From Haemophilus haemolyticus (lineage in GTDB: Bacteria; Pseudomonadota; Gammaproteobacteria; Enterobacterales; Pasteurellaceae), in contig NZ_CP031240.1 in the NCBI RefSeq assembly GCF_003351405.1, positions 1,178,001-1,242,000 of the forward strand: a DNA stretch of 64,000 nt. Reading direction: 5' to 3'. The notes under the pieces are model-generated. The model ran no database searches. It was given only the letters and a program-made list of their open reading frames with translations, and was not told the DNA's origin. A program made the position numbers and the translations under genes. This document shows positions 1-64,000 of the stretch, one piece after another. Each line of letters starts with the position of its first letter. The stretch's first letter is position 1.

Positions 1-13
1 AGATCTGAAGAAT

Positions 14-175
14 TAGGGAGCTGTCACTCCCTAGTATGTTGTGTTATTAGTAAGTCGGTAAACTCACTAATAATAGTAGTACGACAAGGATAATGAGTTT
101 AATCATTTTCTTATCCTCTTCAAACGTTGCGAAAAAGCGCAACACTCGCTTTCAAGGTTGTGACTTGAAAGCGAG
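14..175. other. intergenic region with five consecutive hairpins
   Basis: No gene is visible between the left edge and der at 332. Five perfect or near-perfect inverted repeats follow one another: 14-20/27-33, 44-51/66-73, 87-96/103-117 (bulged), 126-131/138-143 and 145-156/164-175. The last has a 12-bp perfect stem and 7-nt loop. None is followed by a good T-run, and the series ends at the terminator at 218-252. This could be a structured small RNA, a processed transcript tail or a phage/repeat remnant. I do not recognise a family. Confidence 0.4.
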
Positions 176-217
176 ATTATTATAATGTTAGGTTATAGAT
201 AAATAAACAGTGTTTAG

Positions 218-252
218 AAAGCCATAGGATTGTATCCTGTGGCTTTTTATTT
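218..252 (+). terminator. rho-independent terminator upstream of der
   Basis: A 10-bp stem (221-230 with 234-243, one G-T pair) with a 3-nt loop is followed by a T-rich tract. It would end transcripts coming from the hairpin-rich region to the left. Confidence 0.7.
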
Positions 253-269
253 TCTTTATGAAATCATTT

Positions 270-298
270 TTTACCAATCCTTTAACTTCCGATATAAT
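270..298 (+). promoter_or_regulatory. putative sigma-70 promoter of der
   Basis: TTTACC at 270-275 and a consensus TATAAT at 293-298 are separated by 17 bp. The -10 lies 33 bp before the der ATG. Confidence 0.6.
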
Positions 299-331
299 GG
301 CCGTAATTTTTGACAAAATAAGAGATTTTTT

Positions 332-1843
332 ATGGCAACTCCAGTTGTGGCCCTTGTAGGTCGCCCGAATGTGGGAAAATCCACATTATTTAATCGCCTT
401 ACTCGTACAAGAGATGCGTTAGTCGCTGATTTTCCTGGTCTAACTCGTGATAGAAAATACGGCCATGCTCATATTGCTGGTTATGAGTTTATTGTTATTG
501 ATACTGGCGGTATTGATGGAACCGAAGAGGGCGTAGAAGAAAAAATGGCGGAGCAATCTTTGCTTGCGATTGATGAAGCCGATATTGTTCTTTTTCTTGT
601 AGATGCTAGAGCGGGTTTAACGGCAGCTGATATTGGTATTGCTAATTACTTACGTCAACGTCAAAACAAAACGACGATTGTGGTGGCCAATAAAACCGAT
701 GGTATCGATGCGGATTCTCATTGTGCTGAATTTTATCAGTTAGGTTTAGGGGAAATTGAGCAAATCGCTGCCTCACAAGGCCGTGGTGTCACTCAGTTAA
801 TGGAACAAGTGCTTGCGCCTTTTGCGGAACAAATGGAAAACTCTGATGAAAATGACCGCACTTCTGAGGAAGAACAAGACGAATGGGAACAAGAATTCGA
901 TTTTGATTCAGAAGAAGATACGGCATTGCTTGATGAGGCGTTAGAAGAATCAGAAGAAGAGCAAGATAAAAATATTAAGATTGCTATTGTTGGTCGTCCA
1001 AACGTCGGTAAATCCACTTTAACCAATCGTATTTTAGGTGAAGATCGTGTCGTGGTTTACGATATGCCAGGCACGACTCGCGACAGTATTTATATCCCAA
1101 TGGAGCGTGATGGACAGAAATATACGTTGATTGATACGGCTGGTGTGCGTAAACGCGGTAAGGTGCATTTGGCTGTTGAAAAATTCTCCGTGATTAAAAC
1201 CTTACAAGCGATTCAAGATGCTAATGTTGTGTTATTGACTATTGACGCGAGAGAGAACATTTCTGATCAGGATTTATCTTTGCTCGGCTTTATTTTAAAT
1301 GCAGGCCGTTCTTTAGTGATCGTTGTGAATAAATGGGATGGTTTAGATCAAAATGTGAAAGACCGCGTTAAATCTGAACTTGATCGTCGTTTAGATTTTA
1401 TTGATTTTGCTCGTGTGCATTTTATTTCTGCATTGCACGGTAGTGGTGTGGGCAATCTTTTTGATTCGATTAAAGAAGCCTATGCTTGTGCGACTCAAAA
1501 AATGACGACCTCGCTTTTAACTCGTATTTTGCAAATGGCAACCGATGAGCACCAACCACCGATGATTGGCGGTCGTCGAATTAAATTGAAATATGCTCAT
1601 CCAGGTGGTTACAACCCACCGATTATTGTGGTTCACGGTAACCAAATGGATAAACTACCAGATTCTTATAAACGTTATTTATCTAATTATTATCGTAAGA
1701 GCTTAAAAATTATTGGTTCACCGATTCGTCTTCTTTTCCAAGAAGGTTCGAATCCATTTGCGGGGCGTAAAAATAAACTTACCCCGAACCAACTGCGTAA
1801 ACGTAAACGTTTGATGAAGTTTATTAAGAAAGCGAAACGTTAA
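332..1843 (+). CDS. der: Ribosome biogenesis GTPase Der (EngA)
   Basis: This is an essential double-domain GTPase that acts in 50S ribosomal subunit assembly. Two G domains are visible, each with an identical P-loop GRPNVGKST (near residues 10 and 221), DTGG/DTAG switch II motifs and NKTD/NKWD specificity motifs. A KH-like C-terminal domain ends in a very basic tail. The 503-residue length is normal for the family. The linker between the G domains (about residues 170-212) is strikingly acidic, made mostly of Glu and Asp. The ATG at 332 follows a weak AGAG ribosome site and a good promoter. The gene is transcribed alone and ends in a terminator shared with the convergent sotB. Confidence 0.97.
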
Positions 1844-1871
1844 ATTCAAGATAGATAAAACTTAGAAAGAT

Positions 1872-1925
1872 TTAACCGCACTTTTAAAACTCTTTTTAGA
1901 GAACTAAAGTGTGGTTATTTTTTTA
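1872..1925 (+). terminator. terminator between der and sotB (uptake-signal dyad)
   Basis: AACCGCACTTT (1874-1884) pairs with AAAGTGTGGTT (1906-1916) with one wobble, followed by a run of seven Ts on the plus strand. The arms are an uptake signal and a one-base degenerate inverted copy. The T-run overlaps the sotB stop codon. Confidence 0.7.
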
Positions 1926-3113
1926 TTTGTTTTGCAGAAGAAATGTATGGCGATATTTTAAGTGCGTTGTAATAAAAATGATGAAACCGATTAAACCTAA
2001 TGTAGCGCCCGTATAACCAATTTCGTTTAATCCTAAATAGGTTGTCGCAAGATTTCCAAATAATGCGCCAGCTCCAATTCCTGCATTGAAAATGCCCGAG
2101 TAAATAGCCGTGGCAACATCGGTTGCATCTGGCGCAAGTTTTAGTACGCGCATTTGTAGGGATAGCCCGATACAAGAAATGCCAATCCCCCAAATAAATA
2201 CAAGACTGAACATTGCTATTATTGTTTCGGTAGAGAAGAGGAGTAACAGGAGAGAGAACATCAATAAACTCATCGAAACAACAATAAATTTTGTAGGAGC
2301 AAGTCGGTAGAATCTGTTAAATAATAGACTTGCGGCAATACCTGAGAAACCAAAAATTAATAATACAGCCGTGGCAAAATTTGGATCCAAGTGCCCGACA
2401 TCAATCATGAATGGTTCGATATAAGTATAAGCGGTAAAGTGTGCTGAAATGACGATTGCCGTTGTTACATAAAGCCAAAGTAATAAGGGGCGTTTCGCAA
2501 GCAAGGGTAAACTTGCAATAGAGCCTGCATTTTTACTGGGTAAATTTGGCAATAATCGAATAATTAAAAACATGATGGATAATGCCAGTACCGCAATAAT
2601 GCCAAAAGTGACTCGCCAACCGACGAGCTGTCCGACAATTCGTCCAATCGGTAAGCCTAAGATGGTGGCCAGTGCGGTGCCAATAGCGAGCATTCCTAAT
2701 GCTTGAGTTTTCTTGTGTTTAGGTGCTATGCGCATCACAAGTGAGGCAGTAATTGACCAAAACACCGAATGTGCTAATGCAATACACATTCGAGCGATAA
2801 GTAATATCCAGAAATTCCATGCAATGACCGATAATATATGTCCAACAATAAATATAATGAACAGCTTAATAAGCAGACTTTTACGTTCCATGTTGCCTGT
2901 GGCAAGCATGGCTGGTAAAGACATAATTAGCACCGTCCAAGCATAAACTGTCATCATTAAACCAGTATCGGCAGTTTGCATATTAAAACTTTGTGCAATG
3001 TCACTTAACATTGCAACGGGCACGAATTCTGTAGTATTAAAAATAAATCCTGCGCAAGCCATAATAAGCACGCGCCATGATTGGATTTTTTCAGCTTTTA
3101 AATATAACGACAT
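1923..3113 (-). CDS. sotB: Sugar efflux transporter, SotB-like MFS
   Basis: This is a 396-residue major facilitator superfamily exporter with about 12 hydrophobic segments. The N-terminal portion (FNTTEFVPVAMLSDIAQSF) is characteristic of the SotB/YdeA drug:H+ antiporter-1 group, which exports arabinose/IPTG-type sugars in E. coli. It is the last gene of a minus-strand operon: its ATG overlaps the stop codon of the AsmA-like gene by one base (TAATG), so the two are probably translationally coupled. The substrate in Haemophilus cannot be read from the sequence. The family call is firm; the sugar specificity is by analogy. Confidence 0.85.
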   Translation of the reverse strand: MSLYLKAEKIQSWRVLIMACAGFIFNTTEFVPVAMLSDIAQSFNMQTADTGLMMTVYAWTVLIMSLPAMLATGNMERKSLLIKLFIIFIVGHILSVIAWNFWILLIARMCIALAHSVFWSITASLVMRIAPKHKKTQALGMLAIGTALATILGLPIGRIVGQLVGWRVTFGIIAVLALSIMFLIIRLLPNLPSKNAGSIASLPLLAKRPLLLWLYVTTAIVISAHFTAYTYIEPFMIDVGHLDPNFATAVLLIFGFSGIAASLLFNRFYRLAPTKFIVVSMSLLMFSLLLLLFSTETIIAMFSLVFIWGIGISCIGLSLQMRVLKLAPDATDVATAIYSGIFNAGIGAGALFGNLATTYLGLNEIGYTGATLGLIGFIIFITTHLKYRHTFLLQNK

Positions 3114-4297
3114 TAACGTAACTTTTCTTTAATCGCATCAATTAATTGATGGCGGAATTTCTTCGTAAAATTAATTTTATATTGTGGTGAACTGCAGTTA
3201 CCAAAAAAATTGATTGGTAGTGTTAAATTTTGATAGCGTTGATCGGTAGAATGTAAATTGATATCCACATTGCATTCCATTCGGTTTAAATCAATGATGC
3301 CTTTCCCTTGTCCCAAAAGTGTGGGTGTTTTTAATTCAATTTTTTCAGCAATAAGTTGATTTTGTTGGAGGAATAATTGTAAGTAAAATTGTTCAAAGCG
3401 AGTGTTTAATTCTTTGTTTTGTAACAGATCACCGTTGTAATTGATAGGGAAATATTGACTGACCATATCCAATAAATTTACGCCAAGAATTTCGCCATTT
3501 TGAGCGAGGATATTTAACTTTCCTTGAATAAGTTGCGAATGTAAAAATGTGAAATCAATATTAAAATCTGTGTGTCCACTTAACACTTCTGGCAAATTTA
3601 ATAGTGCGAATAAGCGTTTAACCGGGAAATATTTGCCTGAAAAATTTACCGCACTTTGATTGTCTATTTGTTGATATTTCAATATGGCTAAACAATCGTT
3701 ATCACACTGTGGTTTTATATAAGTTACCATTTGTTGGCGTGGGGACGTAAAATCTGCGTGGGTTTCTATATAACCAAGAGGCTGGTTATTTAAGCTTGCA
3801 TCAACAAATTGAATCAGAACTGATTTCGGGTTTGAAAAATCTAAATTTGCTTTGTTGAAAGTAAAATTGAATGTTTTATTTTCATATATAGGTTTATCAA
3901 ATTCAATACGAATATGGTTTTCACCCTTCAACATTACTTTTTGGGATAAAAGTTGATTTAAGGAAAACGGCGCTAAATCCATTGAGATATTTGCGCTGTT
4001 TTGTGCGTTTTGATTTAGAGTGATTTGTTGAAGATTAAGTGAGTGAAGTTTTGCGTTGACATAAAAAAGAGGCAAAAAATTAAGTTTAGCTTCAAGTTTT
4101 TGAACTGAAAATTGCGTAGTTTTTATATTTTTAAGAGAAAGTGCGGGGGGAAATAGAGATAAATTGACTGATTGAACCGCAATATTTTGTTGTGCTAGTT
4201 GTTCACCTATGAAACTTTGTACTCGATAAAGTTGGATATACAAAAAAGAAAAGATCGCCAAAGCGACGATCCCTACGCCAAGCGCGAACTTTTTCAT
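3113..4297 (-). CDS. AsmA-like envelope protein
   Basis: This 394-residue protein has one N-terminal membrane anchor (about residues 5-21, FALGVGIVALAIFSFLYIQL) followed by a long, beta-rich periplasmic region resembling the C-terminal part of AsmA-family proteins, for example GKGIIDLNRMECNVDINLHST near the C-terminus. AsmA/TamB-like proteins bridge the inner and outer membranes and affect lipid homeostasis. The protein is shorter than E. coli AsmA (about 617 residues), so it may be a reduced member. It sits between dcd (3 bp upstream) and sotB (1-bp overlap). I recall a hypothetical protein at this position in H. influenzae Rd (HI0134). Confidence 0.6.
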   Translation of the reverse strand: MKKFALGVGIVALAIFSFLYIQLYRVQSFIGEQLAQQNIAVQSVNLSLFPPALSLKNIKTTQFSVQKLEAKLNFLPLFYVNAKLHSLNLQQITLNQNAQNSANISMDLAPFSLNQLLSQKVMLKGENHIRIEFDKPIYENKTFNFTFNKANLDFSNPKSVLIQFVDASLNNQPLGYIETHADFTSPRQQMVTYIKPQCDNDCLAILKYQQIDNQSAVNFSGKYFPVKRLFALLNLPEVLSGHTDFNIDFTFLHSQLIQGKLNILAQNGEILGVNLLDMVSQYFPINYNGDLLQNKELNTRFEQFYLQLFLQQNQLIAEKIELKTPTLLGQGKGIIDLNRMECNVDINLHSTDQRYQNLTLPINFFGNCSSPQYKINFTKKFRHQLIDAIKEKLR

Positions 4298-4300
4298 CGA

Positions 4301-4888
4301 TTATTCCTTGTCTTCGTCAATTCGACTCGCAACCGCACTTTGTTGATTTTTATATTTTGCATCTTTGCGGCTACTATATGGTCGTTTCGCTTCGCCACTT
4401 AATATTTCAAAGCTCAATGCACCAATCACCATATTTGGACGTAATGCTAATGGTAATTTCCCTGAATTATAAAATTCCAATACGATTTTTCCTTCCCAAC
4501 CTGGATCAATACGGTGTGCCGTGACGTGTACCATTAAGCCTAAACGCGCTAAAGAAGATCGACCGTCTAACCAACCGATAATATTGGCAGGTAATTTCAC
4601 TGATTCAAGTGTAGTTGCTAATGCTAAAGTACCTGGATGTAAGAAAAATGCTTCGCCTTCAGGCACAATAATTTCATCACTCATTACGGATTCAAGCTGG
4701 GCGGACACTTCTTCTTTCGGGCCGCTTAAATCAATGAAAGGCGCCGAGTGCTCACGAAATACGCGGAAAGAATTACCCAAGCGAACATCAATTGTTGCAC
4801 CGTTGATTTTGTCATTACTTGGACGAGGAGTTAAAGAAATAATGCCATCATCGAGATAGCGTTCAATATCAGTATCGCAAAGACGCAT
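4301..4888 (-). CDS. dcd: dCTP deaminase
   Basis: Dcd deaminates dCTP to dUTP, the main source of dUMP for thymidylate synthesis. The 195 residues match the usual length of about 193. The start [15 protein letters not shown], the [22 protein letters not shown] signature and the [11 protein letters not shown] segment are all typical; the Glu in the last is the usual catalytic position. The ATG follows udk by 8 bp, so pyrimidine salvage (udk) and dCTP deamination are co-transcribed. The C-terminus ends normally with a short acidic tail. Confidence 0.96.
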
Positions 4889-4896
4889 AAGATTTC

Positions 4897-5535
4897 CTAT
4901 TTTTGATTCAATAAATGAAGGATTTGAGCTTTTAACATATTGATTGCAATACGGTTTTTACCACCACGAGGAATAACAATATCCGCATATTGTTTAGAAG
5001 GCTCAATAAATTGTAAGAACATTGGGCGCACGGTTGCACGATATTGATCAATAACCGATTGTAGGGAACGACCACGTTCTTCCATATCGCGTTGTAAACG
5101 ACGAATAAAACAAATGTCTAATGGTGTGTCCACGAATACGGAAATATCCGCAAGTTGACGAACGCGTTCATCAGTAAGCAGTAAAATCCCTTCTAAAATC
5201 ACAATACGTTTTGGTGTAAATGTTGTGGTTTCACCCGTACGAGTATGATCAACATAGCTATAAACAGGTACATCAACTGCTTTTCCTGATTTTAAATCTT
5301 TTAAATGTTGAATGAGCAAATCTCGATCCATTGAGCTTGGATGGTCGTAATTTGTTTTTATACGTTCGCTCATTTCTAAATGGCTTTGATCTTTGTAGTA
5401 ACTGTCTTCTGCAATAATACCAATTTCTTGGCAGCCTAATTCATTACAGAGTTCTTTGTGAACGGTAGAGGCGATAGAACTTTTTCCTGATGCGGATGCG
5501 CCAGTGATGGCGATTATGATACAAGAATCTGACAT
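4897..5535 (-). CDS. udk: Uridine/cytidine kinase
   Basis: Udk phosphorylates uridine and cytidine to UMP and CMP in pyrimidine salvage. The P-loop is GASASGKSS (residues 11-19). [16 protein letters not shown] and the [16 protein letters not shown] segment are hallmarks of the uridine kinase family. The length of 212 residues is normal. It is the first gene of the minus-strand run udk-dcd-AsmA-like-sotB and is divergent from afuA; the 163-bp gap must hold promoters for both directions. Confidence 0.96.
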
Positions 5536-5620
5536 AGTTTTGCGAGGTATAGAAAAATTTGATGAATTATAAAGAAAAGTGCAGTGAATTTCACGTTTAT
5601 TTTTTTCTGATAATTTCTAA

Positions 5621-5672
5621 AACTGTGAACTTCATCACGGTATTACTTCCTCTTTTCGAGTAGGATTCAAAC
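5621..5672 (+). promoter_or_regulatory. CRP site and putative class II promoter of afuABC
   Basis: A 22-bp sequence at 5621-5642 contains TGTGA (5624-5628), six bases, then TCACG (5635-5639), nine of ten conserved CRP positions. A reasonable -10 (TAGGAT, 5661-5666) lies where it would place the CRP centre near -41.5, the class II activation geometry, with a start near 5673. This is inferred from spacing; no recognisable -35 is present, which fits CRP dependence. Confidence 0.55.
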
Positions 5673-5698
5673 ATTCTATCCAATAAGGAGTATTTATT

Positions 5699-6739
5699 AT
5701 GAAATTCAACAAGATTTCTCTTTCTGTTTCTGCCACACTTTTAGCGGCTGGCTTAGCAATTTCTGGTTCGGCTAGTGCAAAGGGTAGATTGGTAGTGTAT
5801 TGTAGTGCAACAAATGCGCTATGCGAAGCAACAACGAAGGCATTTGGTGAAAAATATGATGTGAAAACATCCTTTATTCGTAATGGTTCAGGCAGTACTT
5901 TTGCCAAAGTTGAAGCTGAAAAAAATAATCCTCAAGCGGATGTTTGGTTTGGTGGTACCTTTGACCCTCAAGCACAAGCGGCTGAATTAGGGTTAATTGA
6001 GCCTTATAAATCTAAACACATTGATGAAATCGTTGAACGTTTCCGCGATCCTGCGAAAACTAAAGGCCATTATGTATCATCTATCTACATGGGAATCTTA
6101 GGCTTTGGTGTGAATACCGAGCGTTTAGCTAAATTAGGTATTAAAGAAGTACCAAAATGTTGGAAAGACCTAACAGATCCACGCTTAAAAGGCGAAGTTC
6201 AAATTGCAGACCCTCAAAGTGCGGGTACAGCTTACACAGCATTGGCAACTTTTGTTCAATTATGGGGGGAAAAAGAGGCATTCGATTTCCTAAAAGCATT
6301 ACATCCTAATGTGTCTCAATATACCAAATCTGGTATCACGCCATCACGTAACTCTGCGCGCGGTGAAGCGACAATTGGTGTGGGTTTCTTACATGATTAT
6401 GCATTAGAAAAACGCAATGGTGCGCCGTTAGAATTAGTCGTACCTTGCGAAGGAACTGGTTATGAGTTAGGTGGTGTGAGTATCTTAAAAGGTGCGCGTA
6501 ATATTGATAATGCAAAATTATTCGTCGATTGGGCTTTATCAAAAGAAGGCCAAGAATTAGCTTGGAAACAAGGGGATTCTTTACAAATCTTAACTAACAC
6601 GACCGCAGAACAATCACCAACTGCATTTGATCCAAATAAACTCAAATTAATCAATTATGACTTTGAAAAATACGGTGCAACAGAACAACGTAAAGCCTTA
6701 ATTGAAAAATGGGTACAAGAAATTAAATTGGCGAAATAA
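5699..6739 (+). CDS. afuA: AfuA periplasmic binding protein (probable sugar-phosphate binding)
   Basis: This is the substrate-binding protein of an ABC importer. Residues 1-27 form a classical signal peptide ending in SASA before KG. The rest matches the Fbp-like binding-protein family (VVYCSATNALCEA, NGSGSTFAKVEAE, DVWFGGTFD). The gene was originally named as ferric uptake (afuA). However, AfuA of Actinobacillus pleuropneumoniae has been shown to bind hexose phosphates, and the CRP site upstream fits a sugar function. A strong AAGGAG ribosome site precedes the ATG. It is followed by the permease and ATPase genes after a 135-bp gap with a hairpin. Ligand assignment is by homology; family is certain. 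Confidence 0.85.
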   Translation: MKFNKISLSVSATLLAAGLAISGSASAKGRLVVYCSATNALCEATTKAFGEKYDVKTSFIRNGSGSTFAKVEAEKNNPQADVWFGGTFDPQAQAAELGLIEPYKSKHIDEIVERFRDPAKTKGHYVSSIYMGILGFGVNTERLAKLGIKEVPKCWKDLTDPRLKGEVQIADPQSAGTAYTALATFVQLWGEKEAFDFLKALHPNVSQYTKSGITPSRNSARGEATIGVGFLHDYALEKRNGAPLELVVPCEGTGYELGGVSILKGARNIDNAKLFVDWALSKEGQELAWKQGDSLQILTNTTAEQSPTAFDPNKLKLINYDFEKYGATEQRKALIEKWVQEIKLAK

Positions 6740-6802
6740 TTATTAAATGATAATTGTGAGACGGTTTTGAATACGTCATTGCAGTGTCATTTTTATTATT
6801 GG

Positions 6803-6822
6803 TGGCGGACTAAAGTCCGCCA
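6803..6822 (+). promoter_or_regulatory. stem-loop between afuA and afuB
   Basis: TGGCGGAC (6803-6810) and GTCCGCCA (6815-6822) form an 8-bp perfect stem with a TAAA loop and no T-run. Such a stem downstream of a binding-protein gene commonly stabilises its mRNA, or partly blocks read-through, so that the binding protein outnumbers the permease. Confidence 0.55.
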
Positions 6823-6874
6823 TGCTATTTTGATATTTGTATCACTATGTTCTAGTTAGTTCCTGCGAGGTTGT

Positions 6875-8932
6875 ATGAACGCAAAAAAACTTTCCATAAT
6901 GCATTCTGCTTATTTTTGGATTATTTTATCCTTGTTAGCGTTTGCACTTCTGCCTTCCAATGCACTTGATTACGGTTTGTTTGAAAGTACTTCAGATGAA
7001 TATTTAGAGGCAATGGGCTGGGCTTCTTTCAATTTAACTTGGGCTTGGTTCCTGCCTGTTATTGTGTATGGTGCTTTGCCGTTATTTAGATTGCCACAGC
7101 AAACCCAAGCAAAAACAGAGCTATTTTTGACCGCACTTTCTGTACTGTTTATGTTTATCAGTGCGACGGTGTACAAAATCAGCATGGGCTATTCTGTAAT
7201 TGTGTTACTTGTGGGCTATACCGCATTAGCAACACTTTCATTGGCAAAACTAAAAGTGATGCAAGGTGATAAATTTATCATCGCTTCTTTGCTTTGCATT
7301 ATTTTGCTCATTTTCTTCTTTATCGTTTATCCAACATTGGCGATTTTCGTTTCAATGTTTTATGACGGAGACACATTTGCGCCACAACAAGTGATGCGTA
7401 TTTTAACGCAGAGCTATATTGTTCGAGTAATTACCAATTCGCTTTTCTTATCGGGCTTTGTGGGCATAGTTTCGACTGTATTTGGTCTAGCCTTTGCGCT
7501 TTATACCACGCGTATCGCTCGTAGAACGGCATTTATCGGAAAAATTTTCTCTATTTTGCCAATTGTTACACCACCATTTGTTGTGGGATTAGGGGTAACT
7601 TTAATGCTTGGCCGTTCTGGTTATGTAACCGAATTTTTAAGTACGAATTTTGGTTTCACCAATCATAACTGGTTGTATGGTTTTAATGGGATTGCGATTG
7701 CTCAAATTCTCGCATTTGTGCCTATTTCTTTTATGATTTTAGATGGTGCATTGAAATCGGTACATCCTTCAATTGAAGAAGCCTCTTATACGTTACGAGC
7801 CAATCGCTACCAAACCTTCTATAACATCATTTTCCCATTGTTACGCCCAGCATTGGCAAACTCATTTTTAATTGTATTTATCCAATCACTTGCAGATTTT
7901 AGTAACCCATTGGTATTGGGTGGTAGCTTTGATGTGATTGCAACACAGATATATTTCTATATTGCGGGTTCACAATTAGATTACGCATCAGCAAGTACCT
8001 TAGGTTCAATATTATTAATTTTCTCTCTAGCGATTTTTATTATTCAATACATTTGGATTGGTAACCGCTCTTATGTCACCGTTTCGGGGAAATCTTATCG
8101 TGGCGATGTGCAAGAGCTGCCAAACGGCTTGAAATATACCATCATCGGTATGCTTGGATTCTGGGTAATCTTTAATATGGCACTTTACGGTAGCATTTTC
8201 TACGGAAGTTTCACTGTAAACTGGGGCGTGGATTACACTTTAACCTTGAAAAACTATGCGATGTTATTCGGGCAAGGACTGAGTGATGGGGCGTGGCCAT
8301 CACTGATCAATACCTTAATCTATGCAGGTATTGCCGCACCATTAACCGCATTTTTGGGATTATTGATTGCGTACATTGTGGTGCGTAAAGATTTCCAAGG
8401 TAAAAAATCCCTTGAGTTCTTAACGATGCTTTGCTTTGCCGTACCGGGGACTGTGGCAGGGGTATCTTATATTTTAGCGTTCAACAATGCGCCACTTTAT
8501 ATTACGGGTACGGGCATTATTGTGATTATTTCAATGGTAATGCGTGATTTACCTATTGGTATGCGAGCAGCGATTGCAGGGTTAGGACAGCTTGATAAAT
8601 CCCTTGATGAAGCATCGCTTTCTTTAAAAGGGAGTTCGTGGAAAACATTGTGCTTTATCGTATTGCCGTTATTAAAACCTGCGTTGCTTTCTGCTTTAGT
8701 AACCAGTTTCGTTCGTGCAATGACGACGGTAAGTGCGATTATATTCTTAGTGACAGCAGATACTCGCGTTGCTACCGCATATATTCTAAATCGTGTGGAA
8801 GACGGAGAATACGGCATTGCGATTGCATACGGCTCAATCTTAATTGTTGTTATGATGGCAATTATTTTATTCTTCGACTGGATTGTAGGTGATACACGTA
8901 TCTCTCGTTCTAAAGCGAAAAAAATGAATTAA
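6875..8932 (+). CDS. afuB: AfuB, fused double permease of the ABC importer
   Basis: This 685-residue inner-membrane protein holds two permease modules in one chain. Two binding-protein-dependent transport regions are visible, one around residues 270-340 (EEASYTLRANRYQTFYNIIFPLLRP) and one around 560-620 (DEASLSLKGSSWKTLCFIVLPLLKP). Each carries the EAA-loop that contacts the ATPase. About 12-14 membrane segments precede and separate them. The ATG follows a GCGAGG site. The gene lies between afuA and afuC (24 bp). The reading frame is intact over its whole length; I recall that it is split in the Rd annotation, so this may be the functional form. Confidence 0.88.
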   Translation: MNAKKLSIMHSAYFWIILSLLAFALLPSNALDYGLFESTSDEYLEAMGWASFNLTWAWFLPVIVYGALPLFRLPQQTQAKTELFLTALSVLFMFISATVYKISMGYSVIVLLVGYTALATLSLAKLKVMQGDKFIIASLLCIILLIFFFIVYPTLAIFVSMFYDGDTFAPQQVMRILTQSYIVRVITNSLFLSGFVGIVSTVFGLAFALYTTRIARRTAFIGKIFSILPIVTPPFVVGLGVTLMLGRSGYVTEFLSTNFGFTNHNWLYGFNGIAIAQILAFVPISFMILDGALKSVHPSIEEASYTLRANRYQTFYNIIFPLLRPALANSFLIVFIQSLADFSNPLVLGGSFDVIATQIYFYIAGSQLDYASASTLGSILLIFSLAIFIIQYIWIGNRSYVTVSGKSYRGDVQELPNGLKYTIIGMLGFWVIFNMALYGSIFYGSFTVNWGVDYTLTLKNYAMLFGQGLSDGAWPSLINTLIYAGIAAPLTAFLGLLIAYIVVRKDFQGKKSLEFLTMLCFAVPGTVAGVSYILAFNNAPLYITGTGIIVIISMVMRDLPIGMRAAIAGLGQLDKSLDEASLSLKGSSWKTLCFIVLPLLKPALLSALVTSFVRAMTTVSAIIFLVTADTRVATAYILNRVEDGEYGIAIAYGSILIVVMMAIILFFDWIVGDTRISRSKAKKMN

Positions 8933-8956
8933 CTCGTTAAGTTGTAGGTAAAAATT

Positions 8957-10006
8957 ATGAGTAATAATGATTTCTTAGTATTAAAAAATATCACAAAAGC
9001 ATTTGATAAAGCGGTCGTCATTGATAATTTAGATTTAACGATCAAACGTGGCACAATGGTAACATTGTTAGGGCCATCAGGTTGCGGTAAAACTACCGTA
9101 TTGCGTTTGGTTGCGGGGTTAGAAAATCCAACATCAGGTCAAATATTTATTGATGGAGAAGACATAACAAAATCATCTATTCAAAATCGAGATATTTGTA
9201 TTGTCTTCCAATCTTATGCGCTTTTCCCGCATATGAGCATTGGTGATAACGTGGGCTACGGCTTAAAAATGCAAGGCATTGGCAAAGAAGAACGTGCTCA
9301 GCGTGTAAAAGAAGCTTTAGAATTGGTGGACTTAGCGGGCTTTGAAGATCGTTTTGTTGATCAAATTTCGGGTGGGCAACAACAACGTGTCGCATTGGCT
9401 CGTGCGTTAGTGTTAAAACCAAAAGTATTACTTTTTGATGAACCATTAAGTAATTTGGATGCAAATTTACGCCGTTCAATGCGTGAAAAAATCCGTGAAT
9501 TGCAACAACGTTTAGGCATTACTTCGCTTTATGTGACACACGACCAAACAGAGGCATTCGCGGTATCTGATGAAGTTATCGTTATGCATAAAGGTAAAAT
9601 TATGCAAAAAGCGACAGCGAAAGAACTTTATTTACGACCAAATTCTTTGTTCTTAGCAAACTTTATGGGCGAATCCAGTATTTTCGATGGAAAATTAGAA
9701 AATGGTATGGTGGATATTAATGGCTATCATGTGCCTTTAAAAGATGCCGCACAGTTTAATTTACCTGATGGTGAATGCTTAGTAGGTATTCGCCCAGAAG
9801 CAATTTATCTTGCCGCAGAGGGCAGCGATGCTCAACGTTGTGAGATTAAAAGTGCGGTCTATATGGGCAACCATTGGGAAGTGGTCGCAAACTGGGCTGG
9901 ACGGAATTTATTGGTGAATTGTAAGCCAGAAGATTTTAATGCCGATTTAAAACAAGCCTATGTCAATTTATCTGATCACGGTATTTTCTTATTGAAGAAA
10001 GAGTAA
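8957..10006 (+). CDS. afuC: AfuC, ATPase of the ABC importer
   Basis: This 349-residue ATP-binding subunit energises AfuAB. Walker A is GPSGCGKTT (residues 39-47), the signature is SGGQQQR, Walker B is VLLFDEP, and the switch His sits in [11 protein letters not shown]-terminal TOBE-like domain (about residues 240-345, containing VGIRPEA) is typical of carbohydrate and FbpC-type importers. It is the last gene of the operon, with an uptake-signal dyad terminator 11 bp after the stop codon. Confidence 0.92.
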
Positions 10007-10016
10007 TCCAAGTATA

Positions 10017-10047
10017 AAAAAGTGCGGTAAAATTTCACCGCACTTTT
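10017..10047 (+). terminator. terminator after afuC (uptake-signal dyad)
   Basis: AAAAGTGCGGT (10018-10028) and ACCGCACTTTT (10037-10047) form an 11-bp perfect stem with an 8-nt loop. Two oppositely oriented uptake signals make the stem, which works in either direction. Confidence 0.8.
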
Positions 10048-10252
10048 ATTGTTTCTATTATCGAATGCTTTGGTCAAAATAGTTAAATTAAATTTCCTAC
10101 AAATTAAATTATAAAGTCATCATTAATATTTTTATGGAAAAGTGCGGTAAGATTTTACTGTGTTTTTTAGTTTTGCTTTTACTCGCTTATAAGAGTAGGA
10201 TAATGCCCATTTATTCCCCATTAAACATCAACAAACATAATAAGGAGTCTAT

Positions 10253-12146
10253 ATGAATACCAATTGGCGGAAAAACAAACGAATAAGCAAAAATATTTTT
10301 ACATTATTCAAATCTAAATCAAAACATTGCACTCAAGAAATTTCTTATACATCATCTGCCTGCCTTAACATTTTCTTCTCTTCTATTATTTTCAACAAAT
10401 AGTTTTGCGCAAGATCCATCAACCGATCAATCTGCTGAAGTCCAAAAATTAAAAACAGAAATAGAGAGTTTAAAAAAGAAATTTGAAGCTACATCTATTG
10501 CTTTAGGTAATAATTCTCAAGCTAAAGGAAATATATCTGTTGCTGTGGGATTAAATTCTGAAGCTAAGGGAGGCAGCTCGACAGCACTAGGTAGCAATTC
10601 CCACGCTTTAGAAGAGCGTACTGTTGCTATAGGTTCTAATGCACGGGCAAATAATAAAAGTTCTATCGCTGTAGGGGAAGATGCTTTCGTTTCGGGAGAT
10701 CGTTCTGTTGGTATAGGATATAACACTAAAATATTTGGTCATCAGTCTTATGTATTTGGAATGTCAGCTCGTGTTGGACAATTTGATGCTAGAAGTAATA
10801 ATTCTTTTGCATTAGGATATTTAGCCTATGTTGGGGCACCACAAACTGATGTTAATAATTCGGGATATCCATCTCAAGGAAGAAAGATTTTGCCTGAATA
10901 TGAAATTATGACACCCAAAAGTACAGAAAAATATGATCGTTCAATGGCAATAGGTGTTCGAGCCAAATCGTTTGGAGCTAATAATCTTGCCTTGGGACAA
11001 GCGGCTGAAGCTCACGGGGATTACTCAATGGCATTAGGCACAGTTTCAACTTCGAAGGGTTTTTCTTCTATCGCAATAGGGAGAGAATCTAAGACTAATA
11101 AAAGATATGCAACGGCATTAGGTACATTTGCGGCTGCCAACGCTGAATCATCGTTAGCATTAGGCAAATTGACAGTTGCGGATAAAACGGATGCGGTTGC
11201 ATTGGGGAGTTATTCAAAAACCAACGTTGATGCGGGTGTATTTGGTTATGATCCTCTTGGAAAAACGAGCCCTGATGATTTATTGGTAGGGAATACGCCA
11301 GAAGAAACCGAGAAACTGAAAAAAGCCTATGCAAACCTTTCAAACGATAAACAGGACGTGAAAACCGCAGAAGATGCAATGCGTGTGGAAGTTGAAAAAC
11401 GTAATGATCTTTTAGTTAAATGGAATAAAAACGAAGCTGATCTTGTAGAGGTTACTAATAAGTTAAACACAGAAACAAATGATGCTAAAAAAACTGAATT
11501 AACAGCAAAAAAAGCAGAATTTGAGCAAACTAAAAATCAGTTAAAAACTAATTATGCTGCGCAAGCCCATGATTATGAAGCAAAAAAAGAAGCTTTAAAA
11601 AATGCTCAAGATCAACTTCAAGCGGACAGAAAACTAGTTGGTAAAAAAATTGGTGCGTGGCAATCTATGGCGGCGGCAGTTTCTGTAGGGGATGCCGATA
11701 ACGGTATTACTCGCCAAATTACCAATGTTGCCGCAGGTCGTGAAGATACTGATGCGGTAAATGTGGCACAGTTGAAAGCTTTGGAAAAAGCTCAAAAAGA
11801 AATTTCTGGGAAGATAAATCAAAATGATCAAACTATGCAACAACTTGATCGCAATGTTCAAACAAATACCCAAAGTATTCAATCGCTTAATCGTAATGTT
11901 CAGAAAATAGATAAAGATTTACGTGCAGGTATTGCTGGTGCAATGGCTATTGGTGGGTTATATCAGGCTTCTGTTGCGGGAACAAAGACAATCTCGGCGA
12001 GCGTAGGGAGCTTTAAAGGTCAAAATGCGGTCACGGTAGGCTATTCACGCTTATCTGATAAAGGAGCAATAGGCGTAAAATTTAATGCTTCATTAACATC
12101 CACTGGCGATGCTGGCGTTAGTGCAGGTATTGGATATACTTGGTAG
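10253..12146 (+). pseudogene. YadA/Hia-type trimeric autotransporter adhesin, frameshifted in the signal peptide
   Basis: This would be a surface adhesin of about 630 residues. An ATG at 10253 with an AAGGAG site starts a basic leader (MNTNWRKNKRISKNIFTLFK) of the extended-signal type, but that frame stops at 10402 after 49 codons. The +1 frame supplies the rest of a signal peptide (LKKFLIHHLPALTFSSLLLF, cleavage after SFA near 10409), then many YadA-head repeats of the SxAxG type, a charged coiled coil (about 11290-11640), the neck motif ITNVAAGREDTDAVN and a YadA membrane anchor ending in aromatic W. The open downstream frame has no ATG before the mature protein, so one indel near 10320-10350 separates leader and passenger. 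It may be a real inactivation or a sequence error. The anchor is intact. Confidence 0.75.
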
Positions 12147-12155
12147 TACACACTA

Positions 12156-12185
12156 AAAAGTGCGGTAAAATTTTACCGCACTTTT
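12156..12185 (+). terminator. bidirectional terminator (perfect uptake-signal palindrome)
   Basis: A 30-bp perfect palindrome, built from AAAAGTGCGGTAAAA and its complement, lies 9 bp after the adhesin stop. It is followed by a T-rich stretch and separates the adhesin from the convergent permease gene. Confidence 0.8.
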
Positions 12186-12232
12186 GTGATTAAAATTAAG
12201 GGGATGGGTTTTTCCCTTTCTTATTTCTGTTA

Positions 12233-13549
12233 CTAAATCGCCCAACCGCCTGCATAGAATGCAACGAGTACGATTGCAATAATCACAGTACCTACATTTA
12301 AGCGTTTAATATCGCCGCTCACGATTCTTCCAATCACTAATGCCGCAAAACCTAACATAATACCTGTTACGATGTTGGCGGTAAGCACGATAAATACTGC
12401 GCAGATTAATCCGCTCATCGCACCAACGAAATCATCGAAATCTAATTTGCTTACATTGCTTAACATTAATAAACCAACGTACATTAATGCTGGGGCAGTT
12501 GCGTAGCCTGGCACTAAGAAAGCTAATGGTTGGAAGAAAAGCATTAATAGGAATAACACACCAACAACGATTGCAGTAATACCTGTTTTACCGCCTGCTG
12601 CTGTTCCTGCTGCCGATTCAATATAAACGGCAGCTGGTGCTGTACCGAATAAACCTGAGAATAAGCTACTGATTGAGTCTGAAGTTAAAGCTTTACCGCC
12701 ATTGATAATTTGACCATCCTTATCAAGCAAGTTAGCTTGACCTGCAACTGCGCGAATTGTACCAGTTGCGTCAAATACTGCGGTCATCACGAGAGCAAAT
12801 ACCACGGGCAAGATTGCAGGTTGTAGTGCGCCCATAAAATCTAATTGTAAGAAAAGAGAGTTTTCGCCAAAAGTTGGCATTTTGAAAATTTCTCCGCCAA
12901 ATTTTACATTTGGATCAAAAATTAAACCGACAATAGTAATAGCTATAATTACCCATAAAATACCGCCTTTAATTTTCATTTTTTCAAGACCAATAATTAA
13001 CGCTAAACCAATTAAGGACATCATGACTGGGAATGAAGTAAAATCGCCTAATTTTACTGGTAAGCCAGCTTGATTGCTAACAACTAAACCAACGCCGTTT
13101 GCCGCAATTAAAAGTAAAAATAATCCGATACCAATGCCTGCTCCATGAGCAATACTGGATGGTAAATTACGTAAGATCCATGCACGGATTCCTGTGGCAG
13201 AAATTAAGGTAAACACTACCCCCATTAAGAATACTGCGCCTAGGGCAACAGGAATAGCGACCTTTTGACCAATCACTAAGCTAAATGCTGTAAAAGCTGT
13301 AAGAGAAATTGCACAACCAATTGCCATTGGTGCATTTGCCCATAAGCCGATTAAGATAGAGCCTAACCCTGCAACTAAACAGGTGGCAATAAAGACAGAT
13401 TCCGCAGGAAAACCTGCAGCACCTAGCATATTAGGTACCACGATTACAGAATAAACCATTGCTAAGAAAGTGGTTAAACCCGCGATAATTTCTTGACGAA
13501 CAGTTGAACCACGTTGCTTGAGCTCAAATGTTTTTTCTAAAGTTGGCAT
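12233..13549 (-). CDS. Purine base permease (NCS2/AzgA family)
   Basis: This 438-residue inner-membrane transporter has 12-14 hydrophobic segments. The start [20 protein letters not shown], the [19 protein letters not shown] segment and the [19 protein letters not shown] region (here [17 protein letters not shown]) mark it as the AzgA/AdeP/GhxP branch, which imports adenine, guanine or hypoxanthine by proton symport. A perfect PurR operator 70 bp upstream of the start supports purine transport independently. The exact base cannot be told from the sequence. It is a single-gene unit convergent with the adhesin and divergent from ppa. Confidence 0.88.
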
Positions 13550-13617
13550 AGTGTTCCTTAAAGTTGAGTGAAAAATTGAAGTGAATAAGGTGCGCTATTT
13601 TACATCATAAAAATGAG

Positions 13618-13633
13618 AAGTAAACGTTTGCGT
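13618..13633 (-). promoter_or_regulatory. PurR operator upstream of the purine permease
   Basis: Read on the minus strand, ACGCAAACGTTTACTT fits every specified position of the PurR consensus ANGCAANCGNTTNCNT. It lies about 70 bp upstream of the permease ATG, so purine repression is likely. Confidence 0.75.
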
Positions 13634-13735
13634 GAGTTTTGTTTAGGATAAAGTGCGGTCAAAATTATGAATAGTTATGAAATAATTTATTTGCTGATTT
13701 TCTCTACAAATGAGACTGCGAGTCAGCAGAAAAAC

Positions 13736-13744
13736 TGCTATACT
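13736..13744 (+). promoter_or_regulatory. extended -10 promoter of ppa
   Basis: TGCTATACT combines the TGn extension with a TATACT hexamer. No good -35 lies at 17 bp, as is usual for extended -10 promoters. The ppa ATG is 39 bp downstream. Confidence 0.5.
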
Positions 13745-13782
13745 TGTCGCGTTTTTTAACTTGATAAAATGAAGGAAACAAA

Positions 13783-14313
13783 ATGGCTGATTTTAATCAA
13801 ATTTTAACGCCAGGCGATGTAGATGCTGGCATTATCAATGTAGTAAATGAAATTCCAGAAGGTAGCTGCCATAAAATCGAATGGAATCGTAAAGTTGCAG
13901 CATTCCAATTAGATCGTGTTGAGCCAGCAATTTTTGCAAAACCAACTAATTATGGTTTCATTCCACAAACTTTAGATGAAGATGGCGATGAGTTAGATGT
14001 GTTATTAATCACTCGTCAACCATTAGCAACAGGTGTATTCCTTGAGGCTAAAGTAATTGGTGTCATGAAATTTGTTGATGATGGCGAAGTGGATGACAAA
14101 ATCGTTTGTGTTCCAGCAGATGATCGTGATACAGGAAATGCCTACAATTCATTAGCAGATTTACCGGCAAACTTAATTAAACAAATTGAGTTCCATTTCA
14201 ATAACTACAAAGCACTTAAGAAACCTGGCTCAACGAAAGTAACTCATTGGGGCGATGTAGAAGAAGCGAAAGAAGTGATTCGTGAGTCTATTAAACGTTG
14301 GAATGAGCGTTAA
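13783..14313 (+). CDS. ppa: Inorganic pyrophosphatase
   Basis: This soluble family I pyrophosphatase hydrolyses PPi to two phosphates, pulling biosynthetic reactions forward. The 176 residues match bacterial enzymes. The active-site metal motif is DEDGDELDVLL (residues 66-76), with VEPAIFAKPTNYGFIPQTL before it and VCVPADDRD after it. A GAAGGAA ribosome site precedes the ATG. The gene is monocistronic with its own promoter and terminator. Confidence 0.96.
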   Translation: MADFNQILTPGDVDAGIINVVNEIPEGSCHKIEWNRKVAAFQLDRVEPAIFAKPTNYGFIPQTLDEDGDELDVLLITRQPLATGVFLEAKVIGVMKFVDDGEVDDKIVCVPADDRDTGNAYNSLADLPANLIKQIEFHFNNYKALKKPGSTKVTHWGDVEEAKEVIRESIKRWNER

Positions 14314-14339
14314 TTAATAAATACATTTGATTGTAAAAG

Positions 14340-14369
14340 TCCCTGATTCTTTGAGTCGGGGATTTTTTA
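14340..14369 (+). terminator. terminator of ppa
   Basis: A 10-bp stem with two or three G-T pairs (14340-14349 with 14353-14362) and a 3-nt loop is followed by six Ts. Confidence 0.75.
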
Positions 14370-14393
14370 TAATAAGTTTCAAGAATTTAGACA

Positions 14394-14417
14394 ATAAAAA
14401 AACACCTTTCGGTGCTT
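14394..14417 (-). terminator. terminator of the tRNA operon
   Basis: On the minus strand a 7-bp stem AAGCACC/GGTGTTT with one wobble and a GAAA tetraloop leads into a T-run. It is just downstream of tRNA-Lys, the last gene of the tRNA cluster. Confidence 0.75.
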
Positions 14418-14431
14418 ACTTTATTTTTAAG

Positions 14432-14507
14432 TGGTGGGTCGTGAAGGATTCGAACCTTCGACCAACGGATTAAAAGTCCGCTGCTCTACCGACTGAGCTA
14501 ACGACCC
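14432..14507 (-). tRNA. tRNA-Lys (anticodon TTT)
   Basis: The 76-nt cloverleaf runs from GGGTCGT to ACGACCC, discriminator A and encoded CCA. D-arm AGCTCAGTCGGTAGAGC, anticodon loop with TTT, and T-arm GTTCGAATC are all present. It is the last of four tRNAs read on the minus strand. Confidence 0.95.
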
Positions 14508-14526
14508 ACTGATATCATTTTTTAAA

Positions 14527-14613
14527 TGGTGCCCGAAGCCAGACTTGAACTGGCACGCCTCGAAAGGCGAGGGATTTTAAATCCCTTGTGTCTACCGATT
14601 CCACCACTCGGGC
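14527..14613 (-). tRNA. tRNA-Leu (anticodon TAA)
   Basis: This is an 87-nt class II tRNA with a long variable arm, acceptor GCCCGAG paired with CTCGGGC-like 3' strand (one wobble), an encoded CCA and a TTTAAAA anticodon loop giving TAA. It lies 19 bp upstream of tRNA-Lys in the same transcript. Confidence 0.95.
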
Positions 14614-14640
14614 ATATAGACAACTAACATTTGCGTATTA

Positions 14641-14714
14641 TGGAGGCGTGTCCCGGAGTCGAACCGAGCTACATGGATTTGCAATCCAGTGCATAACCGC
14701 TTTGCTAACACGCC
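14641..14714 (-). tRNA. tRNA-Cys (anticodon GCA)
   Basis: The 74-nt tRNA has acceptor GGCGTGT, discriminator T as usual for tRNA-Cys, an encoded CCA and anticodon GCA. Confidence 0.95.
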
Positions 14715-14720
14715 ACGAAT

Positions 14721-14796
<76 letters not shown>

Positions 14797-14816
14797 ATTC
14801 GCTGTTAGTGGTGCGC

Positions 14817-14844
14817 ATTTTACGGAAATTCAGATAAGTGTCAA
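14817..14844 (-). promoter_or_regulatory. promoter of the tRNA-Gly-Cys-Leu-Lys operon
   Basis: On the minus strand TTGACA (14844-14839) and TAAAAT (14822-14817) are 16 bp apart. They are followed by a GC-rich discriminator (GCGCACC), which is typical of stable-RNA promoters under stringent (ppGpp/DksA) control. Confidence 0.7.
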
Positions 14845-15042
14845 TTACAGATTTAAAAAAATTATCTAACCGTTTAAAAAAAGTTCATTTTGTTCAAATA
14901 AATCACAGAAAATGATGGAAAAATGGAATTTTATGTAATTTTCTAATTTCTACTTTTATCACTTTTTCCTTTGTGCCAAAATGCTAAACGTTTTTTAGCA
15001 CATAAAGTGCGGTTGATTTTTTCATTATTTTTAGAGGATGTT

Positions 15043-16152
15043 ATGACACAACAATATGCTATCGATACTTTATTAGCTCAAGCAGGCAATCGCAGTGATG
15101 AGCATACGGGCGCGGTTTCTACACCAATTTTTCTTTCTACGGCTTATGGTCATTATGGTATCGGTGAAAGTACGGGATTTGATTACACGCGTACCAAAAA
15201 CCCAACTCGTACAGTATTAGAAGAAACGATAGCTAAATTAGAGAATGGAGATCGTGGCTTTGCGTTTTCTTCTGGTATGGCTGCCATTCAAGTTTTGATG
15301 ACGCTTTTCACCGCACCAGATGAATGGATCGTTTCTAGCGATGTGTATGGTGGTACTTATCGACTATTAGATTTTTCTTATAAAAATAACAATAGTGTAA
15401 AACCTGTTTATGTCAATACAGCATCTGCTTATGAAATTGAGGCGGCAATTAACCCAAATACAAAAGCGATTTTTATTGAAACCCCATCAAATCCTTTAAT
15501 GGAAGAATGTGATGTGGTTGAAATTGCAAAACTTGCGAAAAAATATAATTTGATGTTGATCGTGGATAATACGTTTCTAACGCCTGTGCTTTCTCGTCCG
15601 TTAGATTTAGGTGCGGATGTGGTAATTCACAGCGGGACTAAATATATTGCTGGTCATAATGATGCACTTGTTGGTTTAATCGTTGCAAAAGGGCAAGAAC
15701 TTTGTGATCGCATTGCTTATATTCAAAATGGTGCAGGTGCGGTGCTTTCACCGTTTGATTCTTGGCTAACTATTCGTGGTATGAAAACTCTTTCTTTGCG
15801 TATGAAACGCCATCAAGAAAATGCACAAGCTATTGCGGAATTTTTAAAAGCTCAACCACAAGTGGAATCAGTGCTTTATCCAAATAAAGGTGGGATGTTG
15901 TCTTTCCGTTTGCAAGATGAAGCTTGGGTTAATACATTCTTAAAATCCATCAAATTGATTACTTTTGCAGAAAGTCTAGGCGGCACAGAAAGTTTTATTA
16001 CTTATCCTGCCACTCAAACTCATATGGATATTCCAGAATCTGAGCGTGTAGCTCGTGGGATTACTAATACCTTGCTGCGTTTTTCAGTCGGTATTGAAGA
16101 TGTAGAAGATATTAAAGCGGACTTATTACAGGCTTTTGCAAACTTAAAATAA
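15043..16152 (+). CDS. metB: Cystathionine gamma-synthase
   Basis: This PLP enzyme joins O-succinylhomoserine and cysteine to give cystathionine in methionine synthesis. The start at 15043 (MTQQYAIDTLLAQAG) has an AGAGGA site 8 bp upstream. An upstream in-frame ATG at 14971 would add 24 residues that lack family similarity. The resulting 369 residues match MetB. The PLP lysine is in SGTKYIAGHND, with the YTRTKNPTR and TPSNPLMEECD motifs before it. Family members include cystathionine beta-lyases and other lyases of the same fold; MetB is chosen from the overall match to H. influenzae HI0086. A 7-bp hairpin (14982-14988/14994-15000) and an uptake signal lie in the leader. Confidence 0.85.
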   Translation: MTQQYAIDTLLAQAGNRSDEHTGAVSTPIFLSTAYGHYGIGESTGFDYTRTKNPTRTVLEETIAKLENGDRGFAFSSGMAAIQVLMTLFTAPDEWIVSSDVYGGTYRLLDFSYKNNNSVKPVYVNTASAYEIEAAINPNTKAIFIETPSNPLMEECDVVEIAKLAKKYNLMLIVDNTFLTPVLSRPLDLGADVVIHSGTKYIAGHNDALVGLIVAKGQELCDRIAYIQNGAGAVLSPFDSWLTIRGMKTLSLRMKRHQENAQAIAEFLKAQPQVESVLYPNKGGMLSFRLQDEAWVNTFLKSIKLITFAESLGGTESFITYPATQTHMDIPESERVARGITNTLLRFSVGIEDVEDIKADLLQAFANLK

Positions 16153-16164
16153 TTGGAGCAAACC

Positions 16165-17160
16165 ATGAAGATTGCAATCTATAGCACTAAAAGTTATGAC
16201 AGAAAATATATTGAGCTCATTAACGCGAAATATAATTTCGATTTAGAATTTTTTGATTTTATGTTGAACGAGAGCACTGCACGTTTAGCAGAACATTGCG
16301 AAGTAGTATGCATTTTCGTGAATGATAATGGTAGCAGAAAAGTATTAGAAAAATTAGCCGCACTTGGTGTGAAAATCGTGGCTTTGCGCTGTGCCGGTTT
16401 CAATAATGTTGATTTAAAAGCCGCTCAAGAATTGGGCATTCAAGTTGTACGGGTTCCAGCTTATTCGCCTGAAGCAGTGGCAGAACATACCATTGGTTTG
16501 ATGATGACACTGAACCGTCGAATTCATCGTGCTTATCAGCGTACCCGAGAAGCGAATTTCTCTCTTGAGGGATTAATTGGTTTCAATATGCACGGACGCA
16601 CGGTCGGTGTGATCGGAACAGGAAAAATCGGGATCGCAGTGATGCGCATTTTGAAAGGTTTTGGCATGAATATCTTGGCGTACGATCCTTTCAAAAATCC
16701 AGTGGTAGAAGAACTGGGTGGACAATATGTTGAATTAGATGAACTTTATGCTAAATCTCATGTGATTACGCTTCATTGCCCGGCAACGCCAGAAAACTAT
16801 CATTTATTAAATCGCGAGGCTTTTGCCAAAATGAAAGATGGCGTGATGATCGTGAATACGAGTCGCGGTTCTTTGATTGATACTCAAGCTGCAATTGATG
16901 CGTTAAAACAGCGTAAAATCGGTGCGTTAGGTATGGACGTTTATGAGAATGAGCGTGATTTATTCTTTGAAGATAAGTCTAACGAAGTGATTCAAGATGA
17001 TATTTTCCGTCGTTTATCTTCTTGCCATAATGTATTGCTGACAGGCCATCAAGCATTTTTAACCGAAGAGGCACTAACCAATATTGCGGATGTGACTTTA
17101 TCAAATGTTTATAAATTGAAATCGGGTAAAGTGTGTGAAAATATTGTTTTGCCGTCTTAG
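16165..17160 (+). CDS. ldhA: D-lactate dehydrogenase (fermentative, 2-hydroxyacid dehydrogenase)
   Basis: This NAD-dependent enzyme reduces pyruvate to D-lactate in fermentation. The start at ATG 16165 has TTGGAG in front, giving 331 residues. The Rossmann motif is GVIGTGKIG (about 152-160). The catalytic Arg is in VNTSRGSLIDT, with Glu and His in the LTGHQAF region at the C-terminus. MKIAIYSTKSYDRKYIELIN and the substrate region CAGFNNVDL resemble LdhA closely. It starts 12 bp after metB and is probably co-transcribed, although the two pathways are unrelated. Assignment to lactate rather than another 2-ketoacid is by homology. Confidence 0.88.
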   Translation: MKIAIYSTKSYDRKYIELINAKYNFDLEFFDFMLNESTARLAEHCEVVCIFVNDNGSRKVLEKLAALGVKIVALRCAGFNNVDLKAAQELGIQVVRVPAYSPEAVAEHTIGLMMTLNRRIHRAYQRTREANFSLEGLIGFNMHGRTVGVIGTGKIGIAVMRILKGFGMNILAYDPFKNPVVEELGGQYVELDELYAKSHVITLHCPATPENYHLLNREAFAKMKDGVMIVNTSRGSLIDTQAAIDALKQRKIGALGMDVYENERDLFFEDKSNEVIQDDIFRRLSSCHNVLLTGHQAFLTEEALTNIADVTLSNVYKLKSGKVCENIVLPS

Positions 17161-17183
17161 CTTTTGGCAATTAAAACGATTAG

Positions 17184-17211
17184 TTTACATTTTTTAAAAC
17201 GGTGTTATTCT
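17184..17211 (+). promoter_or_regulatory. putative promoter of trxA
   Basis: TTTACA (17184-17189) and TATTCT (17206-17211) are 16 bp apart, 69 bp before the trxA ATG. Confidence 0.4.
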
Positions 17212-17279
17212 GCACCGCACTTGTAAGTTTAAAAAAAGCCCTTATATAGGGATTCCATTCACAAAATAAGGAAAACAAA

Positions 17280-17603
17280 ATGAGCGAAGTATTACACATT
17301 AATGACGCAGATTTTGAAAGTGTTGTAGTTAATTCAGATATCCCCGTTTTATTAGACTTTTGGGCACCTTGGTGTGGTCCTTGCAAAATGATTGCACCAG
17401 TGTTAGATGAACTTGCGCCTGAATTTGCTGGTAAAGTTAAAATCGTGAAAATGAATGTCGATGACAACCAAGCAACACCAGCACAATTTGGTGTTCGTAG
17501 TATCCCAACATTATTATTGATTAAAAATGGTCAAGTTGTTGCAACTCAAGTTGGTGCATTACCAAAAACTCAATTGGCTAACTTCATTAACCAACATATT
17601 TAA
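17280..17603 (+). CDS. trxA: Thioredoxin
   Basis: Trx1 is a cytosolic disulfide reductase that serves ribonucleotide reductase, methionine sulfoxide reductase and PAPS reductase. The active site WCGPCK is at about residues 32-37, with the cis-Pro in RSIPTLLL and LDFWAPW before the active site. The length is 107 residues. An AAGGAAA site precedes the ATG. The gene has its own promoter and a strong terminator. It is next to metB and to the unusual sulfur-like operon on the opposite strand. Confidence 0.97.
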
Positions 17604-17644
17604 TCGTTGCTTAAAGCTATAAGTAAATTTAGAGCATTGATAAG

Positions 17645-17672
17645 ATTGCCCCTTAATGGGGCAATTTTTTTG
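17645..17672 (+). terminator. terminator of trxA
   Basis: ATTGCCCC (17645-17652) pairs with GGGGCAAT (17658-17665), 8 bp with a TTAAT loop, followed by at least seven Ts. Confidence 0.88.
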
Positions 17673-17703
17673 TCTGAAATTTTGATGGACGACCTGATGA
17701 GAA

Positions 17704-18168
17704 TCAAAGCACTTGCTCAAATTCTATATTTAAAGGAAAGGCTTTGGTTATCGTGTTGTAAATAAAACAACAGCGTAATGCGTTTTGCGTGAGTTGTGTG
17801 AAGATATCATCGGTTAAATCCGATGAGATAAAAATTTTAATTTTTCCGTCATTAATGACAGGCTGCTCACTATAGCCGCGAACGCCGAGTAAGGTTAAAG
17901 GATTGGTGAGGTTGAGCCAAATTTTTCCTTCCATTTCTACAATATCGGCTCGTTGTTGAGCAAAATGCGCTTTTACACTGCTCAAAATGCCCCCTAAAAT
18001 AGAAACAGCGAAATAATCCACCGCGCTTTTTTGTAATGATTGGTTATCGAAATTGACTTGTGAATAGAGCGAAATACTGTCATTCGGTGTGAATAATTTA
18101 ATTTCTTCTCCGCGTAATACGGCTCGATATTTAGCGGTAAAACATTCACTTTCAGGTACGTTATACAT
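17704..18168 (-). CDS. OsmC-like small protein, last gene of the sulfur-like operon
   Basis: This 154-residue protein has no signal peptide or membrane segment. The pattern of an N-terminal beta region, a helix SAVDYFAVSILGGILSSVKAHF (about residues 48-69), strands and a final helix ending TQNALRCCFIYNTITKA resembles the OsmC/Ohr fold. OsmC and Ohr are thiol-dependent peroxidases. The first conserved Cys would lie in the helix but is missing here (GGILSS), while a Cys pair remains in the second helix, so peroxidase chemistry is doubtful. Its ATG overlaps the end of the MetE-like gene by 8 bp, a sign of translational coupling. Fold assignment is tentative. Confidence 0.5.
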   Translation of the reverse strand: MYNVPESECFTAKYRAVLRGEEIKLFTPNDSISLYSQVNFDNQSLQKSAVDYFAVSILGGILSSVKAHFAQQRADIVEMEGKIWLNLTNPLTLLGVRGYSEQPVINDGKIKIFISSDLTDDIFTQLTQNALRCCFIYNTITKAFPLNIEFEQVL

Positions 18169-19330
18169 AACGTTCCCTCAATATTGATTTTGCTTCATTT
18201 AATACCTTAAGTTTGGCTTCAATAATGTCAAATCCATTTAAAGGGCGGTTAGAAAAAGTGGCAAATCCACAATCTGGATTTAGCCAAATTTGCTCTGGTG
18301 GAAGGTAATTTAAGGCTTTTTCTGCACGCTGAACAATCTGTTCTACGGTTTCTACTTCATCAGAACGAGGATTGATGACGCCTAAGCCTAAAATACATTT
18401 TTGTCTTAAGATTTCACTTTCTAATAACGAACTTAATTCTCCCGCTCTTGGCGTAGAAAATTCGAGCATTAAAATATCAGGTAATGCCGATTCAAATAAA
18501 TCTACTAATGATGTATAAGGCCCGCGCAGTAATACGCTTTCATCTTTGCTCCAGTTGCCTCGGCATACATGTAATGCGGTTTTGATATTTTTATTTCTTG
18601 CATACTCAAAGATTTGAGTAATTAAACTTTTCGCAAACTGTAGCTCTGCTGCAAAATCTTGTTTTTCGCTTAACGCCGCACACATAAATGAACGTGTTTG
18701 ATGATGGCTAAAAATAACTTCTGTCAAAACAGGCTCATCAAATTGAACTACGCTTACGCCTAGCTCACACAAATGATCAATTTCTTGCTTTAAGATAGCA
18801 ACAACATCTTTTGCCATTTCTTCTTTTGATGAATAATATTGCCCTGACACAGGCGAAAGCCACATGGAGCGAGCCATTAAGTAAGGCCCAGGCAAGGTTG
18901 CTTTAATTGGTTGCTTGGTTAGATTTTTCAGTAGCAACATTTCATCTGCTACTAAAGATTGTTTGTAGCTGATTTTTCCCACGCAAATAGCATTTTTTAT
19001 GGAAAGTGCGGGAACATCCAAGGTTTCTAGCATCGATTCAAAAACTTGCTTTTCTTTAATGTGATCGAGCATTTCACTCATGCTCATTAAGGTCGCGCCT
19101 TGAATTTTTTGTGCAATAAAAGAAAGGTAATTGTCGCGAAGTAATTCACCGCTAGTGATGATATCAATGCCAGTGCGTTGTTGAAGTGCGACAATTTGTT
19201 TCGTTTCTTGAACAACGATTTGCTCAAGCTCTGTAGTGGTTATTTTGCCGAGTGCGTGCTTTTTACGAGCCATCAAAAGTGCTTGGCTACGAGGCATTGA
19301 GCCTAAAAGGGAAGTTGTGAAAGGTTTCAT
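18161..19330 (-). CDS. MetE C-terminal-domain-like thiol methyltransferase
   Basis: This 389-residue TIM-barrel protein matches the catalytic half of cobalamin-independent methionine synthase but lacks the N-terminal half (MetE is about 750 residues). All four zinc ligand positions are visible: His254 and Cys256 in LHVCRGN, Glu290 in LMLEFSTP and Cys354 in NPDCGF. FDEP (197-200) is the barrel motif shared with MetE. The stand-alone form suggests homocysteine or another thiol as methyl acceptor, with a donor that need not be methyl-folate. Stand-alone MetE-core enzymes that make methionine without folate are known (the Mes families). A 53-bp gap with a hairpin separates it from the gene upstream; it overlaps the gene downstream by 8 bp. 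Substrate unknown. Confidence 0.7.
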   Translation of the reverse strand: MKPFTTSLLGSMPRSQALLMARKKHALGKITTTELEQIVVQETKQIVALQQRTGIDIITSGELLRDNYLSFIAQKIQGATLMSMSEMLDHIKEKQVFESMLETLDVPALSIKNAICVGKISYKQSLVADEMLLLKNLTKQPIKATLPGPYLMARSMWLSPVSGQYYSSKEEMAKDVVAILKQEIDHLCELGVSVVQFDEPVLTEVIFSHHQTRSFMCAALSEKQDFAAELQFAKSLITQIFEYARNKNIKTALHVCRGNWSKDESVLLRGPYTSLVDLFESALPDILMLEFSTPRAGELSSLLESEILRQKCILGLGVINPRSDEVETVEQIVQRAEKALNYLPPEQIWLNPDCGFATFSNRPLNGFDIIEAKLKVLNEAKSILRERYV

Positions 19331-19342
19331 AGAAAATCCACA

Positions 19343-19371
19343 ATGATGGGCGTTTATTACACGCCCATCAT
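19343..19371 (-). promoter_or_regulatory. perfect 11-bp hairpin inside the sulfur-like operon
   Basis: ATGATGGGCGT (19343-19353) and ACGCCCATCAT (19361-19371) form a perfect stem with a 7-nt loop in the 53-bp gap between the binding-protein-like gene and the MetE-like gene. There is no T-run. It could protect the upstream mRNA or adjust expression of the two downstream genes. Confidence 0.6.
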
Positions 19372-19383
19372 GACATATTGATA

Positions 19384-20190
19384 TTACAAGAATTTTAAAT
19401 ATTCATTGGCAGCTTGTAATTGAGCAAAACCTTTTGTTCTACCCGCAACCCAACGTTTTAATCCTTCCAAATCCATCATTTCTTTATGTTCTGGATTGTT
19501 GTAATCCATTTTGAACAAGGTTTCGGTGAATGCATTGAATTTGGTTTCATCTAATCCCACGCGTCCACTAAAAATACAATGGTCAAATGATGGTGTTTTT
19601 GCGAGTACTCGAACTGCTGCTGGATCGAGTGTGCCATCTTTTGTCCAACGTTCAAAGTTGAAATCTAACATCCATGTTGCCGCGACTTGGCGATCTTTTA
19701 ATGCATTAGCTGCATCTAATTCACCGCCTACATGATCGCCGTGCAAACCAACACCCACATCAAAGCGTTTTTCTACATAATCTTGACCAAACTCTAAGCC
19801 ATGTTGATGTAAAAACTCGATTGGAATTAACCGCGCTTGTGGAGAATCAATCGCACCAAAAGCAATAGTTTTATTTTTTAAATCTTCAATCGATTGGATA
19901 GTTGGGTCATTAACAACTAAATAGCTTTGACGATCTTGGTCGGTATCACGCATGGCACCATTTAAGGTTTTACCGCCACTACGTAAGTAACCATCTAGCC
20001 AAGCTAGAGGTGAGTTCCACGCCACATCAATTTCATTATTGAGTAACGCATCAACTTGTCCTTTGTAGTCTTTGAAATACACGGGTTCAATAGGGAAGCC
20101 TTCTTTTTCGAAAAAGTCTGCAATAATTCCCCAAATCACTGTCACTTGTGGGGCGTAGATTACCGCCCCAATTTTTAATTTCTCACTCAT
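19384..20190 (-). CDS. PhnD-like binding-protein fold without signal peptide
   Basis: The 268-residue protein looks like a type II periplasmic binding protein of the PhnD/phosphonate group: LKIGAVIYAPQVTVIWGII at the start, NNEIDVAWNSPLAWLDGYL (about 54-72), the hinge-side segment SIEDLKNKTIAFGAIDSPQAR and HGLEFGQDY. It starts MSEKLKIG with no hydrophobic leader. The upstream gene ends only 13 bp before the ATG, so no signal peptide can be added. No ABC permease or ATPase gene is nearby. It is therefore probably cytosolic and acts as an enzyme, ligand carrier or sensor. Cytosolic enzymes with this fold exist, for example in thiamine and menaquinone synthesis. Function unknown. Confidence 0.6.
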   Translation of the reverse strand: MSEKLKIGAVIYAPQVTVIWGIIADFFEKEGFPIEPVYFKDYKGQVDALLNNEIDVAWNSPLAWLDGYLRSGGKTLNGAMRDTDQDRQSYLVVNDPTIQSIEDLKNKTIAFGAIDSPQARLIPIEFLHQHGLEFGQDYVEKRFDVGVGLHGDHVGGELDAANALKDRQVAATWMLDFNFERWTKDGTLDPAAVRVLAKTPSFDHCIFSGRVGLDETKFNAFTETLFKMDYNNPEHKEMMDLEGLKRWVAGRTKGFAQLQAANEYLKFL

Positions 20191-20203
20191 TTTTCACCGC
20201 ACT

Positions 20204-21331
20204 TTATGGAATTTGTTGACCTGTAATGGCTTTACCTAACCAAATATTTAGCACATCGACACTTGGTGCCATCACTTGACTTGCTAATGCATCGCGTAAA
20301 TAGCGTTCCATTGGCCCCATTTTGTTATAGGCCTTACCACCGCCAATACGCATACCAATTTGTGCAAGGGTAATCGCATTTTCGCTCGCAAGAATTCGGG
20401 CAGCTAATAATTTAGCTAATGCATCAGCATCACCTTCTGTGGCTGCACGAGCCGCATCTTGCGTAGCACATACAGCAGCGTTTGTATTTGCATAGATTTT
20501 AGCTAAGTGAATTTGCACGGTTTCGATTTCAGCTAATGCAGTGCCAGATGTGTATTTACGGTGTGTTGAATGTTTAATTGCGTCAGTAAGCACGGCTTTA
20601 CAGACGCCACTATAGACAGCTGCCAAACCGCAAATAAAGGCTGGTGCAATGCCACCAAATACTTGTTCTGCGCCTGTGCCAACTTCACCAATACGCCAGC
20701 TACGATCTAATGGCATATCGGTCATTCGCATAAAGCAAGAGACATTGCTACGCATACCTAAGCCATTCCAGCTATCGGCTTCAAAAGTTAAGCCTTGAGT
20801 ACCAAGTGGAAGCACCCAGTTATCAATAGTTTCACCATTTTCCGAAGGCAAAAGCGCTAAATAATAAGATGCATAATTGCCCGATGTCACCATGGATTTT
20901 AAGCCATTGAATACTGCATGTTCAGCATTAAATTGTGCGGTTGCATCGGTAATATAGAAGTGAGTACCTGTGCCTAATTCACTATAGGCGAGTGCGGCAA
21001 AGGTTTGATTTTGAACAATGTCAGAAAAGATTTTTTGTTTGAGTTGATTGCTGCCGAATAGATTTAAACAATTCACTGCAACATTACTCATCATGTAACA
21101 GAGACCAGCAGAGGCTGAACTTTCTGCTAACGCCATACAGACTTCAGCATGTTCTTTCAGGGTTAATCCCATTCCGCCGTATTCTTTCGGAATTAAAAGT
21201 GAAAACCAACCGGCTTTACCTAATTCCTTAAATGCCTGAACAGGAAATTCTTTTTTTTGATCGAGTTCGTCGGCGTAAGGCTCAATAAACTGTTCCGCTA
21301 ACTTTCTCACCTGAGTATAGATTTGCGACAT
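20204..21331 (-). CDS. Acyl-CoA-dehydrogenase-fold flavoprotein, possible monooxygenase
   Basis: This 375-residue protein has the full acyl-CoA dehydrogenase layout: helical N-terminus with LIPKEYGGMGLTLKEH (about 46-61), a beta domain with AYSELGTGTHF in place of the usual TEP-xGSD FAD motif, and a helical C-terminus. The EGT-type motif that supplies the catalytic Glu in dehydrogenases is absent; the equivalent region reads MAPSVDVLNIWLGKA. Fold relatives without that base include flavin-dependent sulfur monooxygenases (DszC, SfnB). It is the first gene of the four-gene minus-strand operon, 13 bp before the binding-protein-like gene, and has an AAGGAT ribosome site. Oxidation of an organosulfur compound is my inference. 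Confidence 0.7.
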   Translation of the reverse strand: MSQIYTQVRKLAEQFIEPYADELDQKKEFPVQAFKELGKAGWFSLLIPKEYGGMGLTLKEHAEVCMALAESSASAGLCYMMSNVAVNCLNLFGSNQLKQKIFSDIVQNQTFAALAYSELGTGTHFYITDATAQFNAEHAVFNGLKSMVTSGNYASYYLALLPSENGETIDNWVLPLGTQGLTFEADSWNGLGMRSNVSCFMRMTDMPLDRSWRIGEVGTGAEQVFGGIAPAFICGLAAVYSGVCKAVLTDAIKHSTHRKYTSGTALAEIETVQIHLAKIYANTNAAVCATQDAARAATEGDADALAKLLAARILASENAITLAQIGMRIGGGKAYNKMGPMERYLRDALASQVMAPSVDVLNIWLGKAITGQQIP

Positions 21332-21442
21332 AATATATCCTTATTGTGTGTTGAGAAAAACTTTCTACAAGGCGGATATTATTATGCTCAGTTTCTTTTT
21401 TCTAGTATTTAATTCAAAATAATTTCAGTAATGTGATGTGGA

Positions 21443-22231
21443 TCAAGAAAAAATCTGGCAAGCATTTTCCCATGTGACTTTTTTAATCAATTCAGCCGGT
21501 TCATTTCTTAAGGTGCAAAGGGCTTTGAAACTTTCCACAATACGTTCTGGTCGATTAGGTTGGCCTTGAAAACCAAATACAGGCATATCTGGACTGTCTG
21601 TTTCCAACACTAAGGCGTCAAGTGGTAGCTTTGCAATCGCTTGACGAGTTTTATTGGCGCGTTCATAAGTGATAGTGCCGCCAACCCCGATTTTATAACC
21701 TAAATCAACAAAGCGTTTTGCTTGATCGTAGCTTCCTGAAAAACCGTGTACCACGCCAAGTTTGGATAATGGAATACGTTTTAAAAAAGTAAAAATTTGA
21801 TCATGGGTTTTTCGACTGTGAATATTGACGGGTAAATTAAACTGTTTTGCCAAATAAAGTTGGCTTTCAAAAAAATGACATTGTTTTGCCCAAAGTTCAT
21901 CGGTGAGCAAATCGGGAATCGCGCGTTCCAAACCAATTTCTGCCACCACCGTGCAATTTGCATCACGATTTTTTAAGGTTTGTTCTAACAGAATCAAATC
22001 ATTTTCGGCGTGTTCTTGAATATAAAGAGGATGGAGCCCAAGCCCATAGCACAAATTATCAGGAAAAAGTGCGGTCATATTTTTGATTGTTTTAAAATCA
22101 GCTTCTTTCACCGCCACAATCAGTATTTTTTGCACATCGGCTTGCTTAGCATTATCAACAAGCTGTGACAAAGGCTCCCCAGTAAATTGTTGGAGATAAT
22201 CGAGATGCGTGTGAGTGTCGAAGAAAGGCAT
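21443..22231 (-). CDS. TatD-family metal-dependent hydrolase (YjjV-like)
   Basis: This amidohydrolase-superfamily protein probably acts as a Mg/Mn-dependent nuclease. The metal motif is DTHTHLDYL near the N-terminus, followed by GLHPLY, VAEIGLERA (catalytic Glu), NIHSRK and LETDSPDM near the C-terminus. YjjV-type proteins are close to this length (262 residues). I place the start at ATG 22231 because AAAGG at 22241-22245 is well spaced for it; an ATG at 22237 is only 3 bp from that site. It precedes the sulfur-like operon by 111 bp in the same direction and follows ppiB. Confidence 0.87.
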   Translation of the reverse strand: MPFFDTHTHLDYLQQFTGEPLSQLVDNAKQADVQKILIVAVKEADFKTIKNMTALFPDNLCYGLGLHPLYIQEHAENDLILLEQTLKNRDANCTVVAEIGLERAIPDLLTDELWAKQCHFFESQLYLAKQFNLPVNIHSRKTHDQIFTFLKRIPLSKLGVVHGFSGSYDQAKRFVDLGYKIGVGGTITYERANKTRQAIAKLPLDALVLETDSPDMPVFGFQGQPNRPERIVESFKALCTLRNEPAELIKKVTWENACQIFS

Positions 22232-22251
22232 GAGCATTTTCCTTTAGGTTG

Positions 22252-22280
22252 ATAAAAAATGGCGGAATTCATCCGCCATT
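22252..22280 (-). terminator. terminator of ppiB
   Basis: On the minus strand AATGGCGGA (22280-22272) pairs with TCCGCCATT (22266-22258), a 9-bp stem and 5-nt loop, followed by six Ts. Confidence 0.8.
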
Positions 22281-22285
22281 CACAA

Positions 22286-22795
22286 TTATTCTACTGAAAC
22301 CGATGTAATCACTACATCTTCAGTTGGAACATCTTGATGAAAGCCTTTGTTGCCTGTTTTCACTTTTTTGATTTTATCAACAACATCCATCCCTTCAACC
22401 ACTTCACCAAATACCGCATAGCCCCATTCTTGAACGACTTCGCGGCCAAACATTTCTTTTGAACGATAATTTAAGAAATCGTTGTCTGCCACGTTAATGA
22501 AAAATTGTGCGGTCGCAGAATGTGGATCTGAAGTGCGAGCCATTGCAATGGTTCCACGTTTGTTACTTAAACGATTGTTCGCTTCATTTTGGATTGGTGC
22601 TTTAGTTGCTTTCTCGCGCATACCGCTTTCCATACCACCACCTTGAATCATAAAGCCATCAATAACACGGTGAAAAATTGTGTTATTATAAAAACCGTCT
22701 TTACAGTAATTTAAGAAGTTTTCTGCTGTAACTGGAGCTTTATCAAAATCCAATTTAATTTTAATGTCGCCAAAGTTTGTGTGTAACGTAACCAT
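22286..22795 (-). CDS. ppiB: Peptidyl-prolyl cis-trans isomerase B (cyclophilin)
   Basis: PpiB speeds proline isomerisation in cytosolic proteins. The protein begins [21 protein letters not shown] with no signal peptide, which separates it from periplasmic Ppi[30 protein letters not shown] and [15 protein letters not shown] are the cyclophilin core with catalytic Arg. The length is 169 residues. An AAGGAAAA site precedes the ATG. It is divergent from cysS. Confidence 0.95.
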
Positions 22796-22897
22796 TTTGT
22801 TTTCCTTCTGAAAAATTAAGGGTCGTATTATTCCACAATCGAGGTAAAAGTGCTATAAAAGTGCGGTTTGTTTTTATTTCATTTTACGAGCTTAAAA

Positions 22898-24277
22898 ATG
22901 CTAAAAATTTTCAATACCTTAACGAGAGAAAAAGAAATCTTTAAACCTATCCACGAAAATAAAGTGGGAATGTATGTTTGTGGCGTCACTGTTTATGATT
23001 TGTGCCATATCGGTCATGGACGCACTTTTGTGTGCTTTGATGTGATTGCCCGTTATTTGCGTTCTTTGGGTTACGATTTAACTTATGTGCGCAATATTAC
23101 GGACGTAGATGACAAAATTATTAAACGTGCGTTAGAAAACAAAGAAACCTGCGATCAACTTGTGGATCGTATGGTGCAGGAAATGTATAAAGATTTTGAT
23201 GCACTTAATGTATTACGCCCTGATTTTGAACCTCGCGCTACGCATCATATTCCAGAAATTATTGAAATTGTGGAAAAATTAATTAAACGCGGACATGCTT
23301 ATGTTGCGGATAATGGCGATGTGATGTTTGATGTGGAAAGCTTTAAAGAATACGGCAAATTATCTCGTCAAGATCTTGAGCAATTACAAGCCGGTGCACG
23401 TATTGAAATCAATGAAATCAAGAAAAATCCAATGGATTTCGTGCTTTGGAAAATGTCGAAAGAAAACGAACCAAGTTGGTCTTCTCCTTGGGGTGCAGGG
23501 CGTCCAGGTTGGCACATTGAATGTTCAGCGATGAACTGCAAACAGCTTGGTGAACATTTTGATATTCATGGCGGTGGCTCTGATTTAATGTTCCCTCACC
23601 ACGAAAATGAAATTGCACAATCTTGCTGTGCGCATGGTGGACAATATGTTAATTATTGGATCCATTCCGGCATGATTATGGTGGATAAAGAAAAAATGTC
23701 GAAATCCCTCGGCAATTTCTTCACTATTCGTGATGTATTAAATCACTATAATGCAGAGGCTGTACGTTATTTCTTATTAACGGCACATTATCGTAGCCAG
23801 CTCAATTATAGCGAAGAAAACTTGAATTTAGCGCAAGGTGCGTTGGAACGTTTATACACGGCTTTACGCGGAACAGAGCAAAGTGCGGTTGCTTTTGGCG
23901 GGGAAAATTTTGTCGAAACTTTCCATGAAGCAATGGATGATGATTTTAATACGCCAAATGCACTTTCTGTTTTATTCGAAATGGCGCGTGAAATTAACAA
24001 GTTAAAAACAGAAGATGCTGAGAAAGCCAATGGGCTTGCTGCACGTTTGCGTGAATTGGGGGCAATTTTAGGATTACTTCAACAAGATCCAGAAAAATTC
24101 TTACAAGCAGGTTCTGACGATGATGAAGTGGCAAAAATTGAAGCACTGATTAAACAACGCAATGAAGCCCGTGCTGCTAAAGATTGGCCTGCCGCAGATG
24201 CAGCGCGTAATGAGCTTACCGCTATGGGTATCGTATTAGAAGATGGTCCGAATGGAACAACTTGGCGTAAGCAATAA
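22898..24277 (+). CDS. cysS: Cysteinyl-tRNA synthetase
   Basis: This class I synthetase charges tRNA-Cys. The start at 22898 ([17 protein letters not shown]) gives the usual 459 residues; an in-frame ATG 30 bp upstream adds an atypical leader. Visible motifs are [18 protein letters not shown] (zinc Cys and HIGH signature), [12 protein letters not shown] and [15 protein letters not shown] for zinc and substrate, and the KMSKS loop ([14 protein letters not shown]). An uptake signal lies within the coding sequence. The gene ends at a 14-bp stem terminator. Confidence 0.97.
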
Positions 24278-24308
24278 GTTCAAATGTTAAATCACTTTCA
24301 TTAAATTA

Positions 24309-24347
24309 AAAAGACTAAGTTCAGAATGTAATAGAACTTAGTCTTTT
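24309..24347. terminator. bidirectional terminator between cysS and the DUF455 gene
   Basis: AAAAGACTAAGTTC (24309-24322) and GAACTTAGTCTTTT (24334-24347) form a perfect 14-bp stem with an 11-nt loop. A- and T-rich ends serve both converging genes. Confidence 0.85.
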
Positions 24348-24353
24348 GTTCTT

Positions 24354-25223
24354 TCATGATTTCTTAATATAGGATTTCAAGGTTTGTTCCACTTCATAAA
24401 TCCAATCCAACTCATGCTGCGTGAAACCGGCTTGAATACGAGCATCGGTATTAATTACACCTTTAAAAATTACAATACGGTATTTGTGTAACAGCTCAGT
24501 AAAGCATTTCATCGCATCCAAACCACGTTTTTTAGAAAGTGCGTTATACCAATGATTGCCGATATACACATGGCCAATTTCATCGCGCAAAATAATATCC
24601 AAAATGTTCACTGCGGCAAAATCTTTACGTTGTGCGATTTTCTCTTGCAGAACAGGTGTTGCATCGAGGCCCCGAGCTTCTAATACACGAGGAACTAACG
24701 CCATTCGTTCCCAAATATCGTGCGCGGTGGCTTGCGCCATTTCCCATAATCCAGCATGAGCTTCAAAATCACCATATTGATAACCCAATGTTTTCAAATG
24801 TTCATTGACTAAGGAAAAATGCGTGCTTTCTTCACGAGCGACACGCAGCCAATCTTTCACAAAAGCCAAACCTTCGCCAAGTTCTTCTTGTGCATTACGC
24901 CCGAATCGCCAAGCCGCATCTAAGCCTAAATTAATCGCATTAAACTCAATATGTGCGATAGCGTGCAATGTGGCAGCATAGCCTTCTTTTGTGGCAAAAG
25001 AACGTTTTGGCACATCTTTCGGTGCAACTAAGAGCGGTTTTTCAGGAAAAGCGGCAATATTATCTTGTGGCATGATTTCGGGAAAATCTTCTAATTTTAT
25101 CAACTGAATTTGTGGCAGAAGATTATCGTAGAGATCATTGACTAAACGACATTTTTCTTGTGGATTTGCTGTTTTCAGTGCGGTTTCAACTTGTTGCCAA
25201 AATTGTGTAATAAGTGCGGTCAT
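24354..25223 (-). CDS. DUF455 family ferritin-like protein
   Basis: This 289-residue protein belongs to a conserved family of uncharacterised ferritin-like proteins (the Rd counterpart I recall is HI0077). Metal-ligand-like motifs are AIAHIEFNAINLGLD (about 87-101), REESTHF and RDEIGHVYIGNHWY, arranged as in a four-helix diiron bundle, so a diiron oxidase, oxygenase or iron-binding role is likely. No signal peptide. It starts 11 bp after tesB and is probably co-transcribed with it. No specific reaction is known to me. Confidence 0.75.
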   Translation of the reverse strand: MTALITQFWQQVETALKTANPQEKCRLVNDLYDNLLPQIQLIKLEDFPEIMPQDNIAAFPEKPLLVAPKDVPKRSFATKEGYAATLHAIAHIEFNAINLGLDAAWRFGRNAQEELGEGLAFVKDWLRVAREESTHFSLVNEHLKTLGYQYGDFEAHAGLWEMAQATAHDIWERMALVPRVLEARGLDATPVLQEKIAQRKDFAAVNILDIILRDEIGHVYIGNHWYNALSKKRGLDAMKCFTELLHKYRIVIFKGVINTDARIQAGFTQHELDWIYEVEQTLKSYIKKS

Positions 25224-25234
25224 TTTTTTCTCTC

Positions 25235-26095
25235 TTATTCGTTAAAACGGATCAAGCCTTCTTGTTGTGTTGTTGCAATTAATTGACCATCTTGCGAGAA
25301 AATCTGCCCTCGTGCCAAACCACGACCGCCAAACGCATTATTGCTTTCAATTGCGTGCAAATGCCAGTGATTTAAATCAAACGGACGATGGAACCAAATA
25401 CTGTGATCAATGGTTGCCACTTTCATTCCTTTTTGTAAAAAGCCTTTTTCGTGCGGATGAAGTGCGGTCAAAATACAGTGAAAATCGGAAAAATAAGTCA
25501 ATAAACATTGCTGAATTTTTATATCAAGCGGCGTTTCACCATTGGTTTTAAACCACGAATATTGCTCCGCAGGCAATTTTGTCCCGTTAAATGGGTTATT
25601 CAAATATTTGGTACATACCTCAAATGGACGCTCTGCTGCAAATTTTTCATTGAGTGGTTCTGGCAAGGTTTGAGCTACTTTTTGTAGCATCACATTTTCA
25701 TCCGTAAAGTCTTCAGGTGCGCCAGCATTCGGCATGGTATTTTGATGTTCAAAACCTTTTTCAGGCACTTGGAAAGAAGCGGTTACATGACAAATGGTAT
25801 TTTTATGTTGAATGGCTTTTACGCGTAATGCAGAAAAATTACGCCCTTCGCGCAAGGTTTCCACATCGTAAATAATCGGATATTGGCTGTCTCCAGGGGC
25901 AAGAAAATAGGCATGACAAGAATGTAAAATGCGATCTTCTGGCGCCACCTGCATTGCCGCTGATAATGCTTGAGCGACCACTTGCCCGCCAAATACTTGG
26001 CGAAAACCTAAATCTTGGCTTTCTCCACGAAAGATTAAATCATCAATTTTTTCAAGTTTAAGGAGATGAATGAGGTTATTGAGAATATCTGACAT
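25235..26095 (-). CDS. tesB: Acyl-CoA thioesterase II
   Basis: TesB hydrolyses medium- and long-chain acyl-CoA to free fatty acid and CoA. The start at 26095 (MSDILNNLIHLLKLEKID) has an AGGAAAG site and gives 286 residues, the normal length; a longer open frame upstream lacks family similarity. The double hotdog layout shows FRGESQDLGFRQVFGGQVVAQAL (N-terminal hotdog) and TIDHSIWFHRPFDLNHWHLH with catalytic Asp near 200 in the second. Terminator of nrdD lies upstream. Confidence 0.93.
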   Translation of the reverse strand: MSDILNNLIHLLKLEKIDDLIFRGESQDLGFRQVFGGQVVAQALSAAMQVAPEDRILHSCHAYFLAPGDSQYPIIYDVETLREGRNFSALRVKAIQHKNTICHVTASFQVPEKGFEHQNTMPNAGAPEDFTDENVMLQKVAQTLPEPLNEKFAAERPFEVCTKYLNNPFNGTKLPAEQYSWFKTNGETPLDIKIQQCLLTYFSDFHCILTALHPHEKGFLQKGMKVATIDHSIWFHRPFDLNHWHLHAIESNNAFGGRGLARGQIFSQDGQLIATTQQEGLIRFNE

Positions 26096-26167
26096 ATTGC
26101 TTTCCTCGAGGATAAGAAAAAGTGCGGTTATTTTAGCGGAGATTTTGGGGAATGCCAAAGTTGTAAA

Positions 26168-26196
26168 CAAAAAGCACGCATTAAAAAACGCGTGCT
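26168..26196 (-). terminator. terminator of nrdD
   Basis: On the minus strand AGCACGC (26196-26190) pairs with GCGTGCT (26179-26173) with a 10-nt loop, followed by TTTT. Confidence 0.72.
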
Positions 26197-26213
26197 ATTG
26201 TTAGAGAGTTAAA

Positions 26214-28337
26214 TCAAAGGTGTTTCACTCTCCGCTTCACTTCTTCTTGTTTTCCCGCATTAAATGGGCGGGCATCAGGGCTGCCTAGATAGCCACATAC
26301 GCGGCGAGTGACAGACACTTTTGTGCTATCGTGATTGCCACATTTCGGGCAAACAAAACCTTTGCTGGTACATTCAAACTCGCCAGTGAAACCACATTCA
26401 TAACATTCGTCAATCGGTGTGTTTGTGCCGTAGTAAGGCACGCGATCGTAGCTATAATCCCACACATCTTCCAATGCTTTTAAGTTGTGTTGAATATTTG
26501 GATATTCACCGTAGCAAATAAAACCGCCGCTAGCGAGTGGGGGATATGCCATTTCAAAATCTAGTTTATCGTAAGGATTCACTTTCTTTTCTACATCTAA
26601 GTGGTAACTATTCGTGTAGTAGCCTTTATCCGTTACCCCTTCAATCACTCCAAATTTTTTGGTGTCTAGACGGCAGAAGCGGTCGCATAAGTTTTCACTT
26701 GGCGTGGAGTAAAGGCTGAAGGCATATCCTGTTTCTTTTTGCCAGCGTTTAACTGCCTCGCTAAGGTGGCGAACAATCGCAATGCCTTTTTCGCGTAATT
26801 GTTCATCATCAAAAATATGTCCTTTGTTATATAGCGCATTAATGGTTTCGTGAATACCGATATAGCCGAGCGAAATAGAGGCGCGTCCATTTTTGAAAAT
26901 TTGTGCCACATTTTCATCCGTTTTTAACCGCACTCCGCATGCGCCTTCCATATAAATAATAGGAGCGACGCGAGCTTTGGTATTCTCAAGGCGGGCAATA
27001 CGTGTCATTAATGCTTTTTTCGCAATAGCCAAACGTTCATCTAAAGTGCGGTAGAAATCTTCTTCGTTTTTAGACTCCAACGCAATACGCGGTAAATTCA
27101 AACTCACTACCCCCAGATTATTACGCCCATCGTGAATTTCGTGGCCGTTTTCTTCGTATGCACCTAAAAAGCTACGGCATCCCATTGGGGCTTTAAAAGA
27201 GCCCGTGACTTTGACAACCTGATCGTAATTGAGAATATCTGGATACATACGTTTTGATGCACATTCCAATGCGAGTTGTTTGATATCGTAATTTGGATCG
27301 CCTTGAGTTTGGTTCAAGCCTTTTTTAATGGTGAAAACAAGTTTTGGGAATACAGGCGTTTTATGATTTTTTCCTAGTCCACGAATACGATTTTTCAAAA
27401 TAGCTTGCTGAATTAAGCGGGATTGCCAGCTTGTACCTAAACCAAAACCAAAGGTCACAAATGGTGTTTGTCCATTCGAAGTATGTAGTGTATTCACTTC
27501 ATATTCTAAAGATTGGAAGGCATCGAAACATTCTTTTTCAATCAATGCTTTTGCATAGCCTTCAACATCAGGCACATTCCATTCTTGGGCATGTTTGAGG
27601 TGTTTTTCGTAACTGATTTGCACATAAGGGGAAAGCACTTCATCAATACGGTTAATGGTTGTGCCACCGTAAATATGGCTGGCGACTTGGGCGATAATTT
27701 GTGCTGTCACTGCCGTTGCGGTGCCGATAGATTTAGGGGGTTCGATTTCCGCATTGCCCATTTTGAAACCATGAGAAAGCATCCCTTCTAAATCAACTAA
27801 CATACAGTTAAACATTGGGAAGAACGGCGCGTAATCTAAATCGTGATAATGAATTTCCCCTTTTTCGTGAGCCTCCACCACATCGCGTGGAAGAATATGG
27901 TGTTTGGCATAATGTTTGGCCATAATCCCGGCAAGCAAATCACGTTGTGTTGGAATCACTTTCGCGTCTTTATTGGCGTTTTCATTAAGTAATTCTACGT
28001 TGCTTTGTTCAATCAAACCTTCAATTTCTTTTGTTAGCTGACTACGTTTTTCTCGCGCTAAATCACGATCATGACGATATTCGATATACGCACGAGCAAC
28101 CTCAGGATAACGACTTGCCATTAATTTATCTTCAACGATTTTTTGAATCTGATTAATATCAATCTCGCCTTGATGATGGGTGAAAATTTCATTGCCTACT
28201 TCTTGCCCAATTTGGTGGCAATAAAATTCATCGGAAATATTGACCGCACTTGCGGCTTTTTTAATGGCATTGATGATACGTTGAATCTCAAATTCCGCAC
28301 GAGAACCATCGCGCTTGATGACCCCAAAGTTACTCAT
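26214..28337 (-). CDS. nrdD: Anaerobic ribonucleoside-triphosphate reductase
   Basis: This class III reductase makes dNTPs during anaerobic growth using a glycyl radical. The ATP-cone (NFGVIKRDGSRAEFE, residues 2-16) is at the N-terminus. The glycyl-radical motif is RRVCGYLGSPDARPFN with Gly near 682, and the zinc CxxC pairs (CYECGFTGEFECTSKGFVCPKCG) precede it. The 707 residues match E. coli NrdD (712). The activase gene nrdG is not adjacent. Three NrdR boxes lie in the upstream region, so NrdR repression is expected. Confidence 0.97.
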   Translation of the reverse strand: MSNFGVIKRDGSRAEFEIQRIINAIKKAASAVNISDEFYCHQIGQEVGNEIFTHHQGEIDINQIQKIVEDKLMASRYPEVARAYIEYRHDRDLAREKRSQLTKEIEGLIEQSNVELLNENANKDAKVIPTQRDLLAGIMAKHYAKHHILPRDVVEAHEKGEIHYHDLDYAPFFPMFNCMLVDLEGMLSHGFKMGNAEIEPPKSIGTATAVTAQIIAQVASHIYGGTTINRIDEVLSPYVQISYEKHLKHAQEWNVPDVEGYAKALIEKECFDAFQSLEYEVNTLHTSNGQTPFVTFGFGLGTSWQSRLIQQAILKNRIRGLGKNHKTPVFPKLVFTIKKGLNQTQGDPNYDIKQLALECASKRMYPDILNYDQVVKVTGSFKAPMGCRSFLGAYEENGHEIHDGRNNLGVVSLNLPRIALESKNEEDFYRTLDERLAIAKKALMTRIARLENTKARVAPIIYMEGACGVRLKTDENVAQIFKNGRASISLGYIGIHETINALYNKGHIFDDEQLREKGIAIVRHLSEAVKRWQKETGYAFSLYSTPSENLCDRFCRLDTKKFGVIEGVTDKGYYTNSYHLDVEKKVNPYDKLDFEMAYPPLASGGFICYGEYPNIQHNLKALEDVWDYSYDRVPYYGTNTPIDECYECGFTGEFECTSKGFVCPKCGNHDSTKVSVTRRVCGYLGSPDARPFNAGKQEEVKRRVKHL

Positions 28338-28344
28338 AATATAG

Positions 28345-28424
28345 CTCCAATATATAGTGTTTTTGAAATGCGGACTGCACTATATATAGATCTAAAAAGA
28401 TAATCAACACACAATATGTAGTGT
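28345..28424 (-). promoter_or_regulatory. three NrdR boxes upstream of nrdD
   Basis: Three 16-bp near-palindromes of the acaCWATATWGtgt type lie at 28345-28360, 28376-28391 and 28409-28424. Their starts are 31 and 33 bp apart, about three helical turns. Two boxes at this spacing are the normal NrdR arrangement; the third is unusual. The first box almost abuts the nrdD ribosome site. Confidence 0.8.
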
Positions 28425-28610
28425 TTTTAGGCATTTTATTGCAAGAGAATTTTGTTAAAGATTGATTTTATTAAAAAAATATCAAATTAAGTTGTTGAGA
28501 ACTTTTCTCAAATATTTTTTGATTTTGTGAGCGAGATCAAAGTTTTTATTTTTAAAACGGAAAGGGAGGGGAAACAATAAAATTAATCATATAATTTTTA
28601 TTGATGGATA
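28425..28610. other. AT-rich gap between grpE and nrdD
   Basis: The gap between the two genes is 317 bp. Besides the NrdR boxes and the grpE terminator I see only a symmetric TTGAGAA-3-TTCTCAA element (28495-28511) and a weak CRP-like sequence (28526-28541). No reading frame of interest is present. Confidence 0.4.
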
Positions 28611-28642
28611 TAAAAAACGGCCGAAAAATCGACCGCTCTTTT
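28611..28642 (-). terminator. terminator of grpE
   Basis: On the minus strand an 8-bp stem with two G-T pairs (28636-28629 with 28624-28617) and a 4-nt loop is followed by six Ts. Confidence 0.72.
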
Positions 28643-28654
28643 TTATCTTATGGC

Positions 28655-29251
28655 TTAAGCGGCCACCATTACCATCGCTGGGCGAATGACTCGACCATTT
28701 AAGGTGTAGCCTTTTTGCAATACTACGCTAATTTGATTGCTTTCAAAGCCTTCAGCAGGTTGCATTGAAATGGCTTGATGTAAGTCAGGATTAAATGTTT
28801 CTCCGACAACACCTACAGCTTCCACACCAAAACGACCAACGGTTGAAACTAATTCTTTTAAGGTCAGTTCTACGCCGTCAAATAAGGCTTTTACGCTTTC
28901 ATCTTCTTTATTTGCTGGAGTAGCAAGGGCACGCTCTAGGTTATCGATAGTATTCAAAATGTCTTTTGAGAATTTTTCCAATGCGAATTTATGTGCTTTT
29001 TCTACGTCTTGTTCAGTTCGACGACGAAGGTTTTCAATTTCAGCACGAGAGCGAAGTAAAATATCCTGTTCTTTGTTTGCTGCTTCTTCTATTTGAGTTT
29101 TTAGCTGCTCTTCAAGTTCTTGCACTCGTGCAATTGCTTCTTCTAAAGGATCAAGTTCTTGAGAAGGCTCTGCTTGTTGTGTTTCTTCCACGACAGAGTC
29201 TTCTTGCTTTTCTACTTCTGGGGTTTCAATTTTTTGTTCTTGTTCTGACAT
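28655..29251 (-). CDS. grpE: GrpE nucleotide exchange factor
   Basis: GrpE promotes ADP release from DnaK in the heat-shock chaperone cycle. The start at 29251 ([16 protein letters not shown]) follows a GGAG site and gives 198 residues; an in-frame ATG 30 bp upstream is less likely. An acidic disordered N-terminus precedes a long coiled coil (about 45-110) that holds [26 protein letters not shown], and the C-terminal beta domain ends [21 protein letters not shown]. It is divergent from nadK. Confidence 0.95.
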
Positions 29252-29311
29252 TTTTTTCTCCGTAAATACAAAATTCGCCATAGTCGTTAGCTATAGTCTA
29301 ACAAAAAACTA

Positions 29312-29317
29312 TATAAT
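29312..29317 (+). promoter_or_regulatory. -10 element of nadK
   Basis: A consensus TATAAT lies 35 bp before ATG 29352. A transcript starting near 29324 would exclude the upstream ATG at 29316, which supports the shorter protein. Confidence 0.45.
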
Positions 29318-29351
29318 GACGAAAATGTTAAATTCAAGTGCGGTTTATTTT

Positions 29352-30242
29352 ATGAATAATTTATATCGTTCCTTTAAAACCATTGGGCTTGTAGGAAAAC
29401 CTAGAAATGACATCAACCTACAAATGCACAAAAATTTGTTTCACTGGTTAACGGAACGCGGTTATCAAGTAATGATGGAAAAAGATGTTGCTGAAAAACT
29501 GGGGCTTCCTGCAGAAAATCTTGCAACACTTGATGAAATTGGTTGCCAAGCACAGTTGGTTATCGTGATTGGTGGTGATGGCAATATGTTGGGGCGTGCT
29601 CGCGTATTAGCAAAATATGATATTCCATTGATTGGTATCAACCGTGGTAATTTGGGATTTTTAACAGATATTGACCCGAAAAATGCCTATGCTCAACTTG
29701 AAGCTTGTTTAGAGCGTGGTGAATTCTTTGTGGAAGAACGTTTTTTATTAGAAGCAAAAATTGAGCGTGCAGGTGAAATTGTATCGACAGGTAATGCGGT
29801 GAATGAGGCGGTTATCCACCCTGCGAAAATTGCGCATATGATCGATTTTCATGTATATATCAATGATAAGTTTGCATTTTCCCAACGTTCTGATGGATTA
29901 ATTGTTTCTACTCCAACAGGCTCTACGGCTTATTCTCTTTCCGCTGGTGGACCTATTTTGACACCGAACCTTAATGCCATTGCGCTAGTGCCAATGTTTC
30001 CGCATACATTAACTTCTCGTCCCCTTGTTATTGATGGTGATAGCAAAATATCGATTCGTTTTGCTGAGCATAATACCTCTCAATTGGAAGTGGGTTGTGA
30101 TAGTCAAATAGCCTTACCTTTTACGCCTGATGACGTGGTTCATATTCAAAAAAGTGAGCATAAACTCAGATTGCTTCATCTAAAAAATTATAATTATTAC
30201 AATGTATTAAGTACCAAATTAGGTTGGTTGAAATCATTTTAA
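29352..30242 (+). CDS. nadK: NAD kinase
   Basis: NadK phosphorylates NAD to NADP. The start at 29352 ([20 protein letters not shown]) gives 296 residues. The GGDGN motif ([13 protein letters not shown]) and the conserved [31 protein letters not shown] region are present. An uptake signal lies immediately before the ATG. The gene is divergent from grpE and is followed by recN with its own promoter. Confidence 0.95.
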
Positions 30243-30300
30243 TTTTTATAAAAAAGCATAGTCGAAGTGTATCGTTAAAACACTGTAAAAAAATCCTTTA

Positions 30301-30316
30301 CTGTAAATTAAATCAG
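30301..30316 (+). promoter_or_regulatory. LexA (SOS) box of recN
   Basis: CTGTAAATTAAATCAG matches the CTG-N10-CAG core of the LexA operator, with TA in front. A possible -35 TTTACT (30297-30302) overlaps it and a -10 TAATAT (30320-30325) follows at 17 bp, so LexA would block the promoter. The recN ATG is 37 bp further on. Confidence 0.75.
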
Positions 30317-30353
30317 TTGTAATATGATTAATATACAGTTAAAGGATTTTGCT

Positions 30354-32030
30354 ATGCTTACTCAACTTACTATCAATAATTTTGCGATTGTTCGCCAGCT
30401 TGATATCGAATTGGCGAAAGGAATGTCTGTTATTACTGGGGAAACTGGTGCTGGAAAATCTATCGCCATTGATGCTTTAGGTTTATGTTTCGGACAGAGA
30501 GTGGAAACCTCAATGGTGCGTGAAGGACAAGAACGTGCAGAAATTTGTGCAACTTTCCAACTAGAATCGAAAAATCCTGCTTATCACTGGTTGAGTGAGC
30601 AAGAATTACAAGATCCAGATAATCCAACTGAATGTATTTTACGTCGCATAATTAATGCAGACGGACGTTCTAAGGCTTTTATTAATAGTACACCAGTATC
30701 CGCTTCCCAATTAAAAGAAATTGGTCAATATCTTGTTCATATTAATGGGCAGCACGCTTCCCAATTATTGCTAAAAAATGACTATCAGCTTCAGTTAGTT
30801 GATAATTTTTCCGCTCATCCTGAATTACTTGTGAAAATGCGTGAAGATTATCAGGCATGGAAAAATCTTCAAAATCAAGTTAAAACCTTTCAACAAAAAG
30901 TGGCAGAAAATGAAGCACGTAAACAACTTTTACAGTATCAAGTGGATGAGTTAGATGAGTTTAACCTTCGACCAAATGAATATTTGGAATTAGAAGATGA
31001 ACAACGTCGTTTATCTAGCAGTGAACAGTTAACTCAACTTTCTCAATCAGCCCTGCAAATTTTAAGTGAAAATGACACGGTAAATATCGATAGCTTGCTT
31101 TATCGTGCGATACAATATATTGATGAATTAGCTGAACTTGATCCGCAATATGCTGAAGTGCAAAGTATGTTGAATGATGCGTTGATTCAAGTGCAAGAAG
31201 CAACCAGTGAAGTGCGAAATTTATCAAGTAATATCGAGCAAGATCCTCAACTTTTACAGGAAATCGAACAAAGAATTAGTCAGACTTTACAACTTGCTCG
31301 TAAACATCAAGTTAAACCTGAAGATCTTGTGGAACATCACAAAAAATTAAAAGCAGAATTAACCGCACTTTTAGATTTTTCTGAAAGTGAAGAGATGTTG
31401 ATTGAGCAAGAAAAACTCGCATTTGAACAAATGCAAGCAACGGCTAAAGCATTAACTGCAAGTCGTCAGCAATCTACAGCTCGCTTAGCGCAGAATGTCA
31501 CACAGTCGATAAAACAACTTGCAATGGAAAATGCTGAATTTTATGTAGAGTTGAATACGGATTTAGATAAAGTAGGATCAAACGGTGCGGATAATGTAAT
31601 TTTTACTTTGCGTAGTAATTTAGGTCAACAACCTCAACCGTTAGCTAAAATTGCCTCTGGTGGTGAGCTTTCTCGTATTTCTTTAGCGATTCAAGTTTTA
31701 ACTTCTGATCAATCGGCTATTCCAACGTTAATTTTCGATGAAGTGGACGTGGGCATTAGCGGAAAAACAGCCAGTGTTGTCGGAAAACTTTTACGTCAAT
31801 TAAGTGAACGTTGCCAAGTATTATGCGTAACCCACTTGCCACAGGTTGCTTGTCATGGCCACCATCAGTTCAATGTAGAAAAATTTACTGTGGATAATAA
31901 AACCGAAACACAAATGACCGCACTTTCACAAGCTGAACGTGTACCAGCCTTGGCAAGACTCTTGGGCGGAAGTGAAATTACAGAATTAGCCTTAGCCAAT
32001 GCACAGGAAATGTTAGATTTAGTTCATTAA
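30354..32030 (+). CDS. recN: DNA repair protein RecN
   Basis: RecN is an SMC-like ATPase for double-strand break repair. The start at 30354 (MLTQLTINNFAIVRQLDIE) has an AAAGGA site and gives 558 residues. Walker A is GETGAGKS (about 29-36). Two long coiled-coil arms span about residues 150-370, and the signature SGGELSRISLAIQVL with Walker B TLIFDEVDVG lies near 450-480. An in-frame ATG 30 bp upstream would start before the -10 and is rejected. An SOS box controls the promoter. Confidence 0.96.
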   Translation: MLTQLTINNFAIVRQLDIELAKGMSVITGETGAGKSIAIDALGLCFGQRVETSMVREGQERAEICATFQLESKNPAYHWLSEQELQDPDNPTECILRRIINADGRSKAFINSTPVSASQLKEIGQYLVHINGQHASQLLLKNDYQLQLVDNFSAHPELLVKMREDYQAWKNLQNQVKTFQQKVAENEARKQLLQYQVDELDEFNLRPNEYLELEDEQRRLSSSEQLTQLSQSALQILSENDTVNIDSLLYRAIQYIDELAELDPQYAEVQSMLNDALIQVQEATSEVRNLSSNIEQDPQLLQEIEQRISQTLQLARKHQVKPEDLVEHHKKLKAELTALLDFSESEEMLIEQEKLAFEQMQATAKALTASRQQSTARLAQNVTQSIKQLAMENAEFYVELNTDLDKVGSNGADNVIFTLRSNLGQQPQPLAKIASGGELSRISLAIQVLTSDQSAIPTLIFDEVDVGISGKTASVVGKLLRQLSERCQVLCVTHLPQVACHGHHQFNVEKFTVDNKTETQMTALSQAERVPALARLLGGSEITELALANAQEMLDLVH

Positions 32031-32053
32031 AATGGGATTTAATTACTATTTTA

Positions 32054-34996
32054 TCAACTAAATAGCTTATCCCAAAATGTTTGAATAAATGACCGCTCTT
32101 TGACAAATTCAGTTTCATCCACAACGGAGGATTTTCCTATCAAATTCAAATGGTGAATAGCATTGCGTAAATCGACATAACATTGTTTTAAGGTATCGCA
32201 GTCTGTTTGGCTAAGAATTTGAGCCTCTGCCATATCATCGAAAATACGTACGTTGTCTGACCATTTTGTTAGTTGTGGGTTTTGCGGAGCATTGGCAAGC
32301 ATTAAATATTGAGCGATAAATTCAATGTCAGTGATACCTCCGCGATCTGTTTTAAGATTAAATTCACCATCTTTTGAATGGGATAAATGTGTGAACATTT
32401 TTTCTCGCATCTCCACAACATCTCGCTTTAATTGCTCAATATCTCGTGATGCAGAAAGTACTTGTTGGCGGATATGCTCAAATTTAGCTTTAAGAGATGA
32501 TTCACCAAATACAGGGCGAGCACGCACAAGCGCTTGTTTTTCCCATGTCCAAGCTTCATTTAATTGATAATGGGAAAATGCAGAAAGAGAGCAGCCAATT
32601 AAGCCAGCATCGCCAGAAGGGCGAAGGCGCATATCTGCCTCATAAAGTACGCCAGCGGAAGTATTTATGCTAAAAATACTTACAATCTTTTGTGCCAAGC
32701 GTAGGTAAAATTGATTGCTATCAATCACTTTTTTGCCACCTATTGTTTGACTTTCTACGGCATCGTACAAAAATACGAGGTCTAAATCGGATTTATAACC
32801 GAGTTCAATACCACCCAGTTTTCCATAACCAATCACTAAAAATCCTTTTTCATCATTTTGTAAATGTTCAGGTACGCCAAATCTAGATGAAACTTGTTTC
32901 CAAGCTAGATTCACAACGACTTCAATAATCGCTTCGGCAAGATAGGTTAAATGATCGCTTACCTTCATCACCGGTAATGCCCCCAAAATATCTGCTGCGG
33001 CCACTTTTAATAGGGTTGCTTGTTTAAATTGACGTAAAGCATCAATAAGCTGCTCTTCATCATCTGGTGGTAAACGAAGCAAATATTGGTGTAACTCCGC
33101 AGGATATTGGGTAAATGGCAACGGATGGCGTAGCGCTTCTGTATTAAGCAATTCATCTAGTAAGATAGGGTGGCGAGCCAGTTGTTCTGAAATAAGTTGA
33201 GACTGTGCACAAAGCTCAATAACTTGCTGAAGTGCACGAGGATTTTCCAATAATAATTCTAAATAAGTCGTGCGACTCGAAATTTTTTCAATAATGTTCA
33301 GAATTCGGGGGAGCAAAGTGCGGTAATTTTCTTGTTCAAAAATGAGTGCAAGTACTATTGGCATTAAATGGCTCAAAACATCACGCCCACGGGAACCAAT
33401 CACTCTGTGATTTAGGCTGTCTTTGAATTGAGCAAGCTTTTCTAAAACGTCATCAATATTATTTTCTGATACACCACTCTCTAATAATGTCTGTTCAATA
33501 TCCTCAAAATCTGTTTCTAAAAAATCTTGCCATTGGCTATCAGTTTGTGAAGGCTCATCTTGCTCATCACCGATTAATTGAGTAAATACTGCCCGTACTT
33601 TTTCTTGTTTTAGTTGCAAAGTGCGGTAAAAATCGTCCCAATTTTCTATTGGATAATGTTTTTCAATGGTTTGATTATTTTCATTTAAACAGGTGAATGT
33701 TTTACATGTCTCGACTAAACGAATTTGATCTATTTCATCGGTTGGTAGTGTTTGAGTTTGTTGATCGTTAATTGCTTGTAGAATGTTTTCTACGCGGCGT
33801 AAAAAAATATAACTTTCACGTAAATCGTGGAATTGTTGCTCGGTAATTAATCCTAGTTTGGTAATTTCAGGCAAGATCTTTAATAGTGAATGTTGTTGCA
33901 GATTGATTTCTCGCCCGCCTCGAATGAGTTGAAAAACTTGCACGATAAATTCGACTTCACGAATCCCCCCTGCACCCAATTTAATATTATCTTTTAAACC
34001 ACGACGGCGTATTTCTCGCTCAATTTTGCCTTTCATTTCGCGTAAAGATTGAATCACACTAAAGTCAATATAGCGACGATACACAAAGGGGCGTAACATT
34101 TTTTGCAATTTAGATACGTTGGGATCCTTTGTTTGTGCGCCCAATACTCGCCCTTTAATCATTGCATAGCGTTCCCAATCTCGACCTTGATCTTGATAAT
34201 ATTGTTCCATTGCCGCAAAGCTGAGAACAAGCGCACCGCTGTCACCAAATGGGCGCAAGCGCATATCGGTTCGATACACAAAACCATCAGAGGTAAATTC
34301 ATCTAAGGCAGAAATAAGGCGTTGTCCTAAACGCGTAAAAAATTTTCCATTATCCACAGAACGTCGAGCATTCGTATTCTCAATGGACGTTTCCCCTTGT
34401 GATGGATAAGTGAAAATTAAATCAATATCCGAGGAAAAATTGAGTTCAAAGCCACCTAGTTTCCCCATTCCTAGGATATAAAGTTGTTGCGGATTACCTT
34501 GTTCATCGATTGGCGTACCCATTTCCGCACAGGCTTGATGATAAAGCCAATCTCGGGCAGCGATAATTAAACTTTCTGCAAGTTGTGAAAGCTGAACAAA
34601 AATTTCTTCTACAGTGGCAAGATTCAAACTTTGACAAAAACTTAATTTTGCCATTTCGGTGTTACGGAATTGGCGTAATATTTGATAGAGTGCCGTTTCG
34701 TCATGAACATTGGCTAACTCTTTATTCAAACGTTCAGTATAGGCAGAGCAATCTGCAAAACAGGGCGATTTTTCCCACCATGGTTTCACTAAGTGCGGGT
34801 ATTTTTGCAAGACTTTTTCCACAAAGTCAGACATTGCCATAGCATAGCCTAATTGATACACAGGCAGTTCAGGATGATTTGAATTTTGTTGAATAGCTTC
34901 GTGAATTTCTTCTGGGGAAAGTTCTGGAAAAGATTGGCACAGGATTGTGCCAAGAGATTGTAATTTTTGTTCAATGAGGGCAGAAAGTGCGGTCAT
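32054..34996 (-). CDS. glnE: Bifunctional glutamine synthetase adenylyltransferase
   Basis: GlnE adds or removes AMP on glutamine synthetase according to nitrogen status. The 980 residues hold two nucleotidyltransferase domains. One has [20 protein letters not shown] (about residues 175-194), the other [20 protein letters not shown] (about 685-704), each with the GS/DxD metal motif. The N-terminal domain is the deadenylylase (removase), the C-terminal one the adenylylase. It is convergent with recN across a 23-bp gap without a visible terminator and precedes miaA's stop by 5 bp in the same orientation after miaA. Confidence 0.95.
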
Positions 34997-35001
34997 TTTT
35001 T

Positions 35002-35937
35002 CTAACCTTTTTGATAGGAATCTAAGTGATGTAATATGGTTTCTTTCGCTTGTTGAGGTTGTAAACTATCTAGCCATTGTATTGGCGTTTTCCAACCGCG
35101 TAGCCAAGTGAGCTGGCGTTTTGCAAGTTGGCGAGTTGCGCAAATACCACGGAAAATCATTTCCTCGTGATCGTAATCGCCTTGTAAATATTCCCACATT
35201 TGACGGTAGCCCACGCAGCGAATTGACGGTAGATTAATATTTAAATCACCACGCGCATAAAGTTTTTCCACTTCTGCTTGAAAGCCTAATTCAATCATTT
35301 TATGAAAGCGTTGTTCAATGCGCTCATGCAAAATATGACGATCTTGCGGCGCAATTGAAAATTGCACAAAATCATAAGGCAAGGCTTCGCCTTTTTCTTC
35401 CGTCAGTTCTGTGAGTGATTTTCCTGTGATGTAAAAAACTTCTAAAGCACGATTGATTCGTTGAGAATCACTTGGATTTATTCGGGCGGCAGAAATGGGA
35501 TCGATTTTGGTGAGTTCTGTATGCAATGCTGCCCAACCTTGTTGAGCTGCTTTTTGTTCGATCTCTGCACGAATATTTTCATCAGCAGAAGGCAAGGGAG
35601 AAAGCCCTTCGATTAAGGCTTTATAATACAACATCGTGCCGCCCACTAATAATGGAATTTTGCCTTGTGCAGTAATATCCGCCATTTCGCGTAGTGCATC
35701 ATCGCGGAAATTCATTGCGGAATAGCTTTCTGATGGATCTAAAATATCAATCAAACGGTGAGGCGCAAGGGCAAGTTCTTCTTTTGATGGTTTCGCTGTG
35801 CCAATATCCATTCCTTTATAAATGAGCGCTGAATCCACACTAATCACTTCGACTGGAAGTGAGCTTCGTAGTTGAATGGCTAAATCTGTTTTACCTGAGG
35901 CTGTTGGGCCCATTAAAAAAATTGCGGTTGGTTTCAT
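35002..35937 (-). CDS. miaA: tRNA dimethylallyltransferase
   Basis: MiaA prenylates A37 of tRNAs that read UNN codons. The P-loop is [11 protein letters not shown] (about 10-20). [38 protein letters not shown] and [20 protein letters not shown] are all family signatures, and [16 protein letters not shown] lies near the tRNA-binding region. The length is 311 residues. It is 7 bp after mutL, an order conserved in gamma-proteobacteria (mutL-miaA), and 5 bp before glnE. Confidence 0.96.
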
Positions 35938-35944
35938 GAAGAAT

Positions 35945-37834
35945 CTAAATTTCGTCTAATAAAGGCTGCCAATTAACGGGTTTGAGTAATTGAGTGAATG
36001 CCGTGCGATTCGTTTGCGTGAGTAAACGTTCCGTCTCGCTTAATAAATTGAGTGCATCTGCTAAAGCATTAAAGGTTTTACATTCTAATTGTGCGCAAAG
36101 TGCGGTTAAAAATGGTGATGAATGTTCATCTCTAGTCAGCATTGCTATCACGCATTTTTGTAGATTTTGTGTGCGTAATACACTTGGCACTTTATTTAAG
36201 GTTAAGCGTAATTGTGCTTGATTTTCGATAAATTCAAAGCCGATTTTTTTGAAATCAGCCGAATGGTGTTGCCATGCTTGAAATTGTGATTCAGTTAAGC
36301 GGAACACGATGGGAATCAACAATGGCTGTTGTTCAATGTATATTTGTTTTAACGCTAGTTGCCATTGCAAGCGTTGTAATTTTTCCAATGAAAGCAAAAA
36401 GAAATCTTGGTTTTGTTGTAATAACAACGCGCGATTTTCAATAAGTGAAAGGGCGCGTAGATGTGATGAGCACTCAATTATTTCAGTTGAGATGATTTTA
36501 ACTGTATCTGAAATATTTTGTTGTGCTGTATTCGATATATCCTTTTGCTCTGTAGGCGGTAATGTACGTAACAATTCACCATATAAACGTTGCTCAGTTT
36601 TACTCGGTACATCAGAACGGTAATCTCGATAACCAGTGCTTACATGATTTGGCAACACTGGTGTATTAGAAAAGTGCGGTAGATTTTGCTGTGATTTCTC
36701 ATGATATTGTGGCGCAAAGATATTTTGCCCCGCAGCTGCACGATTAGGACGAATGCTATAATTCGGTTGGGGTTCACGCACCGTATTTTCTTCGGGATTT
36801 TCTACCGCACTTGGCTCTGTGTGCCAATTAAGTTGTTCTTGATTGTTTAGCGCATGACTGATGCCTTCGTAAATAAAATCATGAATGAGGCGTTGTTGGT
36901 GAAAGCGCACTTCATGTTTGGTTGGATGAACATTGACATCCACATCATGCGGGTTTAAGTCAATAAACAACACAAATGCAGGATAAGCATCGGTTGGTAA
37001 ATATTGTGCATAGGCTTGTCGAATAGCATGGCTGATCACTTTATCTCTCACCATTCGACCATTAATATAGCAATAACTTAAATCATTTTGAGTTCGGCTA
37101 AAATTTGGTGTGGCTACCCAGCCCGATAAGTGTAAATCATCGTGTTTCCAATCAATTCGTAAGGCATTTTTGACAAAATCATCCCCGCAAATAGCGGCGA
37201 TACGTTTTAGTTGCTGATTGAGCTCTTCAGCAGGACGATATTGACGGATAATTTTCCCATTATTCGTTAGCGTAAATGCCGTATTGAATTTTGTTAAAGC
37301 AATGCGGCGAATGACTTCATCAATATGCGCAAATTCTGTTTTATCTGTGCGCAAAAATTTTCGGCGGGCTGGTGTGTTGAAAAAAAGATTGGCAACTTCA
37401 ACTGTTGTGCCGATAGGATGTGATGCGGGTTTGATTGTAGTTTCCATATCACGGCCTTGTGCATAAACTTGCCAAGCTTCAGTTTGCTCTGCTGTGCGAG
37501 AGGTGAGCGTTAAGCGTGATACCGAGCTGATACTTGCCAATGCTTCGCCTCTAAAACCCAAACTTAAAATGGCTTCTAGATCGTCAAGATCGGCTATTTT
37601 ACTCGTAGCATGTCGGGCTAACGCCAGGCTTAATTCTTCTTTTGGAATACCACATCCATTGTCACGAATTCGGATTAAATTTGCTCCACCATTTTCGATA
37701 TCGATTTGGATTTTATTTGCACCTGCATCAAGGCTATTTTCCACTAATTCTTTCACCACAGACGCAGGGCGTTCTACCACTTCACCGGCAGCAATTTGGT
37801 TAGCAAGTTGTGGGGAAAGAATTTTAATTGGCAT
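35945..37834 (-). CDS. mutL: DNA mismatch repair protein MutL
   Basis: MutL links MutS recognition to MutH incision. The GHKL ATPase has [13 protein letters not shown] (about 28-40), [11 protein letters not shown], and [16 protein letters not shown]; the DNA-binding channel motif GRMVRDK is present. A flexible Gln/Asn/Pro-rich linker (about 330-440) leads to a C-terminal dimerisation domain without the endonuclease DQHA-type motif, as expected for organisms with MutH. The 629 residues are normal. Its ATG follows the amiB stop codon directly. Confidence 0.96.
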
Positions 37835-39205
37835 TTATTTTTCTCTTAATTTAATTTTTTGTCCGCTCAGGGCTTTACCATCTTTTAATTTTGGATTCAG
37901 CTTTAAAATTTGGTTGACTGAAATATTGTATTCTCGCGATACAGCATAGATTGTCTGATCTTTTTGAATGACATGGTAAAGCGGAATTTCTTTTTTCTCA
38001 TCAGATTTTTTAGTGGATGAGGTTTCCTCTTTTTTCGTTTTATTTGAGGATGTATTTTTATCCGTTTTATTTTCTGATTTTTCTACTTTTGCAATATTGG
38101 TTTTCTCAGTCGTTTTCTCCGCCTTTTTCACCGCACTTTCTTTATTTTTTGATGAATTTACTTTGTCATCTTGTGCTTTTTGAGTTTTGCCATTATCTGG
38201 AATTTTGATGGTTTCACCAATCCAAAGCGCTTCGCGTTTTAATTTATTTAACGCCACAATATCCGCTACTTTGACATCGTATTTATTCGCAAGGCTCCCT
38301 AAACTTTCCCCATTTTTGACTGTATGGCGAAGGCCGCTATCTTTTACGCTGTTCTCATTGGTATTTTTATCGGAAGTGCGGTCATTTTTTTCAGTATTTT
38401 TTGTATCACTTTGTTTGCTATTCTGAACAATATCATCGCTTATGAAAGATTTAGCTTTTCCGCCACGGAAAGCCACTAATCCTTCATAAATCATATAGGC
38501 GATACGACGGCGATAAGCAGGTGAGTTAAGTTTTTGTTCTTCATCAGAATTTGATAGAAAACCTGTCTCTACTAAAACGGAAGGAATATCGGGTGAACGT
38601 AAAACGCCAAGGCTTGCGTGTTGAGGAACACTGCGGCTTAAGGTCGTCACTTTTGAAAAATGGCTTAAAATATGCTTGCCAAGTTCATAACCTGTACGTT
38701 GGCTATGACCAAATTGTAAATCAAGCACAGTTTGATCTAGGTATTTATCGTTATTGTGTGAAAGCACTTTTCCTGCGCCACCGAGTAATTCGGAGCGTTT
38801 TTCATCGTCTTCTAACCATTGACCCATTTCATCATTGGCTCGACGGTTTGACAACACCCAGACTGATGCACCGCGACGTTCAGGTGATTCAGATGAATCC
38901 GCATGAATGGAAATGAGATAATTCGCTTTAAATTTACGTGCAATTTCTGAACGCTCAGGCACGGAAATATAGTAATCACCACTTCGTGTTAATACGCCAC
39001 GAAAATTTGGATCTTTATCGAGTAAGGCTTTTAACTCTTTTGCAATCGAAAGGGTGACGTTTTTTTCATAAATGCCCAAGTTTCGGCTGATTGCACCTGG
39101 ATCTTTTCCTCCATGACCTGGGTCAATCGCAATCGTAATTGGGGCTGCAAAAAGAGAGAAGCTAAACGTTGAGAAAAAAAGAAAAAATAAAATTTTAGTT
39201 TTCAT
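37835..39205 (-). CDS. amiB: N-acetylmuramoyl-L-alanine amidase with two LysM domains
   Basis: This periplasmic zinc amidase splits peptidoglycan during septation. Residues 1-20 are a signal peptide ([16 protein letters not shown]). The Amidase_3 domain follows: [14 protein letters not shown] (zinc His and Glu), SIHADSS and [11 protein letters not shown] (catalytic Glu). Two LysM peptidoglycan-binding domains sit at about 292-337 and 410-454, joined by a Lys/Glu/Thr/Asn-rich low-complexity linker. The length is 456 residues. It stands between tsaE and mutL; the tsaE-amiB-mutL-miaA order is conserved in gamma-proteobacteria. Confidence 0.94.
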
Positions 39206-39212
39206 AAATAAA

Positions 39213-39689
39213 TTAATTAGAGAATGCTTTTATAATATTTTTACCTAAGTTTGTTTGTGCGATTAATTCAATATTCCGTGCATCATCGTAATAATCAATA
39301 TTTACTAAAATATCCGCTTCCGGCAATATGCCTTGGCCTTTTTCAGACCATTCAATTAAGCAGATGCTATCCGTATTAAAATAATCTCTAATGCCCATAA
39401 ATTCGAGCTCTTCAGGATCTGCTAAACGATATAAATCAAAATGATAAATCATTTTGCCTGCAATATTGTATTCTTCAACCAGCGTATAAGTTGGGCTTTT
39501 TACATTACCCTGATGGCCGATACCTTGCAGCATTCCGCGTGTCAGCGTTGTTTTTCCTGCCCCAAGATCACCGTTAAGATAAACCATAATTGCTTTTTCG
39601 GTATGCAATTTTAGAAGAATTTCCGCAAATTTTTTGCCGAAGCGGAGCATAGAAAATTCATCAGGGATATATTGAGTTAAGCTTTCCAT
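39213..39689 (-). CDS. tsaE: tRNA threonylcarbamoyladenosine biosynthesis ATPase TsaE
   Basis: TsaE (YjeE) is an ATPase needed with TsaB and TsaD for t6A37 in tRNA. The P-loop is [13 protein letters not shown] (about 42-54). [10 protein letters not shown] and [17 protein letters not shown] are typical, with a LIEWSEKG motif near residue 110. The 158 residues are normal. It is 7 bp upstream of amiB and separated from folK by a terminator. Confidence 0.95.
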
Positions 39690-39726
39690 AACGGGTCATG
39701 AATGAAGAAAAATGTGGGCAGATTCT

Positions 39727-39757
39727 ACCGCACTTTTGAGGTTCATAAAAGTGCGGT
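39727..39757. terminator. uptake-signal dyad terminator between folK and tsaE
   Basis: ACCGCACTTTT (39727-39737) and AAAAGTGCGGT (39747-39757) form an 11-bp perfect stem with a 9-nt loop. Placed just after folK on the minus strand, it ends the pcnB-folK transcript. Confidence 0.7.
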
Positions 39758-39764
39758 GAAATTT

Positions 39765-40247
39765 CTAGGGATTTAATTTTATCATTTCATGGTCATCAAA
39801 TTGCTTGACCAAATCTGCTAGTGGTTGAGTGTTAGGTAAGACCAAATCCGATGCGATTTCAAACAACGGCACAATGACAAACTCACGATTATGCATATCA
39901 TAATGAGGAATTGTTAGGCGTTCGTTTTGAATGATTTCGTTGCCGTAAAGCAAAATATCCAAATCTAACGTACGCTCACCCCAGCGACGTAAACGTACTC
40001 GACCTTGCTCATTTTCAATGCGTTGCAATTCATCTAATAGTGCAAGCGGGCTAAGCTCTGTTTCAATTTTTGCAACGGCATTCACATAATCAGGTTGATC
40101 TTGTGGGCCGAGGGGTTTGCTTTTATAAAAAGAGCTCGTCGTTACCAAATGCGTGTTTAGTAACTGACTTATCGCGTTAAGCGCAGCATGTAATTGTTCT
40201 ACTGGTGTGTTTAAATTGCTACCAAGGGCAATATATGCAGTAATCAT
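39765..40247 (-). CDS. folK: 6-hydroxymethyl-7,8-dihydropterin pyrophosphokinase
   Basis: FolK makes the pyrophosphorylated pterin that is joined to pABA in folate synthesis. The start AYIALGSNLNTPVEQL is typical. FYKSKPLGPQDQPDYVNAVAKIET and the RWGERTLDLDILLYG motif carry the catalytic and metal-binding residues. The 160 residues are normal. It follows pcnB by 8 bp; pcnB-folK is a common gamma-proteobacterial pair. Confidence 0.95.
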   Translation of the reverse strand: MITAYIALGSNLNTPVEQLHAALNAISQLLNTHLVTTSSFYKSKPLGPQDQPDYVNAVAKIETELSPLALLDELQRIENEQGRVRLRRWGERTLDLDILLYGNEIIQNERLTIPHYDMHNREFVIVPLFEIASDLVLPNTQPLADLVKQFDDHEMIKLNP

Positions 40248-40255
40248 ATCTTCTC

Positions 40256-41719
40256 TTATTCTGCTGAGCGCGCAATTTTACGACGGCGTGGGCGGTAGTA
40301 TTTTTTCTTTGGTTTAGGATGCAAGCGTTGTTGCTCGTGTACTAACTGTTCACGCTGTTCACCATTGCTGAATTGATATTCGTGCCACCATTTGGCCAAT
40401 TCAATCGTTTCACCACCTTCAATTTCCGCACGCATCGCCAGTAAATCAAAGCCAGCACGGAATTTTGGATGTTCCATGGTGCGCATTGGTGCTGCTCCAG
40501 TACGTTTTAATAATTGCAGCTGTAAGAACCAAATATCACGAATGACCGCAGTATGACGACGTGGTGCAGCCAAAGCACGGCAGAATAAGTCTAAAACTTC
40601 ATTGCCCGCCAAAGCATAAGCATCATGATTATTTAGACCGCCTTCATTTTTCAAGATTTCCACTTTTTCGCGTAATGGATACCAGAAAAATGCCGCAAAT
40701 AAGAATGCAGGATTAATACGAAGTTTATCCGCAACACGTTCATCCGTAGAATTAAGAGCGGTGACGATCATGCGTTCTGCAAAGCTATCTTCTTTCTCTG
40801 TAAAATATGAGCTGAATGCAGGGAAAAGTTGTTCAAATAAACCATATTGGCGTAATAAACGATAGGTTTTTACCCCTTGTCCTGCTTGTAATAATTTTAA
40901 ACTTTCATCAAATAAGCGAGCTGGCGGAATATTTTTTAGTAAAGGCGCAAGTTCACGAATTGGCTGTTCGCTCGGTTTTTCAAGGAACATATCAAGTTTT
41001 GCCATGAAACGAATTGAGCGTAGCATGCGCACAGGATCTTCTTGATAACGCGTAACTGGATCACCAATTAAGCGTAGCTTTCCTGCTTTGAGATCATGAA
41101 TACCATCAAAATAATCACGTAAGGTATTGTCTTGAGGATTGTAATACAGCGCATTGACCGTAAAGTCTCGGCGTTCTGCATCTTGTTCGATTGTACCGTA
41201 AACATTATCGCGCAACAACATGCCTTCATTGCTCTGTTTCGCTTGATTTTCATTGCGAGCATCACTGTGATTGGCTCGGAAAGTGGCAACTTCAATAATA
41301 TCTCGACCAAACATAATATGTGCTAATCGGAAACGGCGACCTACTAAACGACATTGGCGTTGAAAAATGTGTTGGATTTGCTCAGGACGGGCGTTTGTTG
41401 CAACATCAAAATCTTTTGCTTTTTTACCGAGCAATAAATCGCGGATACATCCACCGACGATATAAGCCTCGAAACCTTGACGTTGTAGTTTTTCCACTAC
41501 GGTGAGTGCATTACGGCTAAAATCACGCGGTGAAATATCAAATTGAGCCGCTTTAATCACATTTTTATCGTAGCGGTGTGTTTGTTCTGATTTTTTTGCC
41601 CGCGCTTTTGGCATTTGACTATTAGAACGCTCAACTCGTTTAGAATGAGCACTTGTTTTGGCAACCTCTTTTGATTTTTTTGTCTTCTTGCCAAACAAAT
41701 TTTTGATATAAGTAAGAAT
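40256..41719 (-). CDS. pcnB: Poly(A) polymerase I, apparent AUU start
   Basis: PcnB adds poly(A) tails that mark RNA for decay. The nucleotidyltransferase core has VGGCIRDLLLGKKAKDFDVAT, RLVGRRFRLAHIMFG and RRDFTVNALYYNP; a basic tail KKKYYRPRRRKIARS ends the protein. No ATG lies near the expected start. A TTG at 41698 has no ribosome site. At 41719 an ATT has GGAG six bases upstream, and the first residues after it (ILTYIKNLFGKK) line up with E. coli PcnB (IFTRVANFCRKV), which is known to start at AUU. From there the protein is 487 residues. It lies 8 bp before folK. The product is certain and the start is well supported. Confidence 0.9.
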   Translation of the reverse strand: MLTYIKNLFGKKTKKSKEVAKTSAHSKRVERSNSQMPKARAKKSEQTHRYDKNVIKAAQFDISPRDFSRNALTVVEKLQRQGFEAYIVGGCIRDLLLGKKAKDFDVATNARPEQIQHIFQRQCRLVGRRFRLAHIMFGRDIIEVATFRANHSDARNENQAKQSNEGMLLRDNVYGTIEQDAERRDFTVNALYYNPQDNTLRDYFDGIHDLKAGKLRLIGDPVTRYQEDPVRMLRSIRFMAKLDMFLEKPSEQPIRELAPLLKNIPPARLFDESLKLLQAGQGVKTYRLLRQYGLFEQLFPAFSSYFTEKEDSFAERMIVTALNSTDERVADKLRINPAFLFAAFFWYPLREKVEILKNEGGLNNHDAYALAGNEVLDLFCRALAAPRRHTAVIRDIWFLQLQLLKRTGAAPMRTMEHPKFRAGFDLLAMRAEIEGGETIELAKWWHEYQFSNGEQREQLVHEQQRLHPKPKKKYYRPRRRKIARSAE

Positions 41720-41729
41720 AATTTACTCC
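41717..41729 (-). promoter_or_regulatory. ribosome binding site and AUU start codon of pcnB
   Basis: Read on the minus strand, GGAG (41729-41726) is followed by TAAATT and then ATT (41719-41717). The spacing of six bases is right for translation. AUU starts are discriminated against by IF3 and keep PcnB low in E. coli. Confidence 0.65.
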
Positions 41730-41812
41730 GTTTTTTTAGTTGGAAATAAATGACTTAGCTCTTTTTCTGTAAAGAAAAAGGCAAGGGGATTTTTCCGCAT
41801 TTTTAAATGCAA

Positions 41813-41842
41813 AAAAGTGCGGCTAATTTTAACCGCACTTTT
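41813..41842 (-). terminator. terminator of dksA (uptake-signal dyad)
   Basis: AAAAGTGCGG (41813-41822) pairs with CCGCACTTTT (41833-41842), a 10-bp stem with a 10-nt loop; T-rich on both sides. It sits 20 bp downstream of the dksA stop. Confidence 0.75.
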
Positions 41843-41862
41843 GTATTTTTCAATAGAATGAA

Positions 41863-42300
41863 TTAACCAGCGACTTGTTTTTCGCGGATTTCAGCTAAAG
41901 TTTTGCAGTCAATGCAAAGATCTGCTGTTGGGCGTGCTTCTAAACGGCGAATGCCAATTTCTTCACCACAACAATCGCAGTAACCGAAATCATCGGTATC
42001 AAGTTTTTTCAAGGTTGCTTCAATTTTTTTCATTAGTTTACGTTCGCGATCGCGATTACGTAATTCTAGACTGAATTCCTCTTCCTGAGTTGCTCGGTCT
42101 GCGGGATCGGGGAAATTGGTCACTTCATCCTGCATATGTGCAACGGTGCGAGAAGCTTCTTCCACGATTTGCTCGTGCCAAGCATTAAGAATTTTTCTGA
42201 AATGAAGAATTTGATCTTCACTCATATATTCTTCATCTTTTTTCATTTGATAAGGCTTTACGCCTGCTAAATCTAGCAAGCTCAACGATGCTTTTGACAT
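41863..42300 (-). CDS. dksA: RNA polymerase-binding transcription factor DksA
   Basis: DksA works with ppGpp in the stringent response through the RNA polymerase secondary channel. The coiled coil (about 35-110) carries the acidic tip [11 protein letters not shown]. The four-Cys zinc finger [25 protein letters not shown] follows at about 115-139. The length is 145 residues against 151 in E. coli. The tRNA promoter at 14817-14844 has the GC-rich discriminator that DksA controls. It is upstream of pcnB in the same direction, a conserved order. Confidence 0.96.
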
Positions 42301-42463
42301 CTCTCACTCCTAATACATACAGAATTTAAGCGTGAACTTCACGACTTCCTGTCTTGTTATTTTAGTTTGTTCCTGATAGCACTTTTAGGAACCCAATTTT
42401 TGAGGGCGCTATAAATATCAGAAGTTGTTTTTTTTAGCAAGTAAATTTTCCTGAAACATTTAT

Positions 42464-42485
42464 TTTTGCGATATAGATCGCGGAA
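42464..42485 (+). promoter_or_regulatory. CRP-S (Sxy-dependent) competence site of comEC
   Basis: TGCGA (42467-42471), six bases, then TCGCG (42478-42482) inside a T- and A-rich frame matches the CRP-S type site (TGCGA-N6-TCGCA) of Haemophilus competence genes. It starts 96 bp before the comEC ATG. CRP-S sites need Sxy as well as CRP. Confidence 0.82.
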
Positions 42486-42520
42486 ACGTCAGCAACCTTT
42501 TGCACATTGAGATGAATCTA

Positions 42521-42548
42521 TTTTAGGCTTAGAACGATAAGCCTAAAA
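42521..42548 (+). promoter_or_regulatory. 11-bp hairpin just before the comEC start
   Basis: TTTTAGGCTTA (42521-42531) and TAAGCCTAAAA (42538-42548) form a perfect stem with a 6-nt loop, ending 11 bp before ATG 42560. No strong ribosome site is present. The hairpin could affect ribosome access or be a terminator-like end of an upstream RNA. Confidence 0.5.
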
Positions 42549-42559
42549 TTGCGATAAAA

Positions 42560-44926
42560 ATGAAATTAAACTTAATAACTTTGGTTATCTTGTTGATTGT
42601 TGCGGATTTAACGTTGTTATTTCTACCGCAGTCATTGCTATTGCCTTGGCAAGTTGCTTTCGTTATTGCGCTTACTTTGATTTTTCTTTTTATTTTTTTG
42701 CGTAGAAATTTCTTAGTTTTTCTTGCTTTTTTTGTTGTTTCTCTCGGTTGTACACATCATTCAGCACTCAGCTTGTTACAACAAGCACAAAGTATTACCG
42801 CTCAAAAACAAGTGGTGACTTTTGAGATTCAAGAAATTTTGCACCAACAGGATTATCAAACTATTATCGCCACAGCAACATTGGCGGATAACTTACGAGA
42901 GCAACGAATTTTTTTAAATTGGAAGGCAAAAGAAGTGCCTCAATTATCGGAAATTTGGCAAGCGGAAATTTCCTTACAGCCACTTTCTGCGCGATTAAAT
43001 TTTGGTGGATTTGATCGGCAACAATGGTATTTTTCAAAGGGGATTACGGCTGTCGGAACCGTAAAAAGTGCGGTAAAAATTGCTGATTTTTCATCATTGC
43101 GAGCAGAAAAATTGCAACAAGTAAAGAAGCAAACGGAAGGGTTATCACTGCAAGGTTTATTAATTGCATTAGCTTTTGGTGAGCGGGCTTGGTTAGATAA
43201 AACTACTTGGTCAATTTACCAACAAACCAATACCGCACATCTTATTGCTATTTCTGGCTTACATATTGGGTTGTCTATGGGAGTTGGATTTTACTTGGCG
43301 CGTGTTGTGCAAGTATTTTTCCCCACCCGTTTTATTCATCCTTATTTTCCTTTAGTTTTTGGTGTTTTATTTGCTTTAATTTATGCGTATTTGGCTGGTT
43401 TTAGCGTGCCAACTTTCCGTGCGATTTCAGCACTTGTTTTCGTTTTCTTCGTTCAAATAATGAGGCGACATTATTCGCCTCTTCAGCTTTTTACGCTGGT
43501 TGTCGGATTCTTGCTTTTATGCGATCCATTAATGCCGCTTTCGGTCAGTTTTTGGCTTTCTTGTGGAGCCGTTGCTTGTTTGATCCTATGGTATCGTTAT
43601 GTGCCTTTTTCTCTTTTTCAATGGAAAAATCGATCCTTTTTCCAAAAAGTGCGGTGGATTTTAAGTTTATTTCATTTGCAATTTGGGTTATTGCTCTTTT
43701 TTACGCCTTTGCAGCTTTTTTTATTTAATGGCTTATCGTTGAGTGGATTTTTAGCCAATCTTATTGCCGTACCACTTTATAGTTTTTTCCTCGTACCCTT
43801 GATTTTATTTGCTGTTTTTACTAATGGAGCTTGTTTTTCTTGGCAACTTGCAAACAAACTAGCGGAAGGAATCACTTGGTTAATTTCTGTTTTTCAAGGA
43901 AATTGGTTTAATGTTTCATTTAATTTAGCGCTGGTTTTAACCGCACTTTGTGCAGGAATTTTTATGCTAATTATTTGGAGTGTTTACCGAGAACCCGAGA
44001 TTTCATCATCAACCAAACAAATAAAACGAGCAAGATTTTTTACATTAAATCTCAGTAAACCTTTGCTAAAAAATGATCGAATCAACGCTCTGCGATGTTC
44101 TTTTGGCATTATGTCGCTGTGTTTTATGATTTTGTTGTTCAAGCAACTAAGCAAGCCAATTTGGCAGGTAGATACTTTAGATGTGGGGCAGGGCTTAGCT
44201 ACTTTAATTGTAAAAAATGGTAAAGGGATTCTCTATGATACAGGCCCTGCATGGCAAGGGGGAAATATGGCTGAATTAGAAATTTTGCCTTATTTGCAAA
44301 GAGAAGGGATTACTTTGGAAAAGTTGATTTTGAGCCACGATGATAACGATCATGCAGGTGGTGCTTCGACAATTTTAAAGGCGTATCCCAATGTGGAATT
44401 TATTACCCCTTCACGAAAAAATTATGGGGAAAATTACCGCACTTTTTGTACTGCTGGACGTGATTGGGATTGGCAAGGGCTACATTTTCAAATACTTTCA
44501 CCACATTCTATTGTGGAGCGAGCAGATAATGCCCATTCTTGTGTGATTTTAGTTGATGATGGAAAGCATAGCGTTTTGCTAACTGGCGATGCTGAAGTAA
44601 AAAATGAGCAAATTTTTGCCCGCACTTTAGGAAAAATTGATGTGTTACAAGTAGGGCATCACGGGAGTAAAACATCGACAAGTGAATATTTACTTTCTCA
44701 GGTGCGACCAGATGTAGCGATTATTTCTAGTGGGCGTTGGAACCCGTGGAAATTCCCTCATTATTCGGTTATGGAAAGGCTACATCGTTATAAAAGTGCG
44801 GTAGAGAATACCGCAATTTCAGGGCAAGTAAGGGTAAATTTCTTTAAAGAACGATTAGAAATCCAACAAGCACGCACAGAATTTTCCCCTTGGTATGCGC
44901 GTGTAATTGGATTCTCGAGCGAATAA
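42560..44926 (+). CDS. rec2: ComEC/Rec2 DNA uptake channel protein
   Basis: Rec2 is the inner-membrane channel that takes single-stranded DNA into the cytosol during natural transformation. The 788 residues have an N-terminal pair of membrane segments, an OB-like domain (DUF4131), the competence domain with about 8-10 segments (LIALAFGERAWLDKTTWSIYQQTNTAHLIAISGLHIGL) and a C-terminal metallo-beta-lactamase domain with LSHDDNDHAGG and DVLQVGHHGSKTSTS. CRP-S control fits. It lies 40 bp upstream of msbA, as in many gamma-proteobacteria. Confidence 0.95.
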   Translation: MKLNLITLVILLIVADLTLLFLPQSLLLPWQVAFVIALTLIFLFIFLRRNFLVFLAFFVVSLGCTHHSALSLLQQAQSITAQKQVVTFEIQEILHQQDYQTIIATATLADNLREQRIFLNWKAKEVPQLSEIWQAEISLQPLSARLNFGGFDRQQWYFSKGITAVGTVKSAVKIADFSSLRAEKLQQVKKQTEGLSLQGLLIALAFGERAWLDKTTWSIYQQTNTAHLIAISGLHIGLSMGVGFYLARVVQVFFPTRFIHPYFPLVFGVLFALIYAYLAGFSVPTFRAISALVFVFFVQIMRRHYSPLQLFTLVVGFLLLCDPLMPLSVSFWLSCGAVACLILWYRYVPFSLFQWKNRSFFQKVRWILSLFHLQFGLLLFFTPLQLFLFNGLSLSGFLANLIAVPLYSFFLVPLILFAVFTNGACFSWQLANKLAEGITWLISVFQGNWFNVSFNLALVLTALCAGIFMLIIWSVYREPEISSSTKQIKRARFFTLNLSKPLLKNDRINALRCSFGIMSLCFMILLFKQLSKPIWQVDTLDVGQGLATLIVKNGKGILYDTGPAWQGGNMAELEILPYLQREGITLEKLILSHDDNDHAGGASTILKAYPNVEFITPSRKNYGENYRTFCTAGRDWDWQGLHFQILSPHSIVERADNAHSCVILVDDGKHSVLLTGDAEVKNEQIFARTLGKIDVLQVGHHGSKTSTSEYLLSQVRPDVAIISSGRWNPWKFPHYSVMERLHRYKSAVENTAISGQVRVNFFKERLEIQQARTEFSPWYARVIGFSSE

Positions 44927-44966
44927 AAGGTACAATGCGCGCAATTTTTACCATTAGATAGCGATT

Positions 44967-46730
44967 ATGCAAGAGCAAAAATTACAAGAAAATGATTTTT
45001 CAACCTTACAAACGTTTAAGCGTTTATGGCCAACAATTAAACCTTTTAAAGCGGGGCTTGTTGTTTCGGGTATTGCATTAGTTTTGAATGCGTTGGCTGA
45101 TTCAGGTTTGATTTATTTGTTAAAACCGTTGTTGGACGATGGTTTTGGCAAGGCAAACCATTCATTTTTGAAAATTATGGCTTTTGTCGTCGTTGGGATG
45201 ATTATTTTACGTGGTATTACCAACTTTATTTCTAATTATTGTTTGGCGTGGGTATCAGGCAAAGTTGTCATGACAATGCGTCGCCGCTTGTTTAAACATT
45301 TGATGTTTATGCCAATGAGTTTCTTTGACAGAAATTCAACAGGTAAATTACTTTCTCGTATTACTTATGATTCTGAGATGATTGCAAGTTCTTCTTCAGG
45401 ATCCTTGATTACTATTGTGCGAGAAGGGGCATATATTATTTCGCTATTGGCCGTAATGTTTTATACAAGCTGGGAATTAACCCTTGTTTTATTTGTTATC
45501 GGGCCAATTATTGCGGTACTGATCACTATCGTTTCAAAAATTTTCCGTAAGTTGAGTAAGAATTTACAAGATTCAATGGGTGAATTGACAGCGACTACCG
45601 AGCAAATGTTGAAAGGACATAAAGTCGTGCTTTCGTTTGGTGGTCAGTATGTAGAGGAAGAGCGTTTTAATAAAGTTAGTAACAATATGCGTCGTAAAGG
45701 TATGAAAATGGTCACCGCAGACTCCATTTCCGATCCTGTGGTGCAGATTATTGCTTCTCTTGCTTTGGCGGCAGTATTGTTTTTAGCGACGACTCCGTTG
45801 ATTGCGGAAGATAACCTAAGTGCGGGTTCTTTTACGGTGGTTTTCTCATCTATGTTGGCGATGATGCGCCCATTAAAATCTTTAACCAACGTAAACTCTC
45901 AATTCCAACGAGGAATGGCAGCGTGTCAAACGCTATTTGCCATTTTAGATTTAGAACCAGAAAAAGATAATGGGACTTACCAAGCTGAACCAGCGAAAGG
46001 TGCGTTAGAATTTAAAAATGTGAGTTTTGCATATCAGGGAAAAGAGGAACTTGCATTAAATAATATTTCTTTTAGCGTTCCAGCTGGAAAAACCGTAGCT
46101 CTAGTGGGGCGTTCTGGATCGGGTAAATCAACCATTGCTAATTTAGTGACGCGCTTTTATGATATTGAGCAAGGTGAAATTTTACTGGATGGCGTAAATA
46201 TCCAAGATTATCGTTTATCTAATTTACGCGAAAACTGCGCTGTGGTTTCTCAACAAGTCCATTTATTTAACGATACCATTGCGAATAATATTGCTTATGC
46301 GGCGCAGGATAAGTATTCTCGCGAAGAAATTATTACGGCAGCAAAAGCGGCTTATGCTTTAGAGTTTATCGAAAAATTACCACAAGGCTTTGATACGGTA
46401 ATTGGTGAAAACGGTGCTAGCCTCTCTGGTGGCCAACGTCAACGTTTAGCGATTGCTCGTGCTTTATTGCGTAATTCTCCAGTATTAATTTTAGATGAAG
46501 CCACATCTGCACTAGATACAGAGTCAGAACGAGCAATTCAATCTGCATTAGATGAATTGAAGAAAGATCGAACTGTTATCGTAATCGCTCATCGTTTATC
46601 AACCATTGAAAATGCGGATGAAATTCTTGTGATTGATCATGGTGAAATTCGTGAGCGTGGCAGTCATAAAACATTGCTTGAACAAAATGGCGCCTATAAA
46701 CAATTACACAGTATGCAGTTTAGTGGCTAA
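44967..46730 (+). CDS. msbA: Lipid A export ATPase/permease MsbA
   Basis: MsbA flips core-lipid A across the inner membrane. Six N-terminal membrane segments (about 25-310) precede the ATPase, with Walker [10 protein letters not shown], signature [15 protein letters not shown], Walker [13 protein letters not shown] and the switch IVIAHRLST. The 587 residues match MsbA. It is followed by lpxK and kdsB, which supply lipid A and KDO. Confidence 0.96.
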
Positions 46731-46746
46731 TTTATTGATTATCGAA

Positions 46747-46775
46747 AACGCGAGTTGAAAAACTCGCGTTATTTT
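46747..46775 (+). terminator. stem-loop between msbA and lpxK
   Basis: AACGCGAGTT (46747-46756) and AACTCGCGTT (46761-46770) form a 10-bp stem with a GAAA loop, followed by ATTTTAT. The weak T-run suggests partial termination, leaving some read-through into lpxK. Confidence 0.6.
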
Positions 46776-46802
46776 ATCCGCACTTATTAGAAAGGATTTT
46801 CT

Positions 46803-47801
46803 ATGCCCTTCTGGTATTCCAACTCCAAACTTATTTGGCTCTTATCGCCTTTTTCTTTATTGTTTTGGTTGATTAGCCAAATTCGTCGCGCCTTATTCTC
46901 TTTGGGGCTCAAGCCTTCTTATCGCGCACCGAAACCAGTGATAATTGTGGGAAATTTGTCTGTTGGTGGAAATGGCAAAACGCCCGTGGTTGTTTGGCTT
47001 GTGGAAGAATTAAAAAAACGAGGTTTAAGCGTAGGTGTTATTTCTCGTGGTTACGGCAGTAAATCTAAAACGTATCCATTATTTGTCACTGAAAATACGA
47101 ATCCAATTGAAGGTGGCGATGAGCCAGTATTGATCGCGAAACGTACCAATGCGCCAGTAGTGATTTCCCCGAATCGCCTGCAAGCGATTGAATTACTCTT
47201 AGGCCAAGCAGAGTGCGATGTTATTATTTCTGACGATGGTTTACAGCATTATAAATTAAAGCGTGATTTGGAAATTGTTGTAATGGACGCTGAGCGCACA
47301 TTGGGAAATGGTTTTGTATTGCCAGCAGGCCCATTGCGTGAATTACCAAGTCGATTAAAATCCGTAGATTTTGTGATCACTAATGGTGGAAAAAATCAGT
47401 ATTCAGATGCGGTTATGCGTCTCGTGCCTCATTTTGCGATTAATTTAAAAACCAATGAAAAACGCCAATTAAAGGAATTTCAATCAGGTGTTGCCATTGC
47501 AGGGATTGGCAATCCACAGCGTTTTTTTACTATGTTAGAAAAGTTAGGGATTCAATTACAGCAAACTCAGGGATTTCAAGATCATCAACATTTTGAAGCA
47601 TTTCAATTAGAAAAACTTTCTGAAAATCAACCGCTCTTTATGACGGAAAAAGATGCCGTAAAATGCCAATCTTTTGCTAAAGATAATTGGTGGTATGTCC
47701 CTGTCGATGCGGAGATTATTGAGGCTGAAAAACAAAGTGAAAATTTACTGCTCTTTTGGGCAAAAATAGACAAACTTGTTGAGCAATACAGAAATGTTTG
47801 A
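46803..47801 (+). CDS. lpxK: Tetraacyldisaccharide 4'-kinase
   Basis: LpxK adds the 4'-phosphate to the lipid A disaccharide. The P-loop is [10 protein letters not shown] (about 55-64), with [26 protein letters not shown] and [22 protein letters not shown] further on. A hydrophobic N-terminal membrane segment (about 10-28) anchors it. The 332 residues are normal. Its last codons overlap the start of the ycaR gene by 8 bp. Confidence 0.95.
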
Positions 47802-47979
47802 AAAGATTAATCATCAGTTGCTTGAAGTGATCGCTTGCCCTCGTTGTTTAGCACGATTGCAATATGAGCAAGAAAATCAACGATTAATTTGTTGTTATGA
47901 ACAGATTGCTTATCCTATTAAAAATGGTATGCCAGTGTTGCCTGCCGATAAATCTGAAATATTAAAGAATAAGGAATAA
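47794..47979 (+). CDS. ycaR: UPF0434/Trm112-like zinc-ribbon protein
   Basis: This 61-residue protein has one CxxC ([21 protein letters not shown]) near the start and [13 protein letters not shown] near the end, as in YcaR/Trm112-like small proteins. The start is ATG 47794, whose ATGTTTGA overlaps the lpxK stop. It lies 3 bp upstream of kdsB. lpxK-ycaR-kdsB is a conserved order. Function in bacteria is not established. Confidence 0.88.
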
Positions 47980-47982
47980 ATT

Positions 47983-48747
47983 ATGTCATTTACCGTGATT
48001 ATCCCCGCTCGTTTTGCATCAAGTCGTTTGCCTGGAAAACCTCTTGCTGATATTGCAGGCAAGCCAATGATTCAATATGTATTTGAGAAAGCACTGAAGT
48101 CCGGGGCAAGCCGAGTGATTATTGCCACCGATAATGAAAATGTTGCTGATGTTGCCAAACGTTTTGGCGCGGAAGTGTGCATGACTTCGGTTCATCATAA
48201 TTCTGGTACAGAGCGTTTAGCAGAAGTTGTTGAAAAATTAGCGATTCCTGACAATGAAATCATTGTCAATATTCAAGGTGATGAGCCGTTGATTCCACCT
48301 GTTATCGTGCGACAAGTGGCAGATAATCTAGCAAAATTTGATGTAAATATGGCAAGCCTTGCGGTAAAAATTCATGATCCTGAGGAATTATTCAATCCAA
48401 ATGCAGTGAAAGTGTTAACAGATAAATATGGATATGTACTGTATTTTTCCCGTTCGGTTATTCCTTACGATCGTGATCAGTTTATGAATTTACAGGATGT
48501 TCAGAAAGTACAGCTTGCGGACGCTTACTTACGTCATATTGGCATTTACGCATATCGTGCGGGGTTCATAAAACAATATGTGCAATGGGAACCGACTCAA
48601 CTTGAAAATCTAGAAAAACTTGAGCAGCTTCGCGTGTTATATAATGGCGAACGCATTCATGTTGAACTTGCGAAAGAAGTGCCTGCTGTGGGAGTGGATA
48701 CCGCTGAAGATTTGGAAAAAGTGCGGGCAATTTTAGCGGCGAATTAA
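47983..48747 (+). CDS. kdsB: 3-deoxy-manno-octulosonate cytidylyltransferase
   Basis: KdsB activates KDO as CMP-KDO for lipopolysaccharide. [25 protein letters not shown] is the N-terminal nucleotide-binding signature. [12 protein letters not shown] and [12 protein letters not shown] are also typical. The 254 residues are normal. It follows ycaR by 3 bp and is 1 bp before uvrC. Confidence 0.97.
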
Positions 48748-48748
48748 A

Positions 48749-50578
48749 ATGTTTGATGCTAAAAAGTTCTTAGCGGATGTCTCTCACGAACCTGGTGTTT
48801 ATCGTATGTATGACGATAAAGATCAGGTTATTTACGTTGGGAAAGCAAAGGATCTAAAAAAACGTCTTTCAAGCTATTTTCGTAAAAATCTGAGCAGTAA
48901 AAAAACAGAAGCGTTGGTGGCGTCAATTCATCATATTGACACCACGCTAACTTCATCTGAAACGGAAGCTTTACTGCTAGAGCATAATTTCATCAAGCTT
49001 TATCAGCCTCGCTATAACGTATTATTGCGTGATGATAAATCCTATCCATTTATTTTATTAACCAAAGAACGTCATCCAAGAATCACTTCCTATCGTGGGT
49101 CTAAAAAATTTGCGGGTGAATATTTCGGACCTTATCCTCATGCAGGGGCAGTGCGTGAAACTTTGTCGCTTTTGCAAAAACTTTTTCCTGTTCGCCAATG
49201 TGAAAATTCCGTTTATTCCAACCGCTCTCGTCCTTGTTTGCAGTATCAAATTGGGCGTTGTTCCGCACCTTGTGTACAGGGATATGTTTCTGATGAAGAA
49301 TATAATCAGCAAGTTGAATTAGCTCGCTTATTTTTGCAAGGCAAAGATCAGCAGGTGTTAGATTATTTAATCGGAAAAATGGAGCAGGCAAGCAGAAATC
49401 TAGATTTTGAACAGGCTGCTCGTTATCGCGATCAAATTCAGGCGGTACGTTCAGTTATAGAAAAACAATTTGTATCCAATGAGCGTTTAGATGACATGGA
49501 TATTATGTCTATCGCTTACCAACATGGTTTAGCTTGTGTACAAGTGATGTTTATTCGTCAAGGAAAAGTGCTAGGCAATCGCAGTTACTTCCCAAAAGTA
49601 CCGGCCAATACGGATTTATCGGAGCTTACCGAAACTTTTGTGGGGCAATTTTATTTACAAGGTCATCAAGGACGAAGTATCCCGAATAGCATTATTGTCG
49701 ATCGTCAATTAGCTGAAAAATCAGAGCTTGAGCAACTTCTTACGGATCAAGCGGGCAGAAAAGTGACGATTCAAGAAAGCGTAAAAGGCGATAAGAGTAA
49801 ATACTTACAGCTCGCACAAGTTAATGCTAAAGCGGCTTTAAATGTACAACTTAAACAATCTTCACGAATGTCAGAGCGTTACCAAGCGTTGTGTGAACTG
49901 TTAAATCTTCCTGAAATTAAGCGTATGGAATGTTTCGATATAAGCCACACGATGGGAAATCAAACGGTAGCATCTTGTGTTGTCTTTAATCAAGAAGGTC
50001 CACTAAAATCTGATTATCGTCGTTTTAATATTGAAGGCATTACTGGCGGGGATGATTATGCTGCGATGGAACAAGCGTTGCAGAAACGTTATGAGCGAGA
50101 TTTAGAAGAAGATAAAATTCCCGATATTATTTTTATTGATGGTGGAAAAGGGCAATTAAATCGTGCATTGAATGTGTTCCAACATCTTCAAGTAAAATGG
50201 GATAAAAATAGACCGCACTTAATTGGCGTAGCAAAAGGTGTGGATCGTCGAGCAGGGCAGGAAGTACTGATCATCAGCAAACAAGACCGCGAAATTCATT
50301 TGCCTGATGATAGTTTGGCATTGCATTTGATTCAACACATCCGTGATGAAAGCCATAATCACGCAATAAGCGGACACCGTAAAAAACGTCAAAAAGCCTT
50401 TACACAAAGTGGTTTAGAAACCATTGAAGGTGTGGGCGCTAAACGTCGTCAGGCTTTACTGAAATATCTTGGTGGTTTGCAAGGTGTAAAAAAGGCGACC
50501 TTAGATGAAATATCTTCTGTACCTGGAATTTCCCTTAAACTTGCCGAAACGATTTTTGAAACGCTCAAAAACGATTAA
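48749..50578 (+). CDS. uvrC: Excinuclease ABC subunit C
   Basis: UvrC makes both incisions in nucleotide excision repair. The N-terminal GIY-YIG domain reads [30 protein letters not shown] motif (about 200-235, [23 protein letters not shown]) contacts UvrB. The RNase H-like endonuclease core has CFDISHTMG and [10 protein letters not shown], and tandem HhH motifs end the protein. The 609 residues are normal. Confidence 0.97.
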
Positions 50579-50606
50579 TCAAGTATCTCTTAAATGTAAA
50601 TAACGA

Positions 50607-50634
50607 TTGCTTTTCATCATAAAGCCATTATGAT
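50607..50634 (+). promoter_or_regulatory. putative promoter of the TerC-family gene
   Basis: TTGCTT (50607-50612) and TATGAT (50629-50634) are 16 bp apart, 41 bp before the ATG at 50676. Confidence 0.45.
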
Positions 50635-50675
50635 CCGCACTTTCGGATTTATTTAACTTTATTATAGGAAAAATT

Positions 50676-51389
50676 ATGTTTGAATGGATTACTGATCCTG
50701 AAGCGTGGATATCACTTGCGACACTTGCTGCGTTGGAGATTGTTTTAGGGGTCGATAATATTATTTTTATTAGTATCCTAGTTGGGCGTTTACCTGAAAG
50801 CCAACGCCAGTCTGGTCGTATTGTTGGACTTGGTTTAGCAATGCTGACAAGAATTTTACTTTTAATGTCACTGGCGTGGATGATGAAGCTTACTGCACCG
50901 TTATTTACTGTGTTTAATCAAGAAATTTCTGGGCGTGATTTGATTTTATTAATCGGTGGTTTATTCCTGATTGTAAAAAGTTCAGGCGAAATTAAAGAAG
51001 CAATCAATCATCAAGACCATCATGAATCGGAAAGAAAAAATAAAGTGAGTTATCTTGGCGTATTAATTCAAATTGCAGTGCTAGATATTGTATTTTCTTT
51101 AGATTCCGTGATTACAGCAGTAGGTATGGCAAGCCACCTTCCGGTTATGATTTTGGCGATTATTATTGCCGTTGGCGTGATGATGTTTGCGGCAAAACCA
51201 ATCGGCGATTTTGTGGATACACACCCAACGTTGAAAATTCTAGCTTTAGCTTTCTTGGTTTTAGTGGGAATTAGTTTAATTGCAGAAAGTTTGGATATTC
51301 ACATCCCGAAAGGTTACATCTATTTTGCAATGGGATTCTCTGTTGTGGTCGAAATGATAAATATTAGAATGAGAAAACGGATGAAATAG
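50676..51389 (+). CDS. TerC-family integral membrane protein
   Basis: This 237-residue protein has about 7 membrane segments and the two conserved TerC repeats: LEIVLGVDNIIFISILVGRLP (about 21-41) and VLDIVFSLDSVITAVGMA, each with an acidic residue in a membrane helix. TerC proteins have been linked to tellurite resistance and, in some bacteria, to manganese loading of exported enzymes. The call as metal-related is by family. It is monocistronic with a promoter and terminator. Confidence 0.85.
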   Translation: MFEWITDPEAWISLATLAALEIVLGVDNIIFISILVGRLPESQRQSGRIVGLGLAMLTRILLLMSLAWMMKLTAPLFTVFNQEISGRDLILLIGGLFLIVKSSGEIKEAINHQDHHESERKNKVSYLGVLIQIAVLDIVFSLDSVITAVGMASHLPVMILAIIIAVGVMMFAAKPIGDFVDTHPTLKILALAFLVLVGISLIAESLDIHIPKGYIYFAMGFSVVVEMINIRMRKRMK

Positions 51390-51406
51390 AAGATTAAAAA
51401 TAATTT

Positions 51407-51446
51407 AAGGGCTGAGTTCTGTTATTTGAGGAATTTGGCCCTTTTA
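51407..51446 (+). terminator. terminator after the TerC-family gene
   Basis: AAGGGC (51407-51412) pairs with GCCCTT (51438-51443); an inner AGTTC/GGAATT pairing shortens the loop. TTTTAGTTTAG follows. Confidence 0.5.
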
Positions 51447-51563
51447 GTTTAGTTAGTTAATCTTTATATAACTAAATTATCTATTCAGTTACATTTAAAC
51501 ATAAAGCAGACTCTTTTAGTGTGGTATTATTTCAACAAAAGTTTTTATTTGAAAGGGTACATA

Positions 51564-53852
51564 ATGAAATTACAACAATGGGTTAAACAATATCAACTAG
51601 GTTTACTTTTTCAGCAAGGTCAATTTGGTTTAGAAAAGGAAAGTCAACGTATTGACGATAAGGGAAATATTGTAACGACGCCTCATCCACGTGTATTTGG
51701 TAATCGTTCTTATCATCCCTATATTCAAACAGATTTTGCCGAAAGCCAGCTTGAGTTGATTACGCCACCAAATGCTAAACTGGAAGATAGCCTTCGTTGG
51801 CTTTCTGCAATTCATGAGGTGGTGTTGCGTTCTTTACCTGAAAATGAATACATTTTCCCATTTAGTATGCCAGCGGGATTACCACCAGAAAATGAGATTC
51901 AAGAGGCGCAGCTTGATAAACAAGAAGATGTTAAATATCGTGAGCATCTGTCTAAACAATATGGTAAATATAAGCAAATGGTAAGTGGAATTCACTACAA
52001 TTTCCAACTGTCATCTGAATTTGTGAAAGCTATATTCTTGTTGCAAGATGAATATACTCATCTTAAAGATTTTCAAAACGCCCTATATATGAAATTGGCT
52101 AATAATTTTCTACGCTATCAGTGGATTTTAGTTTATTTACTTGCAGCAAGTCCGATAGTAGAAGCAAATTATTTTTCTCTAAATGGTGCACTGAATTTTC
52201 CTTTGAAAGAGGGGCAGTTAGTACGTAGTTTACGTTCTAGTCCCTATGGTTACGTCAATTTATCTAATGTTGTGGTGAATCATGATAACCTTGAAAATTA
52301 TGTAGAAACATTAGAGTTTCAAGTTAAATCTGGTCATTTGATTGCAGAAAAAGAATTTTATTCTAATGTTCGTTTACGAGGTTCGAAAAAAGCTCGTGAA
52401 TTGCTAGAAAAAGGCGTTCAGTATGCAGAATTTCGTTTGTTTGATTTGAATCCACTTGAGCCATATGGTATCAGTCTAGATGATGCAAAATTTATTCATA
52501 TTTTCTTATTAGGAATGTTATGGCTTGATGAGACAAGTGGTCAAAAAGAAGTAGAGCTTGGTAAACAAAGATTATATCAAGTATCTCTTGAAGATCCTCG
52601 TGAGCAAACAGCATTTAGAGAAGAAGGTGAAGCAATATTAAGCCAAATTATTGATATGTTGAAAATTATCAATGCAGATGAAAGAGCGGTTAAAATTTCG
52701 GAAGAAAAATTGGCGCAATTGGCAGAACCAAGTCTAACAGTAAATGGAAAATTACTCAAAGCGATTGAGCAGGAGGGAAGTTATAAAGCCTTGGGGGTAA
52801 AACTTGCGAAGCAATATAAAGCTCAAGCTTTTAAACGTTTTTATGCTTTATCTGCATTTGATAATATGGAGCTTTCCACTCAAGCTTTATTATTTGATTT
52901 AATTCAAAAAGGTGTTACGACAGAAATTTTAGATGAGAATGATCAATTTCTTGCACTTAAATTTGGTGAACACCTTGAATATGTTAAAAATGGTAATATG
53001 ACTAGTCATGATCAATATATCTCTCCATTGATTATGGAAAATAAGGTAGTGACAAAGAAAGTATTATCAAAGGCTGGTTTTAATGTACCAAAAAGCTTGG
53101 AATTTACATCGATTGAACAGGCCGTTGCACATTATACTTTATTTGAAGGACGCGCTGTTGTTATTAAACCAAAATCCACAAATTATGGTTTAGGTATCAC
53201 AATTTTCAAACAGGGTGTGACACATAGAGAGGATTTTGTCAAAGCGATTGAGATTGCTTTTCGCGAAGATAAAGAAGTGATGGTTGAAGATTATTTAGTT
53301 GGTACAGAATATCGCTTCTTTATTTTGGGGGATGAAACGCTTGCAGTGTTGTTGCGTGTACCTGCAAATGTTATAGGTGATGGGAAGAATACGGTGCGTG
53401 AATTGGTCGAGATAAAAAATTCAGATCCTTTACGGGGAGATGGTTCTCGTTCACCTCTCAAAAAGATCGCTTTAGGTGACATAGAATTATTACAGTTAAA
53501 AGAACAAGGATTAACACCTGATAGTGTACCTCAGGCTGGTCAAATTGTGCAGTTACGTGCTAATTCTAATATCAGTACAGGAGGGGATTCTATTGATATG
53601 ACTGATAAAATGCACGAGAGTTATAAACAGATTGCTGTAGGAGTTGCTCATGCAATGGGGGCTAAAGTTTGCGGGGTCGATTTAATTATTCCTGATTTAA
53701 CAAAACAAGCTGAACCATCCTTAAACTCCTGGGGAGTAATTGAAGCTAATTTTAATCCAATGATGATGATGCATATTTTCCCCTATCAAGGTAAATCAAG
53801 AAGATTGACTAAGAACGTCATTAAAATGTTGTTTCCAAATATAGAAATGTAG
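51564..53852 (+). CDS. gshF: Bifunctional glutathione synthetase GshF
   Basis: GshF makes glutathione in one chain, joining glutamate-cysteine ligase and glutathione synthetase. The N-terminal half carries FGLEKESQRI and TDFAESQLELITPP of the ligase. The C-terminal half is an ATP-grasp domain (RAVVIKPKSTNYGLGITIF and EANFNPMMMMHIFPYQGK). The start is ATG 51564 with AAAGGG upstream, giving 762 residues, close to the Pasteurella enzyme. H. influenzae Rd lacks GshF and imports glutathione, as I recall. The gene is AT-rich with frequent AT-ending codons, and a deleted IS lies 27 bp downstream, so acquisition or an ancestral island with loss elsewhere are both possible. Confidence 0.94.
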   Translation: MKLQQWVKQYQLGLLFQQGQFGLEKESQRIDDKGNIVTTPHPRVFGNRSYHPYIQTDFAESQLELITPPNAKLEDSLRWLSAIHEVVLRSLPENEYIFPFSMPAGLPPENEIQEAQLDKQEDVKYREHLSKQYGKYKQMVSGIHYNFQLSSEFVKAIFLLQDEYTHLKDFQNALYMKLANNFLRYQWILVYLLAASPIVEANYFSLNGALNFPLKEGQLVRSLRSSPYGYVNLSNVVVNHDNLENYVETLEFQVKSGHLIAEKEFYSNVRLRGSKKARELLEKGVQYAEFRLFDLNPLEPYGISLDDAKFIHIFLLGMLWLDETSGQKEVELGKQRLYQVSLEDPREQTAFREEGEAILSQIIDMLKIINADERAVKISEEKLAQLAEPSLTVNGKLLKAIEQEGSYKALGVKLAKQYKAQAFKRFYALSAFDNMELSTQALLFDLIQKGVTTEILDENDQFLALKFGEHLEYVKNGNMTSHDQYISPLIMENKVVTKKVLSKAGFNVPKSLEFTSIEQAVAHYTLFEGRAVVIKPKSTNYGLGITIFKQGVTHREDFVKAIEIAFREDKEVMVEDYLVGTEYRFFILGDETLAVLLRVPANVIGDGKNTVRELVEIKNSDPLRGDGSRSPLKKIALGDIELLQLKEQGLTPDSVPQAGQIVQLRANSNISTGGDSIDMTDKMHESYKQIAVGVAHAMGAKVCGVDLIIPDLTKQAEPSLNSWGVIEANFNPMMMMHIFPYQGKSRRLTKNVIKMLFPNIEM

Positions 53853-53879
53853 TATCAACTTAAGTTAAGAGATAAGAAA

Positions 53880-54054
53880 TGATCTGCACCCCAAGAGTTG
53901 GATTAAACAAACCAACAATTGAGGTGCAGATTTTATTATGGGTAAACACTACACAATCGAATTTAAATTACAGGTTCTCCAATTTATTCTGAATACGATA
54001 CAATATCGAAAACAATCCTTTAAATAACAGTCTAACTTTTTGGGGTCAGGTTCA
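53880..54054 (+). mobile_element. internally deleted IS3-family (IS150-like) element
   Basis: Imperfect terminal repeats TGATCTGCACCCCAAGAGTT (left, 53880-53899) and, at the right end, TGAACCTGACCCCAAAAAGT read inward from 54054, are of the IS150 type. The 175-bp interior keeps only the first codons of the OrfA transposase (ATG 53938, MGKHYTIEFKLQVLQ) fused to a short tail (IQYRKQSFK, stop 54025-54027) resembling the OrfB end. About 1 kb is missing, giving a MITE-like remnant that cannot move by itself. Terminal duplication is not evident. Confidence 0.75.
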
Positions 54055-54075
54055 TTTAGACCGCATTTTGTTTAA

Positions 54076-54402
54076 TTAAGCTTTTTTCAAAAACTCAGAT
54101 TTCAACATGATTTTGCCGCAATCAACGTTATGATCGCCATTTACTAAGCGGATGTTTTTGAATTTTGTACCTTTTTTCAATACTTCTGATGAACCTTTTA
54201 ATTTTAAATCTTTAATCAAAAGTACATCATCACCATCTACAAGCAAATTCCCATTGCTGTCTTTTACAATGAGTTGATCGTCATCTGATTCTTGAATTTC
54301 ATTATTGTCCCATTCATTACCGCAATCAGGGCAAACAAAATTAATTGAATCGTGGTAAACGTATTCACTTTGACATTTTGGGCAATTAGGCATTTGATCC
54401 AT
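54076..54402 (-). CDS. PhnA/YjdM-family zinc-ribbon protein
   Basis: This 108-residue protein starts at ATG 54402 ([18 protein letters not shown]) with AAGGA upstream; a longer open frame to 54603 has no family similarity. The N-terminal zinc ribbon [21 protein letters not shown] leads to the PhnA core [25 protein letters not shown]. Despite the historical phosphonate name, the role is not settled. It is divergent from the ytfJ-like gene and convergent with gshF and the IS remnant. Confidence 0.88.
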
Positions 54403-54505
54403 TGGGTTTTCCTTCTTGATTACATATAATAGGCGCGCGAGTATAGCAAAAAAGATGTCTTTCGCCAAAGCGTGAAAGTTTTTGATCAATTTTTGAGGAA
54501 AATGT

Positions 54506-55060
54506 ATGAAAAAACAAATTTTTGCCTTAGTTTGTGGCGTAATGTTTAGTAGTTCAACTTGGGCACATAGTTTGCAATTAGAGCAATCTTTACCATCGGT
54601 CAAAGTGAGTGAGTATGGTGAAATTGTACTTTCAGAAAAAGATACCTCGTTTCAACCTTGGGACTCTGCAGGGTTAGCGGGTAAAGTGCGTGTAGTCCAT
54701 CATTTGGCTGGTAGAACTGCTGCAAAAGAGAAAAATCAGCCAATGATTGATGCGATCAAAGCATCTCATTTTAATCCTGCAAAATACCAAACAACGACCA
54801 TTATTAATGCAGATGATGCGATTGTTGGTACAGGTATGTTTGTAAAAAATGGTGCACAAAAAGGAAAACAGCAAAATCCACATAGCCAGGTTGTATTAGA
54901 TGATAAAAGTGCGGTGAAAAATGCTTGGGGATTAAATCCTAAAGATAGTGCAATTATCGTGTTAGACAAAATGGGAAAAGTAAAATTTGTGAAAGAAGGA
55001 AAATTGTCTGATAGTGATATTCAGGCTGTTATTTCACTGGTGAATGTATTGACCAAATAA
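54506..55060 (+). CDS. ytfJ: YtfJ-family periplasmic protein
   Basis: This 184-residue protein has a signal peptide ([20 protein letters not shown] before HS). The body ([27 protein letters not shown] and the end [21 protein letters not shown]) matches YtfJ proteins, with a thioredoxin-like pattern but no CxxC. Function unknown. A strong terminator and tRNA-Ser follow. Confidence 0.85.
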
Positions 55061-55074
55061 CGTAATACAAAGTA

Positions 55075-55108
55075 AAAATCCCTAAGCCTTTTGACTTAGG
55101 GATTTTTT
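55075..55108 (+). terminator. terminator after ytfJ
   Basis: AAAATCCCTAAG (55075-55086) and CTTAGGGATTTT (55095-55106) form a perfect 12-bp stem with an 8-nt loop and a T-run. It also lies just past the 3' end of tRNA-Ser, where it could serve the minus strand. Confidence 0.87.
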
Positions 55109-55117
55109 TAATCCTGA

Positions 55118-55207
55118 TGGCGGAGGAATAGGGATTCGAACCCTAGGAGGGCGTAAACCCTCGCCGGTTTTCAAGACCGGTGCCTTCAACCACTCGACCA
55201 TTCCTCC
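55118..55207 (-). tRNA. tRNA-Ser (anticodon TGA)
   Basis: This 90-nt class II tRNA has acceptor GGAGGAA, discriminator G, an encoded CCA, a long variable arm and an anticodon loop CTTGAAA that gives TGA. Confidence 0.95.
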
Positions 55208-55387
55208 GTGATTGATAGGCGTAGTATAATGAATATTTTATTGATGTAAACAGAAATCTAATGATTTAAGTTTAGGTGATGATAATTTATTCATTTTGAT
55301 GAAATTAATTCCATTAATTCCATTGACTTTTTTACCCCCAACCCTTATTTTACAAGAGACTTTTTATTTATTTTACAAGGAGCTTTT

Positions 55388-56050
55388 ATGCAATCACGTC
55401 TTATTGTGGATGCTCAGCAGGAATCGCTACTCAGCACACATAAAGTGTTGCGTAACACGTATTTTTTATTGGGATTAACAATGGCATTTTCAGCGGTTGT
55501 TGCATTTATTTCAATGAGTCTAAACTTGCCATATCCAAATATTATTGTGTTATTAGTGGGGTTTTATGGCTTACTTTTCTTAACAAATAAATTAGCTGAT
55601 CGCCCTGCGGGTATTTTGGCTGCCTTTGCTTTCACAGGATTTATGGGATACACCATCGGGCCAATTTTAAATATGTATGTGGCACGTGGAATGGAAGATT
55701 TGATTATGCTTGCATTCGCAGGAACTGCTATCGTATTTTTTGCGTGTTCTGCTTATGTATTGACTACGAAAAAAGATATGTCATTTTTATCAAGCGCAAT
55801 GTTCGCATTATTTATTGTGCTATTGCTTGGTATGGTGGCAAGTTTCTTCTTCCAAATTCCTGCGTTATCAGTCGCAATTAGTGCATTATTTGTTGTGTTC
55901 TCTACAATGACTATTTTGTATGAAACGAGTAATATCATTCACGGTGGTGAAACGAATTACATTCGAGCAACCGTGAATATTTATGTTTCAATCTACAATT
56001 TATTCTTGAGTTTATTAAGATTACTTTCTATCTTCTCAAGCGATGAATAA
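55388..56050 (+). CDS. YccA/Bax-inhibitor-1 family membrane protein
   Basis: This 220-residue protein has seven membrane segments after a short cytosolic N-terminus. [20 protein letters not shown] (about 79-98) and the acid-rich final loop [38 protein letters not shown] are BI-1/YccA signatures. YccA in E. coli regulates the FtsH protease. The ATG follows an AAGGAG site. It precedes the YcjF-like gene after a terminator. Confidence 0.92.
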
Positions 56051-56071
56051 TGATTGAATTTTGACGTTGTG

Positions 56072-56099
56072 ACCCCACTTTTCAGTGGGGTTATTTTTT
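56072..56099 (+). terminator. terminator after the YccA-family gene
   Basis: ACCCCAC (56072-56078) and GTGGGGT (56085-56091) form a 7-bp stem with a 6-nt loop, followed by TATTTTTT. Confidence 0.8.
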
Positions 56100-56110
56100 G
56101 GGAATAGGCA

Positions 56111-57175
56111 ATGGAAAAACAAATTTTTGAACATGCAGTCAACGTTGAGGAAGAACAATATCAGCCTAAGCAAGAGTTTCATCATGTAGAAACAAAACTA
56201 GATGAACCCTTGGAAGGGGAATTACTTGATGCTCAACTTGAACAGGCATTGAAACCAAAATCAGGTTTTGGAAAAACTTTATTAAAATTTACCGCATTTT
56301 TATTTGGCTCGGCGACGGTTGCGCAATCCGTGCAGTGGATTTGGGATAGCTATCAACAACATCAATGGATTTATCTTGCTTTTGCTTTAGTCAGTTTAAT
56401 TGTCATTTTATTGGGGATTAAAGAGATTATTGGTGAGTGGCGACGTTTAGTTCGTTTAAAAAAACGTGAGCAATTGCAACAACAAAGTCAGCAGATCTGG
56501 TTGGAAAGTGCGGTAAAAAATGGTGATGTTTTTTCTGTTCATAACGCAGAAAAAAGTAAAGTTCTTTGCTTAGATATTGCAAAATCTCTACGTTTGGAAA
56601 ATGATTCTCCAGTGGTAATTCAATGGCAACACCAATTAAATGAAGCTTATTCAGCGCAAGAAATTACGCATTTATTCAGTCGTAATGTTTTGTCTTCTTT
56701 TGATATACAAGCTAAAAAATTGATTAGTAAAATGGCCGCTGAATCAGCAGTAATTGTCGCGATTAGTCCGCTTGCTGTGGTGGATATGTTTTTTATTGCG
56801 TGGAGAAATCTTCGATTAATGAATAAGATTGCTGAGATTTATGGAATTGAATTAGGGTATTTTTCACGTATTCGATTGTTAAGAATGGTATTGGTCAATA
56901 TTGCTTTTGCTGGAGCAACCGAAGTGGCACAAGATATTGGAATGGATTGGCTTTCTCAAGATATGACTGCAAAACTTTCTGCGCGTATAGCTCAAGGAAT
57001 CGGCGTGGGATTGCTCACTGCTAGATTAGGCGTGAAAGCAATGGAGCTTTGTCGCCCGTTAGCATTTCAATTAAATGAAAAACCAAAGCTCTCACATATT
57101 CAACAGGAATTACTTAGCTCGGTGAAAGATATTGTTCTCGGTAAAAATAAAATTTACAAAAAGGAGCAAGTCTGA
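56111..57175 (+). CDS. YcjF-family (DUF697/TIGR01620) membrane protein
   Basis: This 354-residue protein has two membrane segments (about 62-82 and 95-112) after an acidic N-terminus, and a C-terminal DUF697 region with SAVIVAISPLAVVDMFFIAWRN and further helices. In E. coli the homologue YcjF is paired with the GTPase YcjX; no ycjX is in this window. Its TGA overlaps the ATG of the next gene (TGATG), so the two are co-translated. Confidence 0.85.
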   Translation: MEKQIFEHAVNVEEEQYQPKQEFHHVETKLDEPLEGELLDAQLEQALKPKSGFGKTLLKFTAFLFGSATVAQSVQWIWDSYQQHQWIYLAFALVSLIVILLGIKEIIGEWRRLVRLKKREQLQQQSQQIWLESAVKNGDVFSVHNAEKSKVLCLDIAKSLRLENDSPVVIQWQHQLNEAYSAQEITHLFSRNVLSSFDIQAKKLISKMAAESAVIVAISPLAVVDMFFIAWRNLRLMNKIAEIYGIELGYFSRIRLLRMVLVNIAFAGATEVAQDIGMDWLSQDMTAKLSARIAQGIGVGLLTARLGVKAMELCRPLAFQLNEKPKLSHIQQELLSSVKDIVLGKNKIYKKEQV

Positions 57176-57849
57176 TGAAAATCGAGGTTGTTTATCAACA
57201 TAGCGATTTTATTATTATCAATAAGCCTGAAGGTATTAGCGTTCATAAAGATCAAGAAGAACAAGGTTTAACAGAACTTGTTGCAAAACAACTCAATATG
57301 CCTCAAGTATGGCTCGTTCATCGCTTGGATAAAGTGACGTCGGGGCTATTAATTTTGGCGCTGAATGCTGAAAGTTCGGCTGAATTTTCACGACTTTTTT
57401 CTGAACATAAAATTCATAAAACGTATTTGGCATTAAGTAACCAAAAACCTAAAAAGAAACAAGGTTTGATTATCGGGGATATGAAGAAAGCCCGAGATGG
57501 CGCATGGAAACTTTGTCAAACAAAAGAAAATCCAGCAATTACGCGTTTTGAAAGCGTAAGCTGTGAGCCTAATTTACGTTTATTTATTTTAAAACCACAA
57601 ACGGGGAAAACGCATCAATTACGTGTTGCGATGAAAAGTTTAGGTAGCCCGATTTTGGGCGATGGACTTTATGGTAAAAACATTGAAAAAATTGACCGCA
57701 CTTATTTGCATGCTGCCCAATTGGAATTTGATTATTTGAATGATTTTATTTCGGTAACTTGTTTACCCTCTCAAGGTCAATTTTGGATTAAATCCAGTGT
57801 GTTTGAGCAAATTAAGGCTTATCTGGCAAAGCCGTTTTTATCAAAATAG
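57175..57849 (+). CDS. RluA-family pseudouridine synthase (TIGR01621 type)
   Basis: This 224-residue enzyme isomerises a uridine in RNA. The catalytic motif is VHRLDKVTSGLLILAL (Asp about residue 54); INKPEGISVHKD at the start and KPQTGKTHQLRVAMKSLGSPILGDGLYG are RluA-like. There is no S4 domain. The target is unknown. It overlaps the YcjF gene by one base and has an AAGGAG site. Confidence 0.9.
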   Translation: MKIEVVYQHSDFIIINKPEGISVHKDQEEQGLTELVAKQLNMPQVWLVHRLDKVTSGLLILALNAESSAEFSRLFSEHKIHKTYLALSNQKPKKKQGLIIGDMKKARDGAWKLCQTKENPAITRFESVSCEPNLRLFILKPQTGKTHQLRVAMKSLGSPILGDGLYGKNIEKIDRTYLHAAQLEFDYLNDFISVTCLPSQGQFWIKSSVFEQIKAYLAKPFLSK

Positions 57850-57896
57850 AAATCTCTGTATAATAAAGACAATTTTACTCTTTAATAGGAACAAAA

Positions 57897-58700
57897 ATGA
57901 AATTTATCTCTTTTAATATAAATGGTTTACGTGCTCGCCCACATCAACTTGAAGCCATTATTGAAAGATATCAGCCAGATGTAATCGGCTTGCAAGAAAT
58001 TAAAGTCGCTGATGAGGCTTTTCCTTATGAAATTACAGAAAACTTAGGTTATAACGTATTTCATCACGGACAGAAAGGCCACTATGGCGTAGCATTATTG
58101 ACTAAACAAGAACCTAAAGCGGTTCGTCGTGGTTTTCCAACAGACAATGAAGATGCGCAAAAACGCATTATTATGGCTGATCTTGAAACTGAATTTGGTT
58201 TACTGACTGTAATTAATGGCTATTTTCCTCAAGGAGAAAGCCGTGCGCACGAGACTAAATTTCCAGCTAAAGAGAAATTTTATGTAGATCTTCAACAGTA
58301 TTTAGAAAAAGAACACGACAAATCGAATCCTATTTTAATTATGGGCGATATGAATATTAGCCCAAGTGATTTAGATATTGGTATCGGAGATGAAAATCGT
58401 AAACGTTGGTTACGCACGGGTAAATGTTCTTTCTTACCCGAAGAAAGAGCGTGGTATCAACGTTTGTATGATTATGGATTAGAAGATAGTTTCCGTAAGC
58501 TGAACCCAACAGCAAATGATAAATTTTCGTGGTTTGATTACCGTTCTAAAGGTTTTGATGATAATCGAGGTTTACGAATTGATCATATTTTAGTTAATCA
58601 AAAATTGGCTGAGCGCTGTGTCGATGTGGGCATTGCATTGGATATTCGAGCAATGGAAAAACCTTCTGATCACGCACCTATTTGGGCTGAATTTAAATAG
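57897..58700 (+). CDS. xthA: Exonuclease III
   Basis: XthA is the main AP endonuclease and 3'-repair exonuclease. The 267 residues contain [25 protein letters not shown] with the catalytic Glu, [12 protein letters not shown], and [10 protein letters not shown] at the end with the active His. The last residues overlap no gene; the next ATG is 9 bp later. Confidence 0.97.
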
Positions 58701-58709
58701 GAAAGCGAA

Positions 58710-59486
58710 ATGGATATGGCTAATTGGCAGAATTATCGTTCTACCGTGAATGGTATGCCTGCCGTGTTTACCGCAAATATTGAAGATGTTGAAAAATATC
58801 ACGGTAAAGATCTCGATAAAATAGTGCAATTCACTATCGCTTATAAAGCAGATGATGAAACCGGTTTGCCTTCAGAAGTTGAGTACGATAAGTTAATTAA
58901 TCGTGTATTTAAAATTCTGGCGCAATTAACCGCACTTCCGAATGTATTTTTTGCGGGACATTTTATTTGTAATTCCCAAGCTAAAATGCATTTTTACTGT
59001 GAGCATGAAAATCTTATTGTAGAAACTTTACAACAAATTGATTTTGTTAAAGATATTAATGTACAAAAAGATTTAAGTTGGGATACTTATTTTGACTTTT
59101 TGCTTGCTTCTCCATTAGAGATTAAATTAAATGCAACGGAAGAGTTACTTGATTTACTGAAAAATAAAGGTCGTGATTTAAGTGATACGTATCTGGTGGA
59201 GCATAGTTTTCATTTTGATGAAGAAGAGAAAATGTTCCCTTTTATGGATGAGCTTAGTTTGGGGGATTATTCTTTCACGACATTACAATATTCCGCACAA
59301 GCTATTCAGTTTAATGAAGATGATGAACCTTATTTCTTGGTGAAATTAGAGCAAGAAATTTCATTAGATAATGGTGAAATTTTTGAACAAGTCGAACGGT
59401 TTGAAAAACTGGCTGGACAATTTGGGGGAGAGTATATCGGCTGGGAATGTGATTCTTTGATGGATGCTAATAAGCAGTTGAATTAG
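58710..59486 (+). CDS. DUF695 protein with C-terminal RraB-like domain
   Basis: This 258-residue cytosolic protein (TIGR01619 type, counterpart of HI0040 as I recall) begins [31 protein letters not shown], a DUF695 start. The C-terminal portion, about residues 150-258, ends [20 protein letters not shown], resembling RraB, an RNase E inhibitor. An AGGAAAG site precedes the ATG. RraB is usually separate, so the fusion might modulate RNA turnover. The role is inferred. Confidence 0.72.
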
Positions 59487-59510
59487 GTTTTTAGATACTC
59501 GCAAGTCATA

Positions 59511-59540
59511 AAAAAGAGAGATATTTATCTCTCTTTTTTT
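59511..59540. terminator. bidirectional terminator between the DUF695 gene and mreD
   Basis: AAAAAGAGAGA (59511-59521) and TCTCTCTTTTT form a stem with a short loop around 59522-59527; A- and T-runs serve both converging genes. Confidence 0.75.
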
Positions 59541-60027
59541 AATGTAATTTAACTTTTCGGCGCATTTTACGCATTAGTAAAAATACCCATGGCCATAGTA
59601 TTCCCGACGCTAAAGCCCCAAAGATTTCTTGCCAGTTAAAAAATGCGGTATGCAGGGAGAATTCAACTAAGAAAATAGCTAATCTGACAATAAACACAAA
59701 CGCAATTACTAAAAGGCTTTGAAACCAAAGCGATAAATTTCTTAGTACCAGATAGTTTTTTACCACAAAATAAATTGTCACAGAAAGGACTAGGGCATGA
59801 ATACCCAATGTGGAACCTAGGATTAAATCCCATACAAGTCCTAATAAAAATGCCCATCCAATACTGACTTTATTTGGAATAGCCAGAACCCAGTAAAGCA
59901 AAACGAGAATTAACCAAGCCGGCTTAAATGCTTGAAAAGCAAGCGGCCAGGGTGCCAGTTCTAGCACTAATGCCACGACAAAGAAGCTTAAAATTGTGAG
60001 CCATTGTAAAATAAAGCGAGTTTGCAT
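59539..60027 (-). CDS. mreD: Rod shape-determining protein MreD
   Basis: MreD is an inner-membrane component of the elongasome with MreB and MreC. The 162 residues have about five membrane segments (for example ILSFFVVALVLELAPWPLAF near the start and GALASGILWPWVFLLMRKMRRKV at the end). Its ATG overlaps the mreC stop by one base. The order mreB-mreC-mreD on the minus strand is standard. Confidence 0.93.
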   Translation of the reverse strand: MQTRFILQWLTILSFFVVALVLELAPWPLAFQAFKPAWLILVLLYWVLAIPNKVSIGWAFLLGLVWDLILGSTLGIHALVLSVTIYFVVKNYLVLRNLSLWFQSLLVIAFVFIVRLAIFLVEFSLHTAFFNWQEIFGALASGILWPWVFLLMRKMRRKVKLH

Positions 60028-61081
60028 TAATCTTCTTCCCTATGTTCTTGTTGTTCTGACGGTACAGCTTCTTCATTTTGTGGTGCATAGGTTGGAATTT
60101 CAGGTTCAACCGTTGATTTATCCTTATTTTCTTGAAGATTATCGTCTGTTAACGGGGCTTTTTTTACTTTGTAATCAGCTTCATTCGCTTGGCTTTCTAA
60201 ACGTTTTTGCACTAAATTACGCACTTCTTCTGGAGACATAGATTTTACTTTAGACATATCTAAATTGCTTGGCCAAAGCAGCAATACATAGCGTAAGCGT
60301 TCAAGGGCGGCGAGAGGTTTGGCTTTGACAGTTGCAAAGTAATTGGAACCATCGCGTGAAACGCTTTGTACAACTGCTACTGGATAGCCTTCAAGGAAAC
60401 GACCACCAAGACCAGACGTTACAAGTAAGTCGCCTTTTTCGATATCCACAGAACGAGGTACATTATCAAGAGTTAGCTCATCAGTATGCCCAGTTCCACT
60501 GGCAATGACGCGAACATCGTTACGTAGAACTTGTACTGGAATAGAATGAGTGACATCAGTTAAGAGTAGTACTCTGCTGGTGTTCTCGCCCACAGAAATA
60601 ATTTGACCAATGACGCCTTTTTCATCAATTACAGGCTGGCCTACATACGCACCGTCTTTTTCGCCTTGGTTAATAACAATTTGTTGACGATAAATATCAG
60701 TTTCTGCAGTTAAAATTTCCGCAATCTTTTTGTATTCATCGGTGCGTAAAGGGGAGTTTAATAATAAACGTAAACGCTGATTCTCGACTTTGAGTTGATC
60801 TAGTAAGAGTAAATCTGCATTTTTTTCACGTAATTGTTCGCGTAATACTTTATTTTCGATTTGTAATTTACTGGTATCTACTAAATTATCTGATACCCCA
60901 TCTAATACTGTACGAGGGCTATTGGCAAGATAATAGAGCCCACCCACTGCAGTTTCCATGGCGCTGCGAGCTTTAGTCATTGAATTAGTTTGACCATCAG
61001 CTAAGATTAAAGAAAGGGAAGCGGCTACAGCTAATAATAATCGAATGCCAAGCGGGGGGATTTACCGAAAATAGGCTTCAT
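60027..61081 (-). CDS. mreC: Rod shape-determining protein MreC, apparent one-base frameshift
   Basis: MreC is a periplasmic scaffold of the elongasome. From an ATG at 61081 the start reads MKPIFGKSPRLAFDYY and then a stop; with one more C the same DNA reads MKPIFGKSPPLGIRLLLAVA and continues through the membrane anchor into the intact frame at 60980 (MTKARSAMETAV). The break is in a run of six Cs on the minus strand (61054-61059) where seven would restore the frame. The full length would be 351 residues, the Rd length I recall. The rest of the protein, with coiled coil and two beta domains, is intact. Homopolymer error, real deletion or phase variation are all possible. Confidence 0.85.
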
Positions 61082-61116
61082 TAAGCGTCCTACGTTGAGA
61101 TAAAAAGATTAAAAGG

Positions 61117-61147
61117 AAAAGTGCGGTCATTTTTAACCGCACTTTTT
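61117..61147 (-). terminator. uptake-signal dyad stem between mreB and mreC
   Basis: AAAAGTGCGGT (61117-61127) and ACCGCACTTTT (61136-61146) form an 11-bp stem with an 8-nt loop. Placed between mreB and mreC, it may lower transcription of mreCD relative to mreB. Confidence 0.65.
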
Positions 61148-61161
61148 ATTTTTGTTCTAAA

Positions 61162-62235
<1,074 letters not shown>

Positions 62236-62350
62236 TCAGAGTTAGTTTTGCTTGGCTGAAAAAGTGAAATTATCTTATCGCCAAGCACGCAAAAAATTTT
62301 GCTAAATGTATCAAAAAATGTGTTGAAATTACAGTTGTTTTTCGTGTTTT

Positions 62351-64000
62351 TTACATCAGTTGCCATCGGCCTTTCTCTTGAAGCGTCAGTTGTTGCTGAT
62401 GTAAAGCTTTCAGTGTTGAACGGTGGCCAACACTGATTAGCGTGGTTTTTGGTAGCTCTTGTTTTAATAGTTGATACATCGCAAATTCTAAACCTTCATC
62501 CATGCTCGCTGTGGCTTCATCTAAGAAGGCTACGGCAGGTTTGTGTAGAATCAAACGAGCAAATGCTAAACGCTGTTGCTCACCAAGCGAAAGAATACGC
62601 ATCCAGTCTTGTTCTTTTTCTAACTGTTCAGCCAAATGTCCTAGTTGCACTTTATTTAATATTTCTACTGCTTGCGTATGTGAAATATTGTCAGGCTTAT
62701 TGGGATAAGTTAATGCTGACATCAAATTTCCTTGTGGTACATAGGGTTTTTGCGATAAGAAAAGTTGACTGTTTGTTGGGCAAATCACTTCACCTTCTGC
62801 GTAGCTCCAAAGTCCTGCGATTGTTCGTAAAAGTGTCGTTTTCCCTGCACCAGATTTTCCTTGAATGAGTAAACTCGTTCCTTGCGGTAGTGTAATGTTG
62901 AGATTTTCTACCAGTGTGTGACCTAATGGATTTTTAACACTTAAGTTGTTGAAAATAACATCTGTAGGGTGATTGTGGATTTGTGCTTGCGATTCATGAT
63001 TCACTATTTCAATGGTATAGCTGAAACCGGTTAAACGATCGAGCGTCGCTTTATATCCCGCAAAACTATCATAAGTATTACGGAAAAATGAAAGATTGCT
63101 GTGCAATTTTCCAAATACTTGTAAAGTTTGCATTAAATCACCGAGTTTTATTTGTTTTTCAAAGTAACGCCCAACTTGAATTAACAATGGAAAAACAACA
63201 GAAATTTGACTTACAACTAAGTTAAATCCTGAAAATTTTAGCGTTCTAAATACGATTACCCACATGTTATGGATGACAGCATTGAATTGTTGATAAAGCT
63301 GATTTTTTTCTACCTTTTCACCTGCGTAAAAAGCAATACTTTCAGCATATTCTTTTATGCGAATTAAAGAATAACGGTAGTTTGCGTTTAAGCGTTCATT
63401 AATAAAATTCAACGATATCAATGGACGACCGAGCCAAAATGCAATGAGGGTAGTGAAAATGACATAGCCAAACACTAAGAACACCATCATATGTGGAATT
63501 TCCACGCCAAGTACCATCATTGGACCCGCTAAGCCCCATAACAAAATCGTGTAAGAGATCATCGAGGTGACCGCATCAATGACTCCGGTGCTTAAAGAAA
63601 GCGTGGTTTTTACATAAGATTGGACATCTTGTTGAATACGTTGATCAGGATTATCTAGGTTTTCTGATAAATACTGTGTTTTGTAATAGGCACGATGTGC
63701 CATCCATTTATCAACAAGTTGTTCGTTAAGCCATTCAATCCAGTTGATGACGAAACGTTGCTCTAAATAATAGCTTACTAATGCTGCTGAAACAGAACTT
63801 GCGGCAATGACGCAGAACAAGCCCATTTGTTGCCAAAATACATGTTCATTAAATTCCTGCAATGATGTGTACATATTTTTGTACCACTCAGAATGTACAA
63901 GGCTGATACGTACGCTGAGTAATGTCATCGCAACAATAAGCAGAAAGAATAGGATAGGTTTTATGCTACGTTTAGGTGAAAGATAGCCACCAGCAAACAT
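62351..64000 (-). CDS. SbmA/YddA-type ABC transporter, fused permease-ATPase (N-terminus outside window)
   Basis: This fused exporter-like protein has a membrane domain (about residues 15-330 of the visible part) of the SbmA/BacA type (SLVHSEWYKNMYTSLQEFNEHVFW, IQQDVQSYVKTTLSLSTGVIDAVTS, FWLGRPLISLNFINERLNANYRYSLIRIKEYAES) and an ATPase with Walker A GKSGAGKTTLL, signature LSLGEQQRLAFARL and Walker B VAFLDEATASMDE. The visible 549 residues begin at a Met exactly at the edge; the Rd homologue I recall is about 592, so roughly 40 residues are probably beyond 64000. Substrate unknown; peptides or cobalamin-like compounds are handled by relatives. Confidence 0.85.
   Translation of the reverse strand: MFAGGYLSPKRSIKPILFFLLIVAMTLLSVRISLVHSEWYKNMYTSLQEFNEHVFWQQMGLFCVIAASSVSAALVSYYLEQRFVINWIEWLNEQLVDKWMAHRAYYKTQYLSENLDNPDQRIQQDVQSYVKTTLSLSTGVIDAVTSMISYTILLWGLAGPMMVLGVEIPHMMVFLVFGYVIFTTLIAFWLGRPLISLNFINERLNANYRYSLIRIKEYAESIAFYAGEKVEKNQLYQQFNAVIHNMWVIVFRTLKFSGFNLVVSQISVVFPLLIQVGRYFEKQIKLGDLMQTLQVFGKLHSNLSFFRNTYDSFAGYKATLDRLTGFSYTIEIVNHESQAQIHNHPTDVIFNNLSVKNPLGHTLVENLNITLPQGTSLLIQGKSGAGKTTLLRTIAGLWSYAEGEVICPTNSQLFLSQKPYVPQGNLMSALTYPNKPDNISHTQAVEILNKVQLGHLAEQLEKEQDWMRILSLGEQQRLAFARLILHKPAVAFLDEATASMDEGLEFAMYQLLKQELPKTTLISVGHRSTLKALHQQQLTLQEKGRWQLM

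Follow-up and report, generated by a model that had tools for sequence, protein, structure and literature searches.

A conserved four-gene cassette of Haemophilus and scattered other bacteria tracks SelD and may serve to salvage methylated selenium

The operon and its surroundings

The window, a 64,000-nucleotide stretch of Haemophilus haemolyticus DNA, contains an operon of four genes on the minus strand. The first gene (20204-21331) is an ORF matching the Pfam models Acyl-CoA_dh_N/1/M and encodes a 375-aa flavoprotein with an ACAD fold. It is followed by a gene for a cytosolic substrate-binding-protein fold (19384-20190, 268 aa) of the Rv1680-like/PhnD-PtxB superfamily, a core MetE gene without the folate domain (18161-19330, 389 aa), and an OsmC-like gene (17704-18168, 154 aa). 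The original prediction of four same-strand genes with gaps of 13, 53 and -8 bp is confirmed by the window ORFs, the OsmC and MetE genes overlapping by 8 bp. An 11-bp hairpin with a U-rich tail (19343-19371, minus strand) lies in the 53-bp stretch that separates the binding-protein gene from the MetE gene. Where trxA and the OsmC gene converge, a terminator-like hairpin (17642-17668, no strand assigned, scored on the plus strand) lies between the two. Based on names assigned from sequence, we take the neighbors to be trxA (17280-17603, plus strand) at the OsmC end, metB (14971-16152, plus strand) and tatD (21443-22237, minus strand). The GC content of the cassette (0.376-0.424, versus 0.382 for the window) is uninformative about lateral transfer.

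Conservation and genomic context

When loci were retrieved by the MetE-core protein alone, 33 of 52 had all four genes in the same order, which indicates that the operon is more than a chance grouping. The four genes are thus a conserved unit that co-occurs in other genomes, as had been proposed. All 19 strong matches to the binding protein (at least 52% identity) also have the four genes nearby. The carriers of the full cassette are Haemophilus, Bacillota, Campylobacter and one Synergistaceae MAG, and the operon is small, mobile and found in scattered bacteria, presumably host-associated and soil organisms. The genera include Parvimonas, Anaerococcus, Peptoniphilus and Fenollaria, which we take to be obligate anaerobes.

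The original prediction also suggested a search for conserved neighbors such as a flavin reductase or transporters. No fifth gene recurs when the neighbors of 40 loci are clustered, and no flavin reductase was recognized beside the cassettes. Transporters do lie near some cassettes, each about 1-6 kb from a single one, and they differ in type: an amino-acid-type ABC transporter with an NhaC-type antiporter (L015), an Opp-type transporter (L011) and a Mem_trans carrier (L019). Another SBP neighbors a further cassette (L009). One cluster, read as ABC ATPases, occurs in the flanks of nine loci, 0.4-7.8 kb away from the four genes. A LysR gene occurs once, 52 bp upstream of the cassette in L016.

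Control by a riboswitch or T-box is not indicated. An Rfam scan of 21 cassette loci at gathering scores gave ten matches, none of them located in a cassette leader, and the upstream regions of these loci have no shared leader by eye. MetJ-type boxes, which would place the operon in the sulfur regulon, are likewise not evident by eye upstream of the operon.

The four proteins

The flavoprotein matches Acyl-CoA_dh_N, Acyl-CoA_dh_1 and Acyl-CoA_dh_M with 79.1, 49.8 and 34.3 bits, respectively. A355 and F232 occupy both of the usual catalytic-base positions and are invariant in 29 sequences, so that the Glu base of a catalytic acyl-CoA dehydrogenase is absent from both the MCAD and the IVD position. 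The protein has the ACAD fold of DszC and SfnB, and DszB, from the same group of desulfurization enzymes, has a binding-protein fold. However, the flavoprotein scores far below the cut-offs for SfnB (86.9 bits, cut-off 430.9) and DszC (49.1 bits, cut-off 850), which places it outside both monooxygenase families; a sulfinopropionyl-CoA desulfinase model is also matched weakly. An O2-dependent DszC/SfnB-type step, as originally envisaged, is doubtful given these scores and the presence of the cassette in presumed obligate anaerobes.

The binding protein matches Pfam Phosphonate-bd with 100.3 bits and the profile of 5lq5 with 67.3 bits. Periplasmic PhnD and PtxB have a signal peptide or lipobox. 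Two alignments, of 30 and of 12 sequences with uncurated ORF starts, were inspected by eye and show no start resembling a signal peptide, in agreement with the cytosolic location that had been predicted. Based on residue mapping from profile alignments, which was used for all the cassette proteins, it shares with PtxB and PhnD the fold family, a tyrosine (Y42) and a pocket histidine. Apart from its location, it differs in that the STS oxyanion motif reads S-P-Q and the capping tyrosine position is taken by an invariant cysteine, Cys205. The D203-H204-C205 and G151-D152-H153 triplets are invariant in 30 sequences.

For both of these proteins the best-scoring named family in NCBIfam is named after an M. 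tuberculosis gene, Rv1679 (FadE16) for the flavoprotein (210 bits) and Rv1680 for the binding protein (190 bits). The pair of folds is the same, but the cassette proteins fall far below the curated cut-offs of 600 and 400 and are not members of these families. M. tuberculosis presumably lacks SelD, which counts against a selenium role, and a literature search found no paper naming both Rv1679 and Rv1680. Elsewhere in the wider ACAD/binding-protein family, paralogue pairs lie beside transporters of the SsuA/Tau (sulfonate) and MetNIQ types as well as a cysteine synthase, so that sulfur roles are likely within the family.

The MetE core matches Meth_synt_2 with 110.9 bits, and PF08267 with 24 bits, under the cut-off of 27, over a 65-residue stretch. 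At 389 aa it is not a full-length MetE, which has an N-terminal folate half and a catalytic half in about 750 aa. The zinc ligands are H254, C256, E290 and C354, and the homocysteine residues are S11, E62 and D198; across 22 MetE-core sequences C256 is conserved in at least 90% and the others are invariant. The regions of the S, E, D, Glu and C-terminal Cys residues align to MetE structures, and the HxC pair, which is outside the alignments, is assigned by motif. The protein thus has the H-C-E-C and S-E-D residues of core methionine synthases of the MesA-D type, and its assignment as a MetE-core enzyme stands. The same genome contains a separate, longer MetE frame (765 aa, G000:C1:1783xxx). 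Distant relatives of the MetE core have TusA domains and DsrE neighbors.

The OsmC-like protein scores 29 bits with Pfam OsmC (cut-off 27.5). Ohr/OsmC peroxidases have a conserved pair of reactive cysteines, and since no cysteine is conserved across 24 sequences of the cassette protein, it is not a peroxidase of this kind, and this part of the original prediction is not supported.

Association with selenium use

SelD is above the cut-off in all 35 cassette genomes, versus 2 of 14 control genomes. The association was also examined in samples of four clades comprising 941 genomes, 467 SelD-positive and 474 SelD-negative. At a threshold of E<=1e-20 the binding protein is present in 26 of these, 19 with all four genes and 7 with paralogues. 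All 26 carriers are SelD-positive, and the protein is absent from all 474 SelD-negative genomes. Per-clade hypergeometric probabilities, which ignore relatedness inside clades, multiply to 1.3e-8 for all 26 carriers and to 7.2e-6 for the 19 strong ones. In three clades, 14 of the 20 carriers were not known beforehand; for these 14 the product is 9.6e-6, and for the 7 strong ones among them it is 0.005. SelD is nearly universal in Pasteurellaceae (114/121 genomes), so this family adds nothing to the association, and several Haemophilus genomes of the cassette set recur in its sample under a second handle. Eight weak Pasteurellaceae matches (E 6e-6 to 2e-11, 23-28% identity), all from SelD-positive genomes, were left out of the counts.

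Genes classed as selenium-utilization accessory genes by co-occurrence with SelD include YedE, YedF and LysR_Se (PMC5322559). In the genomes sampled, the cassette resembles these in being confined to SelD-bearing genomes (35/35 and 26/26). Adjacency to selenium genes in several lineages is not seen: SelA, SelB, SelD or YedF, the four genes sought in at most 9 kb of flanking DNA, occur at 1 of 34 retrieved cassette loci. At this locus (L022, Alloiococcus otitis) the order is tRNA-Sec, which was revealed by the Rfam scan, the C-terminal half of yedF, the cassette, two extra ACADs, selD, selB and selA. Three same-genus genomes (G068, G106, G115) have SelD and no cassette, so the cassette is dispensable for selenium use.

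These data bear on the general sulfur scavenging that was originally proposed. In such a pathway the flavoprotein and binding fold would release reduced sulfur or a methyl-thiol, the MetE core would form methionine, and SelD would co-occur through a shared lifestyle. The paralogue pairs beside sulfur transporters and cysteine synthase, the weak ACAD matches to SfnB, DszC and the desulfinase, and the TusA/DsrE partners of distant MetE relatives are all in its favor. We nevertheless consider it unlikely, since every carrier in the matched clades is SelD-positive, including those in Lactobacillales, where only 71 of 295 genomes have SelD; Sec genes surround the cassette in Alloiococcus; and the neighborhoods of the four-gene cassette have no recurring sulfur transporter. 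The broader idea of chalcogen-type chemistry is supported, and the chalcogen concerned is probably selenium rather than sulfur.

SelA is present in 31 of the 35 cassette genomes and MnmH in 12, and three of the four SelA-negative genomes carry MnmH. We take these to be markers of the two selenium sinks, selenocysteine and selenouridine, and the cassette tracks SelD whichever of them selenium goes to. The cassette could itself be a new sink, turning selenophosphate or selenide into a methylated selenium metabolite or recycling seleno-amino acids, with the MetE core acting on selenohomocysteine or selenomethionine. A strict association with SelD is as compatible with a consumer as with a supplier, and in one of the genomes with both cassette and SelD, the MAG G142, neither of the two sink markers is seen. 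A MesD crystal contains selenomethionine, according to excerpts of PMC7857596. This role is nonetheless quite improbable, because 34 of the 35 cassette genomes have SelA or MnmH, as expected of a supplier and not of an independent consumer; this count points to the cassette as a selenium supply.

Proposed function

The cassette looks like a previously undescribed route that frees selenium from methylated compounds and saves the methyl group as methionine. We give about even chances to a role in selenium salvage or acquisition by such a corrinoid-free methyl-selenium route, which would act upstream of SelD. The chemistry is what we infer from the folds and conserved residues. The substrate may be a methylated or organic compound such as methylselenol, dimethylselenide or methylseleninate, either external or formed by SAM methylation of selenide. 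The cytosolic binding fold would hold it next to the invariant His-Cys pair at the pocket cap, and the flavoprotein would act jointly with this protein to process or prepare it. The zinc-binding MetE core would then transfer the methyl to homocysteine, so that methionine is formed and selenide becomes available to SelD. The OsmC-like protein, with no redox cysteines of its own, may be a small carrier or subunit. The zinc and homocysteine residues kept in the MetE core and the longer MetE elsewhere in the genome favor this role. If the methyl-selenide is volatile or arises inside the cell (PMC11097638, in part), this would agree with the absence of a recurring transporter type; the transporters near single cassettes weigh against it. 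A more specific version is tentative: an O2-independent core methionine synthase, free of corrinoid and folate, that takes its methyl from organic selenium, with the binding fold turned into a cysteine enzyme for a selenium oxyanion or methylseleninate.

Some features of the cassette could be explained without selenium, by a folate-independent methionine synthase of a fifth kind, with a flavoprotein that derives the methyl donor from central metabolism, as has been proposed for MesD/MesX. The MetE core lacks the folate domain and keeps the zinc and homocysteine residues, and its partner is of a flavin family. Some cassette genera are anaerobes, and the cassette is not limited to aerobes, whereas MesD, in excerpts of PMC7857596, requires O2 and is confined to aerobes. 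The same excerpts state that MesD needs a partner protein and that its authors predict MesX to use flavin. The MetE core has low similarity to the MesD structure 3rpd (67.6 bits), and DUF1852 (PF08908) has no match among the four window proteins. This alternative appears very unlikely, since it leaves the SelD association and the Alloiococcus neighborhood unexplained and the genome already has a longer MetE.

Salvage of methyl-selenide has a precedent in the type 1 mlp gene clusters and SdmABC, which are described as demethylating dimethylselenide (PMC10418091; PMC11097638, both in part). There, too, zinc methyltransferases are proposed to take the methyl group off selenium in selenium-using genomes, salvage co-occurs strongly with the Sec machinery, and the methyl may pass to methionine (PMC10418091, in part). 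Those systems of anaerobes combine corrinoid proteins with methyltransferases of the UroD superfamily, whereas the cassette has a MetE core, an ACAD, a binding-protein fold and OsmC, with neither a corrinoid protein nor a UroD-family methyltransferase among the four. As a counterpart of the Sdm/type 1 MGC systems, the cassette would work with neither corrinoid nor folate. A literature search by titles and abstract starts found no published account of it, and an earlier mention is possible.

Implications

A bioinformatics review states that no high-affinity selenium transport system has been identified (PMC9312934, in part), and the methyl-selenide demethylation systems described use corrinoids (PMC10418091; PMC11097638, in part). 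If the proposed role is correct, a B12-free selenium supply would explain how selenoprotein synthesis is fed on organic selenium in the carrier bacteria, and another type of core methionine synthase would be linked to a methyl donor.

Operon conservation and mobility

The cassette comprises four ORFs on the - strand, encoding an ACAD-fold flavoprotein (20204-21331; Pfam ACAD domains), a binding protein with an SBP fold (19384-20190; Phosphonate-bd), a MetE core (18161-19330; Meth_synt_2) and an OsmC-like protein (17704-18168; OsmC). The single direction and the gaps of 13, 53 and -8 bp are as originally described. The cassette is convergent with trxA and has tatD upstream, and the six neighbouring genes, named here metB, ldhA-like, trxA, tatD, ppiB and cysS, match loci of H. 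haemolyticus and H. quentini at 94-99% DNA identity, which places the window in Haemophilus. A four-tRNA cluster (14435-14796, -) lies upstream of metB, and the window holds one further tRNA gene (55121-55207, -). The nearest named NCBIfam families are the Rv1679 (FadE16) acyl-CoA dehydrogenase for the ACAD (210 bits vs a cut-off of 600) and the Rv1680 SBP-like protein for the binding protein (190 bits vs 400), which also scores 85.3 bits against a model named "putative selenate ABC transporter", whose cut-off is 250.

The four families that the original prediction had put together do occur together elsewhere. Scanning genome contigs with the MetE-core protein gave 52 loci, and 33 have all four genes in the same order and strand; the cassette is a real operon and is widely conserved. 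One locus (L033) runs into the end of its contig, and a Planctomycetota locus (L031) has the four families in a different order. In 17 loci MetE identity is 32-43% (47% in the fragment L048) and the full cassette is absent, some of these loci being on short contigs. Carriers, judged by record title, include Haemophilus, Campylobacter MAGs and a Synergistaceae MAG, as well as Parvimonas, Peptostreptococcus, Anaerococcus, Aedoeadaptatus, Peptoniphilus, Ezakiella, Fenollaria, Alloiococcus, Falseniella, Loigolactobacillus, Neobacillus, Salipaludibacillus and Paenibacillus.

One H. parainfluenzae strain has the first three genes at 96.5-97.2% identity to the window, but at a different insertion site, between a partial MnmA gene with nadN and BCCT transporters with tatAB. 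Flanking genes common to this locus and H. seminalis are only 78-94% identical, and we therefore read the cassette as having moved recently from one species to another. Towards its 3' end the OsmC gene has 84-86% identity in two Haemophilus strains and 94-96% in three others, and is a recombination mosaic between strains. This part (within 17704-18168; loci L004 and L008) is highly diverged, with the remaining cassette about 96-97% identical.

Association with selenium

SelD (TIGR00476) scored above cut-off in all 35 genomes with the cassette (33 with the full cassette at the scanned loci, that of L033 and the window's own) and in 2 of 14 control genomes. In matched clade samples, the same genome draws were searched for SelD and for the window binding protein (E<=1e-20). 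The binding protein and SelD were found, respectively, in 6 and 71 of 295 Lactobacillales, 9 and 127 of 246 Paenibacillales, 5 and 155 of 279 genomes from the order of a Neobacillus genome (G129), and 6 and 114 of 121 Pasteurellaceae, the order names being assigned by us from the genomes used as sample centres. All 26 binding-protein carriers have SelD, and none of the 474 SelD-negative genomes in the four samples has the binding protein at this threshold. Nineteen carriers, with identity of 52% or more, are classed as strong; all of them have the four genes, in the usual order in 18 and with a divergent ACAD gene in one (G348); the other seven (33-40% identity) are paralogues outside the four-gene cassette. 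The product of per-clade hypergeometric probabilities, which ignores relatedness, is 1.3e-8 for all 26 carriers, 7.2e-6 for the 19 strong ones, 9.6e-6 for the 14 of 20 carriers in three clades that were not known beforehand, and 0.005 for the 7 strong among those 14. The Pasteurellaceae contribute nothing to the association (p 0.69).

In Alloiococcus otitis (L022), selenium genes lie beside the cassette. Along the locus, tRNA-Sec comes first (Rfam RF01852, on the opposite strand), then the C-terminal half of YedF (TIGR03527, 106.3 bits against a cut-off of 110) and the cassette's four genes, followed by two ACAD copies, SelD (338 bits), SelB (364) and SelA (593). The ACAD copies are additional paralogues (L022:10821-13212). 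When the regions flanking the fetched loci were searched for SelA, SelB, SelD and YedF, the full set covered, adjacency was found in L022 alone. The original prediction was of organosulfur scavenging; the operon itself stands, but selenium suits the constant SelD and the L022 neighbourhood better than sulfur does, and the cassette is very likely selenium-linked.

Of the 35 genomes, 31 have SelA and 12 have MnmH, which is the selenouridine synthase; in three SelA-negative Paenibacillus genomes, MnmH adjoins SelD on the same contig. The sole genome with SelD and the cassette in which neither was found is a Synergistaceae MAG (G142, locus L025), reflecting either incomplete assembly or another selenium use. 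Since SelA or MnmH varies and SelD is constant, the common factor is SelD rather than a particular selenium use, which fits a system feeding SelD. Three same-genus genomes have SelD without the cassette, suggesting an accessory source. On balance, supply of selenium is the favoured role.

Predicted functions of the proteins

Alignment to solved ACADs, using what we take to be the catalytic-base positions, places A355 at the MCAD-type YEGT Glu and F232 at the IVD-type Glu, both invariant in 29 ACAD sequences. With no Glu at either position, the protein is unlikely to carry out ordinary alpha,beta-dehydrogenation.

The 30 binding-protein sequences show no apparent signal peptide, and all have D203-H204-C205 and G151-D152-H153. 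In our own mapping of PtxB/PhnD structure numbering to alignment columns, the capping tyrosine Y208/Y206, which packs on the R1 side of the ligand according to PMC5700983, is replaced by C205, preceded by H204. Y42 stands at the position of the ligand tyrosine Y55/Y46, and S116-P117-Q118 at that of the STS oxyanion motif; the pocket histidine lies where the alignment has gaps, near H150/H153. H204-C205 is kept in 12/12 sequences of a wider alignment, including 8 non-cassette paralogues. A conserved His-Cys at an oxyanion-type pocket suggests the gain of a reactive cysteine, and the protein is probably an enzyme or covalent carrier. No conserved Cys was found in 24 OsmC-like sequences.

Among 22 aligned sequences of the MetE core, six residues (S11, E62, D198, H254, E290 and C354) show no variation, and C256 is at least 90% conserved. 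These match zinc and homocysteine residues that PMC7857596 lists for the MetE and Mes families; alignment to MetE structures showed the regions of S, E, D, Glu and the C-terminal Cys, and the HxC pair was assigned by motif. Since these residues are kept, the MetE core should bind homocysteine and need a non-folate methyl donor. A longer MetE frame is present elsewhere in the window's genome.

Two papers offer precedents. In Methanococcus, the use of selenium from dimethylselenide has been linked to SdmABC (PMC11097638). For type 1 MGCs, salvage of methyl-selenides, among them those formed by SAM methylation of selenide, has been proposed, and Sec machinery is encoded by 87% of MGC species (PMC10418091). 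Those systems use corrinoids, whereas the cassette has a zinc MetE core and no corrinoid protein, and direct methyl transfer is therefore proposed. A selenium compound, once processed, would give its methyl group directly to homocysteine, and the selenide left would pass to SelD. The chances that this full explanation, methyl transfer included, is correct appear evenly balanced; we infer in what order the steps run, which substrate is used and what OsmC does. Transporters near single cassettes differ in type, which fits, but does not prove, a volatile or internal substrate. No published description of the cassette was found in an incomplete coverage of the literature.

Regulation

No Rfam elements were found in the cassette leaders of 21 loci. 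Haemophilus has a terminator-like hairpin (19343-19371, -) between the binding-protein and MetE genes, and hairpins between genes two and three are often terminator-like. In 17 of the 33 cassettes this gap measures 45 nt or more, and 14 of the 17 have there a stretch no longer than 60 nt with a folding energy of -19 kcal/mol or less, a count made with no shuffle control. The hairpin sequences are unrelated across lineages, with the five Haemophilus ones near-identical. These hairpins suggest that expression may be uneven, with more product from the first two genes than from the last two. In Paenibacillus tarimensis a LysR-type regulator gene (L016:5966-6880) lies 52 bp upstream of the cassette.

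The wider family

Outside the cassette, too, the ACAD and the binding protein go together as a unit: 8 of 9 paralogue clusters examined have an ACAD homologue within a few kb (L137, two in L138, L142, L143, L144, L147 and L150, the exception being L145). In L137 the neighbours of the paralogues include a sulfonate-type ABC transporter and cysteine synthase; in L138 they include OsmC and transporters of the sulfonate and MetNIQ types. The genomes of both loci (G230 and G362, Lactobacillales) are SelD-positive. Distant MetE relatives in L034 and L038 have an N-terminal TusA domain, and in L055 DsrE and a TusA-OsmC fusion lie beside another. A DsrE-cluster gene also occurs in L032 and L038; TusA and DsrE, recurring at or near distant core-MetE proteins, are domains of the selenium protein YedF.

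The NCBIfam names point to the same ACAD/SBP pair in M. tuberculosis, which to our knowledge lacks SelD, arguing against selenium for the whole family. From its paralogue and TusA/DsrE neighbourhoods, the ACAD/binding-protein/MetE family seems to handle chalcogen chemistry broadly, and the selenium link is specific evidence for its four-gene form.
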